48,256 nt of DNA from Candidatus Poseidoniales archaeon. GTDB lineage: Archaea > Thermoplasmatota > Poseidoniia > Poseidoniales > Poseidoniaceae. The notes under the pieces were generated by a model that was not told the origin of the DNA, made no database searches, and saw nothing but the letters and a program-made list of their open reading frames with translations. Shown here in pieces: positions 1 through 48,256 of the stretch. Both the position numbers and the translations under genes were made by a program. Position 1 is the stretch's first letter; the number at the start of each line of letters is the position of its first letter. Where the stretch lies: NCBI GenBank assembly GCA_003602645.1, contig QQSI01000010.1:36625-84880 (forward strand). The letters run 5' to 3'.

Positions 1-1245
1 CTGTGGAACATCTACAAGTTCCACGCAGATTATGCTGCATTGGACGGGTTTGATCCCGAACACAATCCAGTGCCAGTGGAACAACGACCGACCTTGGACC
101 GATGGATTCTCTCCCGCTTGGCCTCAACAGCAACGAATTACCATACGGATTTTGTCGGATGGAATTTCCACAAGGCCTGCCGCGATTTAGAAGAGTTTGT
201 CGTGAATGACTTGTCGAACTGGTATGTACGCCGCAGCCGCCGACGGCTCTGGGATGATGCAGAATCGACCGATAAACTCGCCTGCCAACACACGCTACAC
301 GAAGTGCTGACCACCGTGTGCAAACTCATGGCACCTGTGAGTCCTTTCATGGTTGACATCATCCATCGAAACCTCACTGGAGAAACTGTCCATCAGGCAT
401 CATGGCCGTTAGGAGTCCCTGGTACCCTCGAAGGAGCAACCGCAGATTCATGGGACCTTGATGCCGCTGCAGCTACTGCGGATTTACCACCTCAAGACCT
501 TGACCTTGAAGCCTCGATGGCGCTTGTTCGTGAGCTGGCTGAAGTCGGTCGCCGAATCCGTGTTGAAGCTGGACGACGTCAACGCTTACCATGCGCCCAA
601 GGGTGGATTGTCGCCGGACCTGATCTTGCTGACTTCCACGACATTCTTGCTGAGGAATTAAATGTTGAAGCCATTGAAGTAGAGCAAGACTTGGACCGCT
701 TCCAACGCATTGAATTGGCGCCAAACTTCAGAGCGCTGGCGCCAAAGGCAAGAGCAAATGTCAACGATGTGGCCAATGAAATCAAAGCCAGCCAAGACCC
801 AGAGGCTCTTCTGGCTGCTATCGAGGCAGGAACATGTGAAATCATGGGCATTCAAATCGAGATGTCCGATGTCGAACTAAAACGGGCTGAGCGTGAAGGG
901 TTTGCTGCATCAACCGTTCAAATCGGGCAAGGGGATGAGGCCAGCCACATCAGCCTCGTTTTGGACATGAACGATACACCAGCCCTTCTTTCCAAGGGAT
1001 TGGCTCGAGACATCACCCGTCGAATTCAAGCAAAGCGGAAAACGCTCAACATGGAAATTGAAGCGACCATTGATCTCGAAATTTGGATGAAAGACGCTCC
1101 AGAATTGTTTGATGAAGACCAACAATGGATTGTCAACGAAACTCGATGTGCTGCTGCCGCCTTCCACCCAACCGATCTTCCCGCACCCACCGAAGCAGAT
1201 TCGTTCGAAGTCGATGGAATCACCGTTTGGTTTGCGGTCTCGTAA
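1..1245 (+). CDS. ileS: Isoleucyl-tRNA synthetase, C-terminal part (5' end outside window)
   Basis: Frame is open from base 1 (LWNIYKFHADYAALDGF...); anticodon-binding region RPTLDRWILSRLAST, then RRSRRRLW and an IleS-like C-terminal domain. Confidence 0.9.
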   Translation: MWNIYKFHADYAALDGFDPEHNPVPVEQRPTLDRWILSRLASTATNYHTDFVGWNFHKACRDLEEFVVNDLSNWYVRRSRRRLWDDAESTDKLACQHTLHEVLTTVCKLMAPVSPFMVDIIHRNLTGETVHQASWPLGVPGTLEGATADSWDLDAAAATADLPPQDLDLEASMALVRELAEVGRRIRVEAGRRQRLPCAQGWIVAGPDLADFHDILAEELNVEAIEVEQDLDRFQRIELAPNFRALAPKARANVNDVANEIKASQDPEALLAAIEAGTCEIMGIQIEMSDVELKRAEREGFAASTVQIGQGDEASHISLVLDMNDTPALLSKGLARDITRRIQAKRKTLNMEIEATIDLEIWMKDAPELFDEDQQWIVNETRCAAAAFHPTDLPAPTEADSFEVDGITVWFAVS

Positions 1246-1259
1246 GGGGCGAACTCCAA

Positions 1260-2021
1260 ATGAGGATTGTCTCGTTGGTTCCAAGCCTGACCTTAACATT
1301 GTTTGAGTTGGGTTGCACCACGGAGGAAATCGTTGGACGCACACCATGGTGCATACATCCGAAAGATGCCGTCGAACAGGTTCAAGTCGTGGGTGGGACA
1401 AAAACTCCCAATGTCAAGAAAATCATGGCCCTCAATCCTGAACTTGTGGTGCTTGACCAAGAAGAAAATCCCAAAAAGATTCATGATGAATTTGTCGACG
1501 CGGGGATCAATGTGTTTGTTTCTTCTGTCAAACATCCTGCTGAAGTCCCCGAAATGTTGCGCCAACTCGGCGAGGCGATTGACCGGAAAGAGAGCGCCGA
1601 AAAATGGGCATCTTCCATCGAATCCAAGTTGCGATGGATGAAAAAGAATCCACTGCAAAGCGTGAGGGTAGCCCCGATGATTTGGCATGAACCGTTAATG
1701 TCTGTTGGACCGGGGAAATACGCCGGTGGATTACTGACAACCCTCGGATTAGAGGTGCCGGCATTGGTTGAGGGGGGAAATGGATACCCTGTCGTCACAC
1801 CAGAGGCCCTGATTGAACACAATGTGGAGTGGTTGCTTCTCTCGAGTGAACCGCATGACTTCGCCCTTGAGGAAGGCGAGGCAATCGCAGCTGAAATGCG
1901 AAAGTTAGGCGGCCAAGGAGCGCACTCAACATGCATTGATGGGGAGGCCTTGACTTGGTTTGGCACAACCACACTTGCAGGACTTGAAACGCTGCATAAA
2001 ACCTTGAGCGACGTCATTTAG
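1260..2021 (+). CDS. Cobalamin/metal-binding helical-backbone receptor (BtuF/TroA-like), no signal peptide
   Basis: MRIVSLVPSLTLTLFELGCTTEEIVGRTPWCIHP...VGGTKTPNVKKIMALNPELVV is typical of BtuF-like proteins; ATG at 1260 preferred over the longer ORF from 1125, which overlaps ileS. Confidence 0.8.
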   Translation: MRIVSLVPSLTLTLFELGCTTEEIVGRTPWCIHPKDAVEQVQVVGGTKTPNVKKIMALNPELVVLDQEENPKKIHDEFVDAGINVFVSSVKHPAEVPEMLRQLGEAIDRKESAEKWASSIESKLRWMKKNPLQSVRVAPMIWHEPLMSVGPGKYAGGLLTTLGLEVPALVEGGNGYPVVTPEALIEHNVEWLLLSSEPHDFALEEGEAIAAEMRKLGGQGAHSTCIDGEALTWFGTTTLAGLETLHKTLSDVI

Positions 2022-2074
2022 GCGAGAGGCTTGCCGAGCGACGCCTTCAAATTGAACCACAATGACCACCTTCC

Positions 2075-3472
2075 ATGCGTCGAGCAATCCTGAGTGTTCT
2101 GCTGATGTCCTCTATGGTCCTCGCAGGCTGTTTTGGCGGTGGTGAAACCATAGTCAATGAGACCAACCAAGAGCCAATCTGGACCACATACGCCCTTATT
2201 GATTCCGCGCCTCACGAAGATGCACGGATGTTCATGACCGTGGATTTGGCAACCAACCAAACAACAAACACCTCATGGGCGGTCTTTGACAAATCAAAGG
2301 GAGGCAACTGCTGTGAGCATTACATTGCCACATCAATCGAAGGACAAATCCTCAACATCGGTGGGGAATACCCCGTTTACTCAATGGACAGAGCCCACAC
2401 TTGGGACACCTACATCCCCGGTTTCATTCCCGATTCACAATGCCGAACCTTCGTGCCAACCAACGAAGGCCAAGAGGGATTAGGCGAAGGAAGCATTGTC
2501 CAAGCCACCAATGGGGACATCATCTCAATGTCTTGGTTCCCCTACGTCGGAGGAGATTTGAAACTCGACAAATTTTACGCCATCCTTTACGACGAATCAG
2601 AAGACGAGTGGAGTTGGTGCTACAACCGAATCACAGAGCCGTTCTACGATCGCTCGTGGCAAGTTGAAGTCATTGGACCTGTCAGTTCATCGCTCGGAAA
2701 TGGAGAATGGGCAAGCGTTGTGGTCTCTAATTTCTGGCACCAAACACAAAACGCAGGGGGGCAGATCAGCGTTGATGGACTCAATTACTACCCCTTCCAA
2801 TTCCCAGGTCGAGATGGAGGAGAGCCTGCAATCGAACTGGATTTGGATTTCACCTCAGCGGATCTGCCTGCCTACTGGGACGTCAATAAGCCGCACAAGG
2901 AAATGAGGGCCTTCCCGGTTCCAAGCGGAGGACTGCTGTTCCCGAGTTACTTCGACAACGGGAACGCTGCCTTCATGGACACCTCACTCTCATGGAACGA
3001 ACTTGCCGTCCAGTTCCCATCCGAGTATTGCCAGATCGACCGCACTGGCGCTCTTCATTGCGTATCCAATACCGGCACGACATTCACCCATTACATGTCG
3101 CTTGATGGCGCCCAAACTTGGACCAATCAATCCTACGAAATGGGAGCCATGGCAACACAAATTGAAGAATGGGAATTCCAAGCAAACGGGGAGTTGGACT
3201 TGTTTATTCTCAATGTGCGCTATCAAAGCAGCGAAGGACCAGATGTGGACACTGTGTTCCATGTACGAGGGTACAGCGAAAGTCTGGTTCCAGACACCAT
3301 GACTTACATCGGACAAGGTGACCTCGACTCTACATCTGGCGCAGGCAATGATATTCGCTTCGACTTCGCTTCTCTTGCGATTCTCAACGACGGTGGAGTG
3401 GTTGTGGCTTATCATGATTCAACTGACCCAGACCCGTTGTTTGCCGTCGAATTGGAACTGCCTGAAGCCTAA
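2075..3472 (+). CDS. Secreted lipoprotein with Asp-box-like (sialidase/BNR-like) motifs, function unknown
   Basis: Lipobox signal peptide MRRAILSVLLMSSMVLAGC; motifs SMDRAHTW and SLDGAQTW resemble SxDxGxTW Asp boxes. Confidence 0.7.
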   Translation: MRRAILSVLLMSSMVLAGCFGGGETIVNETNQEPIWTTYALIDSAPHEDARMFMTVDLATNQTTNTSWAVFDKSKGGNCCEHYIATSIEGQILNIGGEYPVYSMDRAHTWDTYIPGFIPDSQCRTFVPTNEGQEGLGEGSIVQATNGDIISMSWFPYVGGDLKLDKFYAILYDESEDEWSWCYNRITEPFYDRSWQVEVIGPVSSSLGNGEWASVVVSNFWHQTQNAGGQISVDGLNYYPFQFPGRDGGEPAIELDLDFTSADLPAYWDVNKPHKEMRAFPVPSGGLLFPSYFDNGNAAFMDTSLSWNELAVQFPSEYCQIDRTGALHCVSNTGTTFTHYMSLDGAQTWTNQSYEMGAMATQIEEWEFQANGELDLFILNVRYQSSEGPDVDTVFHVRGYSESLVPDTMTYIGQGDLDSTSGAGNDIRFDFASLAILNDGGVVVAYHDSTDPDPLFAVELELPEA

Positions 3473-3548
3473 GGGCAAACACAGACGCCTCGATTTCACC
3501 ATCGAATCACACTTTTTGAGCAATATCCTCAAAAGCCCTTGACAATCG

Positions 3549-5549
3549 ATGAAGGGCATGGTTCTGAGTGCATTGCCCGGGGTAGGGGAACGATTGGCCA
3601 AGAAAATCACCGATCATTTTGGTGATGAGCAATTAGCCTTAGCCTCATTGCGTTGTGGTGACATCGCAAGGGTTGCTGAAATTGATGGTGTGTCCCCAAA
3701 GCGCGCCCTTTCTTTAGCTCGAATGGTGGCTGGAGATTCCGGTTCATTTCTCGCCACAAAGGAGGCAGAACGGTTGCATAAGGAAATTCTCAACCATATT
3801 CAGGGCTATGCTTCTGCACCTGCAACCCGGCAGCGCATGCAATTGCTTATGCCAGTTCAAGACCCTACCGAGCGAAGAAAAATGTCCACATCAGCGATGT
3901 CCTTTGCCCGTGATGACCCTGAACGCATGGAACACTTGGCGTCCATTTTGAAAGGCCTAGGTCAAACAAGACACAGCACTGAGCGCTACGAACGGGTTGT
4001 GGTCACCACCCGTCCAATGGACCATCTCAAGAAATCATGCCGCGTCATACAACCTGGTGAGGGAGAGACATGGAAAGATTACACGGTGTTCAAACTCGTG
4101 ACATGGATCGGAAGCGGAGCTCCCGCAGATGCCCCGGACGGTTGGGTGGTACTCGGGGCGAATCCTGCCCCGGAAATGGTGATCCCCGAGCGAACCATTG
4201 ACTGGTTCCGCACCAACCAACGTCCACTTACAGCCCTTGTCGCCCTTGTCGAAGACGCACGAAGAGGTCACGATGGTCATGAATTTCTTGCTGAGATTCA
4301 CCAGACCGTTGCAGGTTTGGAACCCTTGCCTGAATGGCTTGGAAACATCGATGAGCAAGGTGATCTTGATACCATCGCTGATGTGAAAGACAGATTGTGG
4401 AAAATTGGAAAATCACTCGAAGCTGAAGTGAACGAGGAAGTGGCTGAGGCAATGAACAACGCCAAAATGAATCTAAGCGGAAGCGAATTGCTTGAAGCGC
4501 TTTCCGATGGTGCTGCATTTCAGCGAAAATTGCAACAAGCAACGAGCGACGTCATTACCGATGCGATGGAGGCTGCCAAACAGCGTCTTTCAGAAGAATT
4601 GATAGGAACGGGTGTACGTGTTCCATACTCAATTTTCACGAAAGATTGGCCGGCCAAAATCGACCGTAAGGTCATCGATGAACTGGACACTGCCTTGGGC
4701 GCAAAGTTAGCCACAGGAGAAACTGAACGCATGTTGACGCTGGCAAAAAACCTCGGCCCGCTTCAGCCAAAATGTGAAGCTGCAGTACGGACATTGGTCG
4801 AACTAGACCAGTGGGTCGCTGTTGCAAGATGGGCGCTTGATCATCAATGCACCATGCCTGAACTCGCAGACCACGGCATCCATATCGAACAAGGACGGCA
4901 CCTCCTCTTGGGCGTCGAGGCTGACGCAGTGACATACGGATTAGGTCGCTGTGCAGAGACAGAAGATCAACAAACGCTTGCGTTGTTGACCGGAGCGAAC
5001 TCCGGTGGTAAGACGACGTTGCTCGAATTGCTCGCACACACAAGCATCCTTGCTCACATGGGCCTGCCTGTACCTGCAGATCGTGCTAGGGTTGGTCAAG
5101 TGGAGGCTTTGCACATCCTAGCGAAGGCAGGAGGTACCCAAAGCGCAGGTGCTCTAGAGCAAACGTTGGTGGAATTGGCCAATGTGGTCAGCGACCCGAC
5201 TCCAAAACTAATCCTCGCAGATGAATTAGAAGCGATCACCGAGCCGGGTGCTGGCGCTCGAATTATTGCTGGAATGCTGTTGGCTGCGGAAGCGCAAAAG
5301 GACACAACGATGATGCTGGTGACCCACCTTGCCCCCGCAATATTAGAGGCAACTGGGCGCAAGGATTTACGCGTCGATGGCATTGAGGCAACAGGTCTGG
5401 ATGCTGATCTGGAACTGATGGTTGACCGCACGCCAAAACGAGATTACCTTGCTCGCTCAACGCCAGAGTTGATTGTGAGACGGTTGGTTGAACGCAGCGA
5501 TGGCCATGCGCAAAGCCTGTTCAAAGACATCCTGACGATGTTCAAGTGA
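3549..5549 (+). CDS. MutS-family ATPase with N-terminal helix-hairpin-helix region
   Basis: N-term LSALPGVGERLAKKITDHFGDEQLALASL (HhH); Walker A LLTGANSGGKTTLLE; Walker B LILADELEAIT. Confidence 0.85.
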   Translation: MKGMVLSALPGVGERLAKKITDHFGDEQLALASLRCGDIARVAEIDGVSPKRALSLARMVAGDSGSFLATKEAERLHKEILNHIQGYASAPATRQRMQLLMPVQDPTERRKMSTSAMSFARDDPERMEHLASILKGLGQTRHSTERYERVVVTTRPMDHLKKSCRVIQPGEGETWKDYTVFKLVTWIGSGAPADAPDGWVVLGANPAPEMVIPERTIDWFRTNQRPLTALVALVEDARRGHDGHEFLAEIHQTVAGLEPLPEWLGNIDEQGDLDTIADVKDRLWKIGKSLEAEVNEEVAEAMNNAKMNLSGSELLEALSDGAAFQRKLQQATSDVITDAMEAAKQRLSEELIGTGVRVPYSIFTKDWPAKIDRKVIDELDTALGAKLATGETERMLTLAKNLGPLQPKCEAAVRTLVELDQWVAVARWALDHQCTMPELADHGIHIEQGRHLLLGVEADAVTYGLGRCAETEDQQTLALLTGANSGGKTTLLELLAHTSILAHMGLPVPADRARVGQVEALHILAKAGGTQSAGALEQTLVELANVVSDPTPKLILADELEAITEPGAGARIIAGMLLAAEAQKDTTMMLVTHLAPAILEATGRKDLRVDGIEATGLDADLELMVDRTPKRDYLARSTPELIVRRLVERSDGHAQSLFKDILTMFK

Positions 5550-7373
5550 TCAACAGAGTCGACCGCTTTCGTCACCGTATTGGTGAAGCGGTGCTTGGAA
5601 CAAATCTTCACAGGTACGGTACACGATAGGGAGGGTCAATTCTGAACTGGCCCAGTTCACGCTGTAGCCACCGGCAGCACCTGGTGAAGGAACATAATCA
5701 CGTCCTGTTTGAGTCATGGTGATGGTGATTGATTCACCAGCTTCAATGAACACATCCATTGGCATGAATTCCATTTTGCCTGTGACGGTCGAGAAAGCAG
5801 GCATCAATTCGGTGCCATCTCGGCCACCGTCTGCGAACCTGAAGTCCATCACGGCGTGTCCAAGGTGCATTCCTGAGGAATCGGTCATGTCCAAGAAGGC
5901 ATGAGCACCGTTCGTGGTGTGTGGCGTAACGGCAATGTGGAATGAAGGCATGCCTGCAATGTAGGTGTCTTGTTCAAATGGCCCGTAAGTCAGTGTGATT
6001 GTTTCAGTGGTTGTGACCATACCTGCGCTGCTCGGATTGAGTTCAGCAGCATTGACAATGAGGTATTCGGTGTCATCGGCCGGGTAGGTTGCTTCGAATC
6101 TCCATCCACCTTGGTTGTCTTGCATTTCAACTCCAAGTGTAGGGGCTCGCCCCTCATCTCGCAGGTACCAATCAAACCAGTAGAGCATTTCATCCGCCCA
6201 ATCCCAACGCAGCGTGTACGGGTACGCTTCGGCACCCTCGCCAGATGGAAGCGATTCGTGGCCTGAGCGTCGGTCTGGATAATCATGTGCCCATTGACCT
6301 GCAAGCGTTTTGACTTCGAGTCCGGCGTCCTCGACGATTTGATGAGTAGGGAACGCCATGTGGGGATCGACGTTCCAATCTTGCATTCCTTGAATGATGT
6401 ACACCGATCCGTTGTAATTCTCGACAACGCGTCCGAGGAAAGAGCGAGAGGTCCAGTAATCATTGCCAGCGTAGTCGACCATGCCACCAGACAGGTAGGC
6501 TGCAGGCCCATTCGCGTAGCCTTGAATGTAGCCTTCGCAGAGGTTTTCGGCATCGCCTCCGTCGCCATCAATGCCAAACGAGCCATAGACGCCATTGTGC
6601 ATGATCATGCCCCGTGCTTCCATGCTGCCGTTGCGCCACATCAATTCGTGAACGCCAATCAGACCTGACATTGGAACAATTGTGGCCAAGTGAGGGTTGC
6701 CGAATGTTGCTGCTTGCCATGGGGTCGAACCGTCATACGATTTCCCAATCAAGCCAACTTTTCCATTGGACCAACCTTGGGTACCAAGCCAGGTCACCGC
6801 AGCATCAATGCCTCGTTGTTCATCGGTTCCCATCAGGTCCATGCAATGGTTTGAATCACCTGTGCCGAACACCGATACCTGGGCCACACCGTAGCCGTGT
6901 GGAACATAGTTCTCAATCAGCATACGTCCCAATCGATCGGCTGGAGTAAGAGCATCGACGTCCCCGTCGTTGTAGTAAGGACCGACCTCAGCAATCACCG
7001 GCACCTGACATTCCTCAGATACATTCCCTGATTCCCAATCGCAACCCTCGATGACTGGCAGCCACAAACCAAGGTGAACTTCCGCACCTCCCGTAAGGCC
7101 TGCCCCACCGTCTGCCGCTGTGATGCTTGGGACCGGAACAAAGACGGAACGAACCTGGTCAATTCCATAGGAACCGTTGATGGTCACCCGTGCAAAGACA
7201 TCTGTATCATCATAGACCATTTCGGTTCGGTCCCATGGTTCTGGATAGACATCGTAGGGGGCTATGAGGCCACCGTCATCGATTTTTTGCTCGCCGAAGC
7301 AACCAGAAAGACTGGCGCTCATCATCACTGAAACGAGGAACAATGTGCGCAGGTGCATGGCTATCCCTGCCAT
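5550..7373 (-). CDS. CocE/NonD-type (S15 X-Pro dipeptidyl-peptidase-like) hydrolase, lipoprotein
   Basis: Lipobox MMSASLSGC; GLIGKSYDGSTPWQAA nucleophile motif; VYIIQGMQDWNVDP; C-terminal jelly-roll-like region. Confidence 0.8.
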   Translation of the reverse strand: MAGIAMHLRTLFLVSVMMSASLSGCFGEQKIDDGGLIAPYDVYPEPWDRTEMVYDDTDVFARVTINGSYGIDQVRSVFVPVPSITAADGGAGLTGGAEVHLGLWLPVIEGCDWESGNVSEECQVPVIAEVGPYYNDGDVDALTPADRLGRMLIENYVPHGYGVAQVSVFGTGDSNHCMDLMGTDEQRGIDAAVTWLGTQGWSNGKVGLIGKSYDGSTPWQAATFGNPHLATIVPMSGLIGVHELMWRNGSMEARGMIMHNGVYGSFGIDGDGGDAENLCEGYIQGYANGPAAYLSGGMVDYAGNDYWTSRSFLGRVVENYNGSVYIIQGMQDWNVDPHMAFPTHQIVEDAGLEVKTLAGQWAHDYPDRRSGHESLPSGEGAEAYPYTLRWDWADEMLYWFDWYLRDEGRAPTLGVEMQDNQGGWRFEATYPADDTEYLIVNAAELNPSSAGMVTTTETITLTYGPFEQDTYIAGMPSFHIAVTPHTTNGAHAFLDMTDSSGMHLGHAVMDFRFADGGRDGTELMPAFSTVTGKMEFMPMDVFIEAGESITITMTQTGRDYVPSPGAAGGYSVNWASSELTLPIVYRTCEDLFQAPLHQYGDESGRLC

Positions 7374-7474
7374 GAGTGATTTTTGAACACATTGGTTCCT
7401 TGGATAACACCAGGTTGGCGCTCATCTCGTCGACAGAAGATGGAAAAATGGGTTAGCAACCTGCCGGTGTGTGG

Positions 7475-7855
7475 TTATTCAGCAGAATCCTCTTCCGCCT
7501 TTTGGGCCTCAAGCTCCGCTCGAACTTCGTCCATGTCCAGGCCGCCAAGTTTTGTTACAAGATCGCGCAGAGCATCTTCTGGAAGGGCGCCAGGCTGCAT
7601 GAAAACACCGATGCCTTCCTTGAAAGCGATCGTAGTTGGGATTGAACGAATGTTGAATGCCTGTGCGAGTTGAGGTTCTGCTTCCGTGTCGATTTTACCA
7701 AACACAACGTCTGGAAAATCTTCGGAGACTCGCTCATACACAGGACCGTACGCCTTGCAGGGTCCACACCACTCTGCCCAAAAATCAAGCAAGACAATCT
7801 CATTGTTGTCGACAACGTCGGCAAATTCGGGTTCAGTTAGGTTCACAGCTGCCAT
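7475..7855 (-). CDS. trxA: Thioredoxin
   Basis: FWAEWCGPCKAYGPVYERVSEDFPDVVFGKIDTEAEPQLAQAFNIRSIPT. Confidence 0.92.
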   Translation of the reverse strand: MAAVNLTEPEFADVVDNNEIVLLDFWAEWCGPCKAYGPVYERVSEDFPDVVFGKIDTEAEPQLAQAFNIRSIPTTIAFKEGIGVFMQPGALPEDALRDLVTKLGGLDMDEVRAELEAQKAEEDSAE

Positions 7856-7942
7856 AAAGAGGCGTCAGGGAAGGAGGTTCTTCAATACCATGGGAGATTT
7901 ATCGTGCGACGGCTTCATGTGCTTGGTGCTCAAGCGACCATC

Positions 7943-10642
7943 ATGCGCCTGAAGCAGTTTGCAAGCGGCCTCGTCCTCCTCATCATGCTCGTCCCCCTCC
8001 TCACCGTGGGAGCAAGCAACGATTCAACACCAACTCTGGGCCGTGAATCGACGGTCGTGGTCTCTGAGGTCTTCATCAGCCCGAACAACCTTGTCTCCAA
8101 TGACACCACACAGAACATCTATGGCGCAGTCGATTGGAACGGGGATGGCGAATATGGAAAATATTCCGACCAATTCATTGAACTGTGGAACACGGGTTCC
8201 ACCGGAGTCGACGTTTCAGATTGGATCTTGAGCATCACCTCTGGGAGTGCACCTTGCCAACTTGCATGGAACACAACAGTTCCTGCCGATGGACGAATCG
8301 TCATCTTCAGTGCCGACTCAGGACTCATGTTGGATTATTTCGATGGTGAAACCGTATCGGTTTCAGACACCTCAGGCTCGGTCATGGACACAATGAGCGT
8401 CTCTCCACAGTTTGCGTTTTGGGGCAATTCAATCGTAGAGGATTCATCGGGCACGCTCATTGAAGTCACACCTACACCTGGATTTGGACCGGAAGATCCT
8501 GCATCCAACTCTGCGGTCAACATCGTCAAATGTTACAAGGTCCAAGATCAGAGTTCGGACGCATACCTTCTCAAAGGACGCGTCGTGACCATGGAAAACC
8601 AAGACAGTGTGTTTAACAATGGAAACGTGCTGATTCGGGATGGTAAAATCGAGGGCGTGTGGTCATCCGATTTGTCCATTCCAACCAATGTGGATTTGAC
8701 CAATGTCCCTGTCATTGAGACCAACGGCACGATTTACCCTGGCCTGATTGATTTACACAATCACATGCATTACAACCATATTCCACTGTGGGATTTTGAG
8801 GTCCACTTGAATGAAAACCAACGCTCGGACGAAGGAGGGTACACCAACAGGTACCAATGGGGCAACAACTGGGACTACGGTCCAAGCATCACATGGATGA
8901 AAACAAACGTGCAATCCTACAACCGATGGGACATGGCAAGTGAGCAAATGAAGTATGCAGAAGTTCAAGCGGTCTCTGGTGGCGTGACAGCCGTCCAAGG
9001 ATCACCCGGTTCAAACACTGACGCTTGGGACAGCATGCTTTCGAGGAACATTGAGTTGTATAATTTCGGACAAGATGGTATCACGACTTGCGCCGTATGT
9101 GGTGCGGCGGATTCGGACTACACTGGAAGTCACTTGATCTCTCAAAACCAATCTGGCTCCCTCAACGGTTGGTTTGTTCACCTTGCAGAAGGCGTGGACA
9201 GCAGCAGTAAGGCAGAATTTGATGCGCTTTGGAACAAGGGCCTCATTATGGATGAGACCGTTGTGATTCACGGGACTGCCCTTGACCGCGCTCAATTCGA
9301 CAAGATGGCCACAGTCGGTTCAGATTTGGTGTGGTCTCCAATCTCCAACCTCTTGCTCTACGGAAACACAACCAATGTTCGTGCCGCTGATGCAGCAGGC
9401 GTTCCAATCTCAATTGCGCCAGATTGGGGTCCAAGTGGCTCAAAGAACAACCTCCACGAACTGAAGGTTGCTGATCTTTGGAACAGAGACGTGATGGATT
9501 CCTATTTTTCGGATTACGACATGGCTAAAATGGTCACCAGCAACCCTGCAAGAGCAGCAAAATGGGACTCTTTTGTTGGCCAATTGAAGCCAGGGATGTA
9601 CGCTGACATCGTGGTCATGGACACCTTCCATGAAGACCCTTATCGAAACTTGATTGAATCCATCGATGCCGATGTGCGATTGACTGTGGTCCAAGGCAAA
9701 GCCGTGTTCGGGGACGTTGATATCATGACCGCAATCAACCAAGACGATTGGGAACCGATCAGTGGTGGAGGCGTCAACAAGGCAGTCGACGTGACATCAT
9801 TGACCGAAACTGATGGAAGTCAAACCTGGGCCTCCATCCAAGAAGGAATGACCATGGCAATGCAAAATAATTTTGAGGACATCAAAGCGCATTGGAACGA
9901 TGTATCTGGTATGTCGGATGCTGAAATCAACACTTGGCTGGGGAGTTCGTTTGACGGCGATTACAAAGACAACCAGAACCGTTTGAAAAACATGACCGTC
10001 GATCCAATTTTCACGACTGGTGATGAGCGATACTTCGATGTCATCAATCGTAGTGCTCACGGAAACACGCATGTTGATCTCAGTCAACTGTACGGCTACT
10101 ATGACATCGAAATGGACGCTGACGGTGACCGAATTAATGCTGATGTGATTCTTGGAACAGACACTGAGGACAACACTGGAAGCAGCGATAACACCGGAGG
10201 CAACACGGGTGGAAACAGCGACGGAGGCAACGATGGTTCTGGCACAAACGATGGCACAACAAACAACGGTGGAGAGCAAAACAATGTGGACAACGGCGAC
10301 GGTACTTCCATCGTGTTGTGTGAGGATGGAAGCCTTCCACCTTGCATCGTCAATCCAAATTCTGGTGATGACGGTTCTTCATCGATTGATTCCGGTGCGT
10401 CAGATTCGGAAGACATCAAGCAGAAAGCACTGCTTGCAATGGTTGGAATCATTGTCTTGATGGGCCTTGGTTTGTTCTTGATCAGCAAAACGGGTGGCGA
10501 TGAATTGAACCTGAGCGAGGAAGCTCGGATCGAGAAAATTTGGGACGAAGATGAACTTGAAACTCCATCGACAGACCCAATTTTCATTCCAGCGCCACCG
10601 CCTATGAATGCGATGAATTCTGCTGCAGATGAAGCCGAATGA
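7943..10642 (+). CDS. Secreted, C-terminally membrane-anchored amidohydrolase with N-terminal lamin-tail-like (LTD) domain
   Basis: Signal peptide from ATG 7943 (MRLKQFASGLVLLIMLVPLL); LTD-like QFIELWNTGSTGVDVSDWIL; amidohydrolase KGRVVTM...IRDGKIEGV...YPGLIDLHNHMHY...KPGMYADIVVMD; C-terminal TM LLAMVGIIVLMGLGLFLI. Longer GTG start at 7904 possible. Confidence 0.85.
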   Translation: MRLKQFASGLVLLIMLVPLLTVGASNDSTPTLGRESTVVVSEVFISPNNLVSNDTTQNIYGAVDWNGDGEYGKYSDQFIELWNTGSTGVDVSDWILSITSGSAPCQLAWNTTVPADGRIVIFSADSGLMLDYFDGETVSVSDTSGSVMDTMSVSPQFAFWGNSIVEDSSGTLIEVTPTPGFGPEDPASNSAVNIVKCYKVQDQSSDAYLLKGRVVTMENQDSVFNNGNVLIRDGKIEGVWSSDLSIPTNVDLTNVPVIETNGTIYPGLIDLHNHMHYNHIPLWDFEVHLNENQRSDEGGYTNRYQWGNNWDYGPSITWMKTNVQSYNRWDMASEQMKYAEVQAVSGGVTAVQGSPGSNTDAWDSMLSRNIELYNFGQDGITTCAVCGAADSDYTGSHLISQNQSGSLNGWFVHLAEGVDSSSKAEFDALWNKGLIMDETVVIHGTALDRAQFDKMATVGSDLVWSPISNLLLYGNTTNVRAADAAGVPISIAPDWGPSGSKNNLHELKVADLWNRDVMDSYFSDYDMAKMVTSNPARAAKWDSFVGQLKPGMYADIVVMDTFHEDPYRNLIESIDADVRLTVVQGKAVFGDVDIMTAINQDDWEPISGGGVNKAVDVTSLTETDGSQTWASIQEGMTMAMQNNFEDIKAHWNDVSGMSDAEINTWLGSSFDGDYKDNQNRLKNMTVDPIFTTGDERYFDVINRSAHGNTHVDLSQLYGYYDIEMDADGDRINADVILGTDTEDNTGSSDNTGGNTGGNSDGGNDGSGTNDGTTNNGGEQNNVDNGDGTSIVLCEDGSLPPCIVNPNSGDDGSSSIDSGASDSEDIKQKALLAMVGIIVLMGLGLFLISKTGGDELNLSEEARIEKIWDEDELETPSTDPIFIPAPPPMNAMNSAADEAE
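10155..10312 (+). repeat. Low-complexity Gly/Asn/Asp/Thr-rich linker coding region
   Basis: Encodes GTDTEDNTGSSDNTGGNTGGNSDGGNDGSGTNDGTTNNGGEQNNVDNGDGT. Confidence 0.8.
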
Positions 10643-10645
10643 GCA

Positions 10646-12142
10646 TCAAGCGAGGTCCCAAGTGGGACCAGAGGCTGTATCGGTCACGATGACACCAAGC
10701 TCACCGAGTTGATCGCGTATCTTGTCTGCCCTTGGCCAGTCCTTTGCCCCGCGTGCTTCCGCACGCTGAAGAAGTAGATCTTCCACTTGTTCAGCAATAG
10801 CGGCCTTTCGAGGGTCCTCTTCGGGTTCTGCAAGGGCCATTTCTCGAGAAGGCAGAACGCCAAGCACAGCGCCAGCGCTTTCCTCAAGCCAGTCCACTGC
10901 ATAGTGAGCAAACGCATCTGCGTCTGCGGCGTCTAGATCACTTGACATTGTTTTGGTCATCTCTCGCACTGCTCCAAGCACCTTTGCAACCGCTTCACGG
11001 CTGTTGAAATCATCGTCCATTGCTTTGGCGAAACCTTCACCCATTTTCTCTAACAATCCGAGGGATTTCGAAAGAGGGAGAGAGGAAGTAATGTCTGCTT
11101 GTGGCAATTCAACTGGCTTTTCCGTAGTTCGATTCTTGAGTGCTGTCACATAGGTCTCAAGCACTTTGTTGTAATTGCGTTCTGCGTTTTTGAGCAACGT
11201 CTCATTCATGTCGATTGGTGATCGGTAATGGGCGTTCACCAATGCAAACCGCAAGACCATTGCATCGACTTGTTGTAGGATGTCGCGTATTGTCCAGAAA
11301 TTCCCAAGTGATTTACTCATCTTTTCTCCATCGATGTTCACAAACCCATTGTGAAGCCAGTGATGGACAACTGGTGAGCACCCAGTGTGGCACTCGCCTT
11401 GGAAAATTTCTGCCTCATGATGAGGGAATCGTAAGTCATGGCCACCACCGTGAATGTCAAATTGAGCGCCGAAGTGATCCATACTCATCGCTGTGCATTC
11501 GATGTGCCATCCAGGTCGCCCGGGGCCCCAAGGTGAGTCCCATGTTGGTTCACCCGGTTTCGCTGCTTTCCACAATGCGAAATCCTTGTGGTCTCGCTTC
11601 CCAGATCCTGTGAGGTCCACGCGGCCACCAGCACCTGAGCGGACTGCTTCGATGTTTTGTCCGGTCAGTGCACCGTACTTTTCTGGTGCAGAGTCAATGT
11701 GGAAATAGACGCCATCATTGGCGTGGTAAGCATGTTCTTTGTCGATGAGATCTTCTATGATTCGAATCATGTCATCGACGTATTCAGTGCAGCGAGGGTA
11801 ATCGTCAGCCCGAAGGATGTTGAGTGCGTCCATGTCTTCGTAGTAGGCCTCGATGTTGGCGTCCACCAGTGCTTTCCAATCCCCATCCAATTCATTGGCC
11901 CTCACAATGATTTTGTCATCAATGTCGGTGAAGTTTTGGACATAATGAACGTCAAAACCCGAGGATTCGAGCCAACGGTGAATCAAATCAAACGCAAGGT
12001 AACATCTAGCATGCCCAAGGTGACATCGGTCATAGACCGTTACGCCACAAACATACATCGACACCTTTCCGGGTTCCATGGTCGTAAAATCGACCTTAGT
12101 TCGACGGCGGGTGTCATGCAGGCGGATGGGCATGGGATTCAT
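10646..12142 (-). CDS. cysS: Cysteinyl-tRNA synthetase
   Basis: MYVCGVTVYDRCHLGHARCYLAFDLI; GWHIECTAMSMDHFG; KMSKSLGNFWTI. Confidence 0.97.
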   Translation of the reverse strand: MNPMPIRLHDTRRRTKVDFTTMEPGKVSMYVCGVTVYDRCHLGHARCYLAFDLIHRWLESSGFDVHYVQNFTDIDDKIIVRANELDGDWKALVDANIEAYYEDMDALNILRADDYPRCTEYVDDMIRIIEDLIDKEHAYHANDGVYFHIDSAPEKYGALTGQNIEAVRSGAGGRVDLTGSGKRDHKDFALWKAAKPGEPTWDSPWGPGRPGWHIECTAMSMDHFGAQFDIHGGGHDLRFPHHEAEIFQGECHTGCSPVVHHWLHNGFVNIDGEKMSKSLGNFWTIRDILQQVDAMVLRFALVNAHYRSPIDMNETLLKNAERNYNKVLETYVTALKNRTTEKPVELPQADITSSLPLSKSLGLLEKMGEGFAKAMDDDFNSREAVAKVLGAVREMTKTMSSDLDAADADAFAHYAVDWLEESAGAVLGVLPSREMALAEPEEDPRKAAIAEQVEDLLLQRAEARGAKDWPRADKIRDQLGELGVIVTDTASGPTWDLA

Positions 12143-12199
12143 GTTGGGGTGCGCCCATCCTCACTTGAAGGTTAAGATGGTTGGGCGTTTCGCAATTCC

Positions 12200-13228
12200 A
12201 TGAGCGAGGAGAATTCTGCGAACGGGCAGACGATTTTTGTCACGGGGGTGAACGGCCACATTGGCAACCACATCGTTCGCGACCTTCTTGCCCATGGGTA
12301 CACAGTCAGGGGTTCTGTTCGAGATTTGAACGACCCAATGAAGGTCGATCATGTTCGTCAACACGCCACCGATTTGGGAATCGCTGAACGGCTTGAACTG
12401 GTCGAGGGCGATGTTTTGGATGCTGATGTTTGGGAAGAGCACCTCAAGGGGTGCGATGGTTTGTTCCACACAGCAACAGTTTACGCCACAAGTGGGGAGG
12501 CAACAACCATTATCGATACGGCCAATCTTGGCACCCAGCACCTGTTTTCTGCAGCAAAGGCTTGTGGAATTCAGCGCATCGTCTACACTTCCAGCATCGC
12601 CGCTGTCGGCTCGACTCCAAAGGGGAGGCTGAAGACCGAGAACGACTGGCAAACTGACCGAAGTTCCCCCTACGTCATCGCAAAAACGGAATCTGAACAA
12701 TTGGCTTGGGTTTTAGCTGAAGAGATGTCGCTGGATGTTCGAATCGTAAATCCAGGCGGCGTATTGGGGGGAGGGTTTGCACGCCCGACGCCAAGCGTGG
12801 AGTGGTTTGATGACGCCATGAAAGGTGTTTTTCCAGCAGCACCAAAGATTCCAATGGCCTTTGTTCACGTGGAGGATGTGGCTCTTGCGCATCGAAAAGC
12901 GTACGAAATTGAAGAAGCAGAAGGGCGATTCATTCTCGCACCGCACAGCAATTCCACAATTGCCGCTGTATGCAAGCGCATTCGAGAACTCTATCCAAAA
13001 ACCAAATCCCCAAAACGAGCAATCCCCGTACCCCTCATGTTCATCGTTGTGTTTCAAGACTGGTTGATGGGCCTGTTTGGCGCACCTCGTCGTATGACAA
13101 GGAAAGCCGTCAAGGGTTACTTCAAGGGGGATTCCAATTTATCCTCACAGAAAGCAACCGAGGTGCTCGGTATCGAATGGCGTTCTTTTGACGATTGCAT
13201 CCATGATACGGTAAGGGAGTTCCAGTGA
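12200..13228 (+). CDS. NAD-dependent epimerase/dehydratase, dihydroflavonol-4-reductase-like
   Basis: IFVTGVNGHIGNHIVRDLLAHGYTVRGSVRD; YTSSIAAVG; extended-SDR fold. Confidence 0.88.
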   Translation: MSEENSANGQTIFVTGVNGHIGNHIVRDLLAHGYTVRGSVRDLNDPMKVDHVRQHATDLGIAERLELVEGDVLDADVWEEHLKGCDGLFHTATVYATSGEATTIIDTANLGTQHLFSAAKACGIQRIVYTSSIAAVGSTPKGRLKTENDWQTDRSSPYVIAKTESEQLAWVLAEEMSLDVRIVNPGGVLGGGFARPTPSVEWFDDAMKGVFPAAPKIPMAFVHVEDVALAHRKAYEIEEAEGRFILAPHSNSTIAAVCKRIRELYPKTKSPKRAIPVPLMFIVVFQDWLMGLFGAPRRMTRKAVKGYFKGDSNLSSQKATEVLGIEWRSFDDCIHDTVREFQ

Positions 13229-13953
13229 TTCAATTCTCCGGAAAAAATGGACTCACCCTCAACGGTGTGGAGGTCGATGACCGCTTATTGTTGCGCACTG
13301 CGTGGATGACCATGCTGTTCACATGCGCTGCTTCGATGTCGATCCACGCTCTTTCAGGCAACGCAAGAGCCATCCCGTTTTTCATATCAGAATCCGATTT
13401 CCCCGGTTTGGAACGAATCGTGTTCAGGTGCGGTTTGAGCGCAACTGGATTGATGCTGTGCTGTCTTGCCGTAAGGCTCCCCTATGCACTTCACCTTACA
13501 ACCAACACACGGCTGAGAACAATCGCTCAATTAAGCGGGGTCATCACGGGCATCTCAACCATTTTGTTGTCTTGGTTTAGCATGCACGAGCATCTTGTGA
13601 TTCACGTTGTTTTTGCATCGATTACGTTTGTCGGTGCCTATGTTTGGTCGTACAGCATGCATGCCTCAAGGTCACATAAACCAGGAACTGGCTATTCAAA
13701 ACGACGAGTTTGGTTGGCCGTAGGAGGGATGTCTTACCTTGTGATGAACCTCTCACTCGCTCAATCCGCTCGGCGGTTGGTCATCGAGCAGGGACTGACG
13801 GGGGGCACCGAAGTGATGAACCTCGCCCAATCTTCGATTGATATCGCTGCGCCCGCCGAATACCTGTTTTTCTTGAGCGTCGTCTTGATGTTAGCATCGT
13901 TTGACCACGATCTTGCCGAAGCACGCCAAGATGAAGCAACGCTTGGTGCTTAA
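13225..13953 (+). CDS. Uncharacterised multi-pass membrane protein
   Basis: Several hydrophobic segments; ATGA-type overlap with the upstream SDR gene. Confidence 0.7.
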   Translation: MIQFSGKNGLTLNGVEVDDRLLLRTAWMTMLFTCAASMSIHALSGNARAIPFFISESDFPGLERIVFRCGLSATGLMLCCLAVRLPYALHLTTNTRLRTIAQLSGVITGISTILLSWFSMHEHLVIHVVFASITFVGAYVWSYSMHASRSHKPGTGYSKRRVWLAVGGMSYLVMNLSLAQSARRLVIEQGLTGGTEVMNLAQSSIDIAAPAEYLFFLSVVLMLASFDHDLAEARQDEATLGA

Positions 13954-13978
13954 TCGGTTCAACACATTGAGTCTCCGC

Positions 13979-14941
13979 TCATGCATCGAACACACCACCA
14001 AGTCGGAGGATTTTCATGTCCAAGGACGAAAGCGGGACGCTTTTCGGATCAACACCCGTTTCCACTGTACCTTTCCACACCCGTATGTGCATGTCTCTGT
14101 GGGACAGAACATGGTGCACTTCACCAAGGTAGGAGAGAGCAGCGACATCAAGCGACTCGCCCATTTCCGGCCCCCACATGCCTTCAAGGATACCTGTTGA
14201 ACCTCGTTGAACGAGTTCTGGTAAACCGTTCGTGTCAAGTCGTAGGATGCACATCAAATCAACACGCTTTTTCGAGCGAACTTTAGGTGCTGGGTATCGA
14301 ATTGGCTCAGCCATACCTAGGCACGAAGATTGAATGGGGCACTGGGCACAGTTAGGTCGCTTAGGCATGCACAAGGTTGCACCAAGTTCCATCAAGGCTT
14401 GGTTCCAATTACCAGCATCTGCTTTCCATAGCGATCGGTCTGCCCAATCTTGGACCAAATTCGGACTTGGGTTCTCGTCCGCAGTTTGGCGCGCCATCAC
14501 TCTACGGATGTTCCCATCAACACAGGCAACGGCTTCACCATGGGCGATGCTTGCCACTGCTGCGGCCGTGTAGGGGCCTATACCGGGAAGGGTTTGGAGC
14601 GTCTTTGAATCGGTTGGGAGGACACCTTCGAAGCCCCCATTTTCGGAATTCTCGCACACGCGCTTTGACAATTGGAACAAACGTCTTGCCCGACTGTAAT
14701 ACCCTGCACCTTGCCATAGATGCAGGACTTCCTCTTCGGTGGATGACGCCATCTCCTCAACGGTTGGGTACCTTGAGTAGAGGCGCTGCCAGAAAACGAT
14801 GCCGCGGCTCACTTGAGTTTGCTGCAAGAGAATTTCCGAGAGAAGAATGGCCCAAGGATCGCTTGTGTTCCGCCAAGGCAAGTTGCGTTGATGTTCTGCA
14901 AACCACGCCATCAATGAGGCTTGGTCGATGGATGGGCGCAA
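13979..14941 (-). CDS. mutY: A/G-specific adenine glycosylase
   Basis: LLQQTQVSRGIVFWQRLYSRYPTVEEMA; HhH LQTLPGIGPYTAAAVASIAHG; 4Fe-4S C-x6-C-x2-C-x5-C (CMPKRPNCAQCPIQSSC). Confidence 0.93.
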   Translation of the reverse strand: MRPSIDQASLMAWFAEHQRNLPWRNTSDPWAILLSEILLQQTQVSRGIVFWQRLYSRYPTVEEMASSTEEEVLHLWQGAGYYSRARRLFQLSKRVCENSENGGFEGVLPTDSKTLQTLPGIGPYTAAAVASIAHGEAVACVDGNIRRVMARQTADENPSPNLVQDWADRSLWKADAGNWNQALMELGATLCMPKRPNCAQCPIQSSCLGMAEPIRYPAPKVRSKKRVDLMCILRLDTNGLPELVQRGSTGILEGMWGPEMGESLDVAALSYLGEVHHVLSHRDMHIRVWKGTVETGVDPKSVPLSSLDMKILRLGGVFDA

Positions 14942-14958
14942 TCAGCCACCTCCGAGCG

Positions 14959-16995
14959 TCAAGCTTCAGCTTCTGCGGTTGCTGCTTTCTTTGCTTCAAT
15001 CGCCGCGTCATTGGCCTTGATTTGCTCCCAAACAATCTCTGCGATGTCCTTGACTTCCATTTCTGAATCGATTGCTGTGAGTCCATCGCTGACCATTGTA
15101 GAACAGAACGGACAGCCAACCGCAACGGTCTCTGCGCCGGTTTCTGCTATTTCTTTAGCTCGAATGACGTTCACGCGTTGGTCTGCATCTTCCTCCATCC
15201 ACATTTGAGCACCTCCTGCTCCACAACAGAAGGATTGTTTTCCATGGCGTTCAATCTCGACATCCACACCACCGATGGCGTTTCGTGGAGCATCCAGTTC
15301 CCCACCAATTCGACCCAAGTAACACGGGTCATGGAAGGTCACAGATGGATCATGCTTTGGATCAGGGAGTTTTCCTTCTTGCTGAAGGTGGTTGATCAGT
15401 TGTGAATGGTGCATCACTTCGATGTCTTCTCCGCCGTAATCTTTGTACTCTTTTCCGAGGGTGTGGAAGCAATGTGGGCATGAGGCAACAATCTTCTTGA
15501 CGCCGATTTCTTCGAACGTTGCAAGGTTCGTTTCGGCGAGCATTTGGAACAAGTACTCGTTTCCAGCTCGGCGTGCTGAGTCACCGCTGCAACCCTCTTG
15601 CATGCCAAGAATACCGACATCAAGGCCGGCTTCTTTCATGACGCTAATGGTGTCGCGTGCCACCTTTTTGTTGCGCTCATCAAACGATGCTGCACACCCA
15701 GCGAAGTAAATGTACTCTGCAGGCTCAGCAACCTTCACATCGAGACCTTCTGCCCAATCGCCACGTTCGTGGGCCGGGAGTCCGTAAGGATTTGAATCGG
15801 ATTCAAGGTTCTCAATGGTGGCCATCAAAGGCATGATGGTGTCTTCAACGCTTTCGTCGAATTCCATTCGTTCCATCATCAAGTGACGTCGAGCATCGGT
15901 GAGCTTGGGGACGTGATCGATGTAGATCGGGCAAGCCTCTACGCAAGCATGGCAAGTGGTGCAGGCCCAAATTGCGTCTTCTCCAAATCGGGCGATGATG
16001 TCTTGTTCAGGGGTTTCGCCAGCCATGAGCGCAGTGGAGTTCTCATTTGCATAATGGCGCACATCATGGATGATTTGCATCGGGTTGAGGGCTTTACCGC
16101 TTGCATACGCCGGGCAGACATCCTGGCATCGAGCGCACGATGTGCACGCCCAGCCGTCGATGAGATTACGCCATGTCAAGTCAGTGTAATTGACTGTTCC
16201 AAACGACTCAATGTCCAAATCGTCAAGCAGGACTGCCTTACCATCTTCGCCACGGGCCAGCGGCTCCATGGTTGCCATTGGCCTCATGTCATGGAAAAAC
16301 ACATTCGGGAAGGCCATGACAAGGTGCATGTGCTTTGAAAGAGGGATCAGGAAAAGGAAGGTCGAAATGGCAAGCATGTGCATCCAATAGGAGGCAACAA
16401 CGAGGAATGTGCTGGGTTCTAAGGCACTTGCGACCCAAGCACCGATTGGCTCCCAAGTCGAAGACACGCCGGTTTCGCCTGCCTCGACCACGAAGGATGT
16501 GAGGGTGATGGTCATGATGAGCAAGAGAATGAAGTTGCCTTCTAACTGAGACTTTCCTTTGAGCTTCTCCGGAGTGAACACGACCCGGCGCAACAAGGCT
16601 GCAACACATCCAATCAGTGCGATTGTGTACCCGGTTTCAACGATTAAGTTCCAAGGACCTCGGACCAAATCGGGTAGGAGGTTGTGAGAAAACCAGTTCG
16701 CAGTAGCCAAATCAAACATGTCGGTTGAAAGCATAAGGAAGCCCCAAAACATGAGGACGTGGATGCCGCCAGCAATTTTGTCTTCCAAAACCCGCTTCTG
16801 CCCGAGCCATCCAGTGATGACCTCTTTGATTCGAGCGCCCCAGTTGTCGAAACGGTCGTCTGGTGCCCCAACCATTACCAAGCGAGTTGCTTTGATGACT
16901 TGATAGAGGAAAAAACCGATCGAAACCGTTCCAAGAACGAGCAACAGCAGCCATCCGGGTACGGGGCCGTATGACATTGAGAGAGGATGTTCCAT
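14959..16995 (-). CDS. Membrane-bound Fe-S oxidoreductase, NarI-like N-terminus fused to HdrD-like CCG-domain C-terminus
   Basis: N-terminal TM helices; CTSCARCQDVCPAYASG and CTTCHACVEACPIYIDH 4Fe-4S motifs; cysteine-rich (CCG) domains including CYLGRIGG...FCCGAGGAQMW. Confidence 0.87.
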   Translation of the reverse strand: MEHPLSMSYGPVPGWLLLLVLGTVSIGFFLYQVIKATRLVMVGAPDDRFDNWGARIKEVITGWLGQKRVLEDKIAGGIHVLMFWGFLMLSTDMFDLATANWFSHNLLPDLVRGPWNLIVETGYTIALIGCVAALLRRVVFTPEKLKGKSQLEGNFILLLIMTITLTSFVVEAGETGVSSTWEPIGAWVASALEPSTFLVVASYWMHMLAISTFLFLIPLSKHMHLVMAFPNVFFHDMRPMATMEPLARGEDGKAVLLDDLDIESFGTVNYTDLTWRNLIDGWACTSCARCQDVCPAYASGKALNPMQIIHDVRHYANENSTALMAGETPEQDIIARFGEDAIWACTTCHACVEACPIYIDHVPKLTDARRHLMMERMEFDESVEDTIMPLMATIENLESDSNPYGLPAHERGDWAEGLDVKVAEPAEYIYFAGCAASFDERNKKVARDTISVMKEAGLDVGILGMQEGCSGDSARRAGNEYLFQMLAETNLATFEEIGVKKIVASCPHCFHTLGKEYKDYGGEDIEVMHHSQLINHLQQEGKLPDPKHDPSVTFHDPCYLGRIGGELDAPRNAIGGVDVEIERHGKQSFCCGAGGAQMWMEEDADQRVNVIRAKEIAETGAETVAVGCPFCSTMVSDGLTAIDSEMEVKDIAEIVWEQIKANDAAIEAKKAATAEAEA

Positions 16996-17144
16996 CTAGC
17001 ATCACCGTGGGAGCAAAGGCTCCCCCAACCACCTCCAGAGAAAACCAATCCTTGAATGCACCGTAAAAATACCATCAATGTCACTGTGATTTCAACAAGG
17101 GATATGAAGCGCGGGCACATGGTCCTGATGAGGGGGCTTGTGAA

Positions 17145-18314
17145 TTGAACATCGAAGCGAGTGCTCCGGGAAAATGCATCCTGTTTGGAGAGCATGCTGT
17201 TGTCTTTGGTCAACCTGCTGTCGCAGTGGCTCTGGAACAGCGAATTCATGTCAGCATTCAACCTATTGAGGCTGAGGAATGGACCCTTGAGGGCAACAAG
17301 TTTAATCCAAGAAAGCACCCTCATCTCAGCACCTTACGTAAGCTGTTGTGGCCGACTAAAGATGGTGCTCCTGCGCTTTCGATTGAAATACACGGAAACA
17401 TCCCACGTGCATCGGGGCTTGGCTCATCTGCTGCGTTGAGTGTGGCCGCTTCAGCAGCCCTTAGAGCAGCGCGAGGCCGTTGGGTCATCGAATCAGAACA
17501 GGGTCCTGTTTGGACTGAGGGGTATTCGAGTGAAATCGAGGACACGGATGCCTATACTGGTTTGAACTCAGGAATCCGCACGACCATGTACCACAAAAAA
17601 GAACTTCACCTCTTTGGTAATGATGCGTTGGATCTCGACGAGTGTTCAATCATTGGTCATGCAGTTGAAGCAGCTGCCCAAGGTGGTCGAGCATCGCCTA
17701 TGGACGCCTCAACTTGCGCTCATGGTGGCGTGATCTTACTCAGCGAACAAATCGAGTCCGACAATGAATATCTGTATCAACGTCAATTGGACATGGACGA
17801 TGGAAAACGCACTTGGGAACTGCACGAACTTGGCGTTCCAAAAGGTGGAGAAGAAGTCTACCTCGTCATTGGGAACACTGGCGTACATGCCCCAACAGCC
17901 GATCAGGTCGCCAAAGTTAGCAAAGCAATTCAGGACGAGCCTGAACGAATGAAGGAAATCGAGACCATCGGCCTGATTGCTCGGAGGGGCATTGAAGCCC
18001 TGAAAAACGGCGATTATGAAGCGGTTGGGAGGGCCATGACAGAAAATCATGTGATGCTCAGAGGTTTGGGCGTTTCCTGTCATGAGTTGGACGACCTGGT
18101 TCGGGCCGCAGCCCCTTCTTCTCTTGGAGCAAAACTCACGGGTGCTGGAGGGGGCGGTTGTATGGTCGCACTTACCCGCAACCCCGACATCACAAGCGAA
18201 GCAATCAAGACCGCTGGCGGGAAGGCTCTCGTTTCAAAATTTGGAAACGAAGGGATGCGCCTTGAAACGCCACACTGCGAACCTTTTTGGTCACCTCAAA
18301 TCCATCCCGATTGA
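17145..18314 (+). CDS. mvk: Mevalonate kinase
   Basis: SAPGKCILFGEHAVVFGQPAVAVAL; ASGLGSSAALSVAASAAL; KLTGAGGGGCMVAL; TTG start. Confidence 0.93.
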   Translation: MNIEASAPGKCILFGEHAVVFGQPAVAVALEQRIHVSIQPIEAEEWTLEGNKFNPRKHPHLSTLRKLLWPTKDGAPALSIEIHGNIPRASGLGSSAALSVAASAALRAARGRWVIESEQGPVWTEGYSSEIEDTDAYTGLNSGIRTTMYHKKELHLFGNDALDLDECSIIGHAVEAAAQGGRASPMDASTCAHGGVILLSEQIESDNEYLYQRQLDMDDGKRTWELHELGVPKGGEEVYLVIGNTGVHAPTADQVAKVSKAIQDEPERMKEIETIGLIARRGIEALKNGDYEAVGRAMTENHVMLRGLGVSCHELDDLVRAAAPSSLGAKLTGAGGGGCMVALTRNPDITSEAIKTAGGKALVSKFGNEGMRLETPHCEPFWSPQIHPD

Positions 18315-18356
18315 AGGGGTTTTTAGGAAAACCGATGTTACGGACTCTGCCTTTTC

Positions 18357-18364
18357 TTTATATA
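18357..18364 (+). promoter_or_regulatory. Archaeal TATA box (TTTATATA) for tbp
   Basis: Centre about 26 nt upstream of ATG at 18387, the spacing expected for a leaderless transcript. Confidence 0.6.
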
Positions 18365-18386
18365 CTGGTTGGCATTCGCTCTGAAT

Positions 18387-19007
18387 ATGACTACTGATGA
18401 AGAACGTCTAACCGTCGTGAACGTGGTTGCCAGCACCCGAGTTGCTGAGGAACTAGACCTACCAGATATCGCAATTCAATTGAATTGCGAATACGAGCCA
18501 GAACAATTTCCTGGTGTCGTCTACCGAGTGACCGAGCCAAAGCTTGCTATCCTCATGTTCCGTTCAGGCCGTGCAGTGTGCACCGGTGGAAAGAACGAAG
18601 ACAACATTCACACAGGAATCGAGCGCATGATCAACGATCTAAGGGCTGCAGGCATCGAAACTTGGAACCTCGACCAGGTCGAAATTGAAGTCCAAAACAT
18701 GGTTGCAACCTACGCCCTCCACTACCCTGAAGACTACCCTGGGAACGACAAATTCACTGGAGAACCACAAGCCGGTGTGCCCCGTAAATTGAACCTGAAC
18801 AACCTGACCTTCCACCTACCATTCGACAAGGTCGAGTATGAGCCAGAGCAATTCCCAGGTCTCATTTACCGCCTTGACTACCCCAAGGTCGTCTGCTTGA
18901 TTTTCGGCAGCGGCAAGATGGTGATCACCGGTGCTCGACACAAGGACGAAATCCTCGAAGCTGTTGAAATCATTAAGGACGAATTGGCAGACTTGCTGGA
19001 ATATTGA
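18387..19007 (+). CDS. tbp: TATA-box-binding protein
   Basis: Two direct-repeat saddle halves: IAIQLNCEYEPEQFPGVVYRVTEPKLAILMFRSGRAVCTGGKNED and FDKVEYEPEQFPGLIYRLDYPKVVCLIFGSGKMVITGARHKDE. Confidence 0.97.
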   Translation: MTTDEERLTVVNVVASTRVAEELDLPDIAIQLNCEYEPEQFPGVVYRVTEPKLAILMFRSGRAVCTGGKNEDNIHTGIERMINDLRAAGIETWNLDQVEIEVQNMVATYALHYPEDYPGNDKFTGEPQAGVPRKLNLNNLTFHLPFDKVEYEPEQFPGLIYRLDYPKVVCLIFGSGKMVITGARHKDEILEAVEIIKDELADLLEY

Positions 19008-19022
19008 TTCTAAACACAGTCA

Positions 19023-19038
19023 TTCTCCAACAGGAGAA
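19023..19038. other. Perfect 6-bp inverted repeat TTCTCC-AACA-GGAGAA between tbp and the surface protein gene
   Basis: Directly visible in sequence. Confidence 0.6.
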
Positions 19039-19052
19039 GTGTTGATGTTCTA

Positions 19053-22000
19053 TTGAGCGTGTGGCGTAGCATGCGCCCGAGCGTGACGCGAGCCATTCCG
19101 GCATTTTTGCTGGTCTTCTTGTTGTTCTCGAGCGTGCAAACTCCACTGTTCCAAAGCAGTCTTGAAAGTCCGACTGCACCCCTTTTTTCAGGCAGCCAAG
19201 ACCCTGGTGTGAGCGATGTGCCCACATGGCGAGTTGGGGACAAATGGATTTACTCCGGCATCTTTGACCCAACATTGCTCGTGACCAACACTGGCGTTCA
19301 AGCCACAGTTGGAGAGATTTATGGCGACACCACAATGGAGGTTCTCGGCATCACTGAACAGTCCGTCGATAACATGTCGGTGCTCGCCTATACCCTTCGC
19401 TCATCTGCAAACTTCGATAAATCCGGAGTTTCCCTTGAAGGCTATGATGGTAACGTCTACATCACATACAGCCAAACAGAATACCTCCGAGTCAGCGATT
19501 TAGCCAGCCTTCGAAGCGAACTTGACATGTACATTCGCTTCGTCCCGTATGGAATCTCAAGCCTGACTCAGATTCTTGGTGACATTACCATCACAACAAG
19601 TTACAGTCCAGCCTCTGAAACCTACGACTTCCCATTGCGCCTTGATGAACAGTGGACAACCACAACCACCTCATTTGCCCAATGGTCGGGATCAAGCGAT
19701 TACATCACTCCGTTCCCACCCCCAGTAAGCGACACCAACAGCACCACTTGGGAAGTGGAAAGCGTTGGCAAACCAAACAACGCCTACGGCCAAACGATTG
19801 GCTATGGTGGATGCAATGCTTCGTATGAACTTCAGTCAGTCAACAGCGATGGTGTGTCAACTGGCTACAGGTGGTATTGCCCCGAAGTTTCGAACTATGC
19901 GTGGCTCCATACAGAAGATGACATTGGCCTTACCATTGATTTCCGGCTCAAACGCTATATTCCGGTTGGTGCGAGTGGAGTTGACGAATACAGCAACCCA
20001 GGAACACGCGATGTGTGCCTCAACGTAGACCTCGAAAATCGAATCACTGCTCTAAACTCGCCAATAGGGGTGTGGGTCAACGCCTCAACATCATGTTTCT
20101 CTAACATTGACAACATTGGAATTGAATTGCGACACGAAACCACTGGTTCACTTCAATACGCCTCAACAGCAAGCAACGGTACAGCCTACTTTACGCTTCA
20201 AGTGGGTGATGCAAAGGATCCATCCGCAACCCTACTTGATTGGGCGAGCCATGGCATTGTCGCCCGGATCGATCCTTCAAGTCAATCGCCAACAACAACG
20301 GTTGGCGTCACCACAGTGACGCTTGATGAATTCATTGTCGGATTGGATTTAATCGCCAGTGAAGACCTTGCCAAGGTGCTTCGAAACCGAAGCGGAGTCC
20401 TAACGGAATTGAATTCGCTTTCTGGGTGGAATGTCCTTCCGGGTGATGAATTACTGGTCGAGGTTGGGGTACAAAACAGAGGCATCACCACCTCGGCAAC
20501 CTCAACACTCGACGTGACCGGGCCTGACGGGCAAACAACCGCTTACGTGCTCCCTCCCTTGGCAAGTTACTCCGCACACAAAGTGAATTTCAGTTGGACT
20601 GTACCAGAAGATCAATCGATTGGAGTGCTCCCAATCACATGGAACGCTGACCCGAACGATGTCAACGCTGCTGATGTCAACGAGGACAACGATATCGCTC
20701 AGTTAGCCATGTTCGTTGGCAGGCTTCCCACACCGATTGTTGAAAACGCAACCGCACTCACGCTGGAGGAGGTGACCCTGAATGCTGCGAACAGTTTTGA
20801 TGAAGACGGTGGAAACATCACCTGTGAATTTGAAATTCCGTATGATGATGGCACTCGTACCTGGGATTACATCACCATTCCTTCCGAGGACTGTAGTGTC
20901 AATTGGACTTGGATGGATGATGGCGATTACCCCGTGCAGGTAACGGTTCTCGATGAAGAGCGTGATGAAACAACGGCCACTCTCCTTGCATCGATTGGTA
21001 ACAGGGCGCCAAAAATTGAGATCAAGAGCGCACGAAGTGAGGCAAAGGTCGAACATCCAATCACGCTCTATGCGTACGCTAACGATTCGGATTCTGAAGA
21101 CATCTGGCCCGGTGTGGTCGATGTGTTTTGGCCCGACGCTTTGTGCCAAGAAGGCTACTACACCCGCGTATGCACCACGACAGCTCCCACAGAGGGGATT
21201 CATACCTTTACTGCTGTTGGGACCGATGATGATTCCTCGACAACCATGGCGACCATCGACATTCAATTCACCAACATCGCACCCCACGGTACGAGCATTG
21301 CCTTGCTGATTGATGACGCCTTTTTGGAAAGCGATGAACAGCAAATTTGGCAACTGGATGAAGATGAGATTGTCAATGTGCGTGGACAAGCGCTCGATTC
21401 AATCGATGATCTTGAAACATTGACCCACACATGGTGGCCAGACGGACAAGAACCCTCGCTGATGTACACTTATTCGGGACGAGTGTCCAACTTCCCAATG
21501 ATGTGGTCCACCTCAGGGTTGCACACCATCCGTTTGGAAGTGACCGATAGCGACGGCGTCTCGAGCGCGGTGAATGAACGCTGGGTCAATGTTCGCAACG
21601 TACCGCCAGTGATTGAACCTCTGGTCTCCATTCTTCCCATTGCGGAAGGCCAATCCATCACCATCACTGGTAACTCAACCGACACACCAAGCGATCGAGC
21701 AACGCTTGTGAAATGCTGGGATGTCGACCCCGGTATTGACAGCGATGATTTCGGTGGTGCAGACGATGATTGTGACATCAAGGGTGATGAATTGACCTAT
21801 GTGTGGAATCGCAGTGGCACTCATACGATCATCTACCACGTTACAGATGACGATGGTGCACAAACCAGCGAGGTCCTCACCGTGGAAGTGCTCAACATGC
21901 CTCCAATCGTGAGGTTGCAAAACCTTGCATGCATGGCTTACCAAACTTGTGTGATGAGCGCCGGCCAAACCATCGATTCAGCGAACGACATAGACACGTT

Positions 22001-22673
22001 GACCATTGTCTGGGACCTTGACATTACTGTTGACAGCAACGGAGACGGCATCAAAGACAACGACGCTGATTTGGTTGGTACCACTGTCCAGCACATCTTC
22101 CGCACCTCTGGCATGGTACGTGTCAAAGCCATGGCATGGGATGAGAATCCGGAACGGCCGGGCCAAGCGACAATGGTGATCGATGTCGCACCACCAGAGC
22201 GAAACTCAATCGAACAAATCAGTGCCGGACTCATAGGCGAAGAGGCGAATTCGATTGCACAATTTGGCCTTCTCATCGGGATTCTGATGTTGTTGGCCCT
22301 TCTGACCCGTGGGCGAAAAGGACCTTCTGAATCCCCTTGGGCTGGTTCTGAGGAAGGCATGCTCGACGATGCATTTGATACCCCAACTATGATTGAACAA
22401 GCACAAGCAAGACGCCCTTCAAGTCCGCCACCAATGAGCAATTTCATCAAAGAGAGTGTGGAACTACCTACACAGCAAATCGATCATTCATTCGAGGCAC
22501 CTCCAGCACCTGTGCCTGAAATGGAAAGCGAAGAAGCAGGCCCGCCAATGCCAGAGGCAGGCCTCCCTGAAGGATGGACGATGGAGCAATGGGGTCATTA
22601 CGGCCATCAGTACCTTGCCGCTCAAGGGTCTCAAAACGCAACTTTTTCCCAAACTGGCACCGAACTCAAGTAG
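19053..22673 (+). CDS. Large PKD-domain surface protein with C-terminal TM and short cytoplasmic tail (paralogue 1)
   Basis: Signal-like N-term (ATG at 19071 likely alternative start); repeated Ig/PKD-like units; TM IAQFGLLIGILMLLALL; tail motif GLPEGWTMEQWGHYGHQYL. Confidence 0.85.
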   Translation: MSVWRSMRPSVTRAIPAFLLVFLLFSSVQTPLFQSSLESPTAPLFSGSQDPGVSDVPTWRVGDKWIYSGIFDPTLLVTNTGVQATVGEIYGDTTMEVLGITEQSVDNMSVLAYTLRSSANFDKSGVSLEGYDGNVYITYSQTEYLRVSDLASLRSELDMYIRFVPYGISSLTQILGDITITTSYSPASETYDFPLRLDEQWTTTTTSFAQWSGSSDYITPFPPPVSDTNSTTWEVESVGKPNNAYGQTIGYGGCNASYELQSVNSDGVSTGYRWYCPEVSNYAWLHTEDDIGLTIDFRLKRYIPVGASGVDEYSNPGTRDVCLNVDLENRITALNSPIGVWVNASTSCFSNIDNIGIELRHETTGSLQYASTASNGTAYFTLQVGDAKDPSATLLDWASHGIVARIDPSSQSPTTTVGVTTVTLDEFIVGLDLIASEDLAKVLRNRSGVLTELNSLSGWNVLPGDELLVEVGVQNRGITTSATSTLDVTGPDGQTTAYVLPPLASYSAHKVNFSWTVPEDQSIGVLPITWNADPNDVNAADVNEDNDIAQLAMFVGRLPTPIVENATALTLEEVTLNAANSFDEDGGNITCEFEIPYDDGTRTWDYITIPSEDCSVNWTWMDDGDYPVQVTVLDEERDETTATLLASIGNRAPKIEIKSARSEAKVEHPITLYAYANDSDSEDIWPGVVDVFWPDALCQEGYYTRVCTTTAPTEGIHTFTAVGTDDDSSTTMATIDIQFTNIAPHGTSIALLIDDAFLESDEQQIWQLDEDEIVNVRGQALDSIDDLETLTHTWWPDGQEPSLMYTYSGRVSNFPMMWSTSGLHTIRLEVTDSDGVSSAVNERWVNVRNVPPVIEPLVSILPIAEGQSITITGNSTDTPSDRATLVKCWDVDPGIDSDDFGGADDDCDIKGDELTYVWNRSGTHTIIYHVTDDDGAQTSEVLTVEVLNMPPIVRLQNLACMAYQTCVMSAGQTIDSANDIDTLTIVWDLDITVDSNGDGIKDNDADLVGTTVQHIFRTSGMVRVKAMAWDENPERPGQATMVIDVAPPERNSIEQISAGLIGEEANSIAQFGLLIGILMLLALLTRGRKGPSESPWAGSEEGMLDDAFDTPTMIEQAQARRPSSPPPMSNFIKESVELPTQQIDHSFEAPPAPVPEMESEEAGPPMPEAGLPEGWTMEQWGHYGHQYLAAQGSQNATFSQTGTELK

Positions 22674-22693
22674 GAGTACCGACTCGGTGAGTC

Positions 22694-25600
22694 ATGGGTC
22701 AACTCCGACCGATTGTTTTCGGATTAATTTTTTTGATGTTCGCAACCCCCTTTGGAGCCTATGTCACATCGCCTCATTTCCTAGAGGAGGATCACAATGC
22801 ATCCCATGCAGAAGGATGGGACAAGGACATCGATGTGCCAACTTGGCGCATTGGCGACGAGTGGGTTTACGACACAAAATTCGATGTGGCACAACTCATC
22901 GCTCAAGCCAACGTTTCTGCATCATTAAACACCCTCACTGGAGAAACGACCTACACCGTAGCGGATATCTTGTTCACCACAGTTGATGGCGTTCAGACCC
23001 TCGCTTACAAACTGGATATCAGTGGAGAGTTTACCTCTGGCAACAGCGGTGCAACACTTGAAGGCGTCTCAGGACGGTTGAACATCGGGTATGACAGCGA
23101 AGACCTTGTTCGAGTTCGTGACCTTGCCGTGATCAACAGCGAATTCACGCTTGATGTCAAGTTCAGACCATTCAACCTTGGTTTTTTGGAACAAGATATT
23201 GCTGAGATTACCTTTGACACCTTTTACGACCCACCCAAAGAAAAGTACGATTTCCCTCTCCATCTTGGAGATCAATGGTACATGCCTTTCCAATCCGGTA
23301 CGGGAGTCACAGGTACATCCGATTACTTCGACCCAAGTGAATTTGACACGGCTGGTGCAGAAAACAACAGTTGGCAAATCACCGCAAAGGGAACCCCTAC
23401 TGATGGGACGGATAACATCCAGTACACCGGGTGCGGTGATTCCTACAAAATTAACGAAGTGAACGAAACCGGAGTCTCACAAGGCTACAATTGGTACTGC
23501 CCTGCTGTGCGTTATAATTCATGGATTTCAGTGTCAAACGCTGCTGGTTTCACCATCGACTGGTTGCTCAAGGAATACAATCCAACAGACTCCTACGGCG
23601 TTTCAGCAAGCTCTACACCCGGAACCCGCAACGTGGAGATTGACGTCGATATGCAATTTTTGGCAACCCTCCCAGACGCTGAGCAAACGCTGACTGCAAG
23701 TTATTTGACCTCACCAAGCGCTACACCACAAACCAACAAGAATTTGCAAGTCAGGTATGAGATCAACAATGATTTAGCAAGTCCAACCACCGATGGCAGT
23801 GGAGAAATCACCTACCAATTGAACGTCTCTAACCAAGTGGACACCACACCCTCCAGCGATGATTTCACCAGCAACGGTGTCATCGTATGGGACCCTGCAA
23901 CAGACATCATCGGGGCGACCACTATTGTGATCGATTTGTCTGTCGTAGGCGTTGATTTGGTAGCGCAAGCTGATTCAATTATCGTCAGCCGAACCCGCGA
24001 CGGTGAAACTTCAATCCTGAGCCGCGTTACGGGCTACGGAGCTTTACCAGGCGATTTGATTGGGTTCTCAATTCCCGCTCAAAACCGAGGAGTATTGACC
24101 TCTCCAGCAACGCAAATGGAAGTGACGACACCAGACGGTACGACCATCCGAGAGGAAATTCCTGCGATTCCGTCATACAGTGAAGCGAGGATCAACGTCA
24201 ACTGGACCGTCCCAGCAAACTCAGCAATTGGCAATCAGACGCTGTCGTTTACCGTCGACCCTGATGAAACGGTCACTGAGGACGCAAACAGAAGCAACAA
24301 CGACGCTCAAATCAACCTCTTTATCGGCCGGGCGCCGACCGCAATGGTCGATATTGGCGACAACAAACTCACTTTTGAAAACATCACGCTCAACGCCACG
24401 GCAAGTTTTGATGAAGACGGCGGAGATGTTGACTGTGTGTTTGAAGTTGAATCACGCCCAGGCTTGATCGATGTCCTCGAAGCGCCAGACTGTTGGGTTC
24501 AATGGAACTGGACGGATGATGGCGAATGGGCGGTCAAACTCATCGTCACGGATGAAGAACTTGATACCGACATCAAGATGTTCAATGTCACTGTCCTCAA
24601 CCGAGACCCATACGTCAACTTGTCTCTGGTACCAAGCATCGATGTTGAAACATCTGTCACCATCGATGCAACCGACAGCGGTGACATCGATACCATCTCG
24701 CCTCCAGGACAGCAAGTCAGTATTTCTTGGCCGGGCATGGCGTGCGAAGAGGGACTCACTCAGCCTACATGCACCTTCACGCCGATGGCAGAAGGCACGA
24801 TGATCATCACTGCTGTCGCAACCGACGATGACGGAGCGACTACAACAATTGAAGCACCGCTGGATGTCCTCAACGTAGCGCCAACCCTTGCCGCACCAGA
24901 ATTGTGGTACGGAGGAACGAATTTGAGCGCTGATGATGGTGTGTGGACGCTGGATGAGGATCAAGTTGCTCTCTTGCGAATCGGTGCCGACGACACATTG
25001 TCCGACCGAGATGACATCAACGTTGAGTGGTCGCCATCCGATCGAGATGCGAACTGGACAGAAACCACCCGGGGACCTGCGTCAACCGCAACAGTGTCAT
25101 GGTCCGCTTCGGGCATGCACAACATCTCGGTTGTCGCCTACGATGACGATGGTGCTCAATCGATGATTCAAACGGCCAAAGTCAACATTCGAAACGTCCC
25201 ACCTACGATCACTGGCTTGGGTTCGGATGTTCCTGTGTTTGAAGACGCAAATGTATCGTTCACCGCTATCGTTGATGACACCGCATCAGATCTGCAGACG
25301 CTTGTGGTGTGCTGGGACATGGATGGAGCAGTTGACAGCAACAGCGACGGAAACCCTGTGAACGACTGTGACCAAACTGGAATCGATATCACTGCGGCAT
25401 GGACCACACGAGGGGTTCGCCAAATCACGGCAACTGTAACGGATGACGATGGTGCTCAAGCACTGGCATCGGTCAACGTCAGCGTGCTCAATCTACCACC
25501 TTCAGCCACCATTACCAATTCCACCAGTGTCATATCGCTCATTGAAGGTGAAAACATCACCCTCTCTGGAATGACTTCTCGAGAGACTGACGGCGACAAA

Positions 25601-26398
25601 TTAACCCTCATCTACCAGTGGGACAGCGACCACATCGATGGTGATTTGGACGGAGTAAAAACCGGAGATGTTGACTTCACGGGGCCAATGTACACCATTG
25701 AGGATCTCCCAGCAGGTCAATGGACCGTACAACTCACAGTGATTGATGATGATGGTGAATCTTCCATCGATACGATTCAACTTACGGTCACTGAGCGCCC
25801 ACCCGACAATTGGATTGAATCTGTAAGCAATACAATTGGAACCGTACCTACCGCAATCATTGGTGCGCTTGGGATCATTGTTGTTCTGCTCGCTGGGTTC
25901 CTTCTGCTGACACGAAGGAAGGACAATGCCGAAATGGACAGTTTCTCCAGTTTCGCAAGCATGCCAGATGGTGAGCCACCTGCGCCTGCCACCAACGCAA
26001 CTGTACCGCAATCAATGGACTACACCGCTCCTGCCAGTCAGCAAGACATCTATGCACAGGCCGCCTATGCACCGCCAGCCGCAACCCTAGAACAGGCGTT
26101 TGCTCCGGCTCAGACCTACGCAACAGCACCAGCATCGAAGGACGACCCATTTGCTGCCTTAGCGGAACCAACGCCAGCACCTGCTGCTCTTGCCCCTGCA
26201 CCCGTGCAAAACGGACCACCATTGCCTGCAACTGGACTCCCCGAAGGATGGTCAATGGAACAATGGAACCACTATGGCGCTCAATACTTGTCTGCCCAAC
26301 AAGGCCAACCGGCTGCAATTCAACCGGTAACTACTGATACCACACCAGCATCTCAGCCATCAAGCATCTCCGGATTGCTTGATGATCTTGATTTGTGA
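22694..26398 (+). CDS. Large PKD-domain surface protein with C-terminal TM and short cytoplasmic tail (paralogue 2)
   Basis: N-term DVPTWRIGDEWVYDTKFD parallels DVPTWRVGDKWIYSGIFD in paralogue 1; PKD units; TM AIIGALGIIVVLLAGFLLL; tail motif GLPEGWSMEQWNHYGAQYL. Confidence 0.87.
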   Translation: MGQLRPIVFGLIFLMFATPFGAYVTSPHFLEEDHNASHAEGWDKDIDVPTWRIGDEWVYDTKFDVAQLIAQANVSASLNTLTGETTYTVADILFTTVDGVQTLAYKLDISGEFTSGNSGATLEGVSGRLNIGYDSEDLVRVRDLAVINSEFTLDVKFRPFNLGFLEQDIAEITFDTFYDPPKEKYDFPLHLGDQWYMPFQSGTGVTGTSDYFDPSEFDTAGAENNSWQITAKGTPTDGTDNIQYTGCGDSYKINEVNETGVSQGYNWYCPAVRYNSWISVSNAAGFTIDWLLKEYNPTDSYGVSASSTPGTRNVEIDVDMQFLATLPDAEQTLTASYLTSPSATPQTNKNLQVRYEINNDLASPTTDGSGEITYQLNVSNQVDTTPSSDDFTSNGVIVWDPATDIIGATTIVIDLSVVGVDLVAQADSIIVSRTRDGETSILSRVTGYGALPGDLIGFSIPAQNRGVLTSPATQMEVTTPDGTTIREEIPAIPSYSEARINVNWTVPANSAIGNQTLSFTVDPDETVTEDANRSNNDAQINLFIGRAPTAMVDIGDNKLTFENITLNATASFDEDGGDVDCVFEVESRPGLIDVLEAPDCWVQWNWTDDGEWAVKLIVTDEELDTDIKMFNVTVLNRDPYVNLSLVPSIDVETSVTIDATDSGDIDTISPPGQQVSISWPGMACEEGLTQPTCTFTPMAEGTMIITAVATDDDGATTTIEAPLDVLNVAPTLAAPELWYGGTNLSADDGVWTLDEDQVALLRIGADDTLSDRDDINVEWSPSDRDANWTETTRGPASTATVSWSASGMHNISVVAYDDDGAQSMIQTAKVNIRNVPPTITGLGSDVPVFEDANVSFTAIVDDTASDLQTLVVCWDMDGAVDSNSDGNPVNDCDQTGIDITAAWTTRGVRQITATVTDDDGAQALASVNVSVLNLPPSATITNSTSVISLIEGENITLSGMTSRETDGDKLTLIYQWDSDHIDGDLDGVKTGDVDFTGPMYTIEDLPAGQWTVQLTVIDDDGESSIDTIQLTVTERPPDNWIESVSNTIGTVPTAIIGALGIIVVLLAGFLLLTRRKDNAEMDSFSSFASMPDGEPPAPATNATVPQSMDYTAPASQQDIYAQAAYAPPAATLEQAFAPAQTYATAPASKDDPFAALAEPTPAPAALAPAPVQNGPPLPATGLPEGWSMEQWNHYGAQYLSAQQGQPAAIQPVTTDTTPASQPSSISGLLDDLDL

Positions 26399-26409
26399 AC
26401 GGTGAGTGT

Positions 26410-26982
26410 ATGGCAAGTCTCTGGCAATTTTTTGGTTTACCAGACCCCGAGGCCGGGCAGAATGGAAGGCGGAATGAAACACAACAGCCCGCGATGATGC
26501 CTTCCGCCACTCAGCAGCAAATCGCCCCAAAGCCGATTGAAAAGCCTCAACTCGCCGAACCAATTCCAGAGCCTGTTGGCGTGCAACCACCACGTAGAGA
26601 AATTCCACTCGGATGGCAAGGACCCGTCACTTCGGATGGTGAACCATTCCACGACTTAGGTGCGCTGCACAAAGCGACACCTGTCACTCCAAACAGAGCT
26701 TTGCGTTACATTGCCCCCGATGTGATGAACCGCATCCCTACGCGCGGAATCACAAAACGCGTCAACCAGGGCGATACGGTGATTGTCGATTTACGGCCTC
26801 TTGTCCATATGGATACGCATCAGAACGTCTGTCGGAGGGAATTGAAACAGATGAGTGACGATATTGGTGTTGGCGTGTTTGCCCTTGATGCGGAAGACAA
26901 ACTCCTGTTAATACCCGGAAACGATGTTGTTGTCGATGTCCAAAGCCACGAACTCGGATTAGGCGCTTTGATAAAGCCGTGA
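26410..26982 (+). CDS. sepF: SepF-like cell-division protein (DUF552 family)
   Basis: C-term GDTVIVDLRPLVHMDTHQNVCRRELKQMSDDIGVGVFALDAEDKLLLIPGNDVVVD is SepF-like; N-term MASLWQFFGLPDP resembles a membrane-targeting helix; GGTGAG Shine-Dalgarno just upstream. Confidence 0.82.
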   Translation: MASLWQFFGLPDPEAGQNGRRNETQQPAMMPSATQQQIAPKPIEKPQLAEPIPEPVGVQPPRREIPLGWQGPVTSDGEPFHDLGALHKATPVTPNRALRYIAPDVMNRIPTRGITKRVNQGDTVIVDLRPLVHMDTHQNVCRRELKQMSDDIGVGVFALDAEDKLLLIPGNDVVVDVQSHELGLGALIKP

Positions 26983-26995
26983 TAATCGGCAACTA

Positions 26996-27003
26996 ACTTA
27001 TAC
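26996..27003 (+). promoter_or_regulatory. Putative TATA box ACTTATAC
   Basis: About 26 nt upstream of ATG at 27026. Confidence 0.45.
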
Positions 27004-27025
27004 CCTTTCGACTCTAGTATTGGCC

Positions 27026-28342
27026 ATGAGCAAATTTGCAAGTTTTAGGACGACCTCCACAGGGTCCTATCTTGCTTTGTTTTTTGCGTCAGGCCTCGCA
27101 ACGGTCGTTTTCATTTTGACAATGGTGTACCATTACACCACAAAATCGGCATATTTTGAGGTCCTATCCGCAGATTACACCTCAATGATCTACATCATTC
27201 TGGCCTGGGTATGCTTGGGTTGGCTCATGGCCCTAATTGCGGGAATTGGATTTGATGTTTTACCCCTTATCCATGGCGCAGTCCCCTTCCACGAATCCAC
27301 AATGAGGCAATTCATCATCCTCAACATCAGTGGACAATTCTTCCTCACCTTGTCGACATTTATGGCAACACGAGAGATGATTGATGAATTTTCAACTGTA
27401 GGCATTGTATTGCTTTCTTTGGGAGTGCTCTTGCTAGGCCTGCCTGGAAGGCGCCTCGTATCCGAATCTAAAATGTCGAAAGAAAAGGACGAAGTTGGTG
27501 TCATGTCACTGCTCCCGGGTGCTGTGTTTCCTTTTTTTGCCGCCATCATCATCAGCTGTTGGTTGTTAAGAGACACCGCAGGGATGCTCGAACTCGGGCG
27601 ATCTGTGATGGTCATGCTCTACATTCTTGTTACCGTTGTCATTATCGTGAGTCACTTCAATCGCCGATTGAATTGGAACATCATCCCTCCTGAGAAATTA
27701 CAAACCCGATTGATTGTTTTTGCAATATTCCTCTGTCTTCACATCCTTTTCTCATTCCTCGCCGGACGTGAGGATTCGAACGCACACACACTACTGGTGC
27801 AGATGAGTGATTATTCACTCGGATTAGCGCTCTTGTGGGCATTCATTCTGTGCAACCCAATTGCCGTGGCGAAAAAGGCCTTATTCAACGGGGGAATGGC
27901 CCATAATCGATTGATCTTTGCCGCTCTCTGGATGCTGCCGTTTAGTTCGTTCCACGCTTTCAATGCTTCACACTATATCGATCGACCTGGAACACCCGGG
28001 TACGCCACTTTTCTCAGCACATCTGCCCTTCTGGCCATTTGGGGCTATTCCATGTACCTGCATGAGGACCACCTGCACATCAACATCCACAAGCGGAGTT
28101 CAAGCCCGCTTTTCTTGATGTTCTTCTTGATTGGGTTTGTTTCCATTCAAATTTTGTTCATCAAAAATTGGATGAACTTGGGCCCAACCAACACTGAACA
28201 AATCATCTGGGTTGCATCAATCGTAATTGGATCCATCCTCCTCACGGTGGATTTCCTACGTCGAACCATGCTGAGTTTGGACACCTGGCACAGAATACCG
28301 ATGTTCTATGGCAGGTACATCCAAGACAAGTCACTGGATTAA
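27026..28342 (+). CDS. Uncharacterised polytopic membrane protein (about 12 TM segments)
   Basis: Many hydrophobic stretches; conserved-looking His-containing segments LPLIHGAVPFHES and LHEDHLHINIHKR. Confidence 0.75.
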   Translation: MSKFASFRTTSTGSYLALFFASGLATVVFILTMVYHYTTKSAYFEVLSADYTSMIYIILAWVCLGWLMALIAGIGFDVLPLIHGAVPFHESTMRQFIILNISGQFFLTLSTFMATREMIDEFSTVGIVLLSLGVLLLGLPGRRLVSESKMSKEKDEVGVMSLLPGAVFPFFAAIIISCWLLRDTAGMLELGRSVMVMLYILVTVVIIVSHFNRRLNWNIIPPEKLQTRLIVFAIFLCLHILFSFLAGREDSNAHTLLVQMSDYSLGLALLWAFILCNPIAVAKKALFNGGMAHNRLIFAALWMLPFSSFHAFNASHYIDRPGTPGYATFLSTSALLAIWGYSMYLHEDHLHINIHKRSSSPLFLMFFLIGFVSIQILFIKNWMNLGPTNTEQIIWVASIVIGSILLTVDFLRRTMLSLDTWHRIPMFYGRYIQDKSLD

Positions 28343-28897
28343 TTCAAGCGCATCTAAGGCGGATTGCGGGATGCCAAGCACTGTAGATTCCGACCCATCA
28401 ACCAGTGATGCATACGCCCCCATTGGCCCAGCGAGGTCATAGCCGCCTGCTTTTCCTTTCCAAGACTCATTGATCACAAGTTCAACCAGCACATCATCAC
28501 TCAATGGTTCGATTTCAACAACAGCATGTTCGACAAAAAATTTCCATTGGCCATGCAACAAAATGCCTGCAGCAGACCAAACTTGGTGCCTCCGCCCCGA
28601 CAACCGATGCAACATTGTAGCCGCATGAATCTCGTCGCGCGGTTTGCCAAGCAAACCATTCACCTCGTCTGGATCTGCGAGAACCGTATCGCACACCATC
28701 ACCACATCATGACCATGATTGTGAGGGACAGCGGCCGCTTTTTGTTGACAGATGGAAGTGACTTTGTCAGCAATTGAACCACGCACTGTCGGGGTTTCAT
28801 CCACCCCATCAATGCCCTCACACCGAACCGAGGAAAACAGGCCTTCGACCATGCTTGCTCGACGCGGCGATTGTGAAGCTAGCCAAAAAGAGACCAT
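28331..28897 (-). CDS. maf: Maf-like nucleotide pyrophosphatase
   Basis: FWLASQSPRRASMVEGL; DVVMVCDTVLADPDEVNGLLGKPRD; RRHQVWSA; start at 28897 preferred to the longer ORF. Confidence 0.88.
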   Translation of the reverse strand: MVSFWLASQSPRRASMVEGLFSSVRCEGIDGVDETPTVRGSIADKVTSICQQKAAAVPHNHGHDVVMVCDTVLADPDEVNGLLGKPRDEIHAATMLHRLSGRRHQVWSAAGILLHGQWKFFVEHAVVEIEPLSDDVLVELVINESWKGKAGGYDLAGPMGAYASLVDGSESTVLGIPQSALDALELIQ

Positions 28898-28951
28898 GTG
28901 ATTCAACCCTACCAAGCGTCCTATCTCATTTACACTTTCCATGTTTAAGCC

Positions 28952-29740
28952 ATGATTGAAATGAACGAATTTGAGGGAGAGGTTGAAGAATCGACCCGTG
29001 TTCCAGCAAACGGTGCCGGCATGAGCGACGTTGAAAGAATCCCTACCCACATTGAAGGATTGGATGAAAATATGCAAGGTGGCGTCCCAGAAGGTCACAT
29101 TTGTATTGTCGCTGGTGCCTCAGGTGCAATGAAGTCGAGTTTGACCTTCTCAATGCTCTACAACGCCGTGCTTTATGGTGAAACGAGTGGAATCTACGTC
29201 ACCCTTGAACAAGGTAAGGATTCGTTGCGCTCCCACATGGCAAACATGGGCATGAACGTTGATGATGCTCGAGTGCGCAACAGAATCGCAATTATCGATC
29301 TTTCCGACTTGCGCGTCGAACTCGACAAGCAAGGGATGAGCGATCGTGTTGATTGGATGGGACAACTCATCAAACAACTGACATCGTATCGAGAAGCGAT
29401 TGGTTTCGAACTTCTCGTTTTTGATTCACTCGGCGCGTTCTTTACCCTCACGAAAATGGAAAACCCTCGCGATGAAATTTTCCGTCTTTTCGAAGCGGTA
29501 CGAAGGCTCGGCTTGACATCATTCTTCATCTGTGAAATGACTGGGGAAGACCACAAGCAATTCGGTGAATACGGTGTCGAAGATTATCTCTCTGATGGAG
29601 TATTGCACCTTGTAATGGAACGTTCTGGCGATGATGTCAAGAGAAAACTGGGCATTGTCAAGATGCGCCACACGAGGCACAGCTTAGGTTACAAACCCTT
29701 CAACTGGAAGGAAAACGAGCAACGATTCACCATCCTGTGA
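28952..29740 (+). CDS. KaiC-like RecA-superfamily ATPase
   Basis: IEGLDENMQGGVPEGHICIVAGASGAMKSSLTFSMLYNA; Walker B ELLVFDSLGAFF. Confidence 0.87.
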   Translation: MIEMNEFEGEVEESTRVPANGAGMSDVERIPTHIEGLDENMQGGVPEGHICIVAGASGAMKSSLTFSMLYNAVLYGETSGIYVTLEQGKDSLRSHMANMGMNVDDARVRNRIAIIDLSDLRVELDKQGMSDRVDWMGQLIKQLTSYREAIGFELLVFDSLGAFFTLTKMENPRDEIFRLFEAVRRLGLTSFFICEMTGEDHKQFGEYGVEDYLSDGVLHLVMERSGDDVKRKLGIVKMRHTRHSLGYKPFNWKENEQRFTIL

Positions 29741-29745
29741 ACGCT

Positions 29746-31566
29746 TCATTCAACAGTGACTGATTTCGCCAAATTTCTTGGCCGATCGACATCACAACCG
29801 AGGGCGAGTGCTGCGTGGTAAGCGATCAGCTGCAAAGGAACGACCGTCAATAAAGGTGAAACAAGGTTGTGTACCGGTGGAATCGAAATACACACATCGC
29901 CTTCCTGAGCAATCTCGTCCCCTTCTTCGTGAATGAGAATGATCTTCGCACCACGCGCTCGACATTCGTGAATTGCAGAAACGGTCTTTGCTTTTACGTG
30001 GTCATTTGGAGCAATGAAAATCACTGGGCTCCCCTCTTCTAACAATGCGATTGGACCGTGTTTCATTTCTCCCGCTGGATAAGCCAAACACGGGATGTAA
30101 GCAATCTCCATCAATTTCAAAGCACCCTCTTGAGCAACAGGGGCTGAAATCCCTCGGCCAAGGAACAGCACGCTTTTGGCGCCCTTAACGAGGTCAACTG
30201 CCTCTTGGATTGGTCCCTGATTGGCGAGGTACTCTTCGACCAAGTGTGGCACCTGTTGAAGGCCCTGAATCAATTCCACACCACGTTCTTTGCTGATGTT
30301 GCGCGAACGGCCAACTTGAAGAGCGAACATCGACAACGCCGCAACCATATTGGAGAATGCCTTGGTTGAAGCAACGGCTTGCTCTGGTCCAGAGTGAATG
30401 TAGACACCTTGACCGCAAAGTCGTGCAATAGAGGAGCCAACGACATTGACAACACCGTGCACATTTCCTCCTTTGAGTTGGATTTCTTTGATGGCCGAAA
30501 GTGTGTCCGCTGTTTCACCCGATTGTGTGACAGCAAAGTGAAGGGCGCTTGGGTTAATGACAGGATCGTTGTGCCTAAATTCACTTGAAATGTGAGCCAT
30601 GGCTGGAATGCGAGCCAATTTCTCAATCAGCAATTGACCAATCTCTGCGGCGTTGTACGATGTCCCGCAACCAAGCAAGCGCACATGCGGCACTTTTGCC
30701 AAGTCGGAGGGATTGAGTTTCAATCCTCCAAGTCTCCCGCTGCCCTTCGTACGGTCCAAGCGACCGCTGATGCAATGGCGTATGGCATCAGGTTGCTCAT
30801 AGATTTCTTTGAGCATGAAATGCGGGAATTCTCCGAGTTCGGATTCGCCCCATTCTGATTCAAGAATGCTGCTTTTTGTTTGGCTTTTTCCGCCTTTCAG
30901 GGTGGACAATTTTACCGAGGTTGCGGTCAGGGTAGCAAGATCACCATCTTCGAGGTAAATCACCTGTTGGGTGTGAGCCGTCAGCGCATGTGGATCGCTT
31001 GAAATGAACATTTCATCAACACCTTGACCAATGATCAAAGGGGAGCCATTGCGTGCGCAAACAATGGTATCATGGTCCTTGAAGAGAGCACAAATCCCCC
31101 ATGTTCCACGCGCTTGGCGCAGGGCGCGTCGAACCGCTTCTTCGGGGTTATTGTCGACCGAAAGTTCGCGCTCAATGATGTGGGCAAGGGCTTCAGAATC
31201 CGTCTCACTCGACAAGGCTACACCCTGCACGGAGAGGGATGTTCTCAACATTCGAGCATTCTCGATGATTCCGTTGTGAACAATCACGACCTTTCCTTCC
31301 GCAGATTCGTGTGGATGGGCGTTCTCATCCGTCACGCCTCCATGTGTGGCCCATCGAGTGTGGGCGATACCTACTGTTCCTGGGATGTTGGAGGGTAAAA
31401 CCGTATGTAAGTCCTGAACTTTCCCGACTTTCTTGTGGATGTTGATCGTGCCATTTTTGACAGCAATCCCGGTTGAATCATAGCCCCTATACTCTAGACG
31501 GCGTAACCCCTCTAAGAGCAAGGGTGCCGCTTGATGTGGGCCAATATAACCAAAAATTCCGCACAT
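29746..31566 (-). CDS. glmS: Glutamine--fructose-6-phosphate aminotransferase (isomerizing)
   Basis: MCGIFGYIGPHQAAPLLLEGLRRLEYRGYDSTGIAV; two SIS domains; C-term DVDRPRNLAKSVTVE. Confidence 0.97.
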   Translation of the reverse strand: MCGIFGYIGPHQAAPLLLEGLRRLEYRGYDSTGIAVKNGTINIHKKVGKVQDLHTVLPSNIPGTVGIAHTRWATHGGVTDENAHPHESAEGKVVIVHNGIIENARMLRTSLSVQGVALSSETDSEALAHIIERELSVDNNPEEAVRRALRQARGTWGICALFKDHDTIVCARNGSPLIIGQGVDEMFISSDPHALTAHTQQVIYLEDGDLATLTATSVKLSTLKGGKSQTKSSILESEWGESELGEFPHFMLKEIYEQPDAIRHCISGRLDRTKGSGRLGGLKLNPSDLAKVPHVRLLGCGTSYNAAEIGQLLIEKLARIPAMAHISSEFRHNDPVINPSALHFAVTQSGETADTLSAIKEIQLKGGNVHGVVNVVGSSIARLCGQGVYIHSGPEQAVASTKAFSNMVAALSMFALQVGRSRNISKERGVELIQGLQQVPHLVEEYLANQGPIQEAVDLVKGAKSVLFLGRGISAPVAQEGALKLMEIAYIPCLAYPAGEMKHGPIALLEEGSPVIFIAPNDHVKAKTVSAIHECRARGAKIILIHEEGDEIAQEGDVCISIPPVHNLVSPLLTVVPLQLIAYHAALALGCDVDRPRNLAKSVTVE

Positions 31567-31575
31567 GAGATCACC

Positions 31576-34500
31576 TCAACAAGAGACCGTACTCGAACAA
31601 ATCGGGCAGGTTACCTTTCTCAACGTCATGTCTTTCACGACAAATTTCGCGTTGCAGCCAGGGCATACCACATCACGCTGAGGTGGGGCAATTCCAGGCA
31701 GTGGAGGCAAACCATCCAACGGAGGAAGGCCTCCGGGCCCCGGCAGCGGGAGTGGTGGGAGTTCTCCATTTGCTGGGAGCGCTGGTAATTCTGATGGTGA
31801 AGGAAGTGGTAAATTCACGGCAGGTGCAGGTGCAGTTTGGAGTTTCTCTGTGATTTCTGCGAACTCCCGTTGCTGCTTTCGCTTCATTCGTCTGTTGAGG
31901 CGAGCATTGCCTTCTCCAGATTCTGCTTTGGCTTCGAGGCTATCCGCAAGGCTTGGCTCGTCATCTTCCATCACCGCGACAGCCGTTGAATCAGTCACGA
32001 CCAAGTCATCTTGTTCGGTGTCGATGGCCAGAAGCGGTCCTTGGTCATCTTCGGGTTGAATCATCAATTCAATTGTTTCATCTGTTTCATCAACAATGGC
32101 AGTTGCAACCATCGCTTTCTGTTCTTCCTTTCTTCCTTTGCGAATTGACACCACAACAGCCGTGAGGAACAAAACCATGGTAAGCCCTACCACTGACAAA
32201 ATGGTGATTTGCATCTGTTGAGAACCAGGCAGTGGAGCAAGTAAGGCATCGATGAATGAACGATCGTCCACAATTGGATTATCGTCTGCAGACAAGGAGG
32301 CAAGCGTACGAAGTTTGAGGGAGCCTGAAGCTGTAGAGAGCATCACAATACCATCGTATTCCATGCCTGCAAAGCCTTCAAGGAAGCCCTGTGTCATCAA
32401 TGCAGACATCCCTGAAATTGGCTGTTGGTCCGAGTCAGTGAGCAAACCGTACCTTGTTGTTGGACCATAAGTGTTGATTTCATCATACATGATTTGAATG
32501 CCCTGTGGTGCTTCATGCAATTCAAGATTCATCACTCCTGGTGCATCGATTCTTGAAGCCTCGTCGATGCTCCAAGCGTTGTCGGTCACAGCGTAGGCAA
32601 CTTGAGCATCTCGCCCCCGGCCTTCAATCCAAGCGGCAGTGAGCACGTCATCGTCTTCCAGTTGCGTCACAATCAATTGAGCACCAGAGGTATCGTCGCC
32701 GATCGAGGATTGGAAATTCCAAGAGGAAATCGTTGGGTCCCCATGTGAGTACATCAAGCCTACACGATCGATTCCAGTGACATCATCTCGCATCTCTTGG
32801 TATAAGATGTGCAGATTTTCGGAACCGTAGGCTACAGCGAGTGAGTCACCCTTTGATTGGCGAATATCGATGTTTGAGAGGACATTGATTGGATTGCCCC
32901 AACTTGTGGGGCTGTCCGGATTCATCGAAACAAGTGTGAAAATTGAGGTTACGTCCTGCCAAGAACCCCCTGTTGCTATGTCGCGGTGGTAACCAGCAAG
33001 GACGACCGTATCGTCGTATTCTGTGAGGGCGAGGCCCCAATACGAGCCTTCAGACAGTTTGACTGGAGGCATTTGATAGTGAACAGGTGTGATCATTTCA
33101 ACCTTTGAGAGCGAGGTCATTCCAATGTTGGTCAGCGTGTATCCGTCAGCACTCACGCTCTTGCGCGTCCAAGCTGCATGGATTGCTCCATCCTCTCGCT
33201 CAAGCACAGCAAGTTCTCCACCCCACATATCTTCGAGCAAGATGTCTGTTTGAATTGACATTGAGGAAGTGATGCTTCTGGCGTGGAGTTCGCCATCGAC
33301 GGTGGTGAACAACAGTGCCCCGTCCTCAAGACCAATGAAATCGACAGGTACCTCACCATCAGAAAGATCGATGCTCACTTGAGAGCCCAAGGATACATCG
33401 TCAACCACGAGCATAAATCGATGCTCGCTAAATGCTGCCTCGACTCCGTTGCCGAGTAAGACCGCTTTGAATTCGATTGCACCGGTCGTTTCAATGGGCA
33501 ATGCTTGGAATGAAACCGAAGCATAGCCTGAACTTGTGTCGGAACCCGGAACCACCATGATGTCTTGTTCGCCAACCTGAATCCATCCGTCTTCCGACCA
33601 ACGCTCGAGCCTCATATCCAAATCAAGAGCATCAGATTGACCAAGGTTATCGATTCGCAACCGAACCGTGAAGGGTTCTTCCGGCACAGGAATGTTAGGG
33701 CTGGTCGTCACGGCTCCTGGCAAGAAGCGAAGCATCGCTTCCACAGGACGTTCTTCGACTTCGAATGTGAAGGTGTAGACGTTGTCCTCCGGCGTTGGAT
33801 CCGCATGTTGGCTGGTCGGGTCAATGATGATCGACACCTCTTGTTGCCCAGCTTCTGTGGCCCACCAATACAGTGTCACCTGTTGGCTTTCACCTTCGTT
33901 TAGGATTGAAATACTGGTTTCGGAGGGATATGTTTCCGAGTTCGATCCCTCGGCGTCCAGACGCACGTACACATCGGTAGCATCCAAATCACCGACATTG
34001 GCAATCGTAAAGTCGATTTCAAGCACCGTTCCGGCGACCGCGGAGTAAACCGGCAGGCCTTGATCCATAATTTCAACTGAACCTTGATAGGTAAAATCGG
34101 GGGCTGCAGGCATGTTGTCAACGGTGTATGTGCGGCGGATTGTATCGGTAACCACGCCACTCTCATTGACCATTCTGAAGCTCAAGCGATGTGAACCATC
34201 CTCAACGGTGTTTGAGTTCCATGTGAAGGACCAATCTTGACTTCCCACTTCCATAAACTCGAGTTCTTGTCCGAGGTTCCATTCTCCACTGTCCACTTTG
34301 AATTCAAGGCGGTCAGGCTCAAGCCCTTCAGCAGTCCCGGTAAATTCCACCGACCCCTCAAGCGAGGTACCAACTGATGGACCAGCGAGGGTGACCGCCA
34401 TACGAGCGAGATTGATGTAGCGAGCTGCAATTGAAGATTCATCACCATCGTCGCTGATGGCACGAGTGAGGATAAGCACGTATTCTTCGTCGCCACGGAT

Positions 34501-36516
34501 CCAGTCGGATTTCACAAACACATCGAGGTACCAGTTTTCAACGGTGCCGCCAGCATCAACCCATCCTTGGAGTTCCCGAACAGTACCAGATTCGAGATGT
34601 TGCTCAAGACGAACTTGAACAGCATCGTAGTCGGCATCATCGCCGTTGATTGTAGTGCCGGAGACACGCGACCTATCACCTTCAATCCACCATGTGCCGT
34701 TGTTTGGAGCCTCCATCGTGACGTGATCTCCGGTGCCGTTTCCTGTTGGAGGTGGCGTGATGATTCCACCGCCTTCAAGCGGTGTACATGAGCGTTCAAG
34801 AACGGTGTCAATGGCACAAGAGGCATCGATGAGCCCGAAGCCCCAATCTGAATTCCAACGGTCAGAAACCGATGGCTCCGAAACGCTTCCTCGTTGTTCG
34901 GAAGAATTCCGCAATATATCCTTCACTTCCTGTGGCGAGAGTGAGGGTTCAGCTTGCAGCATTGCTGCTACGATTCCCGAAGCAATTGGGGTAGCCATGC
35001 TTGTGCCGTCCTTTTCATCGTATTCATTTGAGGCAAGTGGACGCCCTGGCTGGCCTGGGAATGAAGACCCCGTTTGGGCGGTGGCTGACATAATTCCAGA
35101 ACCATACGCCGTAATGTCGGGCTTCAGTTCATCCCAGTCATCGTTATCATTGTCGCTCAGTCGAGGACCCGTGTTGGAATAATCCGCAACGTTGTCATTG
35201 GTTCGATTAATTGTTCCACGGTCGGTCGCCGCTCCGACTGAAATTGCAGAGTCTGCACTTGCCGGAGATGGCACTCTGTTGGTACCGTCGTTGCCCATGG
35301 CGACGACGCAGACAATCGATGCGTTGACTGCGTCGTTGACCAATCGCGCTTCGGCTCCGGTTCCATTGTCACCTTGGTCCCCAGGGTTGAGGGGCGACGA
35401 GGCGGAGCCAAACGACATCGAAGCAACTTGAATTCCCCTGCTTGAGGCATTGTTGTTCCAGTCGGTGTTCACATTGTCGATGATCCATTGAATGCCGTTG
35501 AGGGAGGCTTGTGAATTGGTGCCGCCGGTATCGGTGAGGACCTTCACGTCGACAAGATAGGCGCCCGGGGCAGTGCCCATGTGGACTCTTGATGAATCAC
35601 CTGTGCCCACAACTGAACCCGCAACATGCGTGCCATGGCCGTTTCCATCGTCTGGGTCTTGAGTGCCATCGGTCGCACCAGCAGAGGATGTCGCATCGTA
35701 GCCTGCGACCCATTTTTGGTCGTCATAGGAAGTTGGGTCCTGGTCAGGTTCATCGTCCTCATCATCGAAGTCGTTGAGGGATTCATGCTCGTTGTCAACG
35801 CCTGTATCCAACACCGCTACAACGACGTTTTCGCCTGTGTACCCCCGCTCGTAAGCGGTCTGTGAATACACTTCGGAAGGGCGTGCTCGGGACGCTTTGG
35901 CAGCAACATCATTCGATGGAACCATGACGTTTTGCATTTCAATCACGACCACGCCGTAGGATGCATAGATGTCCATCAGCGCACTGATTGGCACCTTGTC
36001 CACTGCTACAGAATCAATGTCACTGAGCACTTGGAACCAAGCGCCTTCTTCTTCGCCAACCCATCCATGGGCTGTAAGAATAGCACGCAACGTTTCGATT
36101 TGACTGACCTCAGGTGCCCACGCATAGTCGACGACGATCGCCACAGTCTTGCGCCCATCATCACCAATGATTGCCGTTGGAGAAATTGATTCAGCTCCAG
36201 CCAAGACGCGCTGCAAGCGATCATCCATGCCATTCCAATCGAGGTCCGGACCGTATCCTTGCCACCAGTTCATGGCTTCAGCCGAAGGTCGACCGTCCCG
36301 ACTGAACTCTCTTAGAGGTCGCTCACACAACGAATCACCACACATCAACGGCGGAAGGCCATCAATGAGAATTGGTTCGGCAAACAAAGGCTCTACGACG
36401 GGGCCCTGTTCGGCTGGCTGGGTCGCAATTGCACCCAAGTCAGCCACCAAAAAAACGGCCACCAGAAGCAGTGAAATGAGGGGTGTTTTTCTCGAAGGCT
36501 TGTTCATCAAATCCAT
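31576..36516 (-). CDS. Giant S8 subtilisin-like protease with CARDB-like domains, C-terminal TM and cytoplasmic zinc ribbon
   Basis: VVAVLDTGVD, GHGTHVAGSV and GTSMATPIASG triad motifs; CARDB-like DFTIANVGDLDATDV; TM near QITILSVVGLTMVLFLTAVVV; C-term CPGCNAKF...CPICSSTVSC. Confidence 0.92.
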   Translation of the reverse strand: MDLMNKPSRKTPLISLLLVAVFLVADLGAIATQPAEQGPVVEPLFAEPILIDGLPPLMCGDSLCERPLREFSRDGRPSAEAMNWWQGYGPDLDWNGMDDRLQRVLAGAESISPTAIIGDDGRKTVAIVVDYAWAPEVSQIETLRAILTAHGWVGEEEGAWFQVLSDIDSVAVDKVPISALMDIYASYGVVVIEMQNVMVPSNDVAAKASRARPSEVYSQTAYERGYTGENVVVAVLDTGVDNEHESLNDFDDEDDEPDQDPTSYDDQKWVAGYDATSSAGATDGTQDPDDGNGHGTHVAGSVVGTGDSSRVHMGTAPGAYLVDVKVLTDTGGTNSQASLNGIQWIIDNVNTDWNNNASSRGIQVASMSFGSASSPLNPGDQGDNGTGAEARLVNDAVNASIVCVVAMGNDGTNRVPSPASADSAISVGAATDRGTINRTNDNVADYSNTGPRLSDNDNDDWDELKPDITAYGSGIMSATAQTGSSFPGQPGRPLASNEYDEKDGTSMATPIASGIVAAMLQAEPSLSPQEVKDILRNSSEQRGSVSEPSVSDRWNSDWGFGLIDASCAIDTVLERSCTPLEGGGIITPPPTGNGTGDHVTMEAPNNGTWWIEGDRSRVSGTTINGDDADYDAVQVRLEQHLESGTVRELQGWVDAGGTVENWYLDVFVKSDWIRGDEEYVLILTRAISDDGDESSIAARYINLARMAVTLAGPSVGTSLEGSVEFTGTAEGLEPDRLEFKVDSGEWNLGQELEFMEVGSQDWSFTWNSNTVEDGSHRLSFRMVNESGVVTDTIRRTYTVDNMPAAPDFTYQGSVEIMDQGLPVYSAVAGTVLEIDFTIANVGDLDATDVYVRLDAEGSNSETYPSETSISILNEGESQQVTLYWWATEAGQQEVSIIIDPTSQHADPTPEDNVYTFTFEVEERPVEAMLRFLPGAVTTSPNIPVPEEPFTVRLRIDNLGQSDALDLDMRLERWSEDGWIQVGEQDIMVVPGSDTSSGYASVSFQALPIETTGAIEFKAVLLGNGVEAAFSEHRFMLVVDDVSLGSQVSIDLSDGEVPVDFIGLEDGALLFTTVDGELHARSITSSMSIQTDILLEDMWGGELAVLEREDGAIHAAWTRKSVSADGYTLTNIGMTSLSKVEMITPVHYQMPPVKLSEGSYWGLALTEYDDTVVLAGYHRDIATGGSWQDVTSIFTLVSMNPDSPTSWGNPINVLSNIDIRQSKGDSLAVAYGSENLHILYQEMRDDVTGIDRVGLMYSHGDPTISSWNFQSSIGDDTSGAQLIVTQLEDDDVLTAAWIEGRGRDAQVAYAVTDNAWSIDEASRIDAPGVMNLELHEAPQGIQIMYDEINTYGPTTRYGLLTDSDQQPISGMSALMTQGFLEGFAGMEYDGIVMLSTASGSLKLRTLASLSADDNPIVDDRSFIDALLAPLPGSQQMQITILSVVGLTMVLFLTAVVVSIRKGRKEEQKAMVATAIVDETDETIELMIQPEDDQGPLLAIDTEQDDLVVTDSTAVAVMEDDEPSLADSLEAKAESGEGNARLNRRMKRKQQREFAEITEKLQTAPAPAVNLPLPSPSELPALPANGELPPLPLPGPGGLPPLDGLPPLPGIAPPQRDVVCPGCNAKFVVKDMTLRKVTCPICSSTVSC

Positions 36517-36571
36517 CCACTCCACCCTTTGGTATTGGCGCATGCCTTTGAGGGTATCCGTGAATTGTCCC

Positions 36572-36599
36572 CTCCCCAGCCCCTATGGGGCTTGGGGAG
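36572..36599. other. Strong GC-rich hairpin CTCCCCAGCCCC-TAT-GGGGCT(T)GGGGAG
   Basis: 12-bp stem with one bulged T and a 3-nt loop, read directly from sequence; between the rhomboid 3' end and subtilase 5' end. Confidence 0.8.
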
Positions 36600-36606
36600 A
36601 ATAGGT

Positions 36607-37731
36607 TCATGGCCACATCAGATGTTCAGGGTGCTTCGAACATTGCAACTTTGGCCCGCCTTTGTGTTCCACAACACCCAAGGCGGACTCACATTCCATA
36701 CACGTCGCTCGTTCAGCAATATGCTCCATCCAAGCCTGTCGGGTTTCCGGTTCATCCGCAGACGCCATCAGCTTAGCGAGTGGTTCTCGAATCGAACGGG
36801 GCACATTCATGCCTTTCGAGGTCCAGGGGTCTTCTAATTCTGAAAGATCAACCATTGTCGCTTTCATGTGGTTTAGTCGCGCACGGATGTCACTCGAAGA
36901 AGAGGGACCCCCATCTTCAACACCAAGCGGATACGGACCTCCTTTGGCGATGACTGGTACAAGGAAGTACGCTGCTAAGAAACCGCCTAAATGTGCCATA
37001 TGGGCAACATCGCTCGCCTGTTGCAAGCCCAACGTTTGGTAGGCCCGAAAAACTTCAAGGCCGAAGTAAATCAAGGCAATGACATACACTGGCCACTTTC
37101 GAATCAAAATGAGGGGAAAGGCGATTTCGTCGCGTGGCCATCCAGCTAAGTAGGCTCCAAACAAACCAAAAGCGGCACCTGAGGCCCCTAGTGAGGGTGT
37201 TGTGGAATCAAAATTCATCAGCCACCATGACACAGAACCACCCACTAAACCGACGAGATAGATCAAAGCAAATCGACGAAGACCAAGCCGCTGTTCAAGC
37301 GGAACTCCAACCAGAGCAATGACGAGAATATTTCCAAGAACATGCGTTGCGTCGAATGGATTGTGCAAAAATCCAGCAGTGATGAGCGTATGGGACCATT
37401 CAATCACGCCAGTGCGTTCCGGTATGAGCCAAAAATCTGACCACATGTACCATGAATCACCATCCATGAGTCCTTGCCGGATTGCAAACAAGTAAAGCAC
37501 CTGAACCAAGTAGCCCAAAAGCAAGCCAACAGTGAGCGATAATGCCAGCGAGGATTTGTGACGAAACGCCACGCTAATCGGCCAAAGTAAAGCGGAAGAC
37601 CAGAGCAAAAGGAGGGCCCATTCGCCCACACCAAATGCATCGATTCCAGTGGCCACAGCATGACCATAGCGGGCGAACTTTTGAGTGCATTGGCGAAGCA
37701 TATGAGGGGGAGCATTGATGGCAACAGCCAC
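36607..37731 (-). CDS. Rhomboid-family intramembrane serine protease with C-terminal Cys motif
   Basis: HVLGNILVIALVGVPLEQRLG; active-site GASGAAFGLFGAYL; H in AHMAHLGGFLAAY; C-term CMECESALGVV...LQCSKHPEH. Confidence 0.9.
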   Translation of the reverse strand: MAVAINAPPHMLRQCTQKFARYGHAVATGIDAFGVGEWALLLLWSSALLWPISVAFRHKSSLALSLTVGLLLGYLVQVLYLFAIRQGLMDGDSWYMWSDFWLIPERTGVIEWSHTLITAGFLHNPFDATHVLGNILVIALVGVPLEQRLGLRRFALIYLVGLVGGSVSWWLMNFDSTTPSLGASGAAFGLFGAYLAGWPRDEIAFPLILIRKWPVYVIALIYFGLEVFRAYQTLGLQQASDVAHMAHLGGFLAAYFLVPVIAKGGPYPLGVEDGGPSSSSDIRARLNHMKATMVDLSELEDPWTSKGMNVPRSIREPLAKLMASADEPETRQAWMEHIAERATCMECESALGVVEHKGGPKLQCSKHPEHLMWP

Positions 37732-37743
37732 ATTGGCAATTCC

Positions 37744-38958
37744 ATGGCAGGACCCCTTCTGGAGATTGAAGGCGTTGAAGTCAGACGAGGTATGGGGACC
37801 GTTCTTTCTGATTTTTCACTCGCTTTGCATCCCGGAGAAATCATTGTTCTTCATGGCCTCAATGGGTCAGGAAAATCGACTGTGCTCGAGACGGCTGCGA
37901 GACTTCTACCATTGGAACGAGGGCATGTGAATCACCACGGCTCGCTCACCATTCACGCTGATGGGCGACGAATCAACCCCCCTCATTCCTTTGGACTCAC
38001 GCTCCAGAGCAACGGTATGATTGGGAGTGAAACCGTAGAACATCACTTGACTATGGTCGCACAACTTTCAGGCGTGAACATTGACCTCAGGTCATTGTTG
38101 GAATCCTATGGACTTCTCCATCGAATGAGCGACCGAATGTGCTTTCTTTCTGGAGGGCAAGCAAGGAAGGTAGCCGTTCTAGCTGGATTGATCCCCGCAA
38201 TGGTTGCAACCACCCCCGTCATTACCTTGCTTGATGAGCCAGACTCTGGCTTGGATGAGACGGCCATTGAGGCATTGAAAGGGCACATTGAGTCCCTCGC
38301 AGGTTATGGACATGGATTTATCATCGCAACACATAATCCCGAACTTATGCAAATTGCAACACATTTGCATAATTTGAAGAAAAAGACAAAGCAAAAAACA
38401 ACGCCAACCGAAGGCTGGCAACCCCTCGGTAGCAAAACTGAACATACGTTCACAAGAATGCGAGCAGGTCACAGATACAGCCGGTCCACACGATCCGGTT
38501 TGGCCCGCAATGGGCTTGCTGCCCTGCTGGTTCTCGGTTGCGTTCTGGCTCTTGGCGACCCGCTACAACTGCCGAAAGGTCTCTGGCTCACTGGGGGGAT
38601 TTTGGCCCCTGCCTTTGCAGCCGGTTTAACCGGTGATCCAACAACGCACCTCTTGCGAGAGAACAGAGCCTATGACTGGTGGAGGGCTCAGGGCCAAACA
38701 ACCCCATCGGCCATAGGACTCGGTGCGTTGATTGGCCTTGTCGCCACCATGATTTCATGCTCGATATTCATCGGAACTTTGGATCCTATGTTCTTGTTCA
38801 TCGGGTCGTTTATTGGGGAGTCAACAATGCTTGGCGTTCGGATGCTTCACACCTCCACTCAACGATTAGCACGCCCCCAAGCCGTGTTCGTCAGGCTGCT
38901 TCTACCTGTGTTTATCCTTCCATGGGCGTTGATTGTAAGTTGGGCATCTGGGCTCTGA
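37744..38958 (+). CDS. ccmA: CcmA-like heme/cytochrome c maturation ABC ATPase fused to a C-terminal membrane domain
   Basis: LLEIEGVEVRRGMGTVLSDFSLALHPGEIIVLHGLNGSGKST; LSGGQARKVAVLAGL; LLDEPDSGLDE; about 150 aa hydrophobic C-term; followed by ccmC. Confidence 0.75.
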   Translation: MAGPLLEIEGVEVRRGMGTVLSDFSLALHPGEIIVLHGLNGSGKSTVLETAARLLPLERGHVNHHGSLTIHADGRRINPPHSFGLTLQSNGMIGSETVEHHLTMVAQLSGVNIDLRSLLESYGLLHRMSDRMCFLSGGQARKVAVLAGLIPAMVATTPVITLLDEPDSGLDETAIEALKGHIESLAGYGHGFIIATHNPELMQIATHLHNLKKKTKQKTTPTEGWQPLGSKTEHTFTRMRAGHRYSRSTRSGLARNGLAALLVLGCVLALGDPLQLPKGLWLTGGILAPAFAAGLTGDPTTHLLRENRAYDWWRAQGQTTPSAIGLGALIGLVATMISCSIFIGTLDPMFLFIGSFIGESTMLGVRMLHTSTQRLARPQAVFVRLLLPVFILPWALIVSWASGL

Positions 38959-38999
38959 GCACACCCAAGTTCAAGAAGGGGAACTGAGAGGTCGACACC

Positions 39000-39704
39000 A
39001 TGGCAGCCCGAAGTGCGGAAGCTCTCCTCGGCTTCGGTTTCATTGGCATCATGGCCACCCTCTATCTTGGGTTCCAATGGGCACCAAGCGTTTCGATTGA
39101 TGCCTTCGAATCGCCCGCTGCACAGCGTATTTTCTACTGGCACGTACCTGCTGCCTGGGCCGCCTTCATTGCCTTCGGGGTGTTGTTTTTAGGTTCCCTC
39201 ATGTGGTTTTTCAAGCGCAGTCCGTTGGGCTGGCGCCTGCATGTCGCAGGTGCTGAAGCCGGCTTAGCTTGTGGACTCATTACGGTGTGGTCAGGCTGCG
39301 TGTGGGGAGCTGCGGAATGGGGCACTCCGTGGGATTGGACTGACGTGCGACTCAACACATTTGGCTTACTCACCTTACTTGCTCTGTTCTTGGTTCTTGG
39401 TCGGCAGTCACAACCCGATGGGGTTGAAACCCGTGATACATTTTCCACCTTTGGATTGTACGGGTTCATCTTGGTCCCGCTGACATACATCGCAACGAGG
39501 ATTTGGGAAATCCGTCATCCCGGCCCGGTTATTGGTTCGGGCGATGGAAGTGGAACGCTTTCGGGAGACATGGCCCTGGTGCTCCTTCTTGGGGCAATTT
39601 CGTTTACAGTCTTCATCTCAGGCCACATGTTGATGTCCATGCGCATCACTGGTCTTGAACAACGCCTTGAACAGGTGCAACACAACATCGATGGAGGAAA
39701 ATGA
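39000..39704 (+). CDS. ccmC: Heme exporter / cytochrome c biogenesis protein CcmC
   Basis: RIFYWHVPAAWAAFIAFGVLFLGSLMW; WGAAEWGTPWDWTDVRLNTFGLLTLL; six-TM CcmC pattern. Confidence 0.9.
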   Translation: MAARSAEALLGFGFIGIMATLYLGFQWAPSVSIDAFESPAAQRIFYWHVPAAWAAFIAFGVLFLGSLMWFFKRSPLGWRLHVAGAEAGLACGLITVWSGCVWGAAEWGTPWDWTDVRLNTFGLLTLLALFLVLGRQSQPDGVETRDTFSTFGLYGFILVPLTYIATRIWEIRHPGPVIGSGDGSGTLSGDMALVLLLGAISFTVFISGHMLMSMRITGLEQRLEQVQHNIDGGK

Positions 39705-39705
39705 A

Positions 39706-39885
39706 ATGGATGGAATGACTTACTTGACCGTCGCTTATTTGGGCATGATCGTCGGCCTCGCCGTGTGGACTTGGACAGTTGTTACCCGGTCAAAATCCAT
39801 CGAGGCACGTCTTGAGGCTGTTGAAGCAAGCGTCGGCGTTTCTGCTGCGGAGGCTGACTCGGTCGCCAAAGAAGTGGATGCGTAA
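39706..39885 (+). CDS. CcmD-like small membrane protein
   Basis: Single TM YLTVAYLGMIVGLAVWTWTVVTRSKSIEARLEAVEA directly after ccmC. Confidence 0.65.
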   Translation: MDGMTYLTVAYLGMIVGLAVWTWTVVTRSKSIEARLEAVEASVGVSAAEADSVAKEVDA

Positions 39886-39945
39886 GGCGCTATGCAAGCC
39901 ACAGGTTCAAAGCGAGAACCACAAGCGTCCACATGAGGCAATCGT

Positions 39946-41022
39946 ATGGCAGGCAACCTTGGAGGCGAATTTTGTCTTGTCTGCGGTGCAGATCCTCCGC
40001 TGTATGGGGAACGAATGTGTGAACCCTGCCTCCGAAAACGCGTCAATTTAGTCAAGGTCCCTGAAAACATACCTTGGGTCCGATGTGCGCGATGTGGCAT
40101 TGTTGAAATTCAGGGGAAATGGGTTCAAATTTCCGAGGAGGAAATTTGGGATGAATTGATTCAACGGCATGTCCATTTTCACAAAGATGCAGAAGACATC
40201 GGGTTGGCACTTGAAACCCGCACTGTATCGGATCGCCATACCCTTTTGCACCTCCAAGTCGAGGGTGTCATTGAGGATTTATTGTTCAAAGAAGAACACA
40301 CCATGCGGGCCCGTATGGCAAACGGCGTCTGCCTCACCTGCACCCGCCGTGCAGGCAATTACTTCGAGGCAACGGTCCAATTGCGCTCAACCGGCCGACG
40401 GCTAAGTGAAGAAGAATTCACTGCACTACGAGCAACACTCGACAAGGTGTTGGATGAGCTCGCCGATGATCCAATGTTTTTCATTACTTCAGAAGGACCG
40501 GTCACAGGAGGTTATGATATTGTGCTCGGAAGCAAGGGTCTTGCTCGCACATGGGGCAGGCATTTGGTCACTGAATATGGAGGGCAGGTGGCAGAATCCA
40601 ACACCACGGTTGGTCGAAAAGATGGAATCGATGTCACAAGACTGACATTGTTATACAGAAAACCGGGTTACGACATCGGTGATGTATTGAAGTGGAGGGA
40701 CCATTTTTGGCGCCCGGCAACCTGGACAAAAGAAGGTGCCATCATGAGCAGAATCGATCGCCAGGAGCGAACAGGGGCAAGTTGGCGAGATTTAGAATCG
40801 GCCAATGTTGTTGCCCAGATGAAGGACCACATGATGATTGAATTAATCACTCAAGACGATTCTGTTGGGGAATTCTTAGACCCTAACACATGGCAGATGA
40901 CCTCGATACGATTGCCTTGGGATCATGTCAAAACCCGACCCCTTAGGGCTACAAAAATTGAAGGAGAATGGCTTGCATTGCACCATCTTGGTTGCGACGA
41001 GGAAGGAGGGAATCACTCATGA
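39946..41022 (+). CDS. nmd3: NMD3-family ribosome biogenesis protein
   Basis: N-term zinc-binding CLVCGADPPLYGERMCEPCLRKR...PWVRCARCGIVEIQGKW; archaeal NMD3 domain order. Confidence 0.88.
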   Translation: MAGNLGGEFCLVCGADPPLYGERMCEPCLRKRVNLVKVPENIPWVRCARCGIVEIQGKWVQISEEEIWDELIQRHVHFHKDAEDIGLALETRTVSDRHTLLHLQVEGVIEDLLFKEEHTMRARMANGVCLTCTRRAGNYFEATVQLRSTGRRLSEEEFTALRATLDKVLDELADDPMFFITSEGPVTGGYDIVLGSKGLARTWGRHLVTEYGGQVAESNTTVGRKDGIDVTRLTLLYRKPGYDIGDVLKWRDHFWRPATWTKEGAIMSRIDRQERTGASWRDLESANVVAQMKDHMMIELITQDDSVGEFLDPNTWQMTSIRLPWDHVKTRPLRATKIEGEWLALHHLGCDEEGGNHS

Positions 41023-42113
41023 GTTCCGAAGAAACAACCACTCTGGTTGACCTTGCCTTGGCGCTTGATAACGAAGGGATGATTGGATTGACTCAGGCCT
41101 TTGTTGAGGATCTGCGCAAGGGATTCAATCACATCGGGCCCGAACAGTTTGAATGGCTTGAATCCGTCTGTCGTCAACGATGGGCTGGCGTCCTATGCCT
41201 AGGCATGGGAGGCTCCGGCGTAGGAGGAGAATTCCTTTCAGGTTTAGCACAATTCCAAGGAAAGATGCCGGTTCATGTTCAACGTGATTACACCGCCCCT
41301 GCATGGTGGACGCCCTCATGGCTTGTGCTTGCCACATCACACAGTGGCAACACAGAAGAGACCCTTGAAGCAACTGAAACTGTTCTCAAGGCAGGAGCGA
41401 CGGTCGTGGTCGTTTCAACAGGTGGTGTTCTTGCAGGCCTTCCCGAACTCTATCCTAACTGCCACCTCATTCCATCGGTCGGTGGTCAGCCACCTCGAAG
41501 TGCATTTGGGCACCTGTTCAGCCGGCAGGTCGCTCTCTTGCGTCATCTCGGTGCGCTCCCAACTCCACCCGAAGGTGCTGATGAAATGATGCTTCAGCGG
41601 CTTCAAACCGCAATGGAGGGCTTTGACATCCTCAAGGACCCAGAAGGGGATATTGTTCAACTTGCCATGTGCATGGTGGACCGACCAATTGCTCTGATTG
41701 GGCCGACAGAATTGACCCCAGTCCTCAACCGATTCAAGAATCAATTGAATGAAAATGCGGCGAGATTCGCTCGGGTTGGGATCGTCCCGGAGATGAATCA
41801 CAATGAAAGTGTGGCTTGGGGGGGCATTGGTGGAGATCGTGATTCTTCCGGGATCGAACATGTTGTTCTTTTGCTCACCTGGAATGGAATGCATCAACGA
41901 GTCCAACAAAGAATGGATTGGATGATTGCCCATGCGGCCACAGATTTTGCGTGGAAAATCGAAGGTGAGGGCAAAACTTTGCTTGAATCGATGCTTCACC
42001 TCTGTATCTTGACGGATTGGATCTCATTGGCCCTCTCGTTCTTGCATGGGAAAGATCCTGCATCAATTGGGCCAATTTCTGCACTCAAGGCACACCTTGA
42101 CTCAGTCGAATAA
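41019..42113 (+). CDS. Bifunctional phosphoglucose/phosphomannose isomerase
   Basis: CLGMGGSGVGGEFLSGL; VLATSHSGNTEETLEA SIS motifs; NHNESVAW; ATGA overlap with nmd3. Confidence 0.9.
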   Translation: MSSEETTTLVDLALALDNEGMIGLTQAFVEDLRKGFNHIGPEQFEWLESVCRQRWAGVLCLGMGGSGVGGEFLSGLAQFQGKMPVHVQRDYTAPAWWTPSWLVLATSHSGNTEETLEATETVLKAGATVVVVSTGGVLAGLPELYPNCHLIPSVGGQPPRSAFGHLFSRQVALLRHLGALPTPPEGADEMMLQRLQTAMEGFDILKDPEGDIVQLAMCMVDRPIALIGPTELTPVLNRFKNQLNENAARFARVGIVPEMNHNESVAWGGIGGDRDSSGIEHVVLLLTWNGMHQRVQQRMDWMIAHAATDFAWKIEGEGKTLLESMLHLCILTDWISLALSFLHGKDPASIGPISALKAHLDSVE

Positions 42114-42800
42114 TCAGTACAATGCACCAAGCACCAATCGAGGGTCTGGGTAGTCAACCAGTGCTTGTTCACGGTCTGCTCGACGAACAACTCCGGGTAA
42201 ATCAGGTACCTTAGGTTCAATCAATGAGAGTTGAAAATGAACGTGCGGCTCCCATCCTCCATTTTCGTGTTTCTCCCCCATCGTGGCGATACGGGCACCG
42301 CTTTGAACGAGCTGGCCTGGAGCAAGACCGTCGAGACTCTCTGTCGATAGATGGCCATAAAGAGCCCAAACTTTGCGTTTCGGATTGATATCGTGTGGTG
42401 TTGGCGGCCACGAAAGTTCGTATTCAACGATCACGGTTGGCCCATAGGAACCATCTTCTGAATTTATCCCGAATGAGTGAATGGTCCCCTCAGCAAAAGA
42501 ATGGACTGGTGTACCTGCTGGCCCGCCAAGATCAATGCCGACGTGAAGATCCCGTTCACCACCAAACAAAGGGGTCGTGTACATGCCAGGCCGAACTTCA
42601 TCGTAGCGGCCGACTTGGTAAGTGAAAGGGCAATTCCAATCCTCTGAAGGCCCTCGAGTGAAATTGAAGACCCAATAAGGTTCATCGAAAATGACAACTG
42701 GGGCAAATTCCTTCCGCTCTGTGCCCATGTGCCTCGTATTGAGGCGTTTCATTTGATTGTTGGCCGAAGAATCAAAGCCTGAACCTTGATGCTCACCCAT
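42114..42800 (-). CDS. M23-family (LytM-like) metallopeptidase
   Basis: DLHVGIDLGGPAGTPVHSFAEGTI (HxxxD), VWALYGHLS, EPHVHFQL (HxH); start uncertain (42800 or 42752). Confidence 0.82.
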   Translation of the reverse strand: MGEHQGSGFDSSANNQMKRLNTRHMGTERKEFAPVVIFDEPYWVFNFTRGPSEDWNCPFTYQVGRYDEVRPGMYTTPLFGGERDLHVGIDLGGPAGTPVHSFAEGTIHSFGINSEDGSYGPTVIVEYELSWPPTPHDINPKRKVWALYGHLSTESLDGLAPGQLVQSGARIATMGEKHENGGWEPHVHFQLSLIEPKVPDLPGVVRRADREQALVDYPDPRLVLGALY

Positions 42801-45120
42801 GCTCATCACCGTGCTGCTCTTGTTGGCGGTCACGGCACTACCCGGATATGCCCTAAGTAGGGTATTGGATGGGAGTGCAGATCGAATTCGGAGAGCGATG
42901 CTCACCCCTTCGCTTGGGCTTTTGCTTGTCTACGGGTTCAGTGGAATATTGTTGTATTCAGATTTGTGGACTTGGGGTCTAATGAGTGCAGGGCTGTTGT
43001 TGCTCAACACTGCAGCACTCGCTCATATTCAACGCAGAGTTGATGAAAAAAGGAAACTAACACCATGGCAAGCATTGGAAGCTGCCATGCATGGTGAAGT
43101 GATTTCAAAGGAAGAAACAACATTGAGCGAAGAGGTAACTGCCCAACGGTGGTTCCAGTCCAACCGGCAACCATTGATGTTTGGAATCGCCCTTATCGCA
43201 GCCCTAAGTTGCTTGACGCTCCCCTTTTTGCAAGACCTTCCCTTTGGCGTGGATTGGATTGGGTTTTCGATGTTGAGCGGGCAGATACAAAGCACTGGCA
43301 GCATGGCTCTACCCGGTACTAATGAAGGATTTTGGACCTACCCCCCAGCGTACCCATCGCTTGCAGCTTGGCTGCAAATCACCTTAGGGTTGTCATCCGG
43401 AGAAGCCGTGTTCCACCTCGGACATTACAGCCTTTTTGCACTCTTTTTGGGCATTGGGGGAGCGATGGATCGACACGGTGCTGGAGCGCATGGGATGCTT
43501 GCCATGGCTTTTGGAGCTGGATTATTTGCCAAAACTTTTGATTCAGGGTACCCGACCGTTGCCAGCCAACTTGGATTGGTGGTGGGTCTTCTGGTTTTGC
43601 TGCGACCGTCGGCAACCAGAGCCAAGCACCACACAAGGGGCTTCGTGTTAGCTTTTCTTTGCGTCGTGTTGATTCATCCCACGGGAGCGATTTACCTTGG
43701 CATGCTGATGGCTGCACATCTTCTCATTGGGCTTCGACTGGATGAAAGGTACAGCGCAAACATTCAGAAAATTTTGATCACGAGCGCAACCTTACTCACC
43801 GGTGCGGCAGCAATTGCCTTGCTCATCTTAGCCCCACGTATGCTTGACGCTGCTGTGTTTGCTGAATATGGTTGGCAGGGTGGCCGCCCATTGATCACCT
43901 ACAATTTGCTGCTTCTGACAGGTGGGTTACTCGCAGCTTGGCGACTGAGAGCGACGGTCGAGGGAATGCTGCTGAGCACTTGGTTTGCAGGATTGTGGTT
44001 GTTGAGTGGCATCCACCTCATTGAGGGATTAGAACAAATCCCGATTCTTTCCCTGCTCTCTTATGTGCTGTATTCGATGGGCTTGCATGCCTTCCATGTA
44101 CCGTTAGCGGCATTGCTTGGTTTGTTATGGAGCGATGCAACAAACCTGACTGCCATTGATCAAAAAAGAGGATTCATGGGCATTGGATGGGACCCTCACC
44201 TTCAGTCCAAAATTTCAACAGGGCTCATGGCAAGCGTGATCATCGGAATCATCATTGGGAATTTACTGTTGATTCAAGTGAGTGAACATGATGAATTACG
44301 ACCAATTGGACAAGGTGAAATCGACCTCATGGAAGCGATAGAAGGGTTGCCTGAGGGAAGCATTGTGTTTTCCGAAAACGCTCAATGGGGCTATGTTTTG
44401 GATGCCCCAACGCATATCCAATTTACGAGTTTACCAACCCTTGGCTTGGTCCAACTCGAATCCTCGATTCAACCTCAAGCCACCTCCGCAGTGCTTGGAG
44501 ATCATCCCGAGGCGATTAGCGCCCTGAACATCACTCATGCTGTGTCTTCCCCGCTCGGCACCGTAGGTTGGTATCTTGCTCGCTCCTCCCATTGGTCGAT
44601 GCTTGTTGAACATCACGGCAGTGCGCTTTGGGCCTTCGATGCTTCTGGTCAAAGCGAGGAGCATCAGTTGACTTCCTTTGACGAGGATTCATGCAAGGAG
44701 GGGTGCATCACAAGAATTGACCCCTGGGCAAACCATCGATTCAGGGATCCATTCGAACTCGGAAATACTCGGCCTTTTCTGATCGAATCGATTGATACCT
44801 CCCTCTCATTCGAGTTTCAAGAACCAACGGTACCCGGCGGCCAATTGTGCATGGTGTTTGAAGCGGTCGGAAACCTCGAAGGGTTTACCGTCGTGCTTGA
44901 CCAGCACAATGAAACCTTCAATGATCTCGATTCAGGCTGGCATTCAGCCTGCATTGAAAATGTAAACTTGAGCGAAGGCACACAGGCACTGGATTTTGTT
45001 TGGGACGCTGAAAGTTCTTCAAATCGGCGTTGGATCAACCCAATCGGGTTCTCCGGCCGCGGTGACGCCCTGCTTGACCGCACTGGGCTGCGCATGCATT
45101 GGCTGGAATTTAGGGGATAA
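42799..45120 (+). CDS. Large polytopic membrane protein, GT-C glycosyltransferase-like topology
   Basis: About 12 hydrophobic segments then a soluble C-terminal domain; directly upstream of a GT2 gene. Confidence 0.6.
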   Translation: MLITVLLLLAVTALPGYALSRVLDGSADRIRRAMLTPSLGLLLVYGFSGILLYSDLWTWGLMSAGLLLLNTAALAHIQRRVDEKRKLTPWQALEAAMHGEVISKEETTLSEEVTAQRWFQSNRQPLMFGIALIAALSCLTLPFLQDLPFGVDWIGFSMLSGQIQSTGSMALPGTNEGFWTYPPAYPSLAAWLQITLGLSSGEAVFHLGHYSLFALFLGIGGAMDRHGAGAHGMLAMAFGAGLFAKTFDSGYPTVASQLGLVVGLLVLLRPSATRAKHHTRGFVLAFLCVVLIHPTGAIYLGMLMAAHLLIGLRLDERYSANIQKILITSATLLTGAAAIALLILAPRMLDAAVFAEYGWQGGRPLITYNLLLLTGGLLAAWRLRATVEGMLLSTWFAGLWLLSGIHLIEGLEQIPILSLLSYVLYSMGLHAFHVPLAALLGLLWSDATNLTAIDQKRGFMGIGWDPHLQSKISTGLMASVIIGIIIGNLLLIQVSEHDELRPIGQGEIDLMEAIEGLPEGSIVFSENAQWGYVLDAPTHIQFTSLPTLGLVQLESSIQPQATSAVLGDHPEAISALNITHAVSSPLGTVGWYLARSSHWSMLVEHHGSALWAFDASGQSEEHQLTSFDEDSCKEGCITRIDPWANHRFRDPFELGNTRPFLIESIDTSLSFEFQEPTVPGGQLCMVFEAVGNLEGFTVVLDQHNETFNDLDSGWHSACIENVNLSEGTQALDFVWDAESSSNRRWINPIGFSGRGDALLDRTGLRMHWLEFRG

Positions 45121-45169
45121 TTGGGGTTTTGAGCGAAGCGATGAAAACATCAAAGCGGTTCCTCATAGC

Positions 45170-45907
45170 ATGAAGAGCGTCACGGTGCTCCTTCCTACCT
45201 TGGACGAGGCCGAGGGAATCGCAGAGGTGGTCCCAAGGATCCCAATCCAAGAACTCCGAGCCTCAGGCTGGGTGGTTTCAGTCCTCGTCGTTGACGGTGG
45301 AAGCGATGATGGCACCATTGAAATCGCAAATCAACTCAATTGTAGAACCATGCGTCAGCATGGTAAAGGAAAAGGAGTGGCTATGCGGCAGGGGTTCTCT
45401 GCTTTCTTAGAAAGCGGCGATGATGCATTGGTGATGTTGGATGCCGATGGAACTTACCATCCAGAGGAAATGATTCGCATGTTGAAAGCCTTAGAAAAGG
45501 CAGATGTGGCGGTTGGAGACCGGCTAAAAGGTGCGATGGACCCCGATGCGATGACCCGTGTCAATTACTTTGGAAATCACTTGTTAACATGGTGTGCCGT
45601 TGCTCTTTACGGCGTACCAATGCCTGATTTATGTTCTGGGTATTGGGCGTTCACCCGGCGCTCGATCAAGGCGTTGAAATTGAATTCAATGCGTTTTGAA
45701 ATCGAGGCTGAGATGTACACTTCATGCGTTTTGGAACAGCTTGAAATTACTCATATTCCGATTCGTTATTCCAAACGCTTGGGGGAAGCAAAGCTCGGTT
45801 CTGTGAAGGATGGTTGGAACATTTTGAGAAAATTGCTTGTTCGTAGAATTTTCAAGGCCCCACCCCATTCTATTGAAGGGGAAGGAAACTTGAACATCGA
45901 ACAATGA
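45170..45907 (+). CDS. GT2 glycosyltransferase (dolichyl-phosphate hexose synthase-like)
   Basis: VTVLLPTLDEAEGIAEVV; VLVVDGGSDDGTIEIA; VMLDADGTYHPEEM; GDRLKG. Confidence 0.9.
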   Translation: MKSVTVLLPTLDEAEGIAEVVPRIPIQELRASGWVVSVLVVDGGSDDGTIEIANQLNCRTMRQHGKGKGVAMRQGFSAFLESGDDALVMLDADGTYHPEEMIRMLKALEKADVAVGDRLKGAMDPDAMTRVNYFGNHLLTWCAVALYGVPMPDLCSGYWAFTRRSIKALKLNSMRFEIEAEMYTSCVLEQLEITHIPIRYSKRLGEAKLGSVKDGWNILRKLLVRRIFKAPPHSIEGEGNLNIEQ

Positions 45908-45942
45908 ACAAGTCTCAAAACAGGCAAGAGGGAGGCACACGC

Positions 45943-47013
45943 ATGGGACGCCACCACACCGCAGTGTTAGGTGCATCTGGATTGGTGGCCCAGCGCATGC
46001 AACAGCGTCTTGCGAACCATCCATGGTTCCGCCTCAGCGCAGTTGTTGGGAGCAAACGCACAGCAGGTGCTTCGCTTGACTCAATTCCCTGGGGCCTAGA
46101 ACAGGACAGACCACAATTACCCGACCTCGAAGTGCTTGATGCAGATGATGACAATCTGATTACCCACCTCAAGAACAAAGGCATCACTGTTGCTTTTTCT
46201 TGTGTACCTTCAGAGGTTGCAGACCCACTTGAGCGCAACCTTGCTTTAGCAGGCATTGCCGTGTTTTCTAATTCAAGCGCTTTTCGACGTTGCGATGGTG
46301 TCCCACTGGTGATTTCCGACATTAATCCTGGACATTTAGCCGATTTTGGAAGCAAGGGCTATCGGTTAGCATGTGCGACAAATTGCACACTGATTCCACT
46401 CGCCGTACCAACAGCAGCGCTCAACCATGCCTTCCCCATAACCAATGTACGAATGCGGAGTGAACAAGCACTTTCAGGTGCTGGCTATGGTTTGCTTCAA
46501 AGTCAATCCGCACTGGAGGGTAACCACCCAAGCGAAATCCCGGGTGAAGCTGAAAAGACAACTGCTGAGCTGCTGCATGTGCTCTGTGCGGATTTTGGAG
46601 TTGAGGTGGAATGCCGCCGTGTGACAAGAATGAATGGACATCAGATCTTCGCACAAGTGACGTTTGCTGAATCAGTGACCCTTGAGGAAGTGAACGAAGC
46701 CTTGGATGGCCATAATTTTACTCAAGCCATCTTGGAATGCCCAAGCGCGCCGTTACGCTCCATTCAGAGGGTGGTTAGCATCGACCCTGAGGCGCACCTT
46801 TGGGGGAATGGTGTCGACTTCCTCTCAGACCCAGACCCCACTCATGATTTGAAAGCTGGAATGAGCGTGGTGATGGGACCGGTTCGTATGGTGAATTCGA
46901 CAACCATTGAATTTTCAGCTTATTCACACAACACAATCCGTGGCGCAGCCGGTGGCACGATGTTGTTAGCAGAGCAGGCCTACATCGAACAAAGGCTCCC
47001 GAAACAGCAGTAG
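45943..47013 (+). CDS. asd: Aspartate-semialdehyde dehydrogenase
   Basis: AVLGASGLVAQRMQQRL; CATNCTLIPLAVPTAAL catalytic Cys; GGAGG Shine-Dalgarno before ATG 45943 (ORF could begin at 45904). Confidence 0.92.
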   Translation: MGRHHTAVLGASGLVAQRMQQRLANHPWFRLSAVVGSKRTAGASLDSIPWGLEQDRPQLPDLEVLDADDDNLITHLKNKGITVAFSCVPSEVADPLERNLALAGIAVFSNSSAFRRCDGVPLVISDINPGHLADFGSKGYRLACATNCTLIPLAVPTAALNHAFPITNVRMRSEQALSGAGYGLLQSQSALEGNHPSEIPGEAEKTTAELLHVLCADFGVEVECRRVTRMNGHQIFAQVTFAESVTLEEVNEALDGHNFTQAILECPSAPLRSIQRVVSIDPEAHLWGNGVDFLSDPDPTHDLKAGMSVVMGPVRMVNSTTIEFSAYSHNTIRGAAGGTMLLAEQAYIEQRLPKQQ

Positions 47014-47053
47014 GCATAAATGCGTTCATCACCCCCACCAAATTGGTGCGAGC

Positions 47054-48154
47054 ATGGGTATTACCGCAATGATTCCGGACATGACCATAGGTCAACTCAA
47101 GAACGAGGCAGATGCACGCTGGGGTGAAATTTGGGACCCTGTCTCGAGCCGCATGACCGTGATGCTGATGTGCCCTCGTAAAGAACGAAAGTTACTCGAG
47201 TTGCACGGTGATATGATTGAACATGGTCAACCCGTCCTCACGGTCTTCCACCGCCCTCGTGCTGGGGCACATTTGCTCGAGGACCAAGGATTTGACCCAC
47301 GAAGTGCTTCGTTTCAATTCGTCGACTTGGCAACCCCTGACATGGGCCCTTGGATGCAACACCTTGTCACCAACGAAGGGTGGCTTCGCAGTTCTATTGA
47401 AGTGACAGCTCTGCCGTATTCCGTGGACAATCCAGCCCAACGTGGTTTTGAAACTCAACGCATCATGTGCTTTCGACATCCATCCCTTGATGCTCTTGAA
47501 CGCTACTACCTCCCCTTCCCGCCTCAGAGCATTCCAGGGAAGTGTTTCGTAAGCCTGCCAAGACGGCAAGCGGCAGAATTGGCCCGCCAGCAGGCAGAAG
47601 TGCTCGGAGTTGGGCGACTGGAGAAAAAGCAAACCATCAGTCAAGCCACGACTGAAGAGATGCCAGTTCCAGCACCCGCACCCGTTGAGGAAGAAACCAT
47701 GGACGCTATGATGGACGCTTTCTCAACCGACCTCATCGCAGGGATCACTGAGGAGGCTGAACCTCATGTTTCGCTCGAAGAAGACGGTGAACCAAACGTT
47801 GAGGATGCACCGCTGCCAGCAAGTCCCCCCCCGCCAGAGCATGTCTTCGTACCGCTTCCATCAGGCAGCACGCCGGAATCACTTGCCCCGGAGGTTGTTG
47901 AAACACCTTCGCCTGCCATCAGCCCCGAAGAGAACAAAGCAAATGTCCCTATGCCGGCGATCGAAGAAGAACCTGGAGTGCAAATGTCAGATATTGAAAT
48001 CGAATTCAGAGAACTCGTCAACGGATTACTCGCAGCTGGTGTCGAACCCAATGAAATGATGGACGATCCGCGTTGGGAAGAAATCAATGAACGTGCAACT
48101 GCCGTCGGGTTCGAAACATGGCCCGTCTTCCTTCAGTTGGCGACAATGGAATGA
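47054..48154 (+). CDS. Conserved-looking protein of unknown function with acidic/Pro-rich linker
   Basis: Long ORF; folded-looking N-term, PVPAPAPVEEE...PASPPPPEH linker, short C-terminal helical domain. Confidence 0.65.
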   Translation: MGITAMIPDMTIGQLKNEADARWGEIWDPVSSRMTVMLMCPRKERKLLELHGDMIEHGQPVLTVFHRPRAGAHLLEDQGFDPRSASFQFVDLATPDMGPWMQHLVTNEGWLRSSIEVTALPYSVDNPAQRGFETQRIMCFRHPSLDALERYYLPFPPQSIPGKCFVSLPRRQAAELARQQAEVLGVGRLEKKQTISQATTEEMPVPAPAPVEEETMDAMMDAFSTDLIAGITEEAEPHVSLEEDGEPNVEDAPLPASPPPPEHVFVPLPSGSTPESLAPEVVETPSPAISPEENKANVPMPAIEEEPGVQMSDIEIEFRELVNGLLAAGVEPNEMMDDPRWEEINERATAVGFETWPVFLQLATME

Positions 48155-48200
48155 CAAGATTCAATACCGCTCGACCTGACACCACACCGGAGGCACCACC

Positions 48201-48256
48201 ATGGGATTCTGTATCAACTGCGGACAACAGCACCAAGACGGCATTCGCTTCTGCAG
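48201..48256 (+). CDS. Zinc-ribbon protein, N-terminal fragment (runs off window)
   Basis: MGFCINCGQQHQDGIRFC... preceded by GGAGG. Confidence 0.65.
   Translation, partial: MGFCINCGQQHQDGIRFC

Follow-up and report, generated by a model that had tools for sequence, protein, structure and literature searches.

A divergent SepF encoded beside giant PKD surface proteins in Poseidoniales: a candidate envelope-division module

Introduction

Archaeal exported surface proteins with PKD and CARDB domains include S-layer-like and adhesin-like kinds. The published ligands of the division protein SepF are C-terminal stretches of FtsZ, with the sequences LDDFI in Methanobrevibacter smithii and DLDV in C. 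glutamicum (PMC8178401). PRC-barrel partners that complex with SepF in Haloferax are cited in a published survey, which also reports several Thermoplasmata genomes with FtsZ and no SepF (PMC10936438).

The window analysed here, a stretch of 48,256 nt, comes from Candidatus Poseidoniaceae (Marine Group IIa), and the locus of interest spans positions 19053-26982. It encodes two giant PKD proteins (hereafter, PKD1 and PKD2) followed by a SepF-like protein (hereafter, SepF-A). Our results indicate that the SepF of Poseidoniales has been hidden by divergence and occurs in two copies, one of which is tied to giant surface proteins throughout the order. In open-licence papers, no description was found of SepF in Poseidoniales or of a PKD-sepF gene pair. 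The locus touches on the question of how a protein coat is coordinated with FtsZ-driven constriction in archaea that lack a rigid wall, and its named proteins, together with a seven-residue peptide, make a direct test of envelope-divisome coupling available for abundant uncultured marine archaea.

Two paralogous giant surface proteins

PKD1 (19053..22673, + strand; 1206 aa, TTG start) is predicted to be an exported single-pass protein, with an N-terminal hydrophobic segment, a family-specific N-terminal domain, CARDB, PKD repeats, a transmembrane (TM) segment (22248..22319, +; aa 1066-1089) and a cytoplasmic tail of ~120 aa. Its paralogue PKD2 (22694..26398, +; 1234 aa), which adjoins sepF-A, follows after 20 nt, is preceded by a Shine-Dalgarno-like GGTGAG (22686..22691, +) and has its TM segment at 25850..25921 (+; aa 1053-1076). 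By hydropathy scans and residue positions, each protein starts with a hydrophobic signal and has a single TM helix near its C-terminus. PKD repeats scored above the Pfam cut-off in the two proteins (PF18911 and PF00801), and CARDB was found by Pfam in both. The alignment between them covers their full length (33% identity, E = 0, 599 bits). The N-terminal motif pair (DVPTWRVGDKWIY / DVPTWRIGDEWVY) is present, and PGTRDV / PGTRNV and TDDDGAQ were confirmed in the translations. The first-pass annotation had described two duplicated membrane proteins of ~1200 aa lying 20 nt apart, followed 11 nt later by a SepF-like gene with its own GGTGAG, and all of these features were located in the window; the cytoplasmic tails that it called short are actually about 115-160 aa long.

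PKD1 and PKD2 resemble other archaeal exported PKD/CARDB surface proteins in their N-terminal hydrophobic segment, repeated Ig-like domains and C-terminal TM helix. They differ in their long tails with conserved motifs and in a family-specific N-terminal domain, which, like the ectodomain family as a whole, was found nowhere but at this locus in those Poseidoniaceae genomes that were tested. PKD1 is missing from several genera that have a single PKD gene.

Identification of SepF-A as a divergent SepF

The third gene, sepF-A (26410..26982, +), encodes a protein of 190 aa. Its likely start is ATG 26410, with the Shine-Dalgarno-like GGTGAG at 26401..26406 (+) just upstream and the GTG that opens the listed ORF further 5' at 26395. 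The label SepF-like stood on weak grounds at first: PF04472 gave no match in this genome, whether the E-value limit was 1e-3 or 10, nor to the SepF-A protein, and NCBIfam and single-sequence PDB searches with SepF-A were also without a match. Relatives of SepF-A reached E 0.04-0.2 at best against PF04472, below the curated cut-off, which is a detection threshold and not a biological property.

The label was upheld by more sensitive comparisons of profiles and folds. Using hhalign, SepF-A was matched to Thermoplasmatota SepF with 95% probability (E 2.9e-8, 103 columns), and the order-wide SepF-A alignment with 93% probability (E 2.8e-7); the best hit of a PDB profile search was 3zie, a weak match at E 0.66. 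The AlphaFold model of the core has a pLDDT of about 90, and each of the top 12 PDB matches retrieved with it by Foldseek is a SepF (TM-score to target 0.61-0.81). By its profile matches and its predicted fold, the third gene is thus identified as a divergent SepF.

The protein consists of a hydrophobic N-terminus (MASLWQFFGLPDPE), a linker, FHDLG and the SepF core (aa ~95-180). The predicted core fold is like that of archaeal SepF from M. smithii and Haloferax volcanii (PDB 7AL1, 3ZIE, 3ZIG), as are the order of hydrophobic N-terminus, linker and core and the co-occurrence with FtsZ and PRC-barrel proteins. Unlike archaeal SepF, SepF-A falls under Pfam detection, has a long N-terminal region in which the FHDLG and W..GP motifs are specific to the lineage, is linked to giant PKD genes and has a second paralogue alongside. 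The candidate counterpart of the N-terminal amphipathic, membrane-binding helix of SepF is the conserved hydrophobic N-terminus (26410..26451, +), a putative membrane-targeting segment. It was found in every SepF-A examined, with a hydrophobic moment of 0.4-0.5 in most sister-family members and only ~0.2 in most Poseidoniaceae.

A second SepF and the division context

A second paralogue, SepF-B, is found order-wide in Poseidoniales and is encoded elsewhere in the genome. It is nearer to canonical SepF than SepF-A, both in Pfam SepF matches (3.5e-6 at best, versus 0.04-0.2) and in the PDB profile search with 3zie (E 2.7e-5 versus 0.66), and the hydrophobic N-terminus is missing in most of its sequences. 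Judged from these sequence comparisons, it is therefore possible that SepF-A does not anchor FtsZ. In a tree of the SepF core, the SepF-A, canonical and sister-order sequences are separate, with SepF-A as a long-branched clade; because of the long branches, the tree does not date the SepF duplication. The weak PF04472 matches in the sister family, a candidate for the PKD-linked gene, were rejected as such, the strongest of them being SepF-B.

FtsZ homologues were detected in all 34 genomes tested, most with two or more, and the genome of the window has two. Their C-termini are unusual, mostly IEFVN-like in FtsZ1 and mostly FQRFD-like in FtsZ2. PRC-barrel genes were present in 26 of 26 genomes tested. 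Like the PRC-barrel partners in Haloferax, PKD1 and PKD2 would be putative non-FtsZ partners of SepF in an archaeal divisome; unlike them, they are giant, the PRC-barrel genes found being small, and since Poseidoniales have PRC-barrel genes of their own, PKD1 and PKD2 would be additional.

Conservation of the PKD-sepF-A locus

SepF-A was detected in 110 of the 116 genomes of the family Poseidoniaceae and in 144 of 146 sampled across the order. In every one of the 36 Poseidoniaceae loci examined (11 genera), sepF-A has a PKD gene of this protein family 5' of it in the same orientation, in one locus across a 2.2-kb insertion, and the 15 loci of the sister family all have one as well. Conservation ends sharply 3' of sepF-A, where the genes are conserved in none of the 15 sister-family loci. 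In another order belonging to this class (hereafter, the sister order), a canonical sepF is located directly 3' of an exported PKD/M6-peptidase gene with a C-terminal TM helix, the product of which differs in kind from PKD1 and PKD2; at the sepF loci of other Thermoplasmatota classes, no such PKD neighbour was found. The neighbourhood, proposed as a check in the first-pass annotation, is thus kept in both families of the order with a comparable arrangement in the sister order, and the linkage across Poseidoniales suggests a physical connection between the cell coat and the division ring. The gene for the TATA-binding protein (TBP; 18369..19007, +), the 5' neighbour of the locus, is also conserved in both families. 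TBP and mevalonate kinase are about as strongly linked to the locus as PKD and neither is a division gene, so linkage alone is no proof of function.

A conserved C-terminal peptide on the sepF-adjacent protein

The tail motif GLPxGWTMEQW occurs in PKD1 (GLPEGWTMEQWGHYGHQYL; 22560..22616, +) and, as a predicted helix, in PKD2 (GLPEGWSMEQWNHYGAQYL; 26234..26290, +). It is generic for large exported proteins of this genome, being carried by four unrelated exported or surface proteins, and on these grounds was ruled out as a SepF-specific signal. The first-pass annotation had named two outcomes that would speak against its idea: a neighbourhood that is not conserved, or a sepF with its own promoter together with a tail motif widespread among unrelated secreted proteins. 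On the first, its main check, the neighbourhood proved to be conserved; the sharing of GLPxGWTMEQW agrees with part of the second.

PKD2 itself ends in LLDDLDL-COOH (26375..26395, +). Of 97 loci, 92 encode a sepF-adjacent PKD protein with LLDDLD[LFI], or a close variant of it, as its C-terminus, with about 3-4 bits per position inside an otherwise variable tail. PKD2 is the sole match to D[DG][LF]D[LFI]-stop in its own genome, and in this and two other genomes the LLDDLD[LFI] ending is limited to the sepF-adjacent protein; PKD1 and the four other GLPxGWTMEQW proteins are without it. The PKD C-terminus is mostly different in group f2 (EALFEE, EEE), and in the sister order the tail has only about 10 residues and is basic (one genus). 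Like the FtsZ C-terminal ligand of SepF (PMC8178401), LLDDLD[LFI] is an acidic-hydrophobic peptide at the extreme C-terminus; unlike that ligand, the candidate peptide sits on the tail of a membrane protein. Natural read-through fusions of tail and SepF-A were taken from loci with the PKD2 stop and the sepF start in the same reading frame, TGA being translated as glycine. In the AlphaFold model, LLDDLDF had a pLDDT < 50 and no confident docking was obtained (shallow alignment, 20 sequences). The earlier proposal that the tails couple to SepF keeps the conserved linkage in its favour. It needs correcting on the length of the tails and on the specificity of their conspicuous motif, and after the fusion model, with its shallow alignment, a direct tail-SepF contact is a candidate only.

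A candidate envelope-division module and its alternatives

We consider it an even call that PKD1, PKD2 and SepF-A constitute an envelope-division module of Poseidoniales, and envelope-divisome coupling is plausible. The three genes are probably co-transcribed, given gaps that are mostly 5-20 nt across loci. By analogy with the SepF family, the hydrophobic N-terminus of SepF-A would lie at the inner membrane face and its core would contact FtsZ-type filaments or the sister SepF. PKD2, perhaps also PKD1, would have one end at the cell surface and the other in the cytoplasm, where LLDDLD[LFI] of PKD2 could serve for docking to a partner, of which SepF-A is the likeliest. Such a module might place or hold the surface protein where the membrane constricts, or it might signal the state of the envelope to the division ring.

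The same gene order could have been kept passively by a small-genome lineage (FeS oxidoreductase, mevalonate kinase, TBP, PKD, sepF) whose products do not interact, a serious possibility that falls short of even. The comparable linkage of two genes without a part in division, those for TBP and mevalonate kinase, and the absence of a predicted PKD-SepF contact in the AlphaFold fusion are in line with it. However, in the sister order both of these neighbours are gone and sepF still lies 3' of an exported PKD gene, and at loci of the family from which TBP had moved away (L055 and L067) PKD and sepF were still paired; the sharp end of conservation after sepF and the paralogue's own conserved C-terminal peptide likewise argue against passive retention.

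Somewhat doubtful is the possibility that SepF-A has left cell division as a SepF-derived membrane adaptor for surface proteins (coat assembly, secretion or anchoring), with SepF-B doing the FtsZ work. This would fit with SepF-A being the more diverged of the two in its Pfam and 3zie E-values and its separate long-branched clade, but SepF-A retains the family layout of hydrophobic N-terminus and core, and most SepF-B proteins, having no such N-terminus, would need a partner for membrane access. That LLDDLD[LFI] serves trafficking or turnover of PKD2 (e.g., chaperone or protease recognition) and is unrelated to SepF appears unlikely: a few other proteins in relatives end in DDLDL (L338, L343, L344) and GLPxGWTMEQW illustrates the use of common cytoplasmic tail motifs in this lineage, yet the restriction of the ending to the sepF-adjacent protein in three genomes, and its absence from PKD1 and the other motif proteins, point the other way.

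A more specific version of the envelope-division module, which we regard as rather unlikely, is that SepF was duplicated and its work split. SepF-A would be membrane-facing and coupled to giant surface proteins that mimic the FtsZ end through LLDDLD[LFI], SepF-B would have the more canonical core and no hydrophobic N-terminus, and at SepF the surface protein would either be a competitor of FtsZ or recruit it. If true, the archaeal cell coat and the division ring would be directly linked at the molecular level.

Downstream of the locus, 37 nt after sepF-A, a multi-pass membrane protein of 440 aa without a Pfam match is encoded (27020..28342, +), which not all members of the family have.

Gene arrangement and identity of SepF-A

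The window encodes, on the same strand, two giant exported surface proteins, PKD1 (19053-22673, 1206 aa) and PKD2 (22694-26398, 1234 aa), followed by the SepF-like protein SepF-A (26410-26982, 190 aa). The intergenic gaps are 20 nt and 11 nt, GGTGAG lies 5' of both downstream starts, and the three genes are probably co-transcribed. PKD1 and PKD2 align over their full length (33% identity), confirming the duplication proposed in the first-pass annotation, and each has CARDB and PKD domains, a hydrophobic N-terminal segment and a single C-terminal transmembrane helix; the cytoplasmic tails, previously called short, measure ~115-160 residues. Immediately 3' of sepF-A is a 440-aa multi-pass membrane protein (27020-28342) with no Pfam match; only some Poseidoniaceae have it, and it evolves fast, most relatives beyond the close ones sharing 24-31% identity. 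The giant subtilase at 31576-36543 (1655 aa) contains CARDB, has a zinc-ribbon-like C-terminus on the cytoplasmic side and adjoins a rhomboid-family protein (36607-37731); three sister-order exported proteins (L153, L155, L156) also have zinc-ribbon-like tails, which are rich in cysteine.

The genome's closest named relatives belong to Candidatus Poseidoniaceae (Marine Group IIa). SepF-A had no match in Pfam or NCBIfam. PF04472 found nothing across its genome (1.76 Mb, 85% complete); across the phylum it matched 160 of 293 genomes, three of them in the sister family and, among the matches listed, none in the Poseidoniaceae. The SepF-like assignment was nevertheless supported by profile-profile comparison of a 31-sequence SepF-A alignment with Thermoplasmatota SepF proteins (95% probability, E 2.9e-8), spanning the FHDLG/YIDL motif and the core, and by the AlphaFold model, for which the twelve top-ranked PDB structures all belong to SepF, with TM-scores to target reaching 0.81. 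SepF-A is a SepF by profile and predicted fold; it would be expected to bind the membrane and is a putative FtsZ-binding anchor.

Conservation of the PKD-sepF linkage

SepF-A was present in 110 of 116 family and 144 of 146 order genomes. A same-strand gene of this PKD family lies 5' of sepF-A in 36 Poseidoniaceae loci of 11 genera, as one gene rather than two in four of them (g3, g5, g8, g9) and with a 2.2-kb insertion in between at one locus; in the sister family the two occur together in 15/15 loci. The linkage is conserved order-wide. TATA-binding protein (TBP) and mevalonate kinase genes are kept in 12 of these 15 (the remaining three lie on short contigs) and the window genes 3' of sepF-A in none, thus the conserved block terminates at sepF-A. 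Conservation across Thermoplasmatota held for Poseidoniales, with a comparable pair in the sister order, and failed in thirty loci of other classes, where no PKD neighbour was found within the ~1.5 kb flank examined. Archaeal sepF context has been described as variable (Pende et al., PMC8178401).

Coupling of the envelope to the SepF/FtsZ ring through the tails, as first proposed, is the best single explanation, at roughly an even chance. Its main rival is passive synteny, in which the PKD genes and sepF-A stay together without a functional tie; this fits the extension of the block to TBP and mevalonate kinase, which makes the linkage strong yet not specific to division genes. Against it, canonical sepF in the sister order directly follows a gene (gap up to about 20 nt or overlapping) whose exported product of 1155-1221 aa combines PKD repeats with an M6-peptidase domain and has a C-terminal transmembrane helix, despite different flanks (HMG-CoA reductase, squalene/phytoene synthase, saccharopine dehydrogenase). 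The sister-order genomes are syntenic, roughly equivalent to a single independent observation, and the adjacency there may be due to chance. Only one SepF was detected in that order, and in one genus it lacks a clear hydrophobic N-terminus (L153-L157; MSAAPPQMRRIP...).

Tail motif and C-terminal peptide

GLPxGWTMEQWxxYG, predicted to be helical, occurs six times in the genome: in PKD1, in PKD2 and at the ends of four unrelated proteins (L060, L061, L080, L081), which are exported, single-pass and 1123-1682 aa long. It thus cannot be the tail motif unique to the PKD/SepF pair; it is a general tail motif and probably a lineage-wide cytoplasmic signal. Within this genome, uniqueness does hold for LLDDLDL, the C-terminus of PKD2, which runs ~35 residues past the shared motif: D[DG][LF]D[LFI]-stop matched once, at PKD2 (control matches, 0), and a few other proteins of relatives have DDLDL-type endings. 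LLDDLD[LFI]-type ends were found at 92/97 distinct Poseidoniaceae loci, which are related by descent and not independent events; conservation is 2.9-4.1 bits/position over the final six residues versus 1.5-2.8 in the five preceding. Sister-family PKD C-termini are mostly different (EALFEE, LLDEEE, EDDLDLDF).

SepF is known to recognise the FtsZ C-terminus, by the stretch LDDFI in M. smithii and, in C. glutamicum, by DLDV (PMC8178401); the resemblance of the PKD2 end to these is suggestive only. Poseidoniales FtsZ C-termini are mostly IEFVN-like (FtsZ1) and mostly FQRFD-like (FtsZ2). The PKD2 tail may contact SepF-A; AlphaFold of a read-through tail-SepF-A fusion placed the peptide without confidence.

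A second SepF paralogue, PRC-barrel proteins and FtsZ

A second SepF-fold paralogue, SepF-B (L037, G000:C7:4352-4984 in the window's own genome; L177-L204), occurs in 27 of 33 genomes tested, comprising every Poseidoniales and none of the sister order, and accounts for the top Pfam SepF matches of the sister family. It is nearer than SepF-A to canonical SepF in sequence (hhalign 96.9%, E 1.4e-10; 3zie, E 2.7e-5). Every SepF-A examined has a hydrophobic N-terminus and most SepF-B sequences do not; the tree sets SepF-A strongly apart, with the branching order of SepF-A, SepF-B and canonical SepF not settled because of long branches. In the window's genome the SepF-B gene adjoins one for a ZPR1-like zinc protein; the N-terminus of SepF-B in Poseidoniaceae has a QSSLDSF-like stretch, reminiscent of a PCNA-binding box.

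PRC-barrel proteins, known SepF partners in Haloferax (PMC10936438), were found in 26/26 genomes tested. FtsZ homologues were detected in 34/34, with two or three in most Poseidoniales; besides FtsZ1 and FtsZ2, most Poseidoniales tested have a short third member (G000:C11:21572-22468; L039, L079) that has no long C-terminal tail and ends in LLAGIRPSD.
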